A stretch of DNA of 64,000 nucleotides. Source: Polynucleobacter hirudinilacicola. Lineage in GTDB: Bacteria > Pseudomonadota > Gammaproteobacteria > Burkholderiales > Burkholderiaceae. The stretch's first letter is position 1. The number at the start of each line of letters is the position of its first letter. Under the pieces are notes generated by a model that ran no database searches, was not told the DNA's origin, and worked only from the letters and a program-made list of their open reading frames with translations. The stretch covers positions 186,001 through 250,000 of the forward strand of contig NZ_NAIA01000003.1 in NCBI RefSeq assembly GCF_002192535.1, in the 5' to 3' direction. This document shows, piece after piece, positions 1-64,000 of this stretch. The translations under genes and the position numbers were made by a program.

Positions 1-60
1 AGTTAAAAGATATTTTTAATGAATAACCCAAGAAGCCAAAAAAACCTCTAAATTACGATG

Positions 61-95
61 AAAAACTACTAATGCTATTCACGTTAGTAGTTTTG
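61..95 (+). terminator. Hairpin with T-run, putative Rho-independent terminator
   Basis: AAAACTACTAA ... TTAGTAGTTTTGTT inverted repeat directly beside a tRNA-3'-end-like repeat; could act on either strand. Confidence 0.5.
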
Positions 96-99
96 TTGC

Positions 100-140
100 T
101 GGTGGGCCCTCTAGGACTTGAGGCTGGGACCAAAGGATAG
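100..140 (-). repeat. Degenerate copy of the tRNA-Ile2 3' end (att-like remnant A)
   Basis: tggtgggccctctaggacttgaggctgggaccaaaggatag aligns with 16126-16165 of the intact tRNA, with several mismatches. Confidence 0.75.
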
Positions 141-335
141 TGAAAGCTGACCCTCTCATTGGTTTAGCAAATAAAAAATCCCTTCTTCTGGGGCGGCACT
201 AAAATCAGGCTAGTTCAGCCTCTGCAAAGTTGGTTTGGTGATAACCCTAGATTTTGGTGAAATAACCTCAAAATCATTTGACCCATTGCTAATTGCTTGG
301 CATTCTGTATTTCACAAGTCTATTGGAGTTATGCA

Positions 336-809
336 ATGAAATTCAAAAAATTAATAGCTGTTGTCGGTTTTATTTTAGCTTTGGGATTAACCGGAACTCA
401 ATCACTGGCGCTGACGCATATCGATGGCGCCGTCCCATATGAAGACATTGAAGCTACAGAAATTACAATATCACAATCGCCAAAAACCATCTTAGGACAA
501 GACTTTAAATATCCAGCAGGGCAACCTCTCATCAAATCTTTTGTGATTGATATACCAGTTGGTAAGCAAACTTCTCTACACAAACACGCGGTTCCATTAT
601 TTATTTATGTAGTCTCTGGAGAGTTAGAAGTTGATTATGGCAGCAAGGGTAAGAAAACATTTAAATCTGGCGCAGCCTATGTAGAAGCGATTGAATGGTG
701 TCATTTTGGTAAGGCTTCTGGAAAATTACCTGTAAAGATTATTAGCACTTATCTAGGTCAAGAAAAACCTGATCAATTGAAGCCCGATTCTTGCTCTAAG
801 CCTAATTAA
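336..809 (+). CDS. Exported cupin-domain protein
   Basis: ORF with N-terminal signal-like hydrophobic segment (MKFKKLIAVVGFILALGLTGTQSLA) and cupin-like motif (HKHAVPLFIYVVSGELEVDYG). Confidence 0.75.
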   Translation: MKFKKLIAVVGFILALGLTGTQSLALTHIDGAVPYEDIEATEITISQSPKTILGQDFKYPAGQPLIKSFVIDIPVGKQTSLHKHAVPLFIYVVSGELEVDYGSKGKKTFKSGAAYVEAIEWCHFGKASGKLPVKIISTYLGQEKPDQLKPDSCSKPN

Positions 810-866
810 TTTTTTAAGTCGCTTATTCTGAGGTGCCTGCTCCAGCCGTCACCTCAAGTAGCGCTC

Positions 867-949
867 AAAAGACAAAACCGCCACCATTGCTGATGAGAGT
901 TTACTTTTTTGGCGGGCCCACCAGGACTTGAAACTGGGGCCAAAGGATA
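867..949 (-). repeat. Degenerate copy of tRNA-Ile2 3' end plus its downstream terminator (att-like remnant B)
   Basis: 83-bp segment aligns with 16083-16165 with few substitutions, including the gacaaaacc..ccaccattgctgatgag hairpin. Confidence 0.8.
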
Positions 950-1092
950 AACTGCGACAACAGCCCATCTTACTGAAGGCATAAAAATTGGAAATATAAG
1001 CTACTGCCTTTAGATATTGATCACTTTACTTTAAATTACTTGATCAGACTACGCAATATTTACTTAATACTATAGAGTTTTTTCAACAGTGA

Positions 1093-2064
1093 TTAATGAA
1101 ATATTTTCTCCGAGCTTCGGTTATATCTTACAACTTCATTAGAAAACTGCTCTGCTGAGCTCCATTTGATCTCGATACCAGTGGATGCGAATGCCTTAAT
1201 AAATTTTGATTGATTCAGAACATCCTTAATCGCCAATGAAAGCGTATCGCAAACTCCCAATGGAATTTTTTGTGGTGCAAATACCCCGTAAAAAGGATTA
1301 TTTTCAAAACCTTGAATTCCAAGCTCAGAAAAGGTTGGAACATTTGGAAGCAAAGCTAATCTTTTGCTTCCCATGACTCCGATAATACGGATTTTTCTAC
1401 TGCGATGATGCTCAATGCATTCGAAAATTGATCCTATCCCTGCAGGAATGTGATTTGCTAGTATGTCGCTTAGCATCGGAGCACTTCCCTGATATGGCAC
1501 AGTCACCAAATCGAGATTTTCTTTACGATTTATACGTTTCACTAGATATTCCGGAATTGAATTTATTGCTGGGACTCCAATAGAGCGTTGGGCGCCTGTC
1601 TGGCTCAATAGCCATTGTCGATACTGCAAGTAATTAATGGGCGGGATATTTGCAGAAATAAAGAGGCAATTTACAAAATTTCCAACTCCAGCTACCGCCT
1701 GAAAATCAACCATTGGGTTGTAGCCTGGATTCTTGGTCAGTTGTGGAACTATCGAAATAGTATGGTCATGCGATAGTAGTAACACGCTCCCATCTGGCTT
1801 GGAATCCATTAAAGTCTGAGCAGCAATTTGCCCGCCTGCACCAGCTCGGTTTAATACAGTAACCGGAATCCTTAATTGTTCTCGTAGGCCATCAGCAAGA
1901 TATCGCGCCAACAAATCAGTACCGCCGCCAGGTGGAAAGCCAACCAAGATAGTGATCTTAGGTGGAAGTTGATCAGCATATAACGGGTTTGCACGAAGGG
2001 GGCTAATTAGCGGAAGGGTTGCCAAACCAAGAGTTGACAATAAAAAACGACGTGCTGAATTCAT
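1093..2064 (-). CDS. Tripartite tricarboxylate transporter (Bug-family) substrate-binding protein
   Basis: Signal-like N-terminus, ITILVGFPPGGGTDLLARYLADGL, NRAGAGGQIAAQTLMDSKPDG; Bug/TctC signature. Confidence 0.88.
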   Translation of the reverse strand: MNSARRFLLSTLGLATLPLISPLRANPLYADQLPPKITILVGFPPGGGTDLLARYLADGLREQLRIPVTVLNRAGAGGQIAAQTLMDSKPDGSVLLLSHDHTISIVPQLTKNPGYNPMVDFQAVAGVGNFVNCLFISANIPPINYLQYRQWLLSQTGAQRSIGVPAINSIPEYLVKRINRKENLDLVTVPYQGSAPMLSDILANHIPAGIGSIFECIEHHRSRKIRIIGVMGSKRLALLPNVPTFSELGIQGFENNPFYGVFAPQKIPLGVCDTLSLAIKDVLNQSKFIKAFASTGIEIKWSSAEQFSNEVVRYNRSSEKIFH

Positions 2065-2075
2065 ATCAATAAAAT

Positions 2076-2927
2076 TTAGCCAAGTTCAAAAGTTGTAATT
2101 CCATATGTATCTTCAATGCGCAAATCTCCAACACTTCCTTTATACATTCTAGCCGTCTCAAACATCGGCTGCATGCGATGCCGATGGGCAAGTGCCATCG
2201 CCTTTGGATTGCACTCCGGAACATCTAGAAAAACAGGGCAATTATTTGCTACCCTAGCACAAAGAGATGTGTAAAGCTTTTCAGCGGCTAATTCTGAGTT
2301 GGCAAAAAGTGGTCCAATTTAAAATCCAACCCTGCATGGGCGGATGACACCATAACCACATATGATGCCATCCTCAATCAGGCCAAGGGCAAAGCTATCA
2401 GGCTGGGATATCCAGTTAGATAGAAAAACTGTTCTATTCGCTGGAAAGAAGGATCTATCAAAATCTTGAATCATTGAAAACGGGATTTGATCAAGGGGTA
2501 TGATTAATCCGCCTACACTATCCGATACTAATTCAATCTTTCTTGAACGACCTGCAAATCGGATGTTACGGTGAGTAAATTGAAAGCCGCTTTTTTGGTA
2601 GTTGCTTTGTTGTGCTACAACGCCGTCTAATCCGATTGGCAATCCCTTCAAATAATTCATGCCAACTTGCCATATTTCCCAACCAAAACCCTGTCCGCGA
2701 AAATCTGGATGGACGATATAAAGACCAATGAATCCAAACTGCTCACCATATCGTATGGCCGAAATTACGGCAACCGTTTGATCACCTAGTTTAGAAATAA
2801 AAAAACCGCTGGGATCTGCCAGAAGAAATGAAGAGGCATCTGATACGCCTGGATTCCAACCCTCTTGCGCAGCCCACTCAATGGCCATTGCTACTTCAGA
2901 TTGCGACATGTTTTTGATTGAGCGCAT
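2076..2927 (-). pseudogene. GNAT-family N-acetyltransferase interrupted by one in-frame TAA
   Basis: ORF 2319-2927 has a GNAT core (FIGLYIVHPDFRGQGFGWEIW). Reading on in the same frame past TAA (2319-2321) gives IGPLFANSELAAEKLYTSLCARVANNCPVFLDVPECNPKAMALAHRHRMQPMFETARMYKGSVGDLRIEDTYGITTFELG*, a plausible GNAT C-terminal domain. Confidence 0.8.
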
Positions 2928-3334
2928 AAAATTTATTTAATATTTTTTGATAACACTTGTAAATAGTCATAAATACTTTGAGCAGCATCCTGCCGATCTG
3001 ATGGTGGTGCCGAAATTAAAAGAGGAGGCATAGTTGTATTTGGTTTTTGCTGAGGGTAAGTTAAATTATGGCACTCACTATAGCAACCGCACCTTGATGA
3101 CATGCTTTGTTAGTTCCATTGAAAAACATATTCACTTGGTTGATGGTGCGGATGGTGGATACGCCTATGCTGCCACAAAGTTAAAAGGTGCTGCTAGCTG
3201 ATTAATGCTATTGAATTCTTTATCATATTAAACGACACCAGATTACATACCCATCCAAGACCGCTATCAAATTTTTAATCGCCCCATGAAATGAAGTGCG
3301 CGATTTATCGTCACTCCGAAAGCCAAGCAAAAAA

Positions 3335-3362
3335 ATACCAACCCCAAAGGTTGGTATTTTCA
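3335..3362. terminator. Hairpin beside att-like repeat C
   Basis: ATACCAACC CCAAA GGTTGGTAT followed by TTTCATTTC. Confidence 0.6.
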
Positions 3363-3366
3363 TTTC

Positions 3367-3411
3367 TGGTGGGCCCACCAGGACTTGAACCTGGGACCAA
3401 AGGATTATGAG
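3367..3411 (-). repeat. Perfect 45-bp copy of tRNA-Ile2 3' end (att-like site C)
   Basis: tggtgggcccaccaggacttgaacctgggaccaaaggattatgag is identical to 16126-16170; identity extends 4 bp further left (3363 and 16122). Confidence 0.92.
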
Positions 3412-3524
3412 AGCAGAAGTCCAAAGAAAACCACTAGGATTTCAAGAGCTTACATCGCCTGTTTATCGGTGTGTGAGTATTTGTGTGACTAGATTGACAA
3501 GATCACAAGAGGCACTATCTGACT

Positions 3525-3583
3525 CTTTGGTTTTCAAAACCAAAGGATTTTTGGAGCAACCATCTAACACTTCGTTGTTCCAA
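3525..3583. repeat. Tandem hairpin pair, copy 1
   Basis: CTTTGGTTTTCAAAACCAAAG and TTGGAGCAAC-N13-GTTGTTCCAA; near-identical pair at 9798-9856. Confidence 0.8.
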
Positions 3584-3601
3584 GGTGGTTTTAGAGGAGC
3601 A

Positions 3602-3622
3602 AGCGTTACTTTAAGTAACGCT
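3602..3622. repeat. 21-bp palindrome, copy 1
   Basis: AGCGTTACTTTAAGTAACGCT; exact reverse complement is at 9582-9602. Confidence 0.85.
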
Positions 3623-3752
3623 TATATAGTAAGAGACTGCTTTCAACCCAAAGCAGGCTATGGGGGTACCCCCCTCTAAAAACTACTAAAAGCTTGCATA
3701 TACAGACTAAGCCACTTATTCTAATTAAAGTAATTATAAGTATTGAAAATAA

Positions 3753-4556
3753 ATGCCCAAAAGTTCAAATGCTATAAGAACGATCATTGCTGCGTTGATT
3801 TCGCTTGACGTATGTGCGCAGGCAGAAAATCAGACGTATGAACAACTAGACAGACCCGCAATTTTCGACTCAAAGCCATATGCTGAAATTGGATCTAGCT
3901 ATGAGGGACTTACCAACGGATATGCTCCATGGCAAAGCCAGTATTTAGATTTAATGCTTCCACTCAAACAGAATGGCTTGGTTTACATTCAACTGTTAAA
4001 TGCCGAGCGATTTTCACAAGTCGATCAGTCCGCCTATCTCAATTATGCTTACCCATTCACATATGGTGTTATTAATGTTGAGGGATCAATTACTCATAAC
4101 CCCCAATTCTTAGCCCAAAATTTCTACGGAGCTGGTTGGAATGGAAAACTACCTTATCAATTCAACTATCTCATCTCTGGGCGCGAGAGCAGTTATTTGG
4201 ATGGAAGAACAAGCAATCAAAACTTAGGGTTTGATAAGTATTTTGATCAATTTAGACTGGCATATGCTGCCATTTACTCAACATTAAATAGCCAAAAAAG
4301 TGGTTGGTTAAGTAAATATCAAGCTCAATGGTTTCCCAAGAATAATCACCGCATTGGCCTATCCTACTCGACTGGTCATGAGCCTACAGTAGTTAATGTA
4401 GGAAACCTTACTACTGTAGACACGCAGCAATATCAAATAGATGGTTTGTATTGGCTAACAAAGGAGGTGGGCTTAACTGTAGCAGCGTGGCACGCCAAAC
4501 AAGGTAACTACTACCAAAGAAACGGGGGGCAAATTGGACTTCGATTGGCTTTCTGA
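3753..4556 (+). CDS. YaiO-family outer-membrane beta-barrel protein
   Basis: YEQLDRPAIFDSKPYAEIGSSYEGLTNGYAPWQSQYLDL..., amphipathic strands, C-terminal GQIGLRLAF ending in aromatic residue. Confidence 0.72.
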   Translation: MPKSSNAIRTIIAALISLDVCAQAENQTYEQLDRPAIFDSKPYAEIGSSYEGLTNGYAPWQSQYLDLMLPLKQNGLVYIQLLNAERFSQVDQSAYLNYAYPFTYGVINVEGSITHNPQFLAQNFYGAGWNGKLPYQFNYLISGRESSYLDGRTSNQNLGFDKYFDQFRLAYAAIYSTLNSQKSGWLSKYQAQWFPKNNHRIGLSYSTGHEPTVVNVGNLTTVDTQQYQIDGLYWLTKEVGLTVAAWHAKQGNYYQRNGGQIGLRLAF

Positions 4557-5211
4557 CCCACTTTTACTTTATGCACTCACACTAGCCGCCTTACTATTTG
4601 GTGGAATTTTTATGCTGATACTGACCATCATCATTAAGCATGGAAGACGTATCAAAAGTCAAAAGATTCAAGACTATTTCGTGTCATTAATAAATCAGGC
4701 GAAAGAGTATCGCCTAGAAGGCAAGGGAATTAAGCATGAGCTTACATATATTAATAAACTGATTGAACTACACAAGAAAGATGTTGCCTATGGATGGGTT
4801 AGGCTATTGGAGCGGACACCAAAAAAGGATCGAGATCAGTTTATTGACATAGCAAAACAAACTAATATGCTCCATTGCATCCCCCATTGCCTGAATGATG
4901 AAGGCATCGCTGAGAAATGTATTGCCTTAGAAGCAATTGGTCTTTCTAATTTTGATGGCTATACAAATGAAGCCAAAAAATATGCAATGCAAGAAGGCAT
5001 CGCTCCGTATGCTTGCATTGCCTTATCTCGCCTTATTGGAAAAGATTCTCTCCCCCAGATTATTGAATCTTATAAAAAAGGAATTCTCTCTACAACACAA
5101 GCATTAGCAGCAATAGTAGAAATTCCACGCGACCAAATCATCAACTACATACAGGGCTCAACTCAAAAAACTTTCCCCACGCAACTTAGTCAGTATTTGG
5201 AGTTCAATTAA
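4534..5211 (+). CDS. Membrane-anchored HEAT-like repeat protein of unknown function
   Basis: N-terminal TM (LYALTLAALLFGGIFMLILTIII), then helical repeats; TTG start overlaps the yaiO-like gene and follows a GGGGGG stretch; stop abuts the next ATG. Confidence 0.6.
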   Translation: MDFDWLSDPLLLYALTLAALLFGGIFMLILTIIIKHGRRIKSQKIQDYFVSLINQAKEYRLEGKGIKHELTYINKLIELHKKDVAYGWVRLLERTPKKDRDQFIDIAKQTNMLHCIPHCLNDEGIAEKCIALEAIGLSNFDGYTNEAKKYAMQEGIAPYACIALSRLIGKDSLPQIIESYKKGILSTTQALAAIVEIPRDQIINYIQGSTQKTFPTQLSQYLEFN

Positions 5212-6594
5212 ATGAACTTGACTAATATCTCTTCCGAGATTGTGCGGTTCATGGAATATTTTTTTCATGCTCACCTCTTAATTGCATTAATCACTTACAT
5301 TGTCGTGGCAGCGTTACTCAGAAAACACCTACGCCACCTTAAATATCGATCAATTAGCCATGAAAAAGTGCCGTTTGAGAAATTCAAAGCCCCAAAAATT
5401 AGCGTCATTATTCCGGTACATAATGAATCTTTGGGAATCGTAGAAAGCGTTAATGCAGCACTCTCCACCGATTATCCTAATTACGAAATTATTGTTGTTG
5501 ATGATGGCTCAATCGACAAAACCCTGGCTCATCTTAAAGAACATTTCAATCTTGACAATCTCGCCCTAAACTCTTGCGCCACCATTAGCAATTCACAACC
5601 AGTAGCAGCCTTTCAGTCGAAAACATTTCCGAATTTAACCATTATTCAAAAAGTACATACTGGCAAAGCTGACAGCCTAAATGTTGGTATTCAGCATAGT
5701 CACGGAGAATATATTTGCTGCATTGATAGTGATTCGATTATCACGCCTGATGCCCTTAGAAAGCTGGTTATTAAATTTATCAATGAGCCTACGCTAGTTG
5801 CACTTGGAGGTGCCATCGCCCCAAGCAATGAAATCATAATCCGGAATGGGGAAATTGAAAGAAAGCGAAGCTCTCAGTCCATATTTGTAGGCGTGCAAAT
5901 CATTGAATACCTCCGCTCTTTCACTTCATGGAGAACTGGCTGGTCTTATTTGGATGGGCTATTAATTATCGGCGGCGCTTTAACAGTATTTACTAAGGAA
6001 GCTGTTATTAAAGTTGGAGGCTATAGATCAGAGGCCTATTGCGAAGATCTAGAAATTATTCTCTCGCTGCATGAATACCACCTAAAGCACAACCTGCCTT
6101 ATAAGATCTGGACCATTCCAGAAGTCATCTGCTGGACTAAGGTCCCTAGAACTAAAGTAGACTTAAAAAAGCAGCGTATTCGTTGGATGTGGGGCGCCTT
6201 ACAAAGCTTAAGCTGGCATAAACAATTGATGTTTAACAAGAAGAGTGCTCTTATTGGCTGGTTCTCATTTCCGCACATCGTTTTCATTGAGGCTTTTGCC
6301 CCCATCATTGAGCTCTTAGGAATAATCTCGCTTTGGGTATGTATAGCATTAGGATTACTCTCCTATCCTTCGTTCTTGATATATGGTCTTTTGATCTACG
6401 CCATAACAGGGTTTTATTCTTGGTATGCAATTGCTACAAACGATAACTACATTAGCAGCTTTAATTCACTCAAACAAATATTGCGCTTGGGTGCAATTGG
6501 ATTAATTGAACCTATCGGCTACAGACAAAGAGATGCTTACTGGAGGATGATTGGGTGGTGGCGATGGTTACGAGGTAAATCTATAGAATGGTAG
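5212..6594 (+). CDS. Processive family-2 glycosyltransferase (exopolysaccharide-synthase-like, YaiP/PgaC-like)
   Basis: KISVIIPVHNES, VVDDGSIDKT, CIDSDSIITPDAL (DxD), YCEDLE, KKQRIRWMWG (QxxRW) and TM helices. Confidence 0.88.
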   Translation: MNLTNISSEIVRFMEYFFHAHLLIALITYIVVAALLRKHLRHLKYRSISHEKVPFEKFKAPKISVIIPVHNESLGIVESVNAALSTDYPNYEIIVVDDGSIDKTLAHLKEHFNLDNLALNSCATISNSQPVAAFQSKTFPNLTIIQKVHTGKADSLNVGIQHSHGEYICCIDSDSIITPDALRKLVIKFINEPTLVALGGAIAPSNEIIIRNGEIERKRSSQSIFVGVQIIEYLRSFTSWRTGWSYLDGLLIIGGALTVFTKEAVIKVGGYRSEAYCEDLEIILSLHEYHLKHNLPYKIWTIPEVICWTKVPRTKVDLKKQRIRWMWGALQSLSWHKQLMFNKKSALIGWFSFPHIVFIEAFAPIIELLGIISLWVCIALGLLSYPSFLIYGLLIYAITGFYSWYAIATNDNYISSFNSLKQILRLGAIGLIEPIGYRQRDAYWRMIGWWRWLRGKSIEW

Positions 6595-6742
6595 CCCCTT
6601 GGGCGTGAAATCAAATCCAATCTGGCCTGCCAGCCATACTAAATGATCGAAGTTATGTGACCCCTTTCGCTTTAATTACATCGTATGTGTAGCTGACACC
6701 CAATAAAAAAGGGCATAAGATGAAACAGTGGAAAGGAAAAAT

Positions 6743-6997
6743 ATGAGTCTATTAAGAACATCTCTCATTGGCGGGATAAGCCTTTCAAGCCTGCATTTTT
6801 TCTGGGTAATTCTCTTGGCATCTGGGTTTGCGCAATCAGCCTTGGATTTCATATTCAAACTTCATATGCTGAGCTCGCCATTTCAAGTACAGGCATTTGA
6901 TCTTGGGCTAGCTATGGGATTAATTGGGATCACATTTTTAATTGGATGTTTTTACGGCGCCCTCTTTTTCCTCCTTAAAAATAAGTTATCTTCGTAA
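6743..6997 (+). CDS. Small membrane protein of unknown function
   Basis: 84-aa ORF with two or three TM segments, ending 3 bp before the P-type ATPase ORF. Confidence 0.45.
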   Translation: MSLLRTSLIGGISLSSLHFFWVILLASGFAQSALDFIFKLHMLSSPFQVQAFDLGLAMGLIGITFLIGCFYGALFFLLKNKLSS

Positions 6998-7000
6998 TTT

Positions 7001-9479
7001 ATGGAGGGTCTTACAAAATCGGAAGCAATTCAGCTCCAAGCAAAGTATGGGTTTAATGAGCTAGAAGTTGCAGATCAAAAAACTCTCTTTAAACTGCTTC
7101 TGCGAATATTGGCTGAGCCCACATTCGCCCTTCTCTTGCTGGCTGGATCGATTTACCTAGTTATTGGAAGAATTGATGACGCATTGATATTAATTGGATT
7201 CATTTGTATTTCAGTTGGAATTACGCTATTCCAGGAGCGAAAAAGTGAAAAAGCAATTAATGCACTCAAGGAGCTCTCAAGCCCCAGAGCGATTGTCATT
7301 AGAGATGGCATTACCCAAAGAATAGCCGGTAAAGACATTGTCGTTGGGGACATACTCATACTTGCAGAAGGGGACAGAATTCCCGCAGATGCCCTATTAC
7401 TTGAATCACATGACCTACTCGTTGACGAATCATTGCTCACCGGTGAATCTGAACCCACTAAAAAAGATAGTGCTAGTCAAGTTCATTCGGGTTGCATGGT
7501 AATTCGGGGTAGCGGCATAGCCAGAGTTACCGCTATCGGCATGCAAACTGAGTTAGGCAAGATCGGAAGTAGCCTAAAGCAAATCATTAGTCTTAATAGC
7601 CCTCTTCAGGAAGATATTGGGGAATTGATTAAAAGGGTTACGATTTTTGGGGTCTCCCTCTCAATTATCGTTCTAGCAATCTACGGTTTAATGCACGATA
7701 ACTGGCTTCAAGGTGCACTGACCGCTATTAGCCTAACCATGGCGTTACTGCCAGAAGAATTCACAGTAATTCTGACGGTATTTATGGCGCTCGGCGTTTG
7801 GAGAATAGCTCGCCAAAAAGTACTTACTAGGTATGCACCCGTCATTGAAACACTGGGCAGCATTACAGCTTTATGCGTTGATAAGACGGGTACTCTCACC
7901 CTGAATAGGATGTCTTTAGAGGTTCTTGCAACTCCCCAGAATATCCTGATGCTTAGCTCAAAAGATGATGAACTAAATCCATCGCAAAAAGAGCTTCTAG
8001 GTTATTGCGTACTTGCAAGCGAGGTAAAGCCCTTTGACCCGATGGAACAAGCTTTTTATGAAAAGCGCCATCTCGCTCCCGAATACATTAATCAGACTTC
8101 CGAATTTGAACTGGTACACGAGTATGGCCTGAGCCCCGAGCTCCCTGCGATGACACATCTTTGGAAGGCGCCAGGCTCTGATCGGTGCCTTGTGGCTATC
8201 AAAGGTGCGCCCGAGGCAGTTCTTAAGCGCTGTAATTTGACGCAAACACAGATCGCAGTAATTGAAAAACAAATTGAGGATCTTGCATCACAAGGATTGC
8301 GTTTACTCGGAGTTGCAAAATCTCAATATACGAAGCAAAGCTCAAATTGGCCAGCAAACTTGAGCTCATTTGAGTTTACTTGGCTCGGTCTTGTGGGGCT
8401 CAAAGACCCCATTAGAGAAGAAGTGCCCGCATCCATTCAGAAATGTCAGAGAGCTGGCATTCGCGTCATCATGATTACTGGAGACCATGCCATTACTGCG
8501 CAAGCGATTGCAAAGCAAGCGGGTATTGATAGTGCCAGCGTTCTATCTGGTAGCGATATCAATGCACTTAGCGATGTTGAACTTCGCGAAGCAGTAAAGA
8601 AAACGTCAATTTATGTACGGATTAAGCCTACTGAGAAATTAAGACTTGTAAAAGCGTTGCAAGCGAACAATGAAGTTGTCGCTATGACAGGTGACGGGGT
8701 TAACGATGCGCCCGCCCTAAAAGCAGCTCATGTAGGCATTGCGATGGGGCAACGAGGCACCGATGTTGCTAGAGAAGCCGCATCCTTAGTGCTGCTAAAT
8801 GATGATTTTTCATCCATCGTCCACACTATCCAGCAGGGCAGACAAATATATGACAATTTACATAAAGCCATCATTTATGTCGTTGCCGTCCACATCCCAA
8901 TGGCTGGAGCTGTTTTTATTCCCATTCTCTTTGGGGTGCAGCCGATCCTTGACCCAATACATATCGTCTTCCTGCAAATGATTATTGACCCGGCATGTGC
9001 AATTATTTTTGAGATGGAAGCGCCTGAAAGCGATGTAATGCTAAAGCCACCTAGAAGTATTAATCAAAAACTCTTTAGCTTGGATAGCATCTCTATGGCT
9101 CTATTACAAGGGGCGGGATTGACCGCTATTGTTGTTGGCCTATATTTCTGGCCTAAATATGAACTATTCCCATGCAATGGCTACAACACTATCATTTGGC
9201 AGTCTAGTACTTGGAAACATCTCATTAATAATTGTCAGCAGATCTAAAAATGATCACCTCTTTAGAATCCTGCAAAAAACCAATCCATCTCAGAAATGGA
9301 TTCTCGGTATTGGGGTCATATCCTTTGGATTTTTAATTACGATTCCATTTCTCCGAGATCGGTTTCAATTCACTGTGCCCACACTAGAAGGTGCATTAGC
9401 GATTCTTGCCTCTGGGTTAATCGGAATCACGTGGTACGAGCTTGTTAAGCTAGGCTACAGAAGAAAATGGGGCCAATAG
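7001..9479 (+). pseudogene. Cation-translocating P-type ATPase split by a frameshift near 9150-9190
   Basis: ORF 7001-9247 has DKTGTLT, TGES, MTGDGVNDAPAL and LLPEEF. ORF 9129-9479 carries the rest (YSHAMATTLSFGSLVLGNISLIIVSRSKND...) in the +1 frame. Confidence 0.82.
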
Positions 9480-9542
9480 TAAATGAATGCTATTGGCCGA
9501 AAGCAGCCCTTCAACGCCCTAACCTATACGCATCACCATTGA

Positions 9543-9572
9543 AAGTGTGCAGTAATCGCTTGCACACTTTTT
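9543..9572 (+). terminator. Rho-independent terminator downstream of P-type ATPase
   Basis: AAGTGTGCA gtaatcgct TGCACACTT TTT. Confidence 0.7.
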
Positions 9573-9581
9573 AGCACCCCC

Positions 9582-9602
9582 AGCGTTACTTAAAGTAACG
9601 CT
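9582..9602. repeat. 21-bp palindrome, copy 2
   Basis: AGCGTTACTTAAAGTAACGCT, reverse complement of 3602-3622. Confidence 0.85.
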
Positions 9603-9676
9603 CAAATGACCAAACCTCACCTTTAGTCTCAAAAGCTAGCTTTTTGTAACTTTTAGGCTAGCTTTAGGTTCTCTGG

Positions 9677-9860
9677 TTATGAGAGCAGACACCCAAGATA
9701 GACCCATGTAAACAGGGGGTCTGCGGATGGTCAGTGTCGGTGTGTAAGCAAATGTGTAAGCAAATTCGTAGATTTACTAGAAGAGCTCTCTCGGTCTTTG
9801 GTTTTCGAAACCAAAGGAATTTTGGAGCAACCATCTAGCACTTCGTTGCTCCAAATCGTT
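9677..9860. repeat. Diverged copy of the segment beside att-like site C (unit E)
   Basis: ggttatgagagcaga ... tcggtgtgtaagcaaatgtgtaag ... ctttggttttcgaaaccaaagg-attttggagcaaccatctagcacttcgttgctccaa parallels 3402-3585. Confidence 0.75.
9798..9856. repeat. Tandem hairpin pair, copy 2
   Basis: CTTTGGTTTTCGAAACCAAAG and TTGGAGCAAC-N13-GTTGCTCCAA. Confidence 0.8.
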
Positions 9861-9944
9861 TTGGGTGGGATTAACGGGCGGTGCTTAAAGTAATGCTTGA
9901 TTAACCAATGACCGCTATCGACCCAACTAAGCCACCCACCTACC

Positions 9945-9976
9945 AAACAAAAAACCTGCCGAAGTAGGTCTTTTAT
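9945..9976 (-). terminator. Putative minus-strand terminator at the end of the catabolic operon module
   Basis: On the minus strand, GACCTACTTCGGCAGGTTTTTTGTTT. Confidence 0.5.
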
Positions 9977-9995
9977 GTAATCACATCAAAGCTAG

Positions 9996-10057
9996 TTACA
10001 AACTAATCGTATAAGTAGCCATCACCGTAGTAGTGGCATCGGCTTTTTCGAAAGCAA
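9996..10057 (-). pseudogene. Residual C-terminal coding fragment of an unidentified protein
   Basis: Minus-strand reading gives ...FEKADATTTVMATYTISL*, resembling the C-terminus of a fimbrial-subunit-like protein; no intact gene. Confidence 0.3.
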
Positions 10058-11215
10058 TTAAACGTAGCAAGGTCCATCAATCAATGGATGATCTTTTACA
10101 AAATCTAAGTTAATTTTCAGGCCAATACCTATACCTTCATACGGCTTTACAAAACCTTCTGAATCGAGCTCATAAGCTCCTTTGTCCATCATTTCATCCC
10201 TAAATGGATTGAGTAATGTCACATCTCCTTCAAAGTATCCGGGGTTATCAATCGCAGACAGAAAATGAATTGTTGTTCCCATATTGATTGCAGTTGCAGA
10301 AGTATGAGGATTAATCGTTAACTTATTGGCGCTCGCCATAGCTGCAATCCTCATTGACTCAGTCACGCCACCAGTCTTCGACAGATCAGGCTGTATAAAC
10401 TGTACATCCCCATCATCTAATAGGGTTGCAAAATCATAACGGGTATAGTGATTCTCTCCAGCAGCAAATGGGACTCGCCCTAAGCTACGGGCCATGCGAT
10501 ATGCTTTTCGATCCTGTGGTGGAAATGGCTCCTCCAACCAACTCACTCCCGCCTCATCAAAAGCAGGCATTACCTTACGCACATCTGCTAGGGTGTAATT
10601 TGTATTGGCATCAACTAATATGTCAATTTCATTGCCTACCGCCTTACGAACTGCATGTACTCTGACAATATCTTTTTCAGCGGTATCGCCCACACGTAAC
10701 TTTAATGCTCGATAACCAGTTGCCACATGCTCTTGCGCCTCCTTTGCCAAGGAGGCGGGCTCTTGCCATCCAAGGGCAATGCCACCTGCATAGGCTTTAA
10801 TCTTTTTAGAAGCCCCGCCCAGCATCCTATACAAAGGTTGCTGCATAATCTGAGCACGAATATCCCACAGCGCAATATCAATACCACTTAAAGCTAATAC
10901 TGCAGCTGCGCCCGTTCCATGGCTGGAGATTTGCATTTTATAAACGCGAGTCCAGATCCCATTAATATCCATTGCGTCACAGTTGAGCACCAGCTCGCGC
11001 ATAGTCGTATCAATTAATTTTGCGATTGCACCTGGCGCCCTGCCATGGTGTGCCTCCCCCCAACCAACATGACCATCTTCCGTTTCGATACGCACCAGAA
11101 CTGAATCACGTTTGACACATTTGCCTATACCTAATCGAACCGATTTATTTTCAGGAACTGGAAATGAAATTGGTACAGCCTCTAATTTCACAATACGCAT
11201 TGGATTACTTGTCAT
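10058..11215 (-). CDS. Mandelate racemase / muconate lactonizing enzyme family (enolase superfamily), paralog 1
   Basis: YRALKLRVG, DILVDANTNYT, SWLEEPFPPQD, AGENHYTRYDF, QPDLSKTGG, NPHTSAT; start chosen at MTSNPMRIVK. Confidence 0.9.
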   Translation of the reverse strand: MTSNPMRIVKLEAVPISFPVPENKSVRLGIGKCVKRDSVLVRIETEDGHVGWGEAHHGRAPGAIAKLIDTTMRELVLNCDAMDINGIWTRVYKMQISSHGTGAAAVLALSGIDIALWDIRAQIMQQPLYRMLGGASKKIKAYAGGIALGWQEPASLAKEAQEHVATGYRALKLRVGDTAEKDIVRVHAVRKAVGNEIDILVDANTNYTLADVRKVMPAFDEAGVSWLEEPFPPQDRKAYRMARSLGRVPFAAGENHYTRYDFATLLDDGDVQFIQPDLSKTGGVTESMRIAAMASANKLTINPHTSATAINMGTTIHFLSAIDNPGYFEGDVTLLNPFRDEMMDKGAYELDSEGFVKPYEGIGIGLKINLDFVKDHPLIDGPCYV

Positions 11216-11222
11216 GATTTTT

Positions 11223-12182
11223 TCAATTAAAGAAGACTTCTGGGTTAACAATATTGTCAGGCCGAATACCCTTAAGGATGGCAAGAATTGTCTTGACTGA
11301 TCCCTCGCTCATACCGCGCATACTACTAGAAGTAATCGATGCTATATGGGGAGTAAGTAATAAGTTTGGGCAATCAAAGATAGCCTCTTCTCCGGTCAGA
11401 GGTTGCTGATCATGCACGTCCATCGCTGCACCAGCAATTTTTCCTGCTTTAAGTGCACTAATGATTGCCTGCGTATCTACCACCGGTCCACGTGCGATAT
11501 TAATCAGGATGGCATTTGACTTCATCATTGAAATCGAGAGCTGATCTACCATCCCGCGCGTTTCTTCATTCAATGGGCAGCAAATTACTATCACATCAGA
11601 TTGCGAGAATAATTCTGCTTTTGTAACTGAACGAACTCCACTAGGCAATGTTTCGGGACGCCGAGTAAGCGCAATGGTTTTCATATTTAGGCCCATTGCT
11701 GCATTGGCTAATTTGCCCCCTATTGATCCAAACCCAATAATGCCCAAAGTAGTAGTTGCAATCTCGGTGGAGGAGTCTGCTTGTGGCCGAGCTTTTGTCC
11801 ATCCCTGAATTCGCAACTGTGAATTAATCAGATCTAAGTTACGACGGAAATAAAAAATGGCAGCTATACAGTACTCAACTACAGCATTGGTATTTGAACC
11901 TGGTAAGTTTGCAACTGGAATTCTTTTTTTGGTTGCTGCATCTACCGGAATGAAATCTAATCCCACGCCATGGCGAACTACTGCCTTTAATTGTGTAGCT
12001 CCATCAAATATATCTTGAGGCAGCTGACATCGAACTATTAACCCTTCACAGTCCGAAATAAGACTTTTTAAAGTCTCAGACTTTATATCTGGCGCCACCA
12101 CCACATCGCACTCCTCCATGAGAGCTTGATTGCATTCTGGATGTATAGGGTTAGTCAAAAGAACCTTAAATTTTTTACTCAA
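11223..12182 (-). CDS. D-2-hydroxyacid dehydrogenase (phosphoglycerate-dehydrogenase-like)
   Basis: GIIGFGSIGGKLA NAD motif, NIARGPVVDTQAI, AMDVHDQQPL, LTPHIAS. Confidence 0.9.
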   Translation of the reverse strand: MSKKFKVLLTNPIHPECNQALMEECDVVVAPDIKSETLKSLISDCEGLIVRCQLPQDIFDGATQLKAVVRHGVGLDFIPVDAATKKRIPVANLPGSNTNAVVEYCIAAIFYFRRNLDLINSQLRIQGWTKARPQADSSTEIATTTLGIIGFGSIGGKLANAAMGLNMKTIALTRRPETLPSGVRSVTKAELFSQSDVIVICCPLNEETRGMVDQLSISMMKSNAILINIARGPVVDTQAIISALKAGKIAGAAMDVHDQQPLTGEEAIFDCPNLLLTPHIASITSSSMRGMSEGSVKTILAILKGIRPDNIVNPEVFFN

Positions 12183-13083
12183 GAAATGGCGCTCCCTTTT
12201 TTATTGGATTATTAAGTACTCCCAAACCCTCAAGCTCTACTCTTACAGTTTGCCCTGGCTGGAGCCATGCAGTAGGCTGATGCATCATTGCCAAACCTGC
12301 TGGGGTACCAGTTGCAATAATATCGCCAGGTTCAAGTGGCATTTGCTTGGAGATATAAGAAATTAATTCTGCAACTTTAAAAAGCATTGTGCCGGTTGTG
12401 CCATTCTGTAACACCCTACCATCCACATCTAATTTAATTTGAATCGCGTAAGGATTTACTACCTCATCAGCAGTCACTAGAAAAGGCCCCAAAGGGGAGG
12501 ATGCAGGCATATTCTTTCCTCTGACAAAGTTTCCACTATCCTGCTTAATCATGCCGCTACCGCTGATATCGTTATGAACTGTATAACCAGCTACATGCTC
12601 CATTGCATCATCTGGCTCGATAAACAAAGCGCGTTTGCCAATAATGACAGCCAACTCAGCTTCATAACCTACGTTACCCACATCTGGGGGAATAAGAATG
12701 GGGTCATTAGGCCCTATGACCGTATTGCCAGATCGAATAAAAATAACTGGCTCCGTTGGATAAGCCATTGATCGCTCATCCAATGCATCAGTAAAGTTGT
12801 ATGCAGCCCCAATAACTTTCCCCGGCATAGGAATTGGAGAGCATATTGCAAGAGAGTTGAGACTAACTACCGCATTCTGATCGTAGGCCCTACTCTCAAT
12901 TTTTTCCTTAATTTTTTTAGTCATTAATGGCAAACCCATCCTTACCATCTCTATTAAATTTGGGTATTGACCAGCCATGATGTCACTGCAACTTTCATGA
13001 GAAAGATCCAGCACAGACAAAGAGTCGTCCAGTAGAACGCCCACTCTTTGCTCTGATCCTTTTGTAAAAGTTAAGTAACGCAT
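12175..13083 (-). CDS. Fumarylacetoacetate hydrolase (FAH) family protein
   Basis: VGYEAELAVIIGKRA, GYTVHNDIS, LEPGDIIATGTPAG. Confidence 0.9.
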   Translation of the reverse strand: MRYLTFTKGSEQRVGVLLDDSLSVLDLSHESCSDIMAGQYPNLIEMVRMGLPLMTKKIKEKIESRAYDQNAVVSLNSLAICSPIPMPGKVIGAAYNFTDALDERSMAYPTEPVIFIRSGNTVIGPNDPILIPPDVGNVGYEAELAVIIGKRALFIEPDDAMEHVAGYTVHNDISGSGMIKQDSGNFVRGKNMPASSPLGPFLVTADEVVNPYAIQIKLDVDGRVLQNGTTGTMLFKVAELISYISKQMPLEPGDIIATGTPAGLAMMHQPTAWLQPGQTVRVELEGLGVLNNPIKKGAPFLE

Positions 13084-13092
13084 AAATACAGT

Positions 13093-14235
13093 CTATACAA
13101 CTCGATATTGGTCGAGAATGTGACGATTAATTTCAATTCCAAGACCCGGACCGTTTGGCACGCTGACTTTACCATTGCGTTGTTCAATAGGCTCAACTGA
13201 TAACAAATCACGGAATGGATTCTCGCATTGCTCAAACTCAAATAAAGGCGGGTTACCTTTAAAGCTAGGCGGCTGATCGGGCAGCGCTGCCAAGAAATGC
13301 AAGGTTGCCGCAACTCCGATCACTGATCCCCACGCATGCGGAACACACTCTACCCCATGTGCACTAGCGAGAGTTGCAATCTTGCGACATTCACTGATAC
13401 CACCTGCAGCACAAACATCCGGCTGAACAATATCCATCGCTTTGCGCACCACAATATCTCTAAATCCCCAGCGGGTAAATTCATTTTCTCCGCCCGCAAC
13501 AGCCATATCTAGGGCACGAGTCACCTCAACATAGCCATCCAAATCCTCTGGAGAGATAGGCTCTTCAAACCATTCAATATCTAACTTCTCAAGCTCTCGA
13601 CCAATCTTGATTGCCTGAGGCACGGTAAAGCAATGATTGGCGTCCACCATCAATCGCATCTCATCGCCCACTGCTTTTCGAACCGCCTCTACACGCCTAA
13701 TATCCAACTTCAGGTCGCCCAATCCAATCTTCATTTTGATGGCAGTAAAGCCATTCTGCTTAAATTCAATCGCCTCCTCTACTGCTTCTTCGATCAAGCG
13801 ATCCATATCAATAAAATACAAGCCGGTTGCATAAGCCGTTACTTCATCACGATAGGAGCCGCCTATTAACTTATGAATTGGTTTTCCACAGGACTTGCCA
13901 ATAATGTCCCACAAGGCAATATCAATTCCGCTAATTGCAGAAATTGCCATACCGGTAGTACCGTAATCTTTGATCCGGTTATATAAATCCTCCCAGATCA
14001 CCTCTACATCGAACGGATCCCTACCGATAATTCGAGGTCCAAATTGAGTATCGATAAAAGCTTTTGCAACAGCCGATGGTCCGTAACATTCACCCCAACC
14101 CACTATGCCGTCATTTGTCTCAATCTCCAAAATACAAGAGCCACGAGTTTTATAAATCCAACCCCTTGAGGAGGTAAAAGGCTTTTGTACGGGAGCGGCA
14201 ACAATATGACATGTTACTTTTTTAATTTGACTCAT
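13093..14235 (-). CDS. Mandelate racemase / muconate lactonizing enzyme family (enolase superfamily), paralog 2
   Basis: TAIKMKIG (KxK), MLMVDANHCFT-like strand, EWFEEPI, GGENEFTRWGF, QPDVCAAGG, VPHAWGS. Confidence 0.9.
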   Translation of the reverse strand: MSQIKKVTCHIVAAPVQKPFTSSRGWIYKTRGSCILEIETNDGIVGWGECYGPSAVAKAFIDTQFGPRIIGRDPFDVEVIWEDLYNRIKDYGTTGMAISAISGIDIALWDIIGKSCGKPIHKLIGGSYRDEVTAYATGLYFIDMDRLIEEAVEEAIEFKQNGFTAIKMKIGLGDLKLDIRRVEAVRKAVGDEMRLMVDANHCFTVPQAIKIGRELEKLDIEWFEEPISPEDLDGYVEVTRALDMAVAGGENEFTRWGFRDIVVRKAMDIVQPDVCAAGGISECRKIATLASAHGVECVPHAWGSVIGVAATLHFLAALPDQPPSFKGNPPLFEFEQCENPFRDLLSVEPIEQRNGKVSVPNGPGLGIEINRHILDQYRVV

Positions 14236-14258
14236 TGCTCTTCTTTCAATCTCAATAT

Positions 14259-15263
14259 TTATTTTTTCTCAGAAAATACTTTTTTTCCAACTTCAGATAA
14301 GGTGTTTGTAACTGCAATAATTTCAGCGCCCAATGCTTTTCCAGTAAGACTATCAACTCTTGCCCCGCCATCTTCAGATGCAGCTTTAAAGCGCGGATCC
14401 TGAATCGCTTTATTAAAAATGGCGATTAATTTTTCTTGAATTTCTGGTGGGGTCTTTGCGGGGGCAACAAGATATGCCATTTGAACCAATGGTCCATATG
14501 GGAAAACGTTATATCCTTTTTCCTTAAATGTAGGAATATTAGGCATTGATTTAATACGCTCATTCGCGAAAACACCCAACGGTATCACCATATTGGAATC
14601 AATCTGCGCCTTACTCTCAGATGGCTTTAGTACCGCAGCATCAATTTGTTTACCAGCCAGATCGATAATCACTTTAGCCCCACCAGTGTATGGCACGGTT
14701 ACAACTGAAGAATTGACTACATTACCCGTCATCACTGCAAAAATATGATTTAAGTTATTACTACCTGGAGTGCCAATTGATATTTTTCCAGGATTCTTTT
14801 TAACCATTGCCTCAAAACCATCCACATCTTTTACTGGTCCGCCCTTGGGAACAAGAAGCAATAATTGATCTGTTGTGACTCGTGCTATCGGGGCAAATTG
14901 ATCATTCTTGAGTGGAGTTAAGCCCTGCGCAATCATTGCCATAGTAGAGCTGGTACCCATTCCAATGGTGTAACCATCTGGCTCTGCGTTAGCCACTTTT
15001 GTCATACCAATCGTTCCGGTTGCCCCAGCAACGTTATCTACCACCACAGTAACCCCTTCGTCAGCCAGAATCTTAGAAATTAATCTTGCAGAAATATCAT
15101 TTGACCCTCCGACATTCCAGGGCACCACTAACTTAATCTCCCTGGTAGGAAAATCAGCAGCAATGGCAGATCCAAAAGCCATAAAAACTCCAAAGGCAGA
15201 AGCCGCAATTGAATTAACAACCGTTTTAAAAGTATTCATATTCACTCCATTAGCTAAAAACAT
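14259..15263 (-). CDS. Tripartite tricarboxylate transporter (Bug-family) substrate-binding protein
   Basis: Signal peptide; IKLVVPWNVGGSNDISARLI, VVDNVAGATGTIGMTKVANAEPDGYT. Confidence 0.9.
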   Translation of the reverse strand: MFLANGVNMNTFKTVVNSIAASAFGVFMAFGSAIAADFPTREIKLVVPWNVGGSNDISARLISKILADEGVTVVVDNVAGATGTIGMTKVANAEPDGYTIGMGTSSTMAMIAQGLTPLKNDQFAPIARVTTDQLLLLVPKGGPVKDVDGFEAMVKKNPGKISIGTPGSNNLNHIFAVMTGNVVNSSVVTVPYTGGAKVIIDLAGKQIDAAVLKPSESKAQIDSNMVIPLGVFANERIKSMPNIPTFKEKGYNVFPYGPLVQMAYLVAPAKTPPEIQEKLIAIFNKAIQDPRFKAASEDGGARVDSLTGKALGAEIIAVTNTLSEVGKKVFSEKK

Positions 15264-15330
15264 ATCAATGTTATAACAAATAACATTAATCTAGATAAAT
15301 AAATCACCAACCCTTATGGAAACAACGGAT

Positions 15331-16044
15331 TTAATCTAACAAATTACAGATATCAAGTCGAGCGCTATCAATATCAGCACGAATAGCTTGGGCAACCCCA
15401 ACGCCATCACCCTTCTTAAGAGCATTGAGGGCTGCTAAATGATGTTTATGCCTCTTCTGTCCCGGGTTATATGCTGGTAGCGCCAGATTTAATGTGGGCC
15501 CACAGCGAAGCCAGGCCCCCTCAATAGCCTGCAAAAGAATAGCTTGATTGGCAAGCTTGTAGATCCCAAAATGAAACTGGTAGTGGGCATCTAAATAAGA
15601 GGCTAGGTTACCGGTTTCCGCCAAATCCTTCATCCGATTCAACATTTTTGAAATTTCAACTATTTCTGCTCTGCTTGCATTTTTAGCAGCAGCCTCAGCA
15701 GCCAATGGTTCAAGACTGCTGCGTATCGACATCAATTGATCAAACTCATTGGCGTTCAATAAAGGCACTGAAGCGCCGCCGCCTTGCCCGACACCACCCC
15801 TCTCGAGTACATTTTCAGCGGCCAAGCGATTAATAGCATCACGAACAGGCGTAAGACTAATGCCGAGATCCTGCGCAACTTTCCTCAAAATAATCCGCTC
15901 ACCAGGCACAAACTTACCCGCTAATAATGCACTTTTCAAAGAAAAGTAGGCCTTATCCCAAAGGGTGTCCTTATTAATCAACTTAAGACCGCTCTTCGAA
16001 ACACTTGGCATTAGGAATTTATCAAAAAATAGAATTAGCTTCAA
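15331..16044 (-). CDS. GntR-family (FadR-like FCD) transcriptional regulator
   Basis: GERIILRKVAQDLGISLTPVRDAINRLAAENVLE wHTH, FCD-like C-terminal domain. Confidence 0.9.
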   Translation of the reverse strand: MKLILFFDKFLMPSVSKSGLKLINKDTLWDKAYFSLKSALLAGKFVPGERIILRKVAQDLGISLTPVRDAINRLAAENVLERGGVGQGGGASVPLLNANEFDQLMSIRSSLEPLAAEAAAKNASRAEIVEISKMLNRMKDLAETGNLASYLDAHYQFHFGIYKLANQAILLQAIEGAWLRCGPTLNLALPAYNPGQKRHKHHLAALNALKKGDGVGVAQAIRADIDSARLDICNLLD

Positions 16045-16082
16045 TATAAATCAAAATCTAAACACACCTTCAAGCAATCTTG

Positions 16083-16125
16083 AAAAGACAAAACCCCCAC
16101 CATTGCTGATGAGGGTTTGCTTTTC
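16083..16125 (-). terminator. Terminator downstream of tRNA-Ile2
   Basis: On the minus strand, AAACCCTCATCAGCAATGGTGGGGGTTTTGTCTTTT. Confidence 0.65.
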
Positions 16126-16202
16126 TGGTGGGCCCACCAGGACTTGAACCTGGGACCAAAGGATTATGAGTCCTCTGCTCTAACCAACTGAGCTATAGGC
16201 CC
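16126..16202 (-). tRNA. tRNA-Ile2 (CAU anticodon, ileX-like)
   Basis: GGGCCTATAGCTCAGTTGGTTAGAGCAGAGGACTCATAATCCTTTGGTCCCAGGTTCAAGTCCTGGTGGGCCCACCA folds as a cloverleaf with CAU and encoded CCA; Ile2 rather than elongator Met is from resemblance to E. coli ileX. Confidence 0.93.
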
Positions 16203-16215
16203 GTTAATCTTTGGT

Positions 16216-18729
16216 TCAATCCTCTTCGAGGAAAGTCTTGAGTTTATCGCTGCGGCTTGGATGACGCATTTTACGGAGTGCCTTAGCTTCAATCTGACGG
16301 ATACGCTCACGCGTTACATCAAATTGTTTGCCCACTTCTTCGAGAGTGTGGTCTGTACTCATCTCAACACCAAAGCGCATACGCAATACTTTTGCTTCAC
16401 GTGGTGTTAATGAATCCAGAACGTCTTTAACAACGTCACGCATTGATTCATGCAGGGCTGCTTCCGCTGGAGCCAAGGTATTGCCGTCCTCAATGAAGTC
16501 ACCCAAATGAGAATCTTCATCGTCACCGATTGGAGTCTCCATCGAGATTGGCTCTTTAGCAATCTTCATGATCTTACGGATCTTGTCTTCCGGAATCTCC
16601 ATCTTCAGTGCCAAGGTTGCAGCATCTGGCTCATGACCAGTTTCTTGCAAGATCTGACGACTGATACGGTTCATCTTATTGATCGTCTCAATCATATGAA
16701 CTGGAATACGGATCGTACGTGCTTGGTCAGCAATAGAACGGGTAATCGCCTGACGAATCCACCAAGTAGCATAGGTAGAGAACTTATAGCCACGACGGTA
16801 TTCGAACTTATCCACCGCCTTCATCAAACCGATATTACCTTCTTGAATCAAATCCAAGAACTGCAAACCACGGTTGGTGTATTTCTTGGCGATGGAGATT
16901 ACCAAACGCAAGTTGGCTACGGTCATCTCGCGCTTTGCTTCACGAGCGCGCTTCTCACCAGCGATCATCTGCTTGTTTACCTCTTTTAACTCAGGCAACG
17001 GAATGACGACATTCTTCTGAATATCAATCAACTTCTGTTGGAGTTCCTGAATCGCAGGTACGTTACGTTGCAAGAGAGCGGCATATGGCTTGTTCTCTTT
17101 GAGTAAATTATCTGTCCAAGTCAAATTCATGGACATCTTCGGAAACTCTTTTAATACTTCACCACGATTTACGCCAACTTTATCTACCAGTAAGCTCACA
17201 ATACCGCGCTCAAGCTTCCATACTTGGTCAACCTGGGAACGCATCGTGTCGCATAACTTCTCAACACTTTTTGCAGTCAAGCGGAAACCGAGTAACTCGC
17301 CACGAATGAGATCTTGTGCCTTGATGTACGCTGGGCAGTTGTAGCCATCTTTATCAAACGCACGACGCATCTTGTCGGCTTGGGTACGAACAATGGCGAA
17401 TTTCTCGAGAGAGATTTGCTTTAATTCTTCAAGCTGCTTGGCATTCGCTGTAGCAGCACCACCGCCACCGCCGCCTTCATCTTCACCCTCGTCTTCGCCT
17501 TCTTCAGCATCAGGATCAATCTCTGGCTCTTCAGGTCCAAGCTTAATATCTTCAGCGTTCGGATCTACTAATCCATCTACAAACTGGTCGATCTCCATCT
17601 CGCCACTAGCAATCTTGTCAACGTTAGCAAGAATTTCAGCAATAGTGACTGGGCAAGCGGCCAAAGCCATGACCATATCTTTGAGGCCAGCTTCAATCTT
17701 CTTGGCAATCACGATCTCGCCTTCGCGAGTCAGCAAATCTACGGTACCCATCTCGCGCATATACATGCGAACTGGATCAGTAGTGCGGCCGAATTCCGAA
17801 TCAACCGTAGAGAGTGCTGCTTCAGCCTCTTCTTCGGCTTCTTCCTCAGAAGCTGCAGCTGCTGTGTTGTCAGACAGAATTAAGGTCTCTGCGTCTGGAG
17901 CTTGCTCGTAGACGGTGATACCAATGTCATTTAAAAGGCTAATCAAGGTTTCTAATGCATCGGCATCAGATAACTCATCAGACATCACGTCATTCATCTC
18001 GCCATGGGTTAGGTAACCCTTGGACATACCCATCTTGATCAAGGTCTTCAGGCGAGCACGACGTAACTCTTGTTGCTCTTCACTACCTAACTGCTGAGCA
18101 GCAAATTCTTTTAAGAGTGCTTTCTCTTTTGCTTTACGCTCACGCGCTTTTTGACGATCCGTTAATACTGGCTCTGCACCATCAGCAGGAACTTCAGCTT
18201 TTGCTTTACGACCGCGCTTTTTTTCTTCTTCAACTACGGGGGCAGCAGCTTCAACTGCCTTCACTTTTTTACCTTTGAGCTCTTCAACTTTTGGCGCTGC
18301 TGTTGCTTTACCTTTTTTTACTGGCTCAGCTTTTACTGTTTTTGCAGGAGCTGACTTTGCTGCAACTTTCACAGGCTTTGCTGCTGCCTTCGTTGCAACC
18401 TTAGTTGGAACCTTTACAGGTTTAGCGACTACCTTTTTCGCTGCTGGCTTTGCAACAGCCTTAGGCGCTGGTTTAGTAGCTTTTACTGGTTTAACTGGGG
18501 CCTTTGCTTTAGGCGCCGGCTTTGCTACTTTCTTGGCAACTGGCTTAGTTGGGGCTTTAGCTTTAGGGGCTGGTTTGGCAACCTTCACCGGTTTCGCTAC
18601 TTTTTTAGCGACCGGCTTCACCAGGGCTTTAGCTTTGGACTTAGCTACAGGCTTAGCTGGAGCTTTGGTTGGCTTAGCTGATTTCTTAGCTACTGGCTTG
18701 GCTGGTTTTTTGGTCTTGGTATTAGGCAT
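16216..18729 (-). CDS. rpoD: RNA polymerase primary sigma factor (sigma70) with long Lys/Ala/Pro-rich N-terminal extension
   Basis: Regions 2-4 ([78 protein letters not shown]). Confidence 0.97.
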
Positions 18730-18951
18730 TTATTAGCGCTTACTCACATTACTGTTATTGATATCGACTGATTAAGTACAGCCTCGTAGTCCACTTGCCC
18801 CAAATTTCTTCAAAATAAAGCGCAAGTAGCTGAATTAATTCATTTTTTTCTTGGGAACAGAGGATTATAGTCGATTGCGACTTTTTTAGCCCTCATTTGC
18901 CTAAAAATAAGGGCTAATTTCAGGGGTTTCTAGTGGTCTTTGGATAAATTC

Positions 18952-20898
18952 TTAGGAGAATTTCAGTTTCTCGCCCAATTCCCGATATCTGGCTCGATCT
19001 TGGTCATTGGCGGTACTCCCAGCAATTTTTTGCGCAATCGCAGTCATTTCTTGCTTGAGGTGAGTCAGTTCTAGTTTTTTGAAAGCCCCTTCTAAATCCG
19101 CTTTAGCGCCATCCAGATCTAAATCAGAGCCCATCACCCGATTTCTGAGCACCTCGTATAAAGGAGCAAGCTCACTCCGGGAGAGTTGATCCTGGAACAT
19201 GGCAAAAGCTCCGGCACCTACTGTTGCAGACTTTCCGTCCTCACTTGGAATCAATTCAACTAAATCGCATTGAGATAAGAGATCTTGCATCAAAGCAAGT
19301 GCTTTGACCGATCGCTGCTCTGCCGCTTTGAAGGCGAGTGCACGCTGATCACTATTCAACGCTTTTCCCAAATGGGGAAACTGAATGAGTACGCGCAACA
19401 TTTGTTCCGCTAAATCGGTTGGCGCTTTAGGCGGTTCAATATTTTGTGTGGAAACTCTTTTTGCAGAACCTTTAGATGCTTGCCAAGGCGCGCCCTGCCG
19501 ATTGCTATTAGCAAAATTATTTTGATTATTTTGTGATCTTGCTGGGGCAGCTTGATATGAGGATTGCTGTGTAGCAGCTGGAACTACAGTTAAACCGCAA
19601 AATGATTCCAGTTCTGCTGGTGTTGTATTAGTTCGAATCGCGAGCTCACGCAAAATCTGAGTACGCAATGCAATCGGAGGCATTGAAAGCAGTAAGGGCT
19701 TGGCTGCATGATGCGTATGGGCTCTACCCTCTGGGGTACTTAACTCATGGTCTTCGCTGACAACCTTAAAGAAGAAGCTTGAGATAGACATGGCCTCTTT
19801 AATCACTTTTTCAAAAGCAGGTGCACCATAAGCACGAACATAGCTGTCCGGATCATGCTCAGTTGGCAAGAATAAGAAACGAATTTCTTTATCATCCGAC
19901 ATGAGTGGTAAGCAGGCTTCTAATGCACGCTGTGCCGCACGTTGACCGGCAGAGTCACCATCGAATGAGAAAACCACCTTGTCCGTTTGTCTTAGTAGCA
20001 TACGCACATGGTTTGCAGTACAAGCTGTGCCCAAAGTTGCTACTGCATTTGGGAACCCCAACTGTGCAAGTGCCACCACATCCATATAGCCTTCGCATAC
20101 CAATACAAATTCTTGCGCACGAATTGCTTGTCTTGCTTCAAATAATCCGTAGAGCGTATTGCCCTTAGAAAACAGTGGTGTCTCAGGAGAATTTAAATAC
20201 TTTGGTTCGCCTTGATCCAAGATGCGGCCACCAAAGCCAATCGTTTGACCTTTGGGATTACGAATCGGGAACATTACACGATCACGGAAGCGATCATAGC
20301 GCTTAACTGGAGAGCCCTCAGACTGTTCACCCTGAATGACCAAGCCACCCTCTACCAAGGTCTTAGCTACTTCATCATTGGTATAAGGACCAAAGACAGC
20401 CTCCAAACCCTGCCAACCATCTGGGGCATAACCCAAGGCGTAGCGTTTAGCGATCTCACCAGTGAGGCCGCGACCCTTTAAATATTCCACCGCTCTAGCG
20501 TTGCCTTTGAGTTGCTGGCGATACCAATCAGCCGCCGAGCTCATTACTTCACTTAATGCCATAGCTTGCTGCTGTCTTGCGACATCATTGGCAGTGCGCT
20601 CTTCGCGCGGCACATCTAAGCCTGCAGATCTTGCTAAATCTTCAATCGCATCCACATACCCAAGACCGGAATACTCCATCAAAAAACTAATGGCTGATCC
20701 ATGGGCTCCACAACCAAAGCAGTGATAGAACTGTTTAGTAGGCGAAACGGAGAATGAAGGAGATTTCTCTGAATGGAAGGGGCACAAACCTTGATAGTTT
20801 GCGCCGGCCTTTTTTAACTTTACGTGCTGCCCAACCACATCAACGATGTCAACCCGATTTAAAAGATCGGCAATGAAGGATTGTGGAATGAGCGCCAT
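18952..20898 (-). CDS. dnaG: DNA primase
   Basis: IPQSFIADLLNRVDIVDVVGQHVKLKKAGANYQGLCPFHSEKSPSF zinc finger; TOPRIM EGYMDVVAL. Confidence 0.97.
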   Translation of the reverse strand: MALIPQSFIADLLNRVDIVDVVGQHVKLKKAGANYQGLCPFHSEKSPSFSVSPTKQFYHCFGCGAHGSAISFLMEYSGLGYVDAIEDLARSAGLDVPREERTANDVARQQQAMALSEVMSSAADWYRQQLKGNARAVEYLKGRGLTGEIAKRYALGYAPDGWQGLEAVFGPYTNDEVAKTLVEGGLVIQGEQSEGSPVKRYDRFRDRVMFPIRNPKGQTIGFGGRILDQGEPKYLNSPETPLFSKGNTLYGLFEARQAIRAQEFVLVCEGYMDVVALAQLGFPNAVATLGTACTANHVRMLLRQTDKVVFSFDGDSAGQRAAQRALEACLPLMSDDKEIRFLFLPTEHDPDSYVRAYGAPAFEKVIKEAMSISSFFFKVVSEDHELSTPEGRAHTHHAAKPLLLSMPPIALRTQILRELAIRTNTTPAELESFCGLTVVPAATQQSSYQAAPARSQNNQNNFANSNRQGAPWQASKGSAKRVSTQNIEPPKAPTDLAEQMLRVLIQFPHLGKALNSDQRALAFKAAEQRSVKALALMQDLLSQCDLVELIPSEDGKSATVGAGAFAMFQDQLSRSELAPLYEVLRNRVMGSDLDLDGAKADLEGAFKKLELTHLKQEMTAIAQKIAGSTANDQDRARYRELGEKLKFS

Positions 20899-20949
20899 CA
20901 GGCTAGCAGTATGAAACTGTTTGATTGACTTAGCTAGTCTCTTAATTAC

Positions 20950-21396
20950 TTATTTAGCGAGTGCGGCTTTTACTAAAGCAGAAACCTTGCCCATATCCGC
21001 CTTACCAGCCAATTGAGCCTTTAAGGTACCAATCACCTTGCCCATATCCTGTGGACCAGCAGCACCGGTGGAAGCGACTGCTGCAGCTACTGCAGCCTCC
21101 ACTTCACCATCTGACATTTGAGCAGGCAAATAGGCTTGCAAAATAGCCATCTCAGCAGCTTCGATTGCTACTAAATCATCACGATTGGCTTTTTCAAACT
21201 GAGAGATCGAGTCTTTACGTTGCTTAATCATTTTTTCAACAGTAGCGATCACTGCGGCATCATCTAAAACGATCCGGTCATCCACCTCACGTTGCTTAAT
21301 AGCAGCCAGCAATAAACGAATCGCGCCAAGACGTGCGGTATCTTTTGCACGCATTGCATTTTTCATATCTTCAGTGATTTGATCTTTTAGACTCAT
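20950..21396 (-). CDS. GatB/YqeY domain protein
   Basis: MSLKDQITEDMKNAMRAKDTARLGAIRLLLAAIKQREVD; MMS operon context. Confidence 0.92.
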   Translation of the reverse strand: MSLKDQITEDMKNAMRAKDTARLGAIRLLLAAIKQREVDDRIVLDDAAVIATVEKMIKQRKDSISQFEKANRDDLVAIEAAEMAILQAYLPAQMSDGEVEAAVAAAVASTGAAGPQDMGKVIGTLKAQLAGKADMGKVSALVKAALAK

Positions 21397-21440
21397 GGCA
21401 TTTTCCTGATGTTGAAAATCTTTAGCTGTCGTTAGCAATT

Positions 21441-21482
21441 CAAAAAGCAAAAACCCGCTGCGTTTCACCGTCAGCGGGTTTC
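21441..21482 (-). terminator. Intercistronic terminator/attenuator between rpsU and yqeY
   Basis: Minus strand GAAACCCGCTGACGGTGAAACGCAGCGGGTTTTTGCTTTTTG. Confidence 0.85.
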
Positions 21483-21516
21483 AAAGCTTCTCGGTGAAGA
21501 GAGCTTTTAAATTCTA

Positions 21517-21729
21517 TTAGTAAAGCTTCTTAGGCAACATTTGGCTGCGAATACGCTTGTAATGGCGTTTTGCAGCAGCAGCCTTTTTACGCTTACGCTC
21601 AGCCGTTGGCTTCTCGTAAAACTCGCGGGCACGCAAGTCTGTCAAAAGACCATTTTTTTCAATGGTGCGCTTGAAACGGCGCAATGCCACTTCAAATGGT
21701 TCGTTTTCGCGGAGGCGGACTGTAGTCAT
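21517..21729 (-). CDS. rpsU: 30S ribosomal protein S21
   Basis: [55 protein letters not shown]. Confidence 0.96.
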
Positions 21730-21806
21730 ACTTATTTAACTCGTATATGCTCGATAAATATCGAAAAATTAACTGAATTGCGATTCTAGCACGACCAAAC
21801 CAAAAA

Positions 21807-22880
21807 ATGATTGTTTTAGGAATAGAAACTTCTTGTGACGAGACCGGGGTGGCTTTATACAACACCACCCCCTGGGAAGAGGGTAAACCGGCATTCCAGG
21901 GCATTCTGGGCCAGGGTTTGCACTCCCAGATCGCCATGCACCGCGATTACGGGGGCGTAGTTCCAGAACTAGCCTCAAGAGACCATATTCGGCGTGTTTT
22001 ACCCCTTTTAGACCAATCTTTAGCCCAATCTGGCCTCAAATTAACTGATATTGATGCCATCGCCTTCACCCAAGGCCCAGGTCTTGCTGGAGCCCTGCTA
22101 GTGGGCAGTGCTTTTGCCAAGTCCCTAGCTCAGGGTCTCAATTTGCCTTCAATCGGGGTCCATCACCTCGAAGGGCACCTACTTTCCCCGCTGTTAGGTC
22201 AAACCACCCCTCAATTTCCCTTTATTGCACTTCTGGTCTCAGGAGGTCATACCCAACTCATGAAAGTTTCTGGAATTGGCCAATATGAACTTTTAGGTGA
22301 GACCTTGGATGATGCTGCTGGCGAAGCTTTTGATAAGACCGCCAAATTATTAGGCTTAGATTACCCGGGCGGTGCTGCGATTTCTAAATTGGCTGAAAAG
22401 GGTCGTGTTGGAATTTTTGATTTACCAAAACCGATGCTGCACTCTGGCGATTTGGATTTTTCTTTCTCAGGCCTTAAGACTGCAGTTCTAAATCAAGTCA
22501 AAAAGTTTGAAGAAAAAAAGATTTCAGAACCTTCTGAGGTTGAACAATTTCATGCAGACCTTGCGCGTAGCTTTGTTGACTCCATTGTTGCGGTATTGGT
22601 AAGTAAGTCCGAGAAGGCGCTAAAGCAAACCAGTTGCAAACACTTAGTGCTTGCTGGCGGCGTGGGTGCAAATACACAATTACGTAATTCGCTCAATGAC
22701 AAAGCAAAGAAAAATGGTTTTGAAGTGCACTACCCACCACTAGAACTCTGTACCGATAATGGCGTGATGATTGCATTTGCTGGAGCACTGCGTATGCTTG
22801 CTCAAAATAATGGCTCCACAACATCTGGAGCCTTTGACATCAAACCCCGTTGGGATTTGCAAAGTAATAATTTGATTTAG
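21807..22880 (+). CDS. tsaD: tRNA N6-threonylcarbamoyladenosine transferase TsaD
   Basis: [27 protein letters not shown]-like [13 protein letters not shown]. Confidence 0.97.
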
Positions 22881-22886
22881 CTTGCT

Positions 22887-23732
22887 TTACTTTTTATGAC
22901 TAATACGCGCAAAAGCACTGTGATTGTGAATCGATTCAAAGTTCTCAGCCTCAACCACAAAAGACCGGATACGCTCGTCAGCCTTGAGATTGCCGGCTAC
23001 ATCGCGTACTAAATCTTCGACAAATTTAGGATTGCTGTAGGAATGCTCAGTCACCCACTTCTCATCTGGACGCTTAAGTAATCCCCACAGCTCACTAGAA
23101 GCTTCGCTCTCTGCAGCAGTGATTAAATCTTCAACTGTCATTTTCGTTTGTGAATCGAGCATGACATCCATCGTGACATGAGAGCGCTGGTTATGCGCAC
23201 CAAACTCTGAAATCTCTTTAGAGCAAGGGCATAAACTCATCACTGGTACCTGAGCGCGCAATCCCAACTCAACATCTAATTTACCTGCAGGGTTTTGTTT
23301 GGCTCTTGCCATCCAAGTCACTTCGTAATCCATCAAACTTTCAACACCTGATACTGGCGCTGCTTTTTTGACGAAGTGAGTGTAAGTAAATTGCACATGA
23401 CCTTCTTTAGCATCTAGCAAAGGCAGCATATCGCGCACCATTGCAACTACTGTTGTGCTGTCAATAGCCATTGCTTGTTTTTGCAAGAGTGCCATGAAAC
23501 GCGACATATGCGTTCCCTTCACATGCGCAGGCAGAGCTACATCCATCTCAAACTGACCAACAGATGGAAAGTCTCCAGATGCGCTACGAATAGTTAGCGG
23601 GTGACGTACACCACGAATACCAACCTGCTCAATTGGCAAGGCGCGCTCATCCAATGTGGATTGCACATCGGGCATTGCACTGGCTTTGAGAAAGGCGGGG
23701 TTCATGTCATTCATGACTCTATTTTCAAGCAA
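22887..23732 (-). CDS. folE2: GTP cyclohydrolase FolE2
   Basis: [32 protein letters not shown]. Confidence 0.94.
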
Positions 23733-23739
23733 AATGGGC

Positions 23740-25641
23740 TTATTTGCCTGAAATTACTGAATTTGCCATTAATACCGCAGGAAAACGCTGCTTAATCGAA
23801 TTAGCGATGCCTTCTGCATCCAGGCCGCACTTGGTCATGAGCAGGTTATAGTCGCCGTGCTCAATAAATTGATCCGGAAGACCTAACTGTAAAAGGGGTT
23901 TATTGATTCCCAGTTTTGAGAGCGCCTCTAAGCAAGCGCTACCTGCTCCACCCTGAATAGCGCCATCCTCAATCGTCACAAAATAATCATGGTCTGCTGC
24001 TAAAGATTTGATTAGATCAATATCGAGTGGTTTTACAAAACGCATATTGGCAACGGTTGCATCCATTCCTTCGGCAACCTCTAGCGCAGGGTATAGCAAA
24101 GTACCAAATGCCAAAATCGCTACACGATGCCCAGCAGGTGCATTTGATTTGCGACGAATCTCTCCTTTTCCAAATGGCAAGGTGCGCAGCTCTTTAGAAG
24201 GAATAGTGCCAACACCCGCGCCTCGTGGATAGCGCACAGCACTTGGGTGCGGTTGATGAAATGCAGTAGTTAAAAGATCGCGGCACTCTGCTTCATCTGC
24301 CGGTGTCATCACTAACATATTCGGAATGCAGCGTAAGTATGGAATATCGTAAGCGCCGGCATGGGTTGCACCATCAGCACCAACTAAGCCAGCACGATCT
24401 AATGCAAACAAGACTGGCAAATCTTGCAAAGCCACATCATGAATGAGTTGATCGTAAGCACGCTGCAAGAAAGTGGAATAGATCGCCACTACCGGCTTCA
24501 TACCTTCACATGCCATACCAGCAGCAAAAGTCACTGCATGCTGCTCAGCAATACCGACATCGTAATAACGCTTCGGAAAGTTTTTCTCAAACTCAACAAG
24601 GCCCGAGCCCTCTCGCATCGCGGGTGTAATGCCGACCAGGAGGGGGTCTGCATTTGCCATATCGCACAACCACTCTCCAAATACCTGAGTGAAAGTTTTC
24701 TTGCTAGCGACAGTTTTTTTAACGCCCTCTTCAGGATTAAATTTACTAGGGCCGTGATAGAGCACAGGATCCGCTTCAGCCAATTCATAGCCTTGGCCCT
24801 TTCTGGTCACTACATGCAGAAACTGGGGGCCACTGCCTTCCAGGGCTAAGCGGCGTACGTTCTGCAACATCGGAATTAAGGCATCTAAATCATGGCCATC
24901 AATTGGGCCAAAGTAATTAAAGCCAAACTCCTCAAAAATAGTCGAAGGTGAAACCATGCCTTTAGCATGATCTTCAAGCCGTTTTGCAAACTCCCGCAGT
25001 GGTGGTGCGATTGATAAAACGCTATCGATTCCTTTTTTAGTAGCAGAGTAAATATTGCCGCTCAGCAATCTGGCTAGGTGGCGATTGAGCGCGCCCACAG
25101 CCGGGGAGATCGACATATCGTTATCGTTCAGAATAACTACTAATGGTAGGTCTTCATACACACCAGCATTGTTCATCGCCTCAAATGCCATGCCGCCAGT
25201 CATTGCGCTATCGCCAATAACGGCCACAGCAACATGACGCTCATCCTTTGTTTGAAATGCGCGTGCCATACCCATCGCCGCAGAAATACTAGTGGATGAG
25301 TGCCCAGTACCAAAGGCATCGAATTCGCTTTCAGAGCGATGTGGAAAACCTGACAATCCTTTGAACTGACGCAAGGTGCTCATACGCTCACGGCGGCCAG
25401 TCAGTATTTTGTGTGGATAACTTTGATGCCCTACATCCCATACGATACGATCGTCTGGAGTATCAAAGACATAGTGCAAAGCAATCGATAATTCCACCGT
25501 TCCCAAGTTGGATGAAAGATGTCCACCTGTTTTAGAAACCGAATCCAAAACAAATTGACGTAACTCATCAGCAAGCGCAGGTAATTCTTCGCGAGTGAGT
25601 TTTTTTAAATCTTCAGGAGAGTTGATGGAATCTAAAGTCAT
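23740..25641 (-). CDS. dxs: 1-deoxy-D-xylulose-5-phosphate synthase
   Basis: [46 protein letters not shown]. Confidence 0.97.
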
Positions 25642-25661
25642 TAAATTGATTTAATCTGTAT

Positions 25662-26552
25662 TTATTTCGCTCTATTCACCACTAAGAGAGCCAAATCTTT
25701 TAAAGCATCCGCCCTGCTACCAAAATCATCTAGGCTAGCAATTGCCGTTTCTTGCAATTCTTTAGCCTCCTTTTGGGCATAGTCTAAACCCATCAAGGTC
25801 ACATAGGTGGGCTTATTGGCTGCCGCATCTTTACCTGCTGTTTTTCCTAGGGTTTGGCTATCGGCTGTTGCATCCAGCACATCATCAACGATCTGAAAAG
25901 CCAGGCCTAGGGCTGTAGAGTATTTCTGCAATTGGGCCAACTGAGCCGTATTAAGATGTGCTGCAATACCGCCCAACTCAACCGCACAAGAAAGTAAAGC
26001 GCCCGTTTTCATGGCATGCATTTGTTTTAGTCCGGCAAGATCTAACTTTTTACCAACACTCTCTAAATCAATTGCCTGGCCGCCTGCCATACCGCGCGAG
26101 CCAGAGGCGGCAGCTAAAGCGGCGATCATTTTCAAACGCGCATCCGCATCACACGGTGCATTTGCAAGAACTTCAAAGGCGCGGGTTTGTAGTGCATCTC
26201 CAACCAGTAATGCAGTAGCTTCATCAAATGCCTTATGCACTGTAGGACGACCACGACGTAAATCATCGTCATCCATACAAGGCAAATCATCATGTACTAA
26301 TGAGTAGGCATGAATACATTCAATCGCAACGGCTGCAGCATCTAATACTTCAGTCTTTGCATCACCAAGTGAGCCAGCCGCATAAACCAGCAAAGGACGA
26401 ATACGTTTGCCGCCACCCTGTGCTGCATAACGCATAGCTTCGTGCAAACGATTTGGAGTAGTGCCAGCAGAATCGAGCAGGCTATCTAATGCTGACTCGG
26501 CTTGCTCAGAGTGATGACTGAGCCACTCCTGAAATTGAAAAGCGGTAGTCAT
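25662..26552 (-). CDS. ispA: Polyprenyl synthetase (farnesyl diphosphate synthase type)
   Basis: GGKRIRPLL, HDDLPCMDDDDLRRGRPT, FQIVDDVLD. Confidence 0.92.
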   Translation of the reverse strand: MTTAFQFQEWLSHHSEQAESALDSLLDSAGTTPNRLHEAMRYAAQGGGKRIRPLLVYAAGSLGDAKTEVLDAAAVAIECIHAYSLVHDDLPCMDDDDLRRGRPTVHKAFDEATALLVGDALQTRAFEVLANAPCDADARLKMIAALAAASGSRGMAGGQAIDLESVGKKLDLAGLKQMHAMKTGALLSCAVELGGIAAHLNTAQLAQLQKYSTALGLAFQIVDDVLDATADSQTLGKTAGKDAAANKPTYVTLMGLDYAQKEAKELQETAIASLDDFGSRADALKDLALLVVNRAK

Positions 26553-26785
26553 TAAGCCTCGAATACGCGAACTTGTTGCTCAACCTGAGCAAGAACACCC
26601 TGGCAATGCTTTAACAAAGCAGCACCGCGTTGATAGGCTAAAAGAGTCTCTTCCAAAGAAAATTTACCTGACTCCATATCTGAAATCAGCTTTTCGAGCT
26701 CTTTCACGGCTTGCTCGTAGCGAAGATCTGGGTCAATTTGGACCTCAAGGCCTGGTTTTTGAGTCTCTGACTTTTTGGCTGGCAT
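26552..26785 (-). CDS. xseB: Exodeoxyribonuclease VII small subunit
   Basis: YEQAVKELEKLISDMESGKFSLEETLLAYQRGAALLKHCQ. Confidence 0.93.
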   Translation of the reverse strand: MPAKKSETQKPGLEVQIDPDLRYEQAVKELEKLISDMESGKFSLEETLLAYQRGAALLKHCQGVLAQVEQQVRVFEA

Positions 26786-26946
26786 AAGCTGATTCTTTCT
26801 TATTTCCTGTGCTAATAGGCCTACATCTTAAAGCGAGAAGCCCCTCGGATGGGTATAATCCATCCCTTCCTTTCCAATATCGATCCGTCGATGGTTGGAT
26901 TGGTTATTCCGCTTAGCTTCGGCTGACGTTTTCGGGGGTGGGGAGA

Positions 26947-28053
26947 ATGACTAATCTGGCTACCGCGCAGAAGCTTGCGCCGTCCAATCTGCAACTGCCG
27001 GTTTCGGCATATTTTGACGCTGAGCTGTATCAGCGGGAAATTGAACTGCTTTTTAAGCAGGGCCCTGGCTATGTTGGCCACGAACTCATGGTGCCTGAAA
27101 TGGGCTCCTATCAAACTTTAAGCGCAGAAAATGAAGGTCGCATCCTGGTTCGCAATGAATCTGGTGTCGAGCTACTTTCCAATGTCTGCCGTCATCGCCA
27201 AGCACTCATGCTCAATGGCAAAGGTAAAGCAGACAATATCGTTTGTCCACTGCACCGCTGGACTTACGACTTAGGTGGTAATTTATTAGGCGCACCACAC
27301 TTTGAAGACAAGCCTTGTTTAAATCTCGGGAAGTCCCCTTTGCAAAATTGGCAAGGACTTCTCTTTGAAGGTCCGCGCGATGTGCGCGCTGATTTAGCAA
27401 AACTGGGTGTAGCTGACGATCTCAAATTCGATGGTTATATTCTTGACCACGTTGAAGTGCATGATTGCAACTACAACTGGAAAACCTTCATTGAAGTCTA
27501 TCTCGAGGATTACCATGTTGTACCGTTTCATCCCGGCTTAGGCAAGTTTGTTTCTTGTGAAGATTTGCATTGGGAATTTGGTGATTGGCATAGCGTACAA
27601 ACTGTTGGCATTCATAAAGATTTACAAACCCCAGGATCACCTACATATCGCAACTGGCACGACGCAGTCTTGCGCCATTTTGGCGGCAAAGCTCCACGCC
27701 ACGGGGCAATCTGGCTGACCTACTATCCCAACGTCATGGTGGAGTGGTACCCAGGCGTTCTCTGTGTCTCAACACTGCACCCAATGGGTCCGAACAAAAC
27801 CCGCAATATTGTTGAGTTCTATTACCCAGAAGAAATTGCCTTATTTGAGCGCGAGTTTGTAGAAGCAGAGCGTGCTGCTTATATGGAAACCTGTATTGAG
27901 GATGATGAGATTGGCGAACGCATGGACCAAGGTCGTGCAGCCCTGTTTGCGCGGGGCATTAATGAAGTTGGCCCTTATCAAAGCCCAATGGAAGATGGTA
28001 TGCAGCATTTTCATGAGTGGTACCGTCGCGTCATGAACTTTCAGGGCGCATAA
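26947..28053 (+). CDS. Rieske [2Fe-2S] aromatic ring-hydroxylating oxygenase alpha subunit
   Basis: CRHRQAL ... CPLHRWTYDLGG Rieske ligands; EDYHVVPFHPGL mononuclear Fe region. Confidence 0.9.
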   Translation: MTNLATAQKLAPSNLQLPVSAYFDAELYQREIELLFKQGPGYVGHELMVPEMGSYQTLSAENEGRILVRNESGVELLSNVCRHRQALMLNGKGKADNIVCPLHRWTYDLGGNLLGAPHFEDKPCLNLGKSPLQNWQGLLFEGPRDVRADLAKLGVADDLKFDGYILDHVEVHDCNYNWKTFIEVYLEDYHVVPFHPGLGKFVSCEDLHWEFGDWHSVQTVGIHKDLQTPGSPTYRNWHDAVLRHFGGKAPRHGAIWLTYYPNVMVEWYPGVLCVSTLHPMGPNKTRNIVEFYYPEEIALFEREFVEAERAAYMETCIEDDEIGERMDQGRAALFARGINEVGPYQSPMEDGMQHFHEWYRRVMNFQGA

Positions 28054-28099
28054 TTCAGAAACACTCTTCAACAACTCTGCCTTCAATATAGGAAGCTAT

Positions 28100-28933
28100 A
28101 TGACTCCTCTCATTAGTGCCAACCAGTTAGAAGAAATCCTCAATAGTGGCGAGAATGTTTTACTCTGTGATTGCCGCTTTGATCTAGTCAATCCAGAGGC
28201 CGGTAGAGAAGCCTACGAAGAGAGTCATATTCCTGGCGCTATCTATGTCGATCTTGATCAAGATATGTCGGGTAGCAAAACAGGGAGTAATGGTCGACAC
28301 CCGCCCCCCTCGCCTGAAGCGTGGGCTAAAACCAAAGCGCGTTTAGGTATTAGTCCAAATACCTTAGTTGTCGCCTACGATAAACAAGGATCGGTGTATG
28401 CCAGCCGCCTTTGGTGGATGCTCAAAGCGACTGGACATGCCAATGTCCGAGTGTTGGATGGCGGTCTAGATGCTTGGAATGGCCCAATGGGCACCATGCC
28501 CCGCAAACCAACCCCTACTCCCCAAGCAATTGAGCCGATGCCTTATGTTGGCCTAGTTCTGGTTGATGAAGTAGTGGGCAATCTTCAGTCTCAGAAAAAT
28601 CTCATACTGGATGCTAGGGCAAATGATCGCTTTCATGGTCAGAACGAAACCTTAGATCCTATTGGCGGACATATTCCAGGCGCAGCAAATCGTTTCTTTA
28701 AGGAGAATCTTTCGGCAACGGCATTTAAAACACCAGAGCAACTCTTCAAAGATTTTGTAGATCAACTTGGCTCCAGAAAGCCATCTGAAGTGATTCATCA
28801 GTGCGGTTCGGGTGTTACTGCCTGCCACAATCTTTTAGCAATGGAAGTCGCTGGACTCAGAGGCTCTCGTCTTTATGCGGGCAGCTGGAGTGAATGGTGT
28901 GCCGATCCTACAAGACCGGTTGCTACTGATTAA
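28100..28933 (+). CDS. Rhodanese-type sulfurtransferase
   Basis: Two rhodanese domains; HIPGAIYVDLDQDMSG, catalytic CGSGVTAC. Confidence 0.92.
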   Translation: MTPLISANQLEEILNSGENVLLCDCRFDLVNPEAGREAYEESHIPGAIYVDLDQDMSGSKTGSNGRHPPPSPEAWAKTKARLGISPNTLVVAYDKQGSVYASRLWWMLKATGHANVRVLDGGLDAWNGPMGTMPRKPTPTPQAIEPMPYVGLVLVDEVVGNLQSQKNLILDARANDRFHGQNETLDPIGGHIPGAANRFFKENLSATAFKTPEQLFKDFVDQLGSRKPSEVIHQCGSGVTACHNLLAMEVAGLRGSRLYAGSWSEWCADPTRPVATD

Positions 28934-28937
28934 ATCA

Positions 28938-29711
28938 TTAATGCAGCAGCGATAGCAAGATTACGAATCCTACGCCGCACGCTATCAGAACTGTTTGACG
29001 CAATGACTCTACCCAATGAGGGCGGCGGTGCATTTGTGGAATTAAATCGCTCACTGCGATATAGATAAAACTACTCGACGCAATCACCAGAAGATAAGGC
29101 ATTGCAGCGTGCGCCTTCTCTAAGAAGAAATAGGCCAACACTCCGCCGAGTACTGCTGCCAACCCACAAATCAGGTTGTACAACAATGCGCGAGCTTTTG
29201 AAAATCCCGCATTGAGCAACACAATAAAGTCACCAATCTCTTGCGGAATCTCATGAGCGATGATCGCTATTGCAGTAAAGATGCCAACCTGATAGTCAGC
29301 CATAAATGCAGCAGCAATCAAAATACCATCGACAAAATTATGAATGCCATCGCCTACCAAAATCATCCAACCGCTACGGCCTGCATTCTCAGCATCATGC
29401 CCATGATGGTGGTGATGACCATCACCTTCATGATGATGGTCATGACGTAGTAAGGCAATTTTCTCGAGCAAGAAGAAGCCCAAAAGCCCAGCGAGCAATG
29501 TAGCAAACAATAGTTGAGGGCTTGTACCCTCCATACTGAATGCCTCTGGCAATGAATGCAGCAAAGCGGTAGCTAGCAGAATACCGACCGACAAACTCAC
29601 CATGTTGTTGACCATCTTCGCAAGCAACGCTACAGAAAAAGTAGCGGCCACTAATACGCTAGCAGCCCCTGCTAAGGCGGTCACAACGAGAATGATTTGC
29701 AGAACAGTCAT
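28938..29711 (-). CDS. ZIP-family metal transporter
   Basis: His-rich loop (RHDHHHEGDGHHHHHGHD), DGIHNFVDG, HEIPQEIGD. Confidence 0.93.
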   Translation of the reverse strand: MTVLQIILVVTALAGAASVLVAATFSVALLAKMVNNMVSLSVGILLATALLHSLPEAFSMEGTSPQLLFATLLAGLLGFFLLEKIALLRHDHHHEGDGHHHHHGHDAENAGRSGWMILVGDGIHNFVDGILIAAAFMADYQVGIFTAIAIIAHEIPQEIGDFIVLLNAGFSKARALLYNLICGLAAVLGGVLAYFFLEKAHAAMPYLLVIASSSFIYIAVSDLIPQMHRRPHWVESLRQTVLIACGVGFVILLSLLH

Positions 29712-29716
29712 GCGAA

Positions 29717-30586
29717 TTAAGCTACTCCATTTTTCTTAAACCAAGCGATGCACTTCTCCCAACCATCTTTAGCAGGGCCCTCACGATAGGTTGCACGATA
29801 GTCAGCATGGAATGCATGCGGAGCATCCGGATACACCTCAAATTGAGATGCTTTAGCAGCAGGATTCTTAGCAGCAGCTTGCGCTAATGCTGCTTTCATC
29901 TGATCAACGCTCTCTAATGAAATGCCGGTATCAGCACCGCCATACAAGCCAAGTACTGGAGCTTTTAAGTCAGCAGCAATGTCCACTGGATGACGAGGAT
30001 TGCCTTCAGTCTTCTCACCAATCAAACGGCCATACCAAGCAACACCAGCACGGACTTGCGGCAAGGTTGCAGAAAGCCAAGTAATACGACCACCCCAACA
30101 GAAGCCTGTGACGCCCACTCTTTTAAGATCACCGCCATTTTTACCAGCCCATACCAAAGCAGCCTGCAAATCAATTAAGACCTGTGCATCTGGAGTTTTG
30201 GCCACAATATTCTTTTGAATTTCTGCCACTGTTCCATAGGAATTGGGATCACCGGCACGAATGAATTTCTCGGGCGCTATCGCAAGATAACCCAGCTTTG
30301 CAAAACGTCTTGTGACATCTGCAATATATTCATGCACGCCAAAGATTTCACTTACCACAATAATGATAGGCAAAGATCCTTTGGATTTTTCAGGGCGCGA
30401 TACGTAAGCAGGCATCTGGAAGCTTCCTACTGGAATCATTTCCTCGCCAGCTTTCAGGCCCTTGAAATCGGTCTCAATGGCAGCGGCTAGTACCGGCTCA
30501 GATGCCGCCACAAATCCAACACCAAGGGCACCTATTGCCGAAGTCTTCATGAAACCTCTTCTACTATTCTGTATTTTTTCAGTCAT
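29717..30586 (-). CDS. Dienelactone hydrolase family protein with Tat-like leader
   Basis: NSRRGFMKTSAIGALG leader, GVTGFCWGGR nucleophile elbow, PDAPHAFHADYR. Confidence 0.9.
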   Translation of the reverse strand: MTEKIQNSRRGFMKTSAIGALGVGFVAASEPVLAAAIETDFKGLKAGEEMIPVGSFQMPAYVSRPEKSKGSLPIIIVVSEIFGVHEYIADVTRRFAKLGYLAIAPEKFIRAGDPNSYGTVAEIQKNIVAKTPDAQVLIDLQAALVWAGKNGGDLKRVGVTGFCWGGRITWLSATLPQVRAGVAWYGRLIGEKTEGNPRHPVDIAADLKAPVLGLYGGADTGISLESVDQMKAALAQAAAKNPAAKASQFEVYPDAPHAFHADYRATYREGPAKDGWEKCIAWFKKNGVA

Positions 30587-30608
30587 TCCTGTCTCCTCAT
30601 CTCTGTTT

Positions 30609-33437
30609 CTAGTGCGCTTCTTCCCAATTATCACCAATGCCAATACTAACCACCAAGGGCACCTTTAGCTCGGCAACATTACACATTAAATCGGGTAATT
30701 TAGCCTGTAGGAGTTCGATTTCATCCATCGGGACGTCAAACACCAATTCATCATGCACCTGAAGCAGTAGTTTTGTTTTCAATTGCTCCTTTTCAAGCCA
30801 ATCCTCAACTGCAATCATGGCTAATTTAATAAGATCGGCAGCAGTACCTTGCATGGGGGCATTAATTGCAGCACGTTCGGCTCCCTGGCGACGTGGACCA
30901 TTCGAACCTTTGATCTCTGGCAACCAAAGACGACGCCCAAAGACCGTTTCCACATAACCATTCTCTCTAGCCTCTAAACGAGTGTGCTCCATGTACTGAG
31001 CAACCCCAGGGTAGCGGTCGAAGTATTTAGCAATATAGTTTTGGGCTGCGGAGCGCTCGATACCTAAATTGCCAGCCAAACCAAATGCACTCATACCGTA
31101 GATCAAACCAAAATTAATGACCTTGGCATAGCGACGCTGCTCAGAGCTCACTTGATCCAATGGAACACCAAAAATCTCAGCGGCAGTTGCTTGGTGGACG
31201 TCCTTACCATCTCTAAATGCAGCTAACAAATTGTCATCCTCAGCAATATGCGCCATGATGCGCAGCTCGATTTGGGAATAATCTGCCGAAAGTAATTTGC
31301 AACCATCGGCTGGCACAAACGCCTCACGAATACGACGACCCTCTTCGGTCCGCACGGGAATGTTCTGCAAATTAGGGTCGCTAGAGGCTAAGCGCCCAGT
31401 CACGGCTGTGGCTTGCGAGAAATTGGTATGCACACGACCCGTTTTTGGATCAGCCATGCGCGGAAGTTTCTCAATATAGGTGGACATCAACTTAGCCAAA
31501 CTACGATAGTCCAAGATGCGTGCCGGTAAGGGGTAATCTTCTGCTAACTTTTGTAAAACCTCTTCATCAGTAGATGGCGCTCCAGACGGAGTCTTCTTGA
31601 TCACCGGTAATTCCAGTTGGACAAATAGGATTTCAGCAATCTGTTTGGGTGATTGAATATTGAAAGGTTGTCCAGCAAGTTGATGAATCTCACCCTCTAA
31701 TTCCAGAAGACGTTTACCAACCTGCTGACCTTGTTTAGCTAATAAAGCGGAATCAATCCGAATACCATTGCGCTCCATGATCCCGAGCACCCGCATCGCT
31801 GGCATCTCAATCTTTTCATAGACATACAACAATCCGGGGCTTTCCTGAATCTGCGGCCAGAGCTCTAAATGGAGACGGAGAGTGATGTCTGCATCTTCTG
31901 CGGCATAGTCTGTAGCGATTTTGAGATCAACTTGATCAAAGCCAATTTGATGAACTCCTTTGCCGCAGACCTCTTCATAACGAATCGTCTTCATACCCAG
32001 ATGCCGCTCTGCCAAGCTATCCATATTGTGGGGAAGATGTGACTCCAATACGTAAGACTCCAGCAAGGTATCAAATGCAACACCTTTTAAGGTGATTCCA
32101 TAATTCGCAAAGATATGTGCGTCGTACTTGAGGTTTTGCCCAAGCTTTAAATGCGCTTTACTTTCTAGCCAAGGCTTTAATTTCGTAAGTACGGCATCAC
32201 GATTGAGTTGCACTTCACCATTTCGATGTGCGACTGGGATATAGCAGGCCTCCCCCGGCTTTACCGATAGTGAAATCCCCACCAACTCTGCAGCTAGAGC
32301 ATCAAGGCTAGTGGTTTCGGTATCGACAGCCGTGAGTTCTGCAGACTCAATTTTCTTCAACCACTTCTCAAGACCTACTTCATCAGTAATGCATTCATAG
32401 TTTTTGATGATGGCGTCTTGTAAATCTTTTGTATCTTGCGATAAATCTTTAGTGGGCGAGCTTGCAATTGCCCCAGATTTTTTAGGTGAGGCACTCTCAT
32501 CACTTGCTTGATTGGCGATTGGCGTACCCGCTAAGTCAAAGGTAGACTCAGGAGCCTGATGGGGCGGGCTTGTCAGCTGTTTTTCAACATCTCGCAACCA
32601 AGTCTTAAAGGCATAACGCTCAAATAGCTCTCGCAGTAGAGCGGCATCTTCAGATTTCGCATGAAGATCATCTAGGCCTGGTAAATGCGGAGATAAATCA
32701 CAATCGGTTTTAACGGTAATCAGTTGACGTGCTTGAGGCAACCACTCTAATGAGGCACGTAGGTTTTCTCCAACAACACCTTTTACCTGATCGGCATTGG
32801 CCATTAAATGATCAAGATCACCAAATTCTGCTAACCATTTATTCGCTGTCTTGGGCCCCGCTTTTGGAACACCGGGAACGTTATCGACTGCATCACCAAT
32901 AATGGATAAGTAGTCGACGATGCGTTCAGGTGGTACTCCAAATTTTTCAATCACGCCATTGATATCTAACTTTTCATTCGTCATCGTATTAATCAAGGTG
33001 ACTGATGGATTTACCAATTGCGCTAAATCTTTATCTCCAGTGGAGATGATGGTTTCCCAACCAGCTTGAGTCGCCTGACAAGCCAATGTGCCAATCACAT
33101 CATCAGCCTCTACCCCAGAAACCATTAATACCGGCCAACCCAAAGCTTTCACAATGGCATGAATCGGCTCGATTTGTTTGACCAAATCCTCAGGCATTGG
33201 GGAGCGATGAGCCTTGTACTCGGAGTACATTTCATCCCGGAAGGTCTTGCCCTTGGCATCAAAAACGCAGGCAATATGGTCAGCTTTGAGCTCAGACCGA
33301 GCTCGGCGCATCATATTAACCATGCCATAGATGGCCCCGGTGGGCTCTCCAGCCGCATTTCTGAGGTCTGGCATGGCATGGAAGGCGCGATAGAGGTAGC
33401 TAGAACCGTCTACCAACAAGAGTCTATGTTTAGTCAT
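30609..33437 (-). CDS. polA: DNA polymerase I
   Basis: 5' nuclease, exonuclease (TAVDTETTSLDAL) and polymerase (LSADYSQIELRIMAH) motifs; start at MTKHRLLLVDGSSYLYRAFHA. Confidence 0.97.
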   Translation of the reverse strand: MTKHRLLLVDGSSYLYRAFHAMPDLRNAAGEPTGAIYGMVNMMRRARSELKADHIACVFDAKGKTFRDEMYSEYKAHRSPMPEDLVKQIEPIHAIVKALGWPVLMVSGVEADDVIGTLACQATQAGWETIISTGDKDLAQLVNPSVTLINTMTNEKLDINGVIEKFGVPPERIVDYLSIIGDAVDNVPGVPKAGPKTANKWLAEFGDLDHLMANADQVKGVVGENLRASLEWLPQARQLITVKTDCDLSPHLPGLDDLHAKSEDAALLRELFERYAFKTWLRDVEKQLTSPPHQAPESTFDLAGTPIANQASDESASPKKSGAIASSPTKDLSQDTKDLQDAIIKNYECITDEVGLEKWLKKIESAELTAVDTETTSLDALAAELVGISLSVKPGEACYIPVAHRNGEVQLNRDAVLTKLKPWLESKAHLKLGQNLKYDAHIFANYGITLKGVAFDTLLESYVLESHLPHNMDSLAERHLGMKTIRYEEVCGKGVHQIGFDQVDLKIATDYAAEDADITLRLHLELWPQIQESPGLLYVYEKIEMPAMRVLGIMERNGIRIDSALLAKQGQQVGKRLLELEGEIHQLAGQPFNIQSPKQIAEILFVQLELPVIKKTPSGAPSTDEEVLQKLAEDYPLPARILDYRSLAKLMSTYIEKLPRMADPKTGRVHTNFSQATAVTGRLASSDPNLQNIPVRTEEGRRIREAFVPADGCKLLSADYSQIELRIMAHIAEDDNLLAAFRDGKDVHQATAAEIFGVPLDQVSSEQRRYAKVINFGLIYGMSAFGLAGNLGIERSAAQNYIAKYFDRYPGVAQYMEHTRLEARENGYVETVFGRRLWLPEIKGSNGPRRQGAERAAINAPMQGTAADLIKLAMIAVEDWLEKEQLKTKLLLQVHDELVFDVPMDEIELLQAKLPDLMCNVAELKVPLVVSIGIGDNWEEAH

Positions 33438-33519
33438 ACCGCAATCGTACAATCTAGTTGTGAATTGCCTACAGGTCTGGTTAAGGAACCAGCCTAGAGT
33501 GGGCTTAAAAAGGTGAAAA

Positions 33520-33933
33520 ATGATGCATGTTCTAACTAACTTAACCAGCCACATCCTCAATCAAAACCTAGCTCTCATGAGTATTTTGGTGGTTTTTGGA
33601 CTTCTAGGATCTAGCTCAGTACAGGCCCAGAATAACAGTCAGGCCCTGAGCCCTTCAGAGCTGAACCGAATCAACAATCAGCCACTTGCACCTATTGCAA
33701 CCCCATCTGGCGCCCTAAATTCTCCACAAAGCCGCAGCCCTAGCTATAAGTACAAAGATGCAAATGGTACAGAAATTACAGAATACAAAGATACAAATAG
33801 CCCAACGCAAGTTCAAGTAAAAACAAAGTACACGACCTATGAAATGTCCCCTCCAGACTCCGTAAAGCCTGGAGCGCAATCTGGTGAAGGTAATTTACTG
33901 AGCGTGCCAAGTATCAGTATTCCGATTCAGTAA
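33520..33933 (+). CDS. DUF2782-like small exported protein
   Basis: Hydrophobic N-terminus and YKYKDANGTEITEYKDTNSPTQVQVKTKYTTYEM; upstream of thrB as in related bacteria. Confidence 0.6.
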   Translation: MMHVLTNLTSHILNQNLALMSILVVFGLLGSSSVQAQNNSQALSPSELNRINNQPLAPIATPSGALNSPQSRSPSYKYKDANGTEITEYKDTNSPTQVQVKTKYTTYEMSPPDSVKPGAQSGEGNLLSVPSISIPIQ

Positions 33934-33959
33934 AAAATTCACAGAATATTCGCTGCTAT

Positions 33960-34937
33960 ATGGCTGTTTTCACACCGATTGAACTCGACGATATTTCTCA
34001 TTGGATCTCCGAAGACTTCAACATTGGTCAAGCCAGCGAAATTCGTGGAATTCATGGCGGTATTGAAAACTCGAATTTTTTTCTCGACACCATTCAAGCT
34101 GGCAAAAAACAAGAATACGTTTTAACCATCTTTGAAAGACTGTCAGCGCAACAGCTGCCCTACTACCTTGAGTTAATGCGCCACCTGGCAAACAAGGACA
34201 TCCCTGTTCCAAAGCCGATTGAGAATCACAAAGGTGAAATTCTGTTTTCCCTCAAAGGTAAGCCAGCAGCCATTGTTAGCAAGCTACCAGGCCTATCCAG
34301 ACTTCAGCCAGAAGCAAAGCACTGCGCCATGGTTGGCGAGATGCTCGCCAAGATGCATTTAGCTGGAAAAGATTTTGCAAAGACTCAAGAGAACTTGCGC
34401 AGTTTGGGATGGTGGCAAAAAACTATTCCATTAGTGTTACCGCATCTTAATACCTCACAAAAAGATTTACTCACTCACGAGCTAGCTACTCAAGAAGCAT
34501 TTTTCAGCTCAGCCGCTTATGACACCATTCCCCAAGGTGCTAGCCACTGCGATCTCTTTCGCGACAACGTCTTGTTTGACACACAAGGATCAACTGATAC
34601 TTCACAGGATCAATTAGGTGGTTTCTTTGACTTTTATTTTGCCGGTACTGACAAGTGGGTGTTTGATCTTGCAGTTACTGCAAATGATTGGTGTCTTGCA
34701 GATAACAAACAAGACTTAGATCCTGAGCGTCTTAATGCACTCATGAATGCTTATCAAGCAGTACGCCCTTTAACCAAAGAAGAGCAAGCAAGCTGGCCTC
34801 TCATGCTGCGTGCAGCAGCTCTTCGTTTTTGGGTATCCCGCCTTTGGGACTTTTATTTACCGAGAGATGCACAAATGCTGACACCTCATGACCCGACTCA
34901 CTTTGAGCGCATTCTTCTAAGTCGTCGATCTCTATGA
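33960..34937 (+). CDS. thrB: Homoserine kinase (ThrB-II/APH-like)
   Basis: MAVFTPIELDDISHWI, GIENSNFFL, ASHCDLFRDNVLFD. Confidence 0.92.
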   Translation: MAVFTPIELDDISHWISEDFNIGQASEIRGIHGGIENSNFFLDTIQAGKKQEYVLTIFERLSAQQLPYYLELMRHLANKDIPVPKPIENHKGEILFSLKGKPAAIVSKLPGLSRLQPEAKHCAMVGEMLAKMHLAGKDFAKTQENLRSLGWWQKTIPLVLPHLNTSQKDLLTHELATQEAFFSSAAYDTIPQGASHCDLFRDNVLFDTQGSTDTSQDQLGGFFDFYFAGTDKWVFDLAVTANDWCLADNKQDLDPERLNALMNAYQAVRPLTKEEQASWPLMLRAAALRFWVSRLWDFYLPRDAQMLTPHDPTHFERILLSRRSL

Positions 34938-35710
34938 AACTGAATTCCGTCGCCCCCAAAGAAGGCTATACCTGGATTAGACAGGGTATTTGGCTATTCA
35001 AGCAGAATCCCCTTGGGTTCTTGATGCTGGTCTTTATGTATATCTTTGCTGCTCAATTGGCAGTAATTGTTCCAGTAATTGGTGTATTTGCTGTACTACT
35101 GCTGACACCAACATTATCGGCCGGCTTTATGACCGCTTGCCGTCAAGCAATTCAGAAAGAGCGCATCAGCCCAATGGTGTATTTAATCGCACTGAGATCT
35201 AGCGCGCTCGTTCGTAAACGCATTTTGCAATTGGGCTTGGTATATGCAGCGCTGATTTTGCTGATGAGTTTTGCATTAAGTCTCTTGGTTGATTTTGAAT
35301 TACTGATTCCATTAATGACAAGCGATAAAGCCATCACGCCTGAGGCACTCCGCCAAATTTATTTGGTACTTTTTTTCGGAGGTCTTCTATACGTTCCGAT
35401 AGCAATGCTGATGTGGTTCTCTCCAGTATTGATAGCCTGGGCAGATATGTCAGTTGCTCAAGCGCTCTTTTCGAGCTGCCTAGCTTGTTGGACTAATAAA
35501 GCAGCGTTCTTTTTGTATCTCTCGATTTGGAGCGTGATTCTAATTGCTATTCCACTAACAGTGGGCATGATTTTTGATGCGATCGATTTGGGTCAAGCAG
35601 CTTCTTTCATCATTGCGCCACTCTCCATGGCTGGCTTAACGGTCATGCACTGCTCTTTCTATGCAACTTGGAAGGCCTGCTTTACTGAAGAAGAAGTATT
35701 GGCTTCTTAA
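34934..35710 (+). CDS. BPSS1780-type multi-pass membrane protein
   Basis: Several TM helices; start overlaps thrB stop by 4 bp. Confidence 0.7.
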   Translation: MKLNSVAPKEGYTWIRQGIWLFKQNPLGFLMLVFMYIFAAQLAVIVPVIGVFAVLLLTPTLSAGFMTACRQAIQKERISPMVYLIALRSSALVRKRILQLGLVYAALILLMSFALSLLVDFELLIPLMTSDKAITPEALRQIYLVLFFGGLLYVPIAMLMWFSPVLIAWADMSVAQALFSSCLACWTNKAAFFLYLSIWSVILIAIPLTVGMIFDAIDLGQAASFIIAPLSMAGLTVMHCSFYATWKACFTEEEVLAS

Positions 35711-35725
35711 GATTTTCTAGGGTCA

Positions 35726-38089
35726 TCAGTCAATTGCAGCAAGCTTAGCAATACTAAGTTGCAACCACTTTACGCCGTGGCGCTTGAAGCTCACTTGAGC
35801 GCGCGCATCAGCATCAACACCTTCTAAGCCAGTAACGCGACCCTCACCAAACTTGGTGTGAAATACATTCTGGCCAATCGTAAATGGATAATTTCCCCGT
35901 GGAGGAGAGGCCAATCTCTTTACCTCAGTGGAGGCAGACCCTACTCGCTTAGTAGGTCTTTGATGTTCACTGCCAGAGTCAAAGAAGTCATTGGATTCAT
36001 ACTCGCGTTGGCGGGTATAGCCATCTTGCCAGGTAGATCCCGATCTAGTGCTGCCACCCCAACGCGCATCTTTTGCTTTGGGCGTTAACCACTTCAAAGA
36101 TTCGGAGGGTAATTCTTCCAAAAAACGGGAAGGCATGTTGTAGCGTACTTGTCCATGCAGCATGCGTGACTGGGTATGAGATAAATACAAACGCTCTTTC
36201 GCACGCGTAATTGCAACATACATCAAACGCCGCTCTTCCTCTAGACCATTTTGTTCATTGATACTATTTTCATGGGGGAACAGACCCTCTTCAAGACCCG
36301 TAATAAATACCGAAGTGAACTCCAATCCTTTTGCAGAGTGCACTGTCATTAACTGCACTGCATCTTGCCCAGCTTGGGCTTGGTTATCGCCCGCCTCTAA
36401 AGAGGCATGGGATAAGAAGGCGGCTAGAGGTGACACCTCCACAACGCCAGGCGCATTTTCACCAGGCAGCATCGCTGCTGCGGCATCCTGGCCATAACCC
36501 TCTTCTGCAATAAAGGCAGTAGCAGCATTAATTAATTCTTGTAAGTTCTCTACGCGATCTTGACCTTCGCGCTCTGAAAGGTAATGCTGAATCAAACCAC
36601 TATGCTGAATCACAAACTCAACTGTTTCAGGTAGCGTGTTGTGACGCGTAGCTTCACGCATATGATCCACTAAGCGTACGAACCCACCGAGCGCAGCACC
36701 AGCCTTACCCTCTAAAGAAGATGCAGCTGTATATAAAGAAGATTGCTGATTTCTAGCAGCATCTTGCAAGGCCTCGATGGATCTCGCACCAATACCACGG
36801 GTTGGGAAATTAACCACCCTTGAGAATGAAGTGTCATCATTCGGGTTCTCAAGTAAACGCAAATAAGCAAGCGCATGTTTAATTTCAGCGCGCTCGAAGA
36901 ATCGCAATCCGCCATATACGCGATAGGGAATAGCAGCGGAGAATAAGGCGTGCTCAATGATGCGGGACTGTGCATTGCTTCTATAAAGCAATGCTACTTC
37001 CGTACGTTTCATTCCGCTATTAATGAGCGCCTTAATTTCATCAACTAACCAAGCAGCTTCAGCATGATCACTTGGTGCTTCGTAAATTCTGACTGGCTCA
37101 CCATGACCTGCATCAGTTCTGAGATTTTTACCAAGACGCTCAGAGTTATTGGCAATTAAATGATTTGCCGTGTCCAGAATGTGACCGTGTGAGCGGTAGT
37201 TCTGCTCCAACTTCACCATCAATGGGTGAAACTGCTTTTCATAAAGCCGCATGTTTTCAACGTCAGCACCACGGAAAGCATAGATACTTTGATCATCATC
37301 ACCCACTGCAAAGACGGAACTACTTCCAGCACCACTCACATTAATACGACTGGCATCATGACCTGATAATAATTTGAGCCAAGCGTATTGCAAGGCATTG
37401 GTGTCCTGAAACTCATCAATCAAAATATGGCGGAAGCGTTCTTGATAATGCGTCCGAATTGCTTCGCTGTGTTTCAGTAATTCATAGCTACGCAAAAGGA
37501 GCTCAGCAAAATCGACTACGCCTTCACGCTGACATTGTTCGTCATAGGCAGCATAAAGTTGCGCCATCTTCGCCTGAAAATCATCGCCAACCGATAAATC
37601 TTTGGCGCGCTGTCCGCGTTCTTTGGCATGAGCAATAAAGTACTGCAACTGTTTTGGGGGGTACTTTTCATCATCTACCTTCAAGCCCTTCAAAAGACGC
37701 TTAATAGCTGAAAGTTGATCTTGGGTATCTAAAATCTGAAAAGTCGATGGCAAACCAGCCTCTTTGTGATGAGCTCGCAATAAACGGTTACAAAGGCCAT
37801 GGAAGGTGCCGATCCACATACCCCGAGTGTTGATAGGCAACATGGTACTTAAGCGCACCATCATCTCTTTAGCGGCTTTATTGGTAAAAGTGACCGCTAG
37901 GACGCCAATCGGGGATACCTGACCAGTCTGAATCAACCAGGCTATACGGGTGGTGAGGACGCGGGTCTTACCGCTACCAGCCCCAGCCAAAATCAAGGCA
38001 GATTGGGCTTGGCCGTTTTCATTGACAGGCGGGAGGGTCACTGCCTCGCGCTGTTCTGGATTGAGGTTCGCGAGCAAGTCAGAGTACAT
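35726..38089 (-). CDS. UvrD/Rep/PcrA-type DNA helicase
   Basis: [63 protein letters not shown]. Confidence 0.94.
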
Positions 38090-38113
38090 CGCCCCAATTA
38101 TAATTTGCCTCTT

Positions 38114-41005
38114 ATGCCAAATGCCTCAAATACCCCTAATTCACCAGCGGCCAGTTCTGCAGACGAACTCGCCAAATCCTATGAACCCGCCCCGATCGAA
38201 GCCTATTGGGGCCCTGAGTGGGAACGCAGGGGTATTGCTGATGCCAGCATGGATGAAGACAAAGGTGACTTTTCAATTCAACTGCCACCACCGAACGTCA
38301 CCGGCACCTTACACATGGGTCACGCTTTTAATCAGACCATCATGGATGGCCTGGTACGTCATGCCCGTATGTCTGGCAAAAATACTTTGTGGGTTCCAGG
38401 AACTGACCACGCAGGTATCGCCACCCAAATCGTTGTTGAGCGCCAGCTCGATGCCCAAAAAGTTTCTCGCCATGATTTAGGTCGTGAGAAATTTTTAGAA
38501 AAAGTATGGGAGTGGAAAGAAACTTCCGGCAATACCATCACCCGTCAGATTCGCCGCTTAGGTGCCTCGATTGATTGGGGCAAAGAATATTTCACGATGG
38601 ACAGCAAAATGTCCAAGGCAGTGGTGGAAGTATTTGTACGCTTACATGAGCAAGGTTTAATTTATCGCGGCAAACGTTTAGTTAACTGGGATCCTGTTTT
38701 AGGAACTGCCGTATCTGATTTAGAAGTAGTCAGCGAAGAAGAAGATGGTTCGATGTGGCATATCCGCTATCCACTAGCTGATGGCTCGGGCCACTTAACC
38801 GTTGCCACCACCCGCCCAGAAACTCTGCTGGGTGACGTTGCGGTGATGGTGAACCCAGAAGATGAACGCTATAAACATCTCATTGGTAAGTCAGTCAACC
38901 TACCTTTATGCAATCGTCAAATTCCGATCATTGCAGATGACTATGTTGATTTGAACTTTGGTACTGGTGTGGTGAAGGTAACTCCTGCGCATGACTTTAA
39001 TGACTACGCAGTAGGACAACGTCATCAATTACCGCTCATCAACATTCTCACTTTGGATGCCAAGATTAATGAGAATGCGCCAGCTGCTTACCAAGGTATG
39101 GAGCGCTTTGCCGCTCGTAAACAAATTGTTTCTGATTTAGATGCAGCAGGCCTATTAGAAAAAGTTCAGCCACACAAGCTCATGGTGCCACGGGGTGATC
39201 GCACCCAAACGATTATTGAACCCATGCTTACAGACCAATGGTTTGTAGCAATGTCTAAGCCAAGTCCTGATAACAAATATCAACCTGGCTCATCCATCGC
39301 TGGCGCTGCCTTAGATGCAGTTACTAAAGGTGACATTAAGCTCGTTCCAGAAAACTGGATTAATACTTATACGCAGTGGCTAGCCAATATTCAAGACTGG
39401 TGCATCTCTCGTCAACTCTGGTGGGGCCATCAAATCCCGGCTTGGTATGGCGATGATGGTCAGATCTTTGTTGCGCGCTCTGAAGAAGAAGCCAAAGCGA
39501 AAGCTGCTGCTGCAGGCTATACCGGCAAACTTAATCGTGACCCTGATGTTCTAGATACCTGGTTTAGCTCAGCCCTGGTTCCATTCAGCTCTCTGGGCTG
39601 GCCTGAAGAAACGCCTGCTTTAAATCACTTCTTGCCATCGTCAGTTTTAGTGACTGGCTTTGACATCATTTTCTTCTGGGTAGCGCGCATGGTCATGATG
39701 ACCTGCCACTTCACTGGCAAGGTGCCATTCCATACTGTCTACGTCCATGGCTTAGTACGCGATGCCGAAGGTCAAAAGATGAGTAAGTCCAAAGGCAATA
39801 CCTTAGACCCCATTGATTTGATCGATGGCATCCAGATTGAAGAGTTGGCCGGAAAACGTACCACTGGCTTGATGAATCCCAAGCAAGCAGAAAGCATTAG
39901 CAAGAAAACTAAGAAAGAGTTTCCAGATGGCATTCCTGCTTTTGGAACGGATGCCTTGCGTTTTACTTTTGCGTCTCTGGCATCTCTTGGTCGCAATATT
40001 AATTTTGACCAGAAGCGTTGTGAGGGCTATCGCAACTTCTGCAATAAGCTTTGGAATGCAACTCGCTTTGTTTTGATGAACTGTCCAGGTAGCGATGAAG
40101 ACAATGGCTTAGCACCTTGTGACAATCAATGCGGGCCCGAAGGTTATTTAGATTTCTCACCGGCAGATAAATGGATTGTTTCTCAATTACAAAGAACTGA
40201 GGCTGAGGTTGCTAAAGGCTTTGAGAACTATCGCTTTGACAACATTGCCGGCAGCATCTACCAATTTGTTTGGGATGAGTATTGCGACTGGTATCTAGAG
40301 CTTGCTAAGGTCCAACTGCAAACAGGAACTCTGGCACAACAACGCGCTACCCGCCGCACCCTATTGCGCGTCCTTGAAACCATCTTACGAATGGCGCACC
40401 CACTGATTCCATTTATCACCGAGACTCTTTGGCAAACTGTTGGTCCAAAGTCTGGAAAAGATTTGGCTAAACAAGCGAAGCAAACGATTGCACTCCAGCC
40501 CTACCCCGTTTCTCAGCCAGAAAAAATCGATGAGAAAAGCGAGGCCTGGGTAGCACAAATCAAAGCGATTGTGGATGCCTGCAGAAACTTGCGCGGTGAA
40601 ATGCAAGTTCCTCCTGGTCAAAAAGTACCACTTTGGATTTATGGTCCAGAAGAATTCCTAGCAAGAGCTACCCCTTATTTGACAGCCCTCGCTAAATTAA
40701 CTGAAGTCAAAATCTATAGCGATGAGTCTGCCCTAGAAAAAGATGCTCCTGGGGCACCAATTGCTCTGATAGGTAATATCAAACTCTTGCTCAAAATTGA
40801 GGTGGATGTTGCCGCTGAACGCATTCGCCTTAGCAAAGAAATTGAGCGTCTTGCAAATGAGATCGGCAAGGCCAAGGGCAAATTAAGCAATGAGAGCTTT
40901 GTGGCTCGCGCACCAGCTGAGGTTGTCGCCCAAGAACAGCAACGTCTGACTGGTTTTGAGCAAAATCATGAGAAGCTTGTTGCACAATTAGAGCGTCTGA
41001 AATAA
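38114..41005 (+). CDS. valS: Valyl-tRNA synthetase
   Basis: [14 protein letters not shown] (HIGH) and KMSKSKGN motifs, C-terminal coiled coil. Confidence 0.97.
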
Positions 41006-41038
41006 AACTGCAGCAAATCCAGAGCGATCGGAATCCTT

Positions 41039-41923
41039 ATGCCATTAGCCACTAAAGCCGTTACCAAAGCCGTTTTTCCTGTTGCCGGTTTAGGCACTCG
41101 TTTCTTGCCTGCCACCAAGGCAAGCCCGAAAGAGATGCTCAATGTGGTTGATAAACCTCTCATTCAGTATGCGGTTGAAGAAGCTATTGCCGCCGGTATT
41201 ACTGAAATGATTTTTGTTACCGGTCGCAGCAAGCGTGCGATTGAAGATCACTTTGATAAAGCGTATGAACTTGAAGCAGAGCTTGAGGCTAAAAATAAAA
41301 CAGCTTTACTAGAGATAGTCCGCAGCGTTAAACCCAGTCACGTGGATTGTGTGTACGTCCGCCAACCTGAAGCCTTAGGTCTAGGTCATGCAGTGTTGTG
41401 TGCTGAAAAATTAGTTCGTGACGAACCCTTTGCCATCATCCTAGCGGATGACTTATTGGATGGGCAAACACCCGTACTCAAGCAAATGCTCAAGGTGTTT
41501 GATGAGCAAAATGGTTCTGTGATTGCTGTAGAGAAAATCGATCCCGCTAAGAGCGGTTCATACGGCATCGTCTCTGGCGCTGAAGTGGCCAAGGGCATCT
41601 ACCGTCTTAACGGCATTGTAGAAAAGCCGCAACCTAAAGATGCCCCCTCTAACTTAGCTGTTGTGGGTCGCTATGTTCTATCCTCTGATATTTTCAGTCA
41701 CATTCGCAATCTCAAACCTGGTGCTGGTGGCGAGATTCAATTGACTGATGCAATTGCTTCCTTACTCAAAGAAGAGCCTGTATTTGCTTATGAATACGAT
41801 GGTGTTCGCTATGACTGCGGTAGCAAGCTTGGCTACCTCAAGGCTTCGGTTGAATTCGCCTTACGCCATCCTGAGTTGAGCTCTGACTTTGCAGCCTACT
41901 TAAAGGGCCGCTCCTTAACCTAA
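41039..41923 (+). CDS. galU: UTP-glucose-1-phosphate uridylyltransferase
   Basis: [25 protein letters not shown]. Confidence 0.96.
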
Positions 41924-41948
41924 GACGTTTGGGTTTTCCGGATCTTGC

Positions 41949-42191
41949 TTATCTTCTCTTGAGGAAGAAAACCAGGACATCACCTTCAGTAGTGCTGGCA
42001 ATGAGTTCATTGCCGGTTTGTTTGGCAAACGCTGGAAAGTCGTGTGCCGCACCTGCATCAGTAGCCTTAACCTTCAGCACATCCCCCGATTGCAAAGTTG
42101 CCAAAGCCTTCTTGGTGCGCAAAATTGGTAAGGGGCAATTCATGCCAATCGCATCTACCTCTGCGGTAAAGACAATATTTTGATCGCTCAT
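41949..42191 (-). CDS. TusA-family sulfurtransferase
   Basis: [18 protein letters not shown]. Confidence 0.93.
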
Positions 42192-44812
42192 TTGCTAGCC
42201 ACCCAGTCTTTAACACCTTCCAATGCCGCGCCCAACTTGCTTGGGTCATTACCACCAGCCATTGCCATTTCTGGCTTACCGCCACCCTTGCCGCCTACTT
42301 GCTGAGCAACAAAGTTCACGAGATCACCTGCTTTTACTTTTCCGATAGAGTCAGCAGTCACGCCGGCAATCAGACTGACCTTATCGCCCTGGACAGATGC
42401 CAACACAATTGCTGCAGTTTTAAGTTTAGCTTTGAGTGCATCCATCGTTTCACGTAAGACCCCTGCATCAGCACCATCTAAACGGGCCGCTAATACTTTG
42501 AGGCCATTGATATCAATTGCTTGACCAGCTAACTCGTCACCTTGGCTTGCAGCCAACTTCGAGTTCACCTTTTCTAGCTCACGTTCAGCATGGCGCAAGC
42601 TCTCTTGTAATTGCGCAACGCGGTTTACTAAGTCGCCTGGATGGGTTTTCAGAATCGCTGCAGCTTCATTAATCTTATCTTCCATGCTTTGTAGGAATTG
42701 AAGCGCATTATTACCAGTGACCGCCTCAACACGGCGAATACCAGCAGCTACACCACCCTCAGAAACAATCTTGAGGCTACCGATATCACCAGTGCGAGAT
42801 ACGTGCGTACCGCCACACAACTCTTTAGAGCTACCAATTTCTAGAACGCGCACTTCTTCGCCATACTTTTCACCAAAAAGCATCATGGCACCAGTCTTTT
42901 GGGCATCGTCTAAAGACATCACCTTGCCTGAGGTAGCAGTGTTCTCCAAAATCTCTTGATTCACAATGTCTTCTATTTTGCGAATTTGCTCAGCTGTAAT
43001 AGGGGCATTGTGCGTAAAGTCAAAACGGGTCTTAGAAGCATCTACTAATGAACCTTTTTGCTGTACATGATCGCCTAGCACTTCGCGCAAAGCTTTGTGC
43101 AGAATATGGGTAGCGCTGTGATTACGCATGGTATCGGTTCTTTGCTGAACATCAACTAAAGCATTGAGCGCATCACCCACCTTCAGCTCACCCTCGAGTA
43201 GCTCACCCTGATGCCCAAAGACATCAGCCTGAATCTTGAAGGTATCTTCCACTGCAAAGCGAACGGTCTCATTGCGAAGCTCGCCTTTATCGCCAACCTG
43301 GCCACCAGACTCCGCATAGAAAGGAGTGTGATCCAACACGATCACTACAGCATCACCCGCCTTCACTGACGTCACAGGAGATCCATCCACATACAAAGCG
43401 CTTACCCTAGCGCCCTCGTGTTTTAAGGTGTTGTAACCATGAAATTGAGTAGGCTGGCCTTTGTAATCCAAGCCTTGAGCAACTTTGAACTTACCGGCCG
43501 CCCTAGCTTGATCGCGCTGCTTTTGCATTGCCACTTCAAAACCTACGGCATCAACTGTCACACCACGCTCACGACAAACGTCAGCCGTTAAATCTAGAGG
43601 GAAACCAAAAGTATCATGCAAGCGGAAAGCAGTTTCTCCATCAACTACTTTTGCACCGCCTGCCAATGCGCCATCCAGTATTTCCATACCATTGGCAATC
43701 GTTTGGAAGAACCGCTCTTCTTCTTGCTTCAGCACTTCAGCCACTTTATCTTGAGCAGCACGCAACTCTGGATAAGCTTCGCCCATCTCTTTTACCAAGG
43801 AAGGTACTAATTGGTAAAAGAATGGTTTACGTGCGCCTAACTTATAGCCATGACGAATGGCACGACGGGCAATACGACGCAATACATATCCGCGGCCTGC
43901 ATTACCCGGAATCACGCCATCGACAACGATAAAGCTGCAAGCACGAATGTGGTCAGCAATCACTTTCAGAGATGGGCTTTGCGCATCACAGTTTTGGCCA
44001 CCAGCAGCATCCACTGCATCCTTGGAAGCCTTGAGGAGATTGACGAAAAGATCAATCTCATAGTTAGAATTTACATGCTGCAAAACAGCAGCAATACGCT
44101 CAAGACCCATGCCAGTATCCACGCTGGGCTTGGGTAGTAAATGCATGACACCTGCTTCATCGCGGTTGAACTGCATGAAGACGTTGTTCCAAATTTCAAT
44201 ATAGCGATCACCATCTTCATCTGGACTGCCTGGAGGGCCGCCAGGAATATGATCGCCGTGGTCATAGAAAATTTCTGTACAAGGACCACATGGTCCGGTA
44301 TCACCCATCATCCAGAAATTGTCAGAAGCGTAACGCGCGCCCTTGTTATCGCCGATACGAATAATGCGGTCTGCTGGAATGCCAATCTGCTTATTCCAAA
44401 TCTCATAAGCCTCGTCATCCTCGGCATACACAGTGACCAATAGCTTTTCTTTGGGCAACTTAAATTCTTGCGTCAATAAATCCCATGCAAGCTGAATCGC
44501 ATCCTTCTTGAAGTAATCTCCAAACGAAAAATTACCCAACATCTCAAAAAAGGTGTGGTGACGTGCGGTATAGCCAACGTTATCCAAGTCATTGTGTTTA
44601 CCGCCCGCCCGGATGCACTTTTGTGCAGTCGTGGCCCGGCTGTAGGGACGCTTATCAAAGCCTAAAAACACGTCTTTGAACTGGTTCATACCCGCATTGG
44701 TAAATAGCAAGGTAGGATCATCCCCCGGAACTACCGGACTGGATGGAACGATTTGGTGGCCTTTTCGGGCAAAGAAATCCAGGTATGCCTGGCGAATTTG
44801 GGAGACTTTCAT
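42188..44812 (-). CDS. alaS: Alanyl-tRNA synthetase
   Basis: [72 protein letters not shown]. Confidence 0.97.
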
Positions 44813-44937
44813 GGCAATAATTATCGCATTGGCCACCTTCTAGGGCAAACCCTAGAAAAGATACCCCTTGGGTGCTTTACAATCCCACAACATCAATAAA
44901 TAGATCGGCGTTTGAGTCGATTCACAAGGAGCACAAC

Positions 44938-45399
44938 TTGAAAGTTCGCAACCAACGGGATTTGGGGGCTGGGATCATGTATATGGTCATTGGCGCCTTC
45001 TTTGCCATCATAGCAACCCGATACCAAATGGGCACTGCGGCCAAAATGGGTCCTGGCTATTTCCCATTCTATTTAGGCCTTCTGATGTTCTTCCTGGGCT
45101 TGCTAGTAGCCGTTAAGGCATTTAGCGCTAAAGCTGCGATTGAATCAATCCCCAAATTTAACTGGCGGATCATTGCTCAAATTACTGGTGCTGTAGTTCT
45201 CTACGGACTTTTGCTTCCAAGACTCGGTTTTCTGATTGCTGTGGTGGTTTTGGTTTTCGTAGCAGCAAGTGCCAGCAGAGAGTTCACCTGGAAAGGTACT
45301 CTGATTAATGCTGCCTTCTTAGTGACCTTCACTTACTCAGTTTTTGTATTGGGTCTGAAACTTCAGTTCCCGCTCCTGCCAGCATTCCTACAACAATAA
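44938..45399 (+). CDS. Tripartite tricarboxylate transporter small membrane subunit (TctB-like)
   Basis: Four-TM-like hydrophobic profile (AAKMGPGYFPFYLGLLMFFLGL); immediately upstream of TctA. Confidence 0.9.
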   Translation: MKVRNQRDLGAGIMYMVIGAFFAIIATRYQMGTAAKMGPGYFPFYLGLLMFFLGLLVAVKAFSAKAAIESIPKFNWRIIAQITGAVVLYGLLLPRLGFLIAVVVLVFVAASASREFTWKGTLINAAFLVTFTYSVFVLGLKLQFPLLPAFLQQ

Positions 45400-45418
45400 A
45401 GAACCGGGACACTACAAA

Positions 45419-46924
45419 ATGGATTTATTTGCTAATTTAGGTCTCGGTTTTGAAACCGCATTTACCTTACAAAATCTCATGTACTGCCTCATCGGCTGTA
45501 TTTTGGGAACTCTCATCGGCGTGCTGCCTGGCTTAGGCCCTATCGCTACTATTGCGATGCTTTTACCAGCAACCTACGCATTACCTCCAATTGCTGCATT
45601 GATCATGTTGGCTGGTATTTATTACGGCTCACAGTATGGCGGATCTACAACAGCGATTCTTCTCAACATTCCCGGGGAGACGTCGTCAGTGGTGACCGCA
45701 ATTGATGGCTACCAAATGGCCCGCAATGGCCGGGCTGGTGTCGCTTTGTTTACTGCTGGAACCGCATCCTTCTTTGCAGGTTGTGTAGCAACTTTAGTCT
45801 TAGCTGCTTTTGCTGCCCCACTCTCGCAGCTTGCGTTTAAGTTTGGTCCTGCGGAGTACTTCTCGCTGATGGTCTTAGGTCTAATTGGTGCGGTTGTTCT
45901 GGCATCCGGCTCTTTGATCAAAGCGATCGGCATGATCATCTTGGGTTTGTTAATGGGCTTAATTGGTACTGACGTGAACTCTGGTGTTTCACGCTATGCG
46001 TTTGATATTCCTGAATTGAGCGATGGCATCGGTTTCGTTGCGGTTGCTATGGGTGTATTTGGCTTCGCTGAAATCATGGGCAACCTTGAAAAAACTGGTG
46101 ACGACGAAGGCTTCCTCAATAAATTGACCAGTATGGTTCCAAGCAAAAACGATTTAAAGCGTATGGTCCCATCCATTTTGCGTGGCACAACGATTGGTTC
46201 CGTCTTAGGTATCCTGCCTGGCGGCGGCGCAGCCTTGGCAGCATTCGGCGCCTACTCAGTTGAAAAGAAATCCTCCAAGTACAGCCATGAATTTGGTAAG
46301 GGTGCGATTGAAGGTGTTGCAGGTCCTGAGGCAGCAAACAATGCTGCAGCTCAAACCTCATTCATTCCACTACTGACTTTAGGTATCCCACCAAATGCTG
46401 TGATGGCGTTGATGGTTGGTGCGATGACTATTCATAACATTCAGCCAGGTCCACAAGTGATGACCAGCAACCCAGCATTGTTCTGGGGCTTGATCGCGTC
46501 GATGTGGATTGGTAACGTGATGCTGATTCTCTTGAACTTGCCACTGATTGGTATCTGGGTAAAGCTCTTGAAGATTCCTTATCGCTTCCTATATCCAGCA
46601 ATTTTGGTGTTCTGCTGTATCGGTGTGTACACCGTGAACAACACCGTGTTTGACGTATACGTAACTGCAGGCTTTGGCTTGATTGGTTACCTGTTCTTCA
46701 AACTTGGTTGTGAACCTCCTCCATTGCTTTTGGGCTTCGTGCTCGGACCAATGATGGAAGAGAACTTCCGTCGTGCACTATTACTGTCACGCGGCGACTT
46801 CACCACCTTCCTGACACGCCCACTTTCCTTAGGGTTGCTGATTGCCGCAGCCCTTTTGGTAGTGATCGTGGCCCTGCCAGCAGTGAAGAAGACTCGCGAA
46901 GAGGCATTTGCCGAAGAAGATTAA
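45419..46924 (+). CDS. Tripartite tricarboxylate transporter large membrane subunit (TctA-like)
   Basis: IGVLPGLGPIATIAMLLPATY, YYGSQYGGSTTAILLNIPGETSSVVTAIDGYQMA. Confidence 0.95.
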   Translation: MDLFANLGLGFETAFTLQNLMYCLIGCILGTLIGVLPGLGPIATIAMLLPATYALPPIAALIMLAGIYYGSQYGGSTTAILLNIPGETSSVVTAIDGYQMARNGRAGVALFTAGTASFFAGCVATLVLAAFAAPLSQLAFKFGPAEYFSLMVLGLIGAVVLASGSLIKAIGMIILGLLMGLIGTDVNSGVSRYAFDIPELSDGIGFVAVAMGVFGFAEIMGNLEKTGDDEGFLNKLTSMVPSKNDLKRMVPSILRGTTIGSVLGILPGGGAALAAFGAYSVEKKSSKYSHEFGKGAIEGVAGPEAANNAAAQTSFIPLLTLGIPPNAVMALMVGAMTIHNIQPGPQVMTSNPALFWGLIASMWIGNVMLILLNLPLIGIWVKLLKIPYRFLYPAILVFCCIGVYTVNNTVFDVYVTAGFGLIGYLFFKLGCEPPPLLLGFVLGPMMEENFRRALLLSRGDFTTFLTRPLSLGLLIAAALLVVIVALPAVKKTREEAFAEED

Positions 46925-46948
46925 ATTTAATCATCCAACAGGAAACGA

Positions 46949-46976
46949 GCCCGCAGCAGTTTGCGGGCTTTTTCTT
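46949..46976 (+). terminator. Rho-independent terminator after tctA-like gene
   Basis: GCCCGCAGCAGTTTGCGGGCTTTTTCTTT. Confidence 0.85.
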
Positions 46977-47007
46977 TATGGGTCATGGTTTTCTCTACAA
47001 TGTGGCT

Positions 47008-48780
47008 ATGTCCCAAGATAGCAAACCCTCTAAAGCCAATACTAGTGCTTTGGCCGAGCCCTCCAACTTCTTACGTCAGATCATTGATCATGACTTAGCA
47101 AGTGGTGCTTTTTCACAGAGAACCAATTTGGCTGGCGAGGTAATTCCATCGATCATCACCCGTTTTCCGCCCGAACCAAATGGCTATTTACATATTGGTC
47201 ATGCAAAAAGTATTTGCTTAAACTTTGGGCTTGCCGCTGACTACAACAATCAGCCCGGTGGCGCGCGTTGCAATATGCGACTTGATGACACCAACCCAGT
47301 TAAGGAGGATGTTGAATACGCCGACAGTATTTTGGATGCTGTCAAATGGTTAGGCTTTGATTGGGGCACTCACCTTTACCATGCGAGCGACTACTTTGAT
47401 CGTCTTTACGAATTTGCCGAAATTCTGATTCAGAATGGCAAAGCTTATGTCGATAGCCAAAGCGCTGATGATATTCACACCAATCGTGGCAACTTTGGTC
47501 AAGCTGGAAAAAATAGTCCTTATCGAGATCGCAGTCCAGAGGAGAACCTTTCTCTGTTCCGTGAGATGCGGGATGGCAAGTTCAAAGATGGTGAACACGT
47601 TCTACGCCTAAAGATTGATATGGCGCATCCGAATATTGTGATGCGTGACCCAGTGGTCTACCGTATTCGCCACACCGATCACCATCGCACGGGCAGTAAG
47701 TGGTGCATTTACCCCTTGTACGACTTCACGCACTGTATTTCTGATGCGCTAGAGAATGTCTCTCACTCTATTTGTACGCTTGAGTTTGAAAACAATCGCC
47801 CTCTTTACGATTGGATCGTCAATTCTCTTAAAGAATTGGGTGTGTTTAAAGATCCCGTGCCACATCAGTATGAATTTGCACGTCTGAATTTGACTTACAC
47901 CATCACTAGTAAACGCAAGTTATTGCAACTTGTAGAAGAAAAGCATGTTGATGGCTGGGATGATCCCCGCATGCCGACCATTGTCGGTATCCGTCGTCGC
48001 GGCTACACCCCAGAAAGTATTCGCTTGTTCTGCGAGCGTATTGGTGTATCCAAAGCAGATAGCTGGATCGATATGAGCACTTTGGATCAAGCCCTGCGAG
48101 ATGATCTTGAAGTCAGAGCGCCCCGCGCTACAGCAGTACTCAAGCCACTCAAGCTGGTGATTGAAAACTTTGATGCTGCTAGCAAAGAATCATGCTCAGC
48201 GCCACGTCATCCACAGCATCCTGAATGGGGTAATCGTGAATTTAATTTCACCCGCGAATTGTGGATTGAAGAAGATGACTTCATGAAAGAACCTATTAAA
48301 GGTTTCTTCAGATTATTTCCACCTATTGGAGATCAGCCTGGAAGCCGTGTACGTTTGCGTCATGGCTTTGTAATTGAATGCACCGGCTTTGAGACTGATG
48401 CCAATGGCAATGTCATTCAGGTGAACGCGACCCACTTCCCTGATAGCAAGAGCGGTACTCCTGGCTCAAATAACTATAAGGTGAAAGGCAATATTCACTG
48501 GATTAGCGCTGCTGAAGCTATTGCTACTGAAGTGCGTCTATACGATCACCTCTTTAGCGACCCGCATCCCGATAGTGGTGATAAGAATTTCTTGGACGCC
48601 ATTAATCCGAACTCTAAGCAAACCATTTCTGCTTACCTAGAACCTTGTATGAGGGATATCAAAGCTGGAGAACGTTTCCAGTTTGAGCGCCATGGCTACT
48701 TTGTTGCTGACGAATCTGATTCAAAACCTGGTAAGCCGGTATTTAATCGTACCGTTGGCCTTAAGGATTCTTGGAAATAG
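47008..48780 (+). CDS. glnS: Glutaminyl-tRNA synthetase
   Basis: RFPPEPNGYLHIGHAKSICLNFGLA; MRLDDTNPVKEDVEY. Confidence 0.97.
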   Translation: MSQDSKPSKANTSALAEPSNFLRQIIDHDLASGAFSQRTNLAGEVIPSIITRFPPEPNGYLHIGHAKSICLNFGLAADYNNQPGGARCNMRLDDTNPVKEDVEYADSILDAVKWLGFDWGTHLYHASDYFDRLYEFAEILIQNGKAYVDSQSADDIHTNRGNFGQAGKNSPYRDRSPEENLSLFREMRDGKFKDGEHVLRLKIDMAHPNIVMRDPVVYRIRHTDHHRTGSKWCIYPLYDFTHCISDALENVSHSICTLEFENNRPLYDWIVNSLKELGVFKDPVPHQYEFARLNLTYTITSKRKLLQLVEEKHVDGWDDPRMPTIVGIRRRGYTPESIRLFCERIGVSKADSWIDMSTLDQALRDDLEVRAPRATAVLKPLKLVIENFDAASKESCSAPRHPQHPEWGNREFNFTRELWIEEDDFMKEPIKGFFRLFPPIGDQPGSRVRLRHGFVIECTGFETDANGNVIQVNATHFPDSKSGTPGSNNYKVKGNIHWISAAEAIATEVRLYDHLFSDPHPDSGDKNFLDAINPNSKQTISAYLEPCMRDIKAGERFQFERHGYFVADESDSKPGKPVFNRTVGLKDSWK

Positions 48781-49648
48781 TTTTCAGAAAATGGCCTACG
48801 CTCGGATAGCATAGCGGCCTTTTTAATTCATGCAGGCGGGTATTGGTTACTCTTCTTGACTCACGCATAAATGACCACAGCATTGGGCTGACTAATTTTT
48901 GTAATTGAGCGCCCGGCATTCTAGGCGGTCGATCTAGACCGAAAGCATCAGCCACCTCATCAAAGTAATCACCCATTTTGGTTTCACCACCGTCACACGT
49001 ATTGATAACTCTCTGTGGCCTGCCGTGATAAACCGCAGCACATACTAAGCTCGCTAAATCATCGCTATGAATGTGATTGGAATAAGCGTCCTCTTCAGAA
49101 ATTAGTGCTGGTGTTTTAGACTGCAGACGCTCAATAGGTAGACGGTTGGCGGCATAAATTCCTGGCACACGCAAAATCGTTAAAGCCACCCCATGAGCGG
49201 GTGCCCATAAACGTAATGCGCGCTCAGCATCCACTCTTCTTTGGGCGCGCTCACTCTGAGGGCTGACTGGGGTTGCTTCGCTGACTTTAGCGCCCCCATG
49301 ATCCCCATAGACACCTGTGGTGCTGATATAGATTAGACGCCTGACGGCATTAGATCCTTGGGCTAAAATTCGGATTAGGTTGCGGGTTCGGCAATCACGA
49401 TTTCCTTGGTTTTGGGGGGGTGCTAGATGAATGATGGTTTGAGCTAAACCCGATAGGCGCCACAAAGTTTCTGGCTGATCCAGATTACCCAACAGTGGAA
49501 TCGCGCCAGCCTCCCTCAACTCCTGAAAACGACTTTGTTGAGAAGTTAAAGCAAAAACTCGATGACTACGGGCAAGCTGTTTTACCACCCGAAGACCAAT
49601 GTCACCGCAGCCAATAATCAGGATTGAAGGTTTACCAAAAGATTGCAT
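48761..49648 (-). CDS. NAD(P)-dependent epimerase/dehydratase-like (SDR) protein
   Basis: ILIIGCGDIGLRVVKQLA; YISTTGVYGDHGG. Confidence 0.88.
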   Translation of the reverse strand: MQSFGKPSILIIGCGDIGLRVVKQLARSHRVFALTSQQSRFQELREAGAIPLLGNLDQPETLWRLSGLAQTIIHLAPPQNQGNRDCRTRNLIRILAQGSNAVRRLIYISTTGVYGDHGGAKVSEATPVSPQSERAQRRVDAERALRLWAPAHGVALTILRVPGIYAANRLPIERLQSKTPALISEEDAYSNHIHSDDLASLVCAAVYHGRPQRVINTCDGGETKMGDYFDEVADAFGLDRPPRMPGAQLQKLVSPMLWSFMRESRRVTNTRLHELKRPLCYPSVGHFLKTISKNP

Positions 49649-49678
49649 AAGTAATATCGTAACGATTTATTGAAAGGA

Positions 49679-50725
49679 ATGAGAGTGTCTTATCAGGTCA
49701 CGCTCAAAACGAGCGGCAAACAATTTACCGTTAACCAAGATGAAACACTCCTGGAGGCCGCTCTGCGTCAAGGCATCAAGCTGCCCTATGGCTGCAAAAA
49801 CGGTGCTTGCGGATCCTGCAAAGGCAAAATCATCGAAGGTCAGGTAACCCATGGCCAGCATAGCGAGAGCGCCTTAAGTAAGTCTGATGAGACTACCGGT
49901 AGCACTTTATTTTGTTGCGCCCATCCCCAGTCCGATCTGTTGATTGAGGCTCGTGAAGTTCAGGGCGCTGGCGATATTGCTATTCGGAAAGTTCCTTGTC
50001 GAGTCAATACGATTGAACGTCCTAGTCATGATGTCACTATTTTGAAGCTACAACTTCCAGCTGCTGAACGCTTTCAGTTCCTGGCAGGCCAGTATCTGGA
50101 GTTCCTCCTTAAGGATGGCCAGCGCCGTGCCTACTCCATTGCCAATGCCCCAGACCAAGAAGGTCCGCTTGAGTTACATATCCGTCATTTACCTGGCGGC
50201 GTATTTACCGACTTTGTGTTTGGGACAAGCAGCCCGGCATTGAAAGAAAAAGATATCCTGCGCTTTGAAGGTCCTTTGGGTAGCTTCTTTCTCAGAGAAG
50301 ATTCTCAGAAACCCATCGTTTTTGTTGCTGCAGGGACTGGCTTTGCCCCGATCAAATCCATCATCGAGCAAATGCAGGCTAAAAAGATTCAAAGGCCCAT
50401 TGAGCTTTATTGGGGTGGACGTCGCCCTGGCGATCTCTACCTAGATGATTTATGCAAGGCCTGGCAAAAAGAGATTCCTAATCTCAAGTACATTCCGGTG
50501 ATCTCAGATGCCCTTGAAGAGGATGCCTGGAGTGGTCGAATTGGTTTTGTCCATCAAGCTGTGATGGCAGATCATCCCGATATGAAGGGCCTTCAGGTCT
50601 ATGCCTGTGGCGCACCAGTCATGGTAAATGCCGCACGGGACGACTTTTCATCCAAATGTCACCTGCCTGAGGAAGAATTCTTCGCAGACTCATTTACTAG
50701 TGCCGCAGATTTAGCCACCAACTAA
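49679..50725 (+). CDS. 2Fe-2S ferredoxin / FAD-NAD reductase (CDP-6-deoxy-delta-3,4-glucoseen reductase-like)
   Basis: YGCKNGACGSCKGKIIEG; RAYSIANAP; VFVAAGTGFAPIKSIIE. Confidence 0.9.
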   Translation: MRVSYQVTLKTSGKQFTVNQDETLLEAALRQGIKLPYGCKNGACGSCKGKIIEGQVTHGQHSESALSKSDETTGSTLFCCAHPQSDLLIEAREVQGAGDIAIRKVPCRVNTIERPSHDVTILKLQLPAAERFQFLAGQYLEFLLKDGQRRAYSIANAPDQEGPLELHIRHLPGGVFTDFVFGTSSPALKEKDILRFEGPLGSFFLREDSQKPIVFVAAGTGFAPIKSIIEQMQAKKIQRPIELYWGGRRPGDLYLDDLCKAWQKEIPNLKYIPVISDALEEDAWSGRIGFVHQAVMADHPDMKGLQVYACGAPVMVNAARDDFSSKCHLPEEEFFADSFTSAADLATN

Positions 50726-50781
50726 ATTCCGATAAAGTTAGATAATAGAAACCTTAATAGCCTCAATTACCCAAGTTCAGC

Positions 50782-51975
50782 ATGAATAAGCCAGCCAAAG
50801 CGATCGACACCCATGCAGTGATGTTCATCACCCAACGTCCAGACGTCATCATGGTCGAGGGCAAGGGTTCATGGTTAACGGACAACAATGGCAAACGGTA
50901 TTTAGATTTCTTGCAAGGTTGGGCTGTGAATTGCTTAGGTCACAGCAATTCTGGAATAGTCGAAGCACTCAACGCGCAAGCAAAAAAACTGATTAATCCA
51001 AGTCCAGCGTTTTATAACGAACCAATGATTGGTTTATCCAATCTGCTCACAGAAAATAGTTGCTTTGACAAAGTCTTTTTTGCTAACAGCGGCGCTGAAG
51101 CAAACGAGGGTGCTATCAAACTTGCGCGCAAATGGGGTCAACTCCATAAGAATGGTGCTTTTGAAATCATTACCTTTGATCACAGTTTTCATGGTCGTAC
51201 CATCGCAACCATGAGCGCCTCAGGCAAACCAGGCTGGGACACGATGTTTGCTCCACAAGTTGCTGGATTTCCAAAAGCAGATTTGAATGATTTGGATTCT
51301 GTCAAAAAACTGGTGACCGATAAAACCGTTGCAGTCATGCTTGAGCCAGTTCAAGGTGAAGGCGGTGTTATTCCTAGCACTAAAGAATTTATGCTTGAAC
51401 TGCGCAAGTTCACCAAAGAAAACAACATTCTTCTCATTGCCGATGAGGTGCAGGCAGGCTGCGGCCGTACTGGCACCCTCTTTGCCTATCAGCAATACGG
51501 GATTGAGCCAGACATCATGACTTTAGGTAAAGGTATTGGTGGTGGCGTTCCGCTGGCAGCCCTGATGGCTACCAATGCAGCGGCTTGCTTTGTGCCAGGC
51601 GACCAGGGCGGCACTTATAACGGCAATCCACTGATGACTGCTGTAGGCATTAGTGTGATTGAGCAACTATTGGCTCCAGGATTTTTAGATAGCGTCAAAG
51701 CTAAAGGTGAATTACTTAAATCAGAATTACTCAAGCTGGTTGCAGAATTTAATCTTGAGGGTGAGCGTGGTGAAGGTTTATTGCGTGCCCTCATGCTTGG
51801 CAAAGATACCGGTGGAAAATTGGTCGAGCTCGCTCGCGATCGAAGTCCTGAAGGTCTATTAATCAACTCACCAAGACCAAACTTATTACGCTTTATGCCT
51901 GCTTTGAATGTCAGTGAGGATGAGATTCGTCAGATGTGCGGCATGCTGCGTGAGCTACTCAAACAAACCGCTTAA
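50782..51975 (+). CDS. argD: Acetylornithine-type class III aminotransferase
   Basis: [43 protein letters not shown]. Confidence 0.92.
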
Positions 51976-52012
51976 GGCTATTTCCTAAGTAGGCTGTTCA
52001 CACTCTAGAGTC

Positions 52013-52108
52013 TTACAGCAACTCTTTACCAGAGCCGCTCAAGGAAATTAATCCACTTTCCATGACATAAGCGCGATTCGCCATACGCGCTAACTGGTGA
52101 TCAAACTT
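52013..52108 (-). pseudogene. C-terminal remnant of a LivF-like branched-chain amino-acid ABC transporter ATPase
   Basis: Minus-strand reading LKFDHQLARMANRAYVMESGLISLSGSGKELL* matches the end of LivF-type ATPases; no preceding ATPase ORF. Confidence 0.75.
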
Positions 52109-53049
52109 CAGTCGACTAAATTTTTAGGCAATGAAAATATAACGTCCTCGACTACGCCATCTAAGGCGCGAACATGTCGTGGACCAAATTCTTGAATACG
52201 CGCCACTATAGATTGCGCAAGGCTTTCAGGGGCTGATGCACCAGCAGTTAAGCCGATACGCTTTTTACCCACAAACCATTCGGGCCGCAGTTGCTCGGGG
52301 GCATCCACCATGTAAGAAGGTACGCCTAATTTTTCCGATAATTCTCTCAGGCGATTCGAGTTTGAACTTGCTGCACTTCCCACCACAATAACTAACTCCA
52401 CTTGTGGAGCCATAAATTTCACAGCATCTTGACGATTCTGAGTGGCATAACAAATATCTTGTTTACGCGGCTGAACAATATTAGGGAATTTTTTCGTGAG
52501 CGCCCCAACAATTTCTTTGGTTTCATCTACTGACAATGTAGTTTGGGTCACGAATGCAATCTTCTCATCGCTTGGGAAAGATAAAGATTGGACATCAGCA
52601 ATATTCTCAACCAGAAAGACTCCCTCTTTCACCTGGCCCATAGTTCCCTCAACCTCAGGGTGTCCTGCATGACCAATCATCAAAACAGTAAAGCCGTCTT
52701 TGCACATCTTGACCACTTCAAAATGCACCTTAGTGACCAATGGGCAAGTAGCGTCATACACCTGCAAGCCACGCTCTTGAGCATCTTTGCGTACCTCTTG
52801 AGAGACGCCATGAGCGCTGAACACCACGATTCCACCTTTAGGAACCTCATGCAGCTCTTCCACAAATACCGCGCCCTTCTCTCGCAATTCATTTACAACA
52901 TAAGCGTTATGAACAATTTCATGGCGTACATAAATTGGCGCGCCAAAACGGGTCAGAGCTTCATTCACAATATTGATTGCGCGATCAACGCCCGCACAAA
53001 AACCCCGGGGCTGGGCCATCAAAATTTCAAGCTTATCTGGATTAGTCAT
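52108..53049 (-). CDS. ispH: 4-hydroxy-3-methylbut-2-enyl diphosphate reductase
   Basis: LMAQPRGFCAGVDRAINIV; VYDATCPLVTKVH. Confidence 0.97.
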   Translation of the reverse strand: MTNPDKLEILMAQPRGFCAGVDRAINIVNEALTRFGAPIYVRHEIVHNAYVVNELREKGAVFVEELHEVPKGGIVVFSAHGVSQEVRKDAQERGLQVYDATCPLVTKVHFEVVKMCKDGFTVLMIGHAGHPEVEGTMGQVKEGVFLVENIADVQSLSFPSDEKIAFVTQTTLSVDETKEIVGALTKKFPNIVQPRKQDICYATQNRQDAVKFMAPQVELVIVVGSAASSNSNRLRELSEKLGVPSYMVDAPEQLRPEWFVGKKRIGLTAGASAPESLAQSIVARIQEFGPRHVRALDGVVEDVIFSLPKNLVD

Positions 53050-53052
53050 GTT

Positions 53053-53499
53053 TTAAAGAATCGCCACGATTTCTGCTTCAAAAGTAACGGGCCTACCGGC
53101 CAAGGGATGATTAAAGTCAAACCACGCACCTTCATCATTAATCGATTGCAAAACACCTGCATATTGAGCGCCGCCCGGCGCATTAAATTCAATCACATCG
53201 CCTGGATTAAATTCCGTATCGGCATCGCGACCTTCCTTCAGGGCATTCAAAGAAACCCATTGCACCAAATCTTCTTTGCGCTCGCCAAAACTCTCTTCCG
53301 GAGGTAGTAAAGCGCTTTTCTTCTCGCCAACCCCAAGCCCTAACAACACTTTCTCAAAACAAGGTGCAAATTGTCCAGAACCCATCAGAACCGTCGCAGG
53401 ACGATCAACAAAAGTATTGATGTAATCCTCCCCATTGGGCAAAGTGAGCCGATAGTTGAGGGTCAGGTAGGAATTCGGCAGAACGGCAAGCTTAGTCAT
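53053..53499 (-). CDS. FKBP-type peptidyl-prolyl isomerase (SlpA-like)
   Basis: MTKLAVLPNSYLTLNYRLTLPNGE; FEKVLLGLGVGEKKSALLPPEESFG. Confidence 0.88.
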   Translation of the reverse strand: MTKLAVLPNSYLTLNYRLTLPNGEDYINTFVDRPATVLMGSGQFAPCFEKVLLGLGVGEKKSALLPPEESFGERKEDLVQWVSLNALKEGRDADTEFNPGDVIEFNAPGGAQYAGVLQSINDEGAWFDFNHPLAGRPVTFEAEIVAIL

Positions 53500-53502
53500 A
53501 AG

Positions 53503-54222
53503 ATGATTGTATCTAGGCCAGCGAAAACTGTGCACTCCCCAATCACCAATTGGCCCAAAAATGAGCAGCCTCGGGAGAAATTGAGGATTCATGGCGCAGC
53601 CGCGCTTTCGGATGCAGAACTGCTCGCCATCTTTTTGCGTGTTGGTGTTCGGGGTAAAAGTGCAGTGGGTCTAGCAAAAGATTTACTTCACCATTTTGGA
53701 AGCCTCCCCCGCTTATTAGGCTGTAGTCGCGAAGAATTGACCCGCATCCATGGGATGGGGCTATCCAAATGGTCACAAATCCAAGCGGCTTATGAGTTGG
53801 TGAAGCGCAGTCTTGAGGAGGGTCTGGCCCAGGACTCTATCTTTTCCTCGCCAAGCCATGTCAGGGAGTTCTTGCAGGCCAAAATTGGTCGTTTGCCACA
53901 TGAGGTCTTCCTTTGCCTCTACCTGGACTCACGCCTTCATCTCATAGAGTGTCAGGAGCTATTTAGGGGGTCTATTACCCATACAGCGGTATATCCCCGA
54001 GAAATCCTGAAGGAGGCCCTTTCTAGAAACGCGAGCGCCCTCATCGTGGCCCATAACCACCCCAGTGGCAACCCATTACCAAGCGAGTCGGACCAAGATC
54101 TAACTAGAACCCTCCAAAATGCCCTGCAATTAGTGGATATTGCGCTTCTTGACCACTGCATAGTAAGCGGTAGTGGTTTTTTCTCTTTTTCGGACTCAGG
54201 CCTTATGAATATTAGCATTTAA
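53503..54222 (+). CDS. radC: RadC/JAB-domain DNA repair-associated protein
   Basis: HGAAALSDAELLAIFLRVG; ALIVAHNHPSGNPLPSESD. Confidence 0.95.
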   Translation: MIVSRPAKTVHSPITNWPKNEQPREKLRIHGAAALSDAELLAIFLRVGVRGKSAVGLAKDLLHHFGSLPRLLGCSREELTRIHGMGLSKWSQIQAAYELVKRSLEEGLAQDSIFSSPSHVREFLQAKIGRLPHEVFLCLYLDSRLHLIECQELFRGSITHTAVYPREILKEALSRNASALIVAHNHPSGNPLPSESDQDLTRTLQNALQLVDIALLDHCIVSGSGFFSFSDSGLMNISI

Positions 54223-54369
54223 TGGTAGTAATTACTAACTTATTGGCAATTTTAAATATTTTTCACCCATTTTGTCGTCTAAAGGCATAAGCCAAAGCCA
54301 TTTAGGGCTAGCCCAAAATAGGTTAGGACTGATACAATCTTCTCTTTTCGCAATTAATGGAGTTATGTC

Positions 54370-54603
54370 ATGGCAAAAGTTTGCCAAGTCACTGGGAAGA
54401 AGCCGATGGTTGGCAACAATGTATCCCATGCAAACAATAAAACGAAGCGTCGCTTTTTGCCGAATTTGCAAAACCGTCGCTTCTGGGTTGAATCTGAAAA
54501 CCGCTGGATTAGCTTGCGCTTAACCAATGCTGGTTTGCGCGTTATCGACAAGAACGGCATTGATGCTGTGTTGTCTGATCTACGTGCACGTGGCGAAATT
54601 TAA
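54370..54603 (+). CDS. rpmB: 50S ribosomal protein L28
   Basis: [38 protein letters not shown]. Confidence 0.97.
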
Positions 54604-54614
54604 GGAGCGCACAA

Positions 54615-54782
54615 ATGGCTAAAGGCGGCAGAGAAAAAATCAAGTTAGAGTCATCAGCTGGTACTGGTCACTTCTACACTACTTCAAAAAACAAGCGTAC
54701 TAAGCCTGAGAAAATGGAGATCATGAAGTTTGATCCTACTATTCGCAAGCATGTTGCTTACAAAGAAACAAAGCTTAAGTAA
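54615..54782 (+). CDS. rpmG: 50S ribosomal protein L33 (below the ORF-track length cutoff)
   Basis: [55 protein letters not shown]. Confidence 0.96.
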
Positions 54783-54800
54783 TTTACTTCAAGCAAATAA

Positions 54801-54827
54801 AAAACCCGCTTAGTTGCGGGTTTTTTA
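54801..54827 (+). terminator. Rho-independent terminator after rpmG
   Basis: AAAACCCGCTTAGTTGCGGGTTTTTTATT. Confidence 0.88.
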
Positions 54828-54868
54828 TTGCCTAAATCTTTTAACTCTTTACGCTTGCTCTCAACTCC

Positions 54869-56068
54869 TTAAGCGTAACGACGCAATCTTAATGAGAACT
54901 CGCGTAGACTGGTTAAGCCGCTATCTTCAGCGCGCTGGCACCACGCGTGCAGTTGTAAAACTAATTGCTCTCTGGTGGCGCTTGAACGACCCCAGATGGC
55001 TTGTAGATCGCGACGCATCTCAATCATCTTACGCAGTTGTGCATTGCTGGCCATGAGCTCTTCAAGCTTTGCCTTTTCATCATCGCTCAAGCGAGATTCA
55101 TCCTTAGACAACCAAGTACGAGCATCACTCAAATGAGATGCCAGAACTTGCATATGCTGCACTTCATTGCTAAAGAAATTGCGCAAGGTCTTACTGTAGC
55201 GCGCCATGATTTCATAACGATTTGCAATGATGGCCTCTAATGTATTTTGATCAGCAGGACGTAAATCACTCAGCACTGGTTTAGGTGAAGTCTTTTTCAC
55301 TGTTGCCAAACCAACAGCACTCATCATCTGAATATAGAGCCAACCAATATCAAACTCGTACCATTTATTTGATAACTTAGCGCTCGTAGCAAAGGTATGG
55401 TGATTGTTATGCAACTCTTCACCGCCAATCAAAATTCCCCAAGGCAAAATATTGGTAGAAGCATCTTCGCAATCAAAATTACGGTAGCCCCAGAAGTGGC
55501 CAATACCGTTAATCACACCAGCTGCAGTGATTGGGATCCATAACATTTGCACAGCCCAAACTGTTAGGCCGATACCGCCAAACAAAAATACATCGATGAT
55601 GAGCATGATGGCAACGCCCTGCCAAGAAAACTTGGAATAAATATTGCGTTCAAGCCAGTCATCGGGAGTGCCATGACCAAACTTCTCCATCGTCTCTTGA
55701 TTCTTGGCTTCACTTTTATAGAGCTCAGCACCCCGAGAAAGTACGGTACCAATTCCTAAAACTTGTGGACTATGTGGATCGTCGACGGTTTCACATTTGG
55801 CATGATGCTTGCGATGAATGGAGGCCCACTCCTTAGTCACCATGCCGGTAGTTAACCAGAGCCAAAACCGGAAAAAATGAGAAGCAATCGGATGCAGATC
55901 CAAGGCGCGATGAGCTTGGCAGCGATGCAAAAAGATGGTCACGGCAGCGATTGTGATGTGGGTTACCGCCAAGGTGAACAAGGTAATCTGCCACCAAGAC
56001 CAATCCAAGTAGCCATTTGCTAGCCAATTGAGGAATAAATCAAAACCTGAGCTTGAAACTGTATTCAA
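54869..56068 (-). CDS. Acyl-CoA/fatty acid desaturase
   Basis: Histidine boxes HRCQAHRALD, HRKHHAK, HNNHH. Confidence 0.92.
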   Translation of the reverse strand: MNTVSSSGFDLFLNWLANGYLDWSWWQITLFTLAVTHITIAAVTIFLHRCQAHRALDLHPIASHFFRFWLWLTTGMVTKEWASIHRKHHAKCETVDDPHSPQVLGIGTVLSRGAELYKSEAKNQETMEKFGHGTPDDWLERNIYSKFSWQGVAIMLIIDVFLFGGIGLTVWAVQMLWIPITAAGVINGIGHFWGYRNFDCEDASTNILPWGILIGGEELHNNHHTFATSAKLSNKWYEFDIGWLYIQMMSAVGLATVKKTSPKPVLSDLRPADQNTLEAIIANRYEIMARYSKTLRNFFSNEVQHMQVLASHLSDARTWLSKDESRLSDDEKAKLEELMASNAQLRKMIEMRRDLQAIWGRSSATREQLVLQLHAWCQRAEDSGLTSLREFSLRLRRYA

Positions 56069-56110
56069 AATTGAATCCTATTTAAGTAATAGCTCTTATT
56101 TTAGAGCTTT

Positions 56111-57655
56111 TTAGGTCTTTTTTGGCTTATCTTTCGCTAACTCTTCAGATTTTGGCTTTTCAGCCTTTTCAGGCTTGCTACCTTTTTTCTGGAAAACAGC
56201 CCCAAAAAAGCCATCGGTACCATGAATATGCGGCCATAACTGCCACCATGGATTATCCAGAGAGCAGCCTAAAGGTAATTTTTCCTTTGGAAACAGAGAC
56301 TTGAGAACTTCTGCGGCTGGAACAACCTCAAACTCCGGGTGTTTGGCCAGAAAATCTTCTGCAATTCCTTGATTTTCTTGGGGCAAAAGGCTGCAAGTGG
56401 CATAAACCAAGCGTCCACCGGGTTTTAACAAGCGAGCCGCTGAGGCCAAAATATTCATTTGCTTTTGGTTGAGCTCTAAAACCCCCACTGGTGTTTGACG
56501 CCATTTGAGATCTGGATTGCGCCTTAATGTGCCCATTCCACTGCAAGGGGCATCTACCAAGACCCGGTCAATCTTTCCAGCTAAACGTTTGATCTTGGCA
56601 TCATTCTCACTATCAATCCATACCGGATGAACGTTAGAGAGGCCGCTACGGGCTTGTCGTGGCTTTAAATTCGCTAGACGACGTTCAGATGTATCAAACG
56701 CATAAAGACGTCCGGTAGAACGCATCAGGGCACCAATCGCCAAAGTCTTACCACCCGCTCCAGCACAAAAGTCGACAACCATCTCACCACGCTTGGGGGC
56801 AAGCAAATACGCTAAGAGTTGACTACCCTCATCCTGAACTTCAAACATGCCTGCTTTAAATCCAGCAGTATTTTGCAAAGCAGGCTTGCCCATAATGCGC
56901 ACACCATCTGGCGCATAGGGAGTTGGAATGGCTTGATAACGACCACCTAATGCATTCATCTGCACGAGTAATTCTTCGCGATTCGTTTTCATGGTGTTTG
57001 CGCGCAAATCCAAAAGTGCTGGATGCATTAGTGACTTAGCCAACTCTTCACGAGTTTCTTCACCAGGATATTTTCCAAATGCATCCCATAACCACTCTGG
57101 CAAATTATTGCGAACCAAGGGGTTTAACGCGGCAGGATCTACCGTAGCAAAACGTTGCAGCCATTCATACTCACCTGGCTTGAGAACATGTGCTAAATCT
57201 GCAATGGCACTTTCTGCCCGATTCGCAGAGCCGAGTCCACCCTCAGACAGAGCAGACAGCAAACCCAATAGGGCTAATCGTCTAGCCTGGGACCCTTCAC
57301 CACTCGAGGCGAATTGTGAGAACTCATTTTTACGGCGCAAAATTGCGAATGCGCTCTCAGCAATTAATGCACGATCACGATTTCCGAGTTGTGGCTCAGC
57401 ACGAAAATAACGGCTTACTACGCGATCTGCGGGCTGCTCAAAACTAAGTAACTCAGGTAGCAATCTTTCCAAATGAATCGCATGCTGCGGCAACGCCTTG
57501 GCATTCGAGAAATTCTTTTGGCCTTCTGGCGCAATTAAATTACCGCTAGCATTACGTCGCTCTGGGCGACGAAGCGGATCTTTAGATTTGGCAGCGTAAC
57601 TTTTATGCGGAGCTAGTCTGTTTCCAGATTTGCGGGGTGGACGTTCTGCACTCAT
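56111..57655 (-). CDS. RsmB/NOP-family SAM-dependent RNA methyltransferase
   Basis: VVDFCAGAGGKTLAIGALM, VLVDAPCSGMGTLRRNPDLKWR, YATCSLLPQEN. Confidence 0.93.
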   Translation of the reverse strand: MSAERPPRKSGNRLAPHKSYAAKSKDPLRRPERRNASGNLIAPEGQKNFSNAKALPQHAIHLERLLPELLSFEQPADRVVSRYFRAEPQLGNRDRALIAESAFAILRRKNEFSQFASSGEGSQARRLALLGLLSALSEGGLGSANRAESAIADLAHVLKPGEYEWLQRFATVDPAALNPLVRNNLPEWLWDAFGKYPGEETREELAKSLMHPALLDLRANTMKTNREELLVQMNALGGRYQAIPTPYAPDGVRIMGKPALQNTAGFKAGMFEVQDEGSQLLAYLLAPKRGEMVVDFCAGAGGKTLAIGALMRSTGRLYAFDTSERRLANLKPRQARSGLSNVHPVWIDSENDAKIKRLAGKIDRVLVDAPCSGMGTLRRNPDLKWRQTPVGVLELNQKQMNILASAARLLKPGGRLVYATCSLLPQENQGIAEDFLAKHPEFEVVPAAEVLKSLFPKEKLPLGCSLDNPWWQLWPHIHGTDGFFGAVFQKKGSKPEKAEKPKSEELAKDKPKKT

Positions 57656-58281
57656 AATTTAAAAAATTGCGACTCTGGGGGTTGTAACTTCACTTGATTA
57701 CCTTCTATTCGCAATCGTCCATCAAGGAACCATTTTACGGCCCGTGGGTAAATCTGATGCTCAGCAGTTAAAACACGGGCTGCCAAGGTATCGGGATCAT
57801 CGCCATCCAGAACCGGAATGGAGGCTTGGCAAATAATCGGCCCCTCATCAACCCCTTCAGTGACAAAGTGGACTGTAGCGCCATGCTCCTTGACGCCAGC
57901 CTCTAAAGCCCGTTCATGGGTGTGCAAACCTGGGAATGCAGGCAAAAGGGCTGGGTGAATATTGACTAGGCGCCCCTCAAAATGGCGAATAAAGCCAGGA
58001 GTGAGAATTCTCATAAAACCGGCCAGCACCACTAAATCAGCCCTTAAAGCATCAATTTGCTCGATTAAGGCTGCATCAAAGGCTTCTCGAGAAGCATGCT
58101 CTTTGTGCTCCACGACCACAGCCGGAATACCCTGGGAGCGAGCAAAATCAAGGCCCTTAGCCGCTGAGTGATTGGCTATGACTCCCGCAAATTTGACTGG
58201 CCATTGCTCTTTTTGGGCAGTTTTAACAATGGCCTCGAAATTGGATCCGCGGCCCGAGATTAAGGTAACGATAGAAAGCAT
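57652..58281 (-). CDS. purN: Phosphoribosylglycinamide formyltransferase
   Basis: MLSIVTLISGRGSNFEAI; NIHPALLPAFPGLHTHERAL. Confidence 0.95.
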   Translation of the reverse strand: MLSIVTLISGRGSNFEAIVKTAQKEQWPVKFAGVIANHSAAKGLDFARSQGIPAVVVEHKEHASREAFDAALIEQIDALRADLVVLAGFMRILTPGFIRHFEGRLVNIHPALLPAFPGLHTHERALEAGVKEHGATVHFVTEGVDEGPIICQASIPVLDGDDPDTLAARVLTAEHQIYPRAVKWFLDGRLRIEGNQVKLQPPESQFFKL

Positions 58282-58320
58282 GCCCACAATATAATTGATG
58301 GCTACCCTGAAAGCGATTTT

Positions 58321-59271
58321 GTGAACGTATTCCGTGGCCCGACCCAGTTTTCTGCAGGACCTGCTTGTGCCCTCAGCATCGGTAATTTCGATGGCGTGCA
58401 CAGGGGTCATCGCGCCCTACTGAAACAGCTCGTGGATGGCGCCAAGGAGCGGGGTCTAGTAAGTTGCGTCATGACCTTCGAGCCACACCCAAAAGAATTC
58501 TTCTCGCCAGAGCAAGCACCGCCGCGCATTCTGAATCTACGCGACAAACTTGCTGCCTTAACCGAACTCGGAATTGACCGTGTCATGGTGGAGCATTTCA
58601 ATGCAGCATTTGCTCGACTCACTCCAGAAGAATTTGTTTCAGAAATTATTGTGAAGCGCCTGAACGCCAAATGGATTTTGATTGGCGATGATTTTTGCTA
58701 CGGCGCAAAACGTGCAGGCAATTTTTCCAGCCTTAAGGCTGCAGGCGAAAAATATGGTTTTGAGGTTTCTAGCATTCAAACTATTTTGGAGGATGGCGAG
58801 CGAATTTCAAGTTCCGCATTACGTACCGCACTTGCCAACGGTGATATGAGCCTAGCTGAAAAATTATTAGGTCGTCCCTATGCAATTTCTGGCCATGTCA
58901 TTCATGGACGGCAATTAGGCCGCAAACTTGGCTTCCCTACTTTGAATCTTGCCGTTGCTAATCACCTACATCACCGCAAACCAGCAACTAGTGGAATTTT
59001 TGCTGCGCAAGTCTTGGGCCTCAGCGAAAAGCCCTTACCCGCTGTAGCTAGCCTGGGTGTTAGGCCCACAGTAGAAGATGAAGGACGCGTGCTACTTGAG
59101 ACGCATATCTTTGATTACCAACAAGATGTCTACGGAAAAATTATTACCGTAGAGCTCTTAGAAAAAATTCGTGACGAGGCTAAGTATGATGACCTCGACA
59201 CCCTCACAAATGCAATTGCAGCAGATGCAAAGCATGCCAGAAATTATTTCCAGAAAAAAGCTTATGTCTGA
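58321..59271 (+). CDS. ribF: Bifunctional riboflavin kinase/FAD synthetase
   Basis: [44 protein letters not shown]. Confidence 0.96.
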
Positions 59272-62122
59272 AAAAGAAAACTCTTATCCCGTTAATCTTC
59301 TTGATACCGTATTTCCAATGCGAGGAGATCTAGCGAAGCGTGAACCACAATGGGTTGCTCAATGGCAAAAAAATAAGCTCTACGAAAAAATTCGTGCGGC
59401 ACATGCCAATCAACCGAAGTTCATCTTGCATGATGGTCCCCCATATGCAAACGGTGATATTCATATTGGTCATGCCGTTAATAAAATCCTAAAAGACATG
59501 ATTGTTAAATCTCGTTGGTTGATGGGTTTTGACTCTGTATATGTTCCTGGCTGGGATTGCCATGGCATGCCAATTGAGATTCAGATTGAAAAGCAGTTTG
59601 GGAAAAATCTTCCGACTGCTGAAGTGCAATCCAAAGCCCGTGCCTATGCCCAAGTGCAGGTCGACAAACAGAAAAAAGACTTTGAGCGATTAGGTGTTCT
59701 CGGAGATTGGAATAACCCTTATCTCACCATGAACTATCGCAATGAGGCCGATGAAATTCGTGCCTTAGGCAAGATCTGGGAAAAAGGATACGTCTTCCGT
59801 GGCCTCAAACCAGTGAACTGGTGCTTTGACTGCGGCTCGGCCCTAGCAGAAGCTGAAGTGGAGTACCAAGATAAGACAGACCCAACCGTTGATGTTGGTT
59901 TTGCCTTTGATGACGCTCAGCGTCCACAGCTTGCCAAAGCGTTTGGGCTGTCAGAACTTCCCAATAAGCCTGGTCAGATTGTGATCTGGACTACAACCCC
60001 TTGGACCATTCCTGCAAACCAAGCAATGAACGTTCACCCGGATCTGACTTATGCGTTGGTAGATGTTGGCGATAAGTTATTAATCCTAGCAAAAGATCGG
60101 GTTGAAACTTGCCTACAAGACTATGGCCTCGAAGGCAAAGTGATTGCAACGTGTACTGGCGCTCAATTAGCAAATATTTCTTTCTGGCATCCGCTCGCGC
60201 CATTGCATGAAGGCTATCAACGTCTTTCACCAATTTATCCAGCCGAGTACGTCACACTAGACACTGGTACGGGTATTGTTCACTCTGCACCTGCCTATGG
60301 CGAAGAAGACTTTAAGTCTTGCAAAGCAAACAAACTAGCTGATAAAGACATTCTCAATCCAGTTATGGGTAATGGCGTATATGCATCATGGTTACCGCTC
60401 TTTGCTAACGAGTACATCTGGAAAGCAAATCCCAAGATTGTGGAAGCTATGCGTGAAGCTGGCAGCTTGCTCCGCGATAAAACCTATACCCACTCGTATA
60501 TGCATTGCTGGCGTCATAAGTCACCCATCATCTATCGCGCTACTTCGCAGTGGTTTGCAAGTATGGATAAGAAACCGTCCGATGGTAAAGCGAGCTTGCG
60601 TGAGACTGCATTAGCAGGCATTAATAGCACTGAGTTCTTCCCAGCCTGGGGCAAGCAACGTTTGCACAGCATGATCGCCAATCGCCCTGACTGGACTTTG
60701 TCACGTCAGCGCCAATGGGGTGTACCCATGGCTTTCTTTGTTCATAAAGAAAGTGGTGAGCCGCATCCACGTACTGTTGAGCTACTTGAAGAAGTAGCTA
60801 AGCGCGTAGAAAAAGATGGTATTGAAGCCTGGCAAAAATTAGAGCTTGCTGAACTACTCGGTGATGAAGCCACTCAATACGAAAAGAATCGTGACACTCT
60901 AGATGTCTGGTTTGATTCCGGCACAACACACTGGCATGTGATCCGCGGCTCGCACCGTAATGAGCTTCTTACGGCTGATGCAGAAACCCCCAATGGACGC
61001 CTAGCTGATTTATACCTCGAAGGCTCAGATCAACACCGCGGCTGGTTCCATTCTTCCTTACTGACTGGCGCAATGCTTGATGGTAAGCCACCTTATAAAG
61101 CGCTCCTCACCCACGGATTTACTGTTGACGGCCAAGGTCGCAAGATGAGCAAGTCTGTCGGCAACGTCATTGCTCCACAGCAAGTTGCCGACAAGCTCGG
61201 TGCTGAAATTATTCGGCTTTGGGTAGCCTCAACTGACTACTCTGGTGAAATGACGATCTCGGATGAGATTCTCAAACGGGTTACTGAGAGTTATCGTCGC
61301 ATTCGCAACACACTACGCTTCTTATTAGCCAATCTCTCTGATTTTGATCCTAGCAAACATGCTATGCCTACTGAGCAATGGTTGGAAATTGATCGCTATG
61401 CCATCGCATTAGCAAACCAAATCCAGGGTGATGTTGAAGCGCACTACAAAGCATATGAATTTCATCCGGCTGTAGCTCGCATGCTGTCATTCTGCTCAGA
61501 AGATTTGGGCGGATTCTATTTGGATATTCTAAAAGATCGCCTCTATACCAGTGCACCCGACTCACCTGATCGTCGTGCGGCACAGAATGCTTTATTCCAT
61601 ATCACCCGTAATCTTCTAAAGTGGCTTGCCCCATTCCTCTCCTTTACCGCAGAAGAAGCATGGCAGGATTTTCCACATGGTGCAGGCAATAAGGCAGAGT
61701 CGATCTTCATGGAAGAGTTTGCCAGCTTCCCTGAAATTGCTAATGCAAATGAGTTGATCGATAAGTGGAACCGTATCCGCGAAATCCGCTCTGAAGTCAC
61801 CAAAGCAATTGAAGTGGAGCGTGAAGCTGGCAATGTTGGCTCATCACTACAGGCTGAACTGACTATTAAAGTTGGAGATGTGGACTTTGCAATCCTGCAT
61901 TCACTTGAGGATGACTTACGCTTTGTAACGATTACTTCAAGTGCCAATATTGAACTCAGTAATGAAGGTCTAGAGGTCTTAGTGCGCGGCAGTCAATACA
62001 AGAAGTGTGGTCGCTGCTGGCATCACACCAAAGATGTCGGTAGTAATGCAGATCATCCTGAACTCTGTGGTCGCTGTATTAGCAATCTTTTTGGCGATGG
62101 TGATCACCGCCTCTTTGCTTAA
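59264..62122 (+). CDS. ileS: Isoleucyl-tRNA synthetase
   Basis: [37 protein letters not shown]-terminal CGRCWHH..CGRC zinc motif. Confidence 0.97.
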
Positions 62123-62133
62123 TAGCTAAATTT

Positions 62134-62622
62134 ATGAGCCTGGCATACCTACGCTATCTCGCAATTGCACTGATTACCTTGCTCTTGGATCAATTGAGTA
62201 AATGGTCAGCATTAAGTAATTTGCAGCTGGGTGTACCAGAGCCAGTCCTTCCTTTTATGAATTGGCTCCTCCTGTTTAATCCTGGAGCAGCATTTTCTTT
62301 TTTAGCGGAAGGCTCTGGTTGGCAACGCTGGTTCTTTACTATTATTGGCCTAGCAGCCTGCGTTTATATCCTCTGGCTGCTGCGCAAAAGTCTCAATGAC
62401 AAAATGCTATGCGTATCGCTAAGCCTAATCCTAGGAGGTGCTCTTGGCAATGTTTTAGATCGCGTCATGTATGGAGCCGTCGTTGACTTTATTGATCTGT
62501 ATTACTCAAGTTGGCATTGGCCCGCCTTCAATATTGCCGATAGCGCCATTTGCATTGGTGCTGGCCTCATCATTTGGGGCGAATTACGCAAGTCATTTGG
62601 CAAATCCGCCCAATCCCATTAA
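62134..62622 (+). CDS. lspA: Lipoprotein signal peptidase II
   Basis: LLFNPGAAFSFLA; GNVLDRVMYGAVVDFI; FNIADSAICIG. Confidence 0.95.
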   Translation: MSLAYLRYLAIALITLLLDQLSKWSALSNLQLGVPEPVLPFMNWLLLFNPGAAFSFLAEGSGWQRWFFTIIGLAACVYILWLLRKSLNDKMLCVSLSLILGGALGNVLDRVMYGAVVDFIDLYYSSWHWPAFNIADSAICIGAGLIIWGELRKSFGKSAQSH

Positions 62623-62631
62623 GCTGGCGCC

Positions 62632-63843
62632 ATGCAATCACTTATCAATAAGAAAATCGTTCTCGGAATCTCTGGCGGCATTGCCGCCTATAAGACCCCT
62701 GAGCTTGCTCGTCAGTTGATGCAAGAAGGTGCTTCAGTACAAGTTGTCATGACTGAGGCTGCAACGCAATTCGTAACGCCTGTCACTATGCAAGCGCTCA
62801 CGGGTAATCCGGTTTATACCAGTCAGTGGGATAGCAGCATTAGTAACAATATGGCCCATATCGAGCTGTCACGTGCTGCAGATGCTATTGTGATTGCACC
62901 TGCCAGTGCTGACTTAATGGCCAAGCTATCTCTAGGGTTAGCTGATGATTTACTCAGTACTCTGTGTCTTGCAAGAGATTGCCCGCTTTTACTCGCACCC
63001 GCAATGAATAAACAAATGTGGGAACACGCTGCTACCCAACGCAGCGTACAGCGGCTAGAGCAAGATAAGGTTACCCTTCTTGGCCCAGCAAGCGGCTTTC
63101 AGGCTTGTGGAGAAGTTGGTATGGGCAGAATGCTTGAGCCATCTGAAATTGCTGAACAAGTGATCGCTTTCTTTCAGAAAAAAACTTTGCTTGGAAAGAA
63201 AGTTTTAATTACTGCAGGCCCAACCTTTGAAGCCATTGATCCAGTTCGCGGCATTACCAATCACAGTTCAGGCAAGATGGGATTTGCGATTGCACGCGCT
63301 GCAGTCGAAGCTGGTGCACAAGTACAGCTTATCGCCGGCCCTTGTGATTTAGCAACACCATTAGAGGCGACTGGAAAGATTGCGCGCACCAATGTCACCA
63401 GCGCCAAAGAAATGCATCTAGCGGTACTCAATGATGCTGATTACGACATCTTCTTTGCTGTTGCTGCAGTAGCCGATTGGGGTATTGCAAAGCCCTCAAA
63501 AGAAAAGATTAAGCGTCAAGGCAAAGATGCACCGAGCATTGAATTTATTGCTAATCCTGACATTCTGTTAGATGTGGCAAAGACCGTTAAGAACAAAGGT
63601 GGCAAACCCCATCCATATTGCGTTGGCTTTGCAGCCGAATCTACTGATCTCGAGGCGCATGCAGCCGAAAAGCGTCAGCGTAAAGGGATCCCAATGGTTG
63701 TGGGCAATATCGGTCACGAAACCTTTGGTAGCGACCTCAACCAATTACTGGTAGTTGATGAAAATGGCAGCAAGAAAATTGCCAAAGCTGAAAAGCTTCA
63801 GCTCGCACGTCAACTCATTGCGCTAGTTGCCAAGAAAATTTAA
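62632..63843 (+). CDS. coaBC: Bifunctional phosphopantothenoylcysteine decarboxylase / phosphopantothenate-cysteine ligase
   Basis: [56 protein letters not shown]. Confidence 0.96.
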
Positions 63844-63877
63844 ATCGTTTTTTACATCTCCCGCTTTAGGAAATCCC

Positions 63878-64000
63878 ATGCAATCCCTTCAAGTCAAAAT
63901 TCTCGATGAACGTATGCGCGACCAATTGCCAGCTTATGGCACGCCGGGTAGCGCAGGCTTAGATTTACGTGCGTGCATTGATGCAACCATTGAGATTGCA
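63878..64000 (+). CDS. dut: dUTP diphosphatase, 5' part (runs off window)
   Basis: [41 protein letters not shown]. Confidence 0.92.

Follow-up and report, generated by a model that had tools for sequence, protein, structure and literature searches.

A probable stack of site-specific integrative elements in the anticodon loop of the single tRNA-Ile2 gene of Polynucleobacter hirudinilacicola

How do blocks of cargo genes come to lie in tandem beside one tRNA gene when no integrase accompanies them? The question is raised by a locus next to rpoD in Polynucleobacter hirudinilacicola, which lies in the window analysed here (64,000 nucleotides, positions 186,001 to 250,000 of contig NZ_NAIA01000003.1). 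An initial annotation described four repeats of the 3' end of a tRNA-Ile2 gene that divide 16 kb into separate modules, attributed them to successive insertions, and recognised no integrase between them. We followed up this proposal by comparing the locus with related genomes.

ARAGORN recognises a single tRNA in the window, with anticodon CAT (Table 1). It is the single-copy tRNA-Ile2(CAT) gene, and it adjoins rpoD. The perfect duplicate of its 3' part, first placed at 3367-3411, extends to 46 bases, with 3366-3411 identical to 16125-16170. A whole-genome search allowing up to three mismatches finds this 46-base repeat only at these two places, and the reversed control pattern gives zero matches in the same search. 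The degenerate copies described earlier are also real: the local alignment scores of the repeat copies are 92, 63, 60, 50, 40, and 26, above shuffle maxima of 18-21. As had been noted, the repeats all point the same way and are flanked on the left by a hairpin or terminator: a hairpin at ~59-95 for R1, a tRNA-type terminator resembling that of the intact gene for R2, and a terminator that differs from the tRNA type (ATACCAACC...GGTTGGTAT) for R3. The count of four copies holds for the window, but the stack continues to its left, where three further decayed copies (C3:184577, 175105, and 173134) extend the array to ~C3:173 kb. Sequence common to several relatives reaches, on the left, ~C3:184.0 kb, so the clear stack measures ~18 kb. 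The two outermost repeats sit where shared and variable stretches alternate. Repeat identity drops outward from the tRNA (100, 91, 88, and ~82%), a gradient that would follow from the newest insertion being closest to the tRNA, in line with the earlier view of insertions accumulating beside rpoD, the oldest being most diverged.

Table 1. Features of the tRNA-Ile2 repeat array and of elements A and B, in window coordinates.
Feature	Position	Strand	Description
R1, decayed tRNA-Ile2 3' half	96-138	-	88% identity, E 2e-9
Cupin-domain protein gene	354-809	+	PF07883; sole gene of the R1-R2 module
R2, decayed tRNA-Ile2 3' half	904-948	-	91% identity, E 4e-12
TctC-type solute-binding protein	1093-2064	-	PF03401; R2-R3 module
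GNAT acetyltransferase, C terminus apparently truncated	2319-2927	-	R2-R3 module; Acetyltransf_18 match at profile positions 2-49 of 124 only
R3, perfect tRNA-Ile2 3'-half copy	3366-3411	-	Core TTATGAG is the final 7 bases, 3405-3411
Element A left end	3412-3630	+	AGCAGA, paired GTGTG motifs (putative recombinase arm sites), three hairpins
Cargo A1	3753-6594	+	YaiO-type outer-membrane barrel 3753-4556; unknown protein 4534-5211; family-2 glycosyltransferase 5212-6594
Cargo A2, P-type cation ATPase, frameshifted	7001-9479	+	Two overlapping frames, 7001-9247 and 9129-9479
Element A right end, type RE2	9540-9676	+	GTGTGCA inverted repeat, GCGTTACTTAAAGTAACGC hairpin, ...TAGGTTCTCTGG
7-bp core TTATGAG, A-B join without tRNA sequence	9677-9683	+	
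Element B left end	9684-9880	+	
Cargo B	10058-16044	-	Two enolase-superfamily (MR/MLE) enzymes, 2-hydroxyacid dehydrogenase, fumarylacetoacetate-hydrolase family protein, TctC-type protein, GntR/FCD regulator (dehydrogenase and second TctC protein named by sequence, not by library match)
tRNA terminator	16087-16119	-	
tRNA-Ile2(CAT), insertion target	16126-16202	-	ARAGORN (labelled tRNA-Met, cat); core at 16164-16170

The tRNA repeats do serve as module boundaries, as first proposed, but the newest 12.8 kb (3411-16126) is not one module. A tRNA-free junction at 9540-9684 splits it into element A (3412-9676, 6,265 bp), which carries envelope and P-type ATPase genes, and element B (9684-16163, 6,480 bp), which carries catabolic genes. 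Both start with the same conserved left end, each placed after a 7-bp core, TTATGAG, that is the anticodon loop of tRNA-Ile2. Left-end matches on the minus strand were considered as inverted ends and set aside, being mostly the GCGTTACTTAAAGTAACGC palindrome instead.

These ends belong to a genus-wide family. Across 11 genomes, 16 elements with differing cargo have left ends that align over ~200 bp. An exact-pattern scan of the GTDB collection (one genome per species) for the left end plus core returned 77 stretches at 76 distinct sites, mostly in Polynucleobacter or in Burkholderiaceae, Burkholderiales, or betaproteobacterial bins, with a few labelled otherwise. The sequence left of the core is a tRNA-Ile2 3' half at 40 of these sites, RE2 at 13, a different end named REscar at 12, and something else at 11. 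All 31 left-end matches in the 24 genomes searched whole fall in the tRNA-Ile2 island, and all tagged cores have one single orientation. The same genomic position holds variable cassettes separated by tRNA-end repeats across species.

Two forms of element can be told apart by their right ends. In relatives with the REscar type, an orphan tRNA 5' half on the rpoD side is followed by a REscar of ~160-190 bp with ACACACC repeats and then by a complete tRNA-Ile2; these elements cut the host tRNA in its anticodon loop and supply a whole replacement tRNA, frequently interrupted by a group I intron (Rfam RF00028). Junctions of REscar, core, and left end, and of REscar, core, and 5' half, reduce the core shared by attP and attB in relatives to just the 7 bp TTATGAG. 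The initial annotation had the tRNA 3' end recreated as a direct repeat at each integration; the accretion stands, but relatives often bring a complete replacement tRNA that has only 7 bp in common with the target. RE2-ended elements such as A are shorter than the tRNA-carrying ones and have neither tRNA nor recombinase. Because they bring no tRNA, their insertion straight into the only tRNA-Ile2 gene would be expected to be lethal, and, with no recombinase either, they would be maintained only where a functional tRNA stands to their right. The ~150 listed 5'-half junctions from 101 genomes involve intact tRNA, REscar, intron, and a few other ends, and none of them involves RE2.

The elements of this family move between species. 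An integrase-less element of 7,878 bp with RND efflux genes is 99.82% identical from core to core in two genomes, G010 and G082 (14 differing positions), the rpoD genes of which are 82% identical and in which the sequence adjoining the element is unrelated, barring shared element ends. This element has been transferred between species. Element A occurs in G028 at 97% identity, preceded there by RE2 and TTATGAG rather than by tRNA and TTATGAG. The break falls exactly at the core. In relatives cargo switches at the core, as had been anticipated for the repeats, and entire elements pass between species from one core to the next. Cargo A1 forms a block by itself in G002 and G125, and cargo A2 occurs separately in G099, G117, G077, and G084. 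Of 185 relatives, 13 have sequence matching cargo B, which forms a single ~6-kb block at differing sites and is almost complete in at least seven other genomes; the compared species are related, and counts taken across them are not independent. In G144, cargo B lies between tRNA 3'-half repeats. In other genomes it sits beside apparent decayed tRNA or left-end remnants, as judged by eye.

Which enzyme could insert such elements? We found no tyrosine recombinase in the island of this genome, elements A and B included, which agrees with the first inspection. Relatives have one in six of nine REscar-ended elements, compared with none of 11 RE2-ended elements (Fisher p 0.002; 15 genomes of related species). 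This island recombinase is only 190-212 aa long, hardly beyond the catalytic domain, and adjoins three conserved proteins of unknown function; none of the libraries tried assigned the genes beside it (264-280, 204-221, 286-319, and 448 aa) with confidence. Against the integron integrase it scores 50 bits, the cut-off being 265 bits. The short-recombinase subfamily probably acts on the TTATGAG core. This link between recombinase type and core is weakened by the finding that the island recombinases do not form one clade; members of the subfamily are found near other tRNA genes as well. The only member of the same subfamily in the P. hirudinilacicola genome, at C3:850235, is 51-67% identical to the island recombinases and lies ~650 kb away, ~6 kb from tRNA-Arg/tRNA-Pro; given this identity and this distant site, it may not recognise TTATGAG, and we do not claim it as the helper. 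A viral carrier for the elements is likewise unsupported, the left-end pattern having given no match in IMG/VR.

The region is thus probably a stack of site-specific integrative elements inserted in the anticodon loop of the sole tRNA-Ile2(CAT) gene. A tyrosine recombinase would exchange strands at the 7-bp core, and every insertion would shift the current tRNA 3' half and its terminator leftwards as a scar, while a new tRNA 3' half would be provided on the rpoD side. Elements A and B are cargo elements that most likely owe their insertion to a recombinase supplied in trans. Three options had been offered for the absent integrase (integrase-less accretion, mobilisation in trans, and relics with deleted integrases); of these, cargo that lacks an integrase and is moved in trans agrees best with the data, although the trans action is inferred. 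Element B has no recognisable right arm beside the tRNA, and the window tRNA is intact, with no REscar. Such a clean right end could reflect a scar lost by recombination either between two 5' halves or between two cores, or B may have entered via a classical attP carrying the tRNA 3' half. A and B together could conceivably still excise between the cores at 3405 and 16164, leaving an intact tRNA. Both may instead be fixed relics, since B has no right arm and the ATPase of A is frameshifted.

The last point touches the most serious of the competing explanations, in which islands or prophages of the usual tRNA-3'-end kind rebuilt the tRNA through a homologous attP, later lost their integrase, and are now inert, with no movement in trans. 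An intact, scarless tRNA is what classical integration leaves behind, and an island without integrase, a frameshifted ATPase in element A, and older modules (R1-R2 and R2-R3) without recognisable ends all suit decayed insertions. We nevertheless consider this reading unlikely, given that many species hold elements that lack an integrase yet keep both ends intact, and that one of these elements crossed species at 99.8% identity. The uniform absence of a recombinase from RE2-ended elements (11 of 11) looks more like a standing type than like repeated chance loss, and a prophage origin is at odds both with the annotated elements, in which no phage genes were recognised, and with the absence of the left-end pattern from IMG/VR.

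Strains might instead exchange elements by homologous recombination through the conserved 150-200 bp ends and the tRNA repeats, for example after natural transformation, in which case no site-specific recombinase would be needed now. The ends and repeats are conserved enough for pairing, and for several cargo blocks the match between islands is only partial, but crossovers of this kind would fall within the ends, whereas in the best pairs the break coincides exactly with the 7-bp core, with ends 97-99.8% identical up to it. The uniform orientation of the cores also speaks against this route, which we regard as improbable. That the repeats arose by duplication and decay of the tRNA gene, with no mobile elements at all, is hardly tenable: they are tRNA fragments with terminators, much like decayed gene copies, yet a conserved element end lies on the non-tRNA side of the core, and cargo switches at the core between species. 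The comparison of relatives excludes both simple tRNA duplication and a fixed module order, the two outcomes named at the outset as contrary to the insertion model.

Within the preferred reading of stacked site-specific insertions, we tentatively propose a helper-satellite system, a possibility that we hold with less than even confidence. Elements with a recombinase and a substitute tRNA would split the host gene and so make harmless cores, where elements without recombinase or tRNA could land and from which they could travel between species; an intron in the anticodon loop of the carried tRNA would shield the replacement gene from attack, or the scar from deletion. Full protection by the intron is weakened by two sites, L139 and L180, that have an element at the exon/intron border.

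How large integrase-less islands move is an open question, raised in one account of hitcher elements (PMC11389934). For one family found throughout the genus, ends and core can now be given with single-base precision, and integrase-less members have moved between species; together with candidate helper recombinases of the G014, G016, and G082 types, this makes mobilisation in trans directly testable. The absence of tRNA-less elements beside the tRNA 5' half, if taken as a rule, also predicts which insertions would be lethal. Disrupted tRNA genes have been proposed to resist integration in archaea (Randau and Soll, as cited in PMC4390854), and because the carried tRNAs frequently contain a group I intron, this proposal can be examined in bacteria; the helper-satellite reading, if true, would be a bacterial case of tRNA introns guarding against integration.

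We found no earlier description of this tRNA-Ile2 island in the literature searched, and a prior one may exist; several known systems share parts of its organisation. Additive flexible genomic islands with tRNA-end repeats, known from Alteromonas (PMC4119200) and as fGI-2 of Methylophilaceae (PMC10872708), also have a conserved tRNA targeted by variable cassettes, with direct 3'-end repeats between them. The present island differs in that exact cassette ends, a 7-bp core, tRNA-free junctions between elements, and two element forms can be defined. The boundaries are TTATGAG cores, not attC sites, which sets the island apart from an integron cassette array. Tycheposons, described from Prochlorococcus and reported in Methylophilaceae (PMC10872708), likewise place cargo, with a tyrosine recombinase, at tRNA genes in streamlined aquatic bacteria; the likeness lies in tRNA target and cargo, as a tyrosine recombinase is present here only in relatives. 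Features of the present family are tRNA replacement and a cargo form without integrase.

The tRNA-dependent lysogeny of actinobacteriophages (PMC10865867), which includes tRNA-Ile2-CAT and 9-10 bp cores, resembles the Polynucleobacter relatives in its short core within the tRNA and in that the host tRNA is split rather than rebuilt, with a complete cognate tRNA carried by the incoming element. Unlike these phages, the elements described here are not phages, a group I intron is common in the tRNA that they carry, and tRNA-less companions stack alongside them; the window elements encode no integrase, in contrast to two-thirds of the REscar elements of relatives. This integrase-less state is shared with CIMEs, which have been reviewed together with the tandem accretion of ICEs and IMEs and are presented there as decay products (PMC5704250). 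CIMEs, too, are att-bounded, integrase-less, arranged in tandem at a tRNA, and potentially moved by the integrase of a relative. Element A is CIME-like, with att sites in its left end and RE2 and neither integrase nor transfer genes; the att features of B are confined to its left end and the tRNA side. In contrast to CIMEs, the RE2 form, which has no integrase, is found repeatedly and possesses a conserved right end of its own, and one integrase-less element moved recently between species. The elements therefore fit no single known family and combine the layout of additive islands with the tRNA replacement of tRNA-dependent lysogeny, as seen in relatives, and with a CIME-like integrase-less state.

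Group I introns in the anticodon loop are frequent among the element-borne tRNA-Ile2 genes, being present in G010, G012, G016, G026, G031, G076, G077, G082, G091 and other relatives, and only in G023 was such an intron seen in a copy that lies directly at rpoD and lacks the right-end scar (REscar). Within the library searched, no paper names both Polynucleobacter and group I introns. At two loci (L139 and L180), elements are placed at the border between the 5' exon and the intron of an intron-bearing tRNA-Ile2, which indicates that the intron gives an incomplete block to insertion.

Besides the intact tRNA-Ile2 at rpoD, two relatives, G058 and G099, carry a second, complete tRNA-Ile2 with REscar; it lies distant from rpoD and adjoins the decayed remains of a tRNA 5' half. 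The palindrome AAGCGTTACTTNAAGTAACGCTT is repeated at both element ends and close to tRNA terminators.

The P-type ATPase of the integrase-less element A is probably inactive, since its coding is split across two overlapping frames. Defence genes, belonging to type I restriction-modification and Zorya systems, are present in the recombinase-bearing elements of G014 (L057) and G016 (L059); the Rfam RNA Polynucleobacter-1 (RF01718) lies within a recombinase-bearing element at L057. The source genome's own short tyrosine recombinase (L109) adjoins a predicted DNA methyltransferase gene, with tRNA-Arg(tct)/tRNA-Pro(tgg) genes ~6 kb away.

Coordinates of the features discussed
Feature	Location
Palindrome	window 3605-3627; window 9583-9602; many island loci
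P-type ATPase, element A	window 7001-9479
Distant tRNA-Ile2 with REscar	G058:C2:465632-465929; G099:C1:1301202-1301499
Intron-bearing tRNA-Ile2, example loci	L053:15594-15810; L083:18100-18308; L091:18049-18308
Polynucleobacter-1 RNA	L057:8820-8960
Short tyrosine recombinase, source genome	G000:C3:850235
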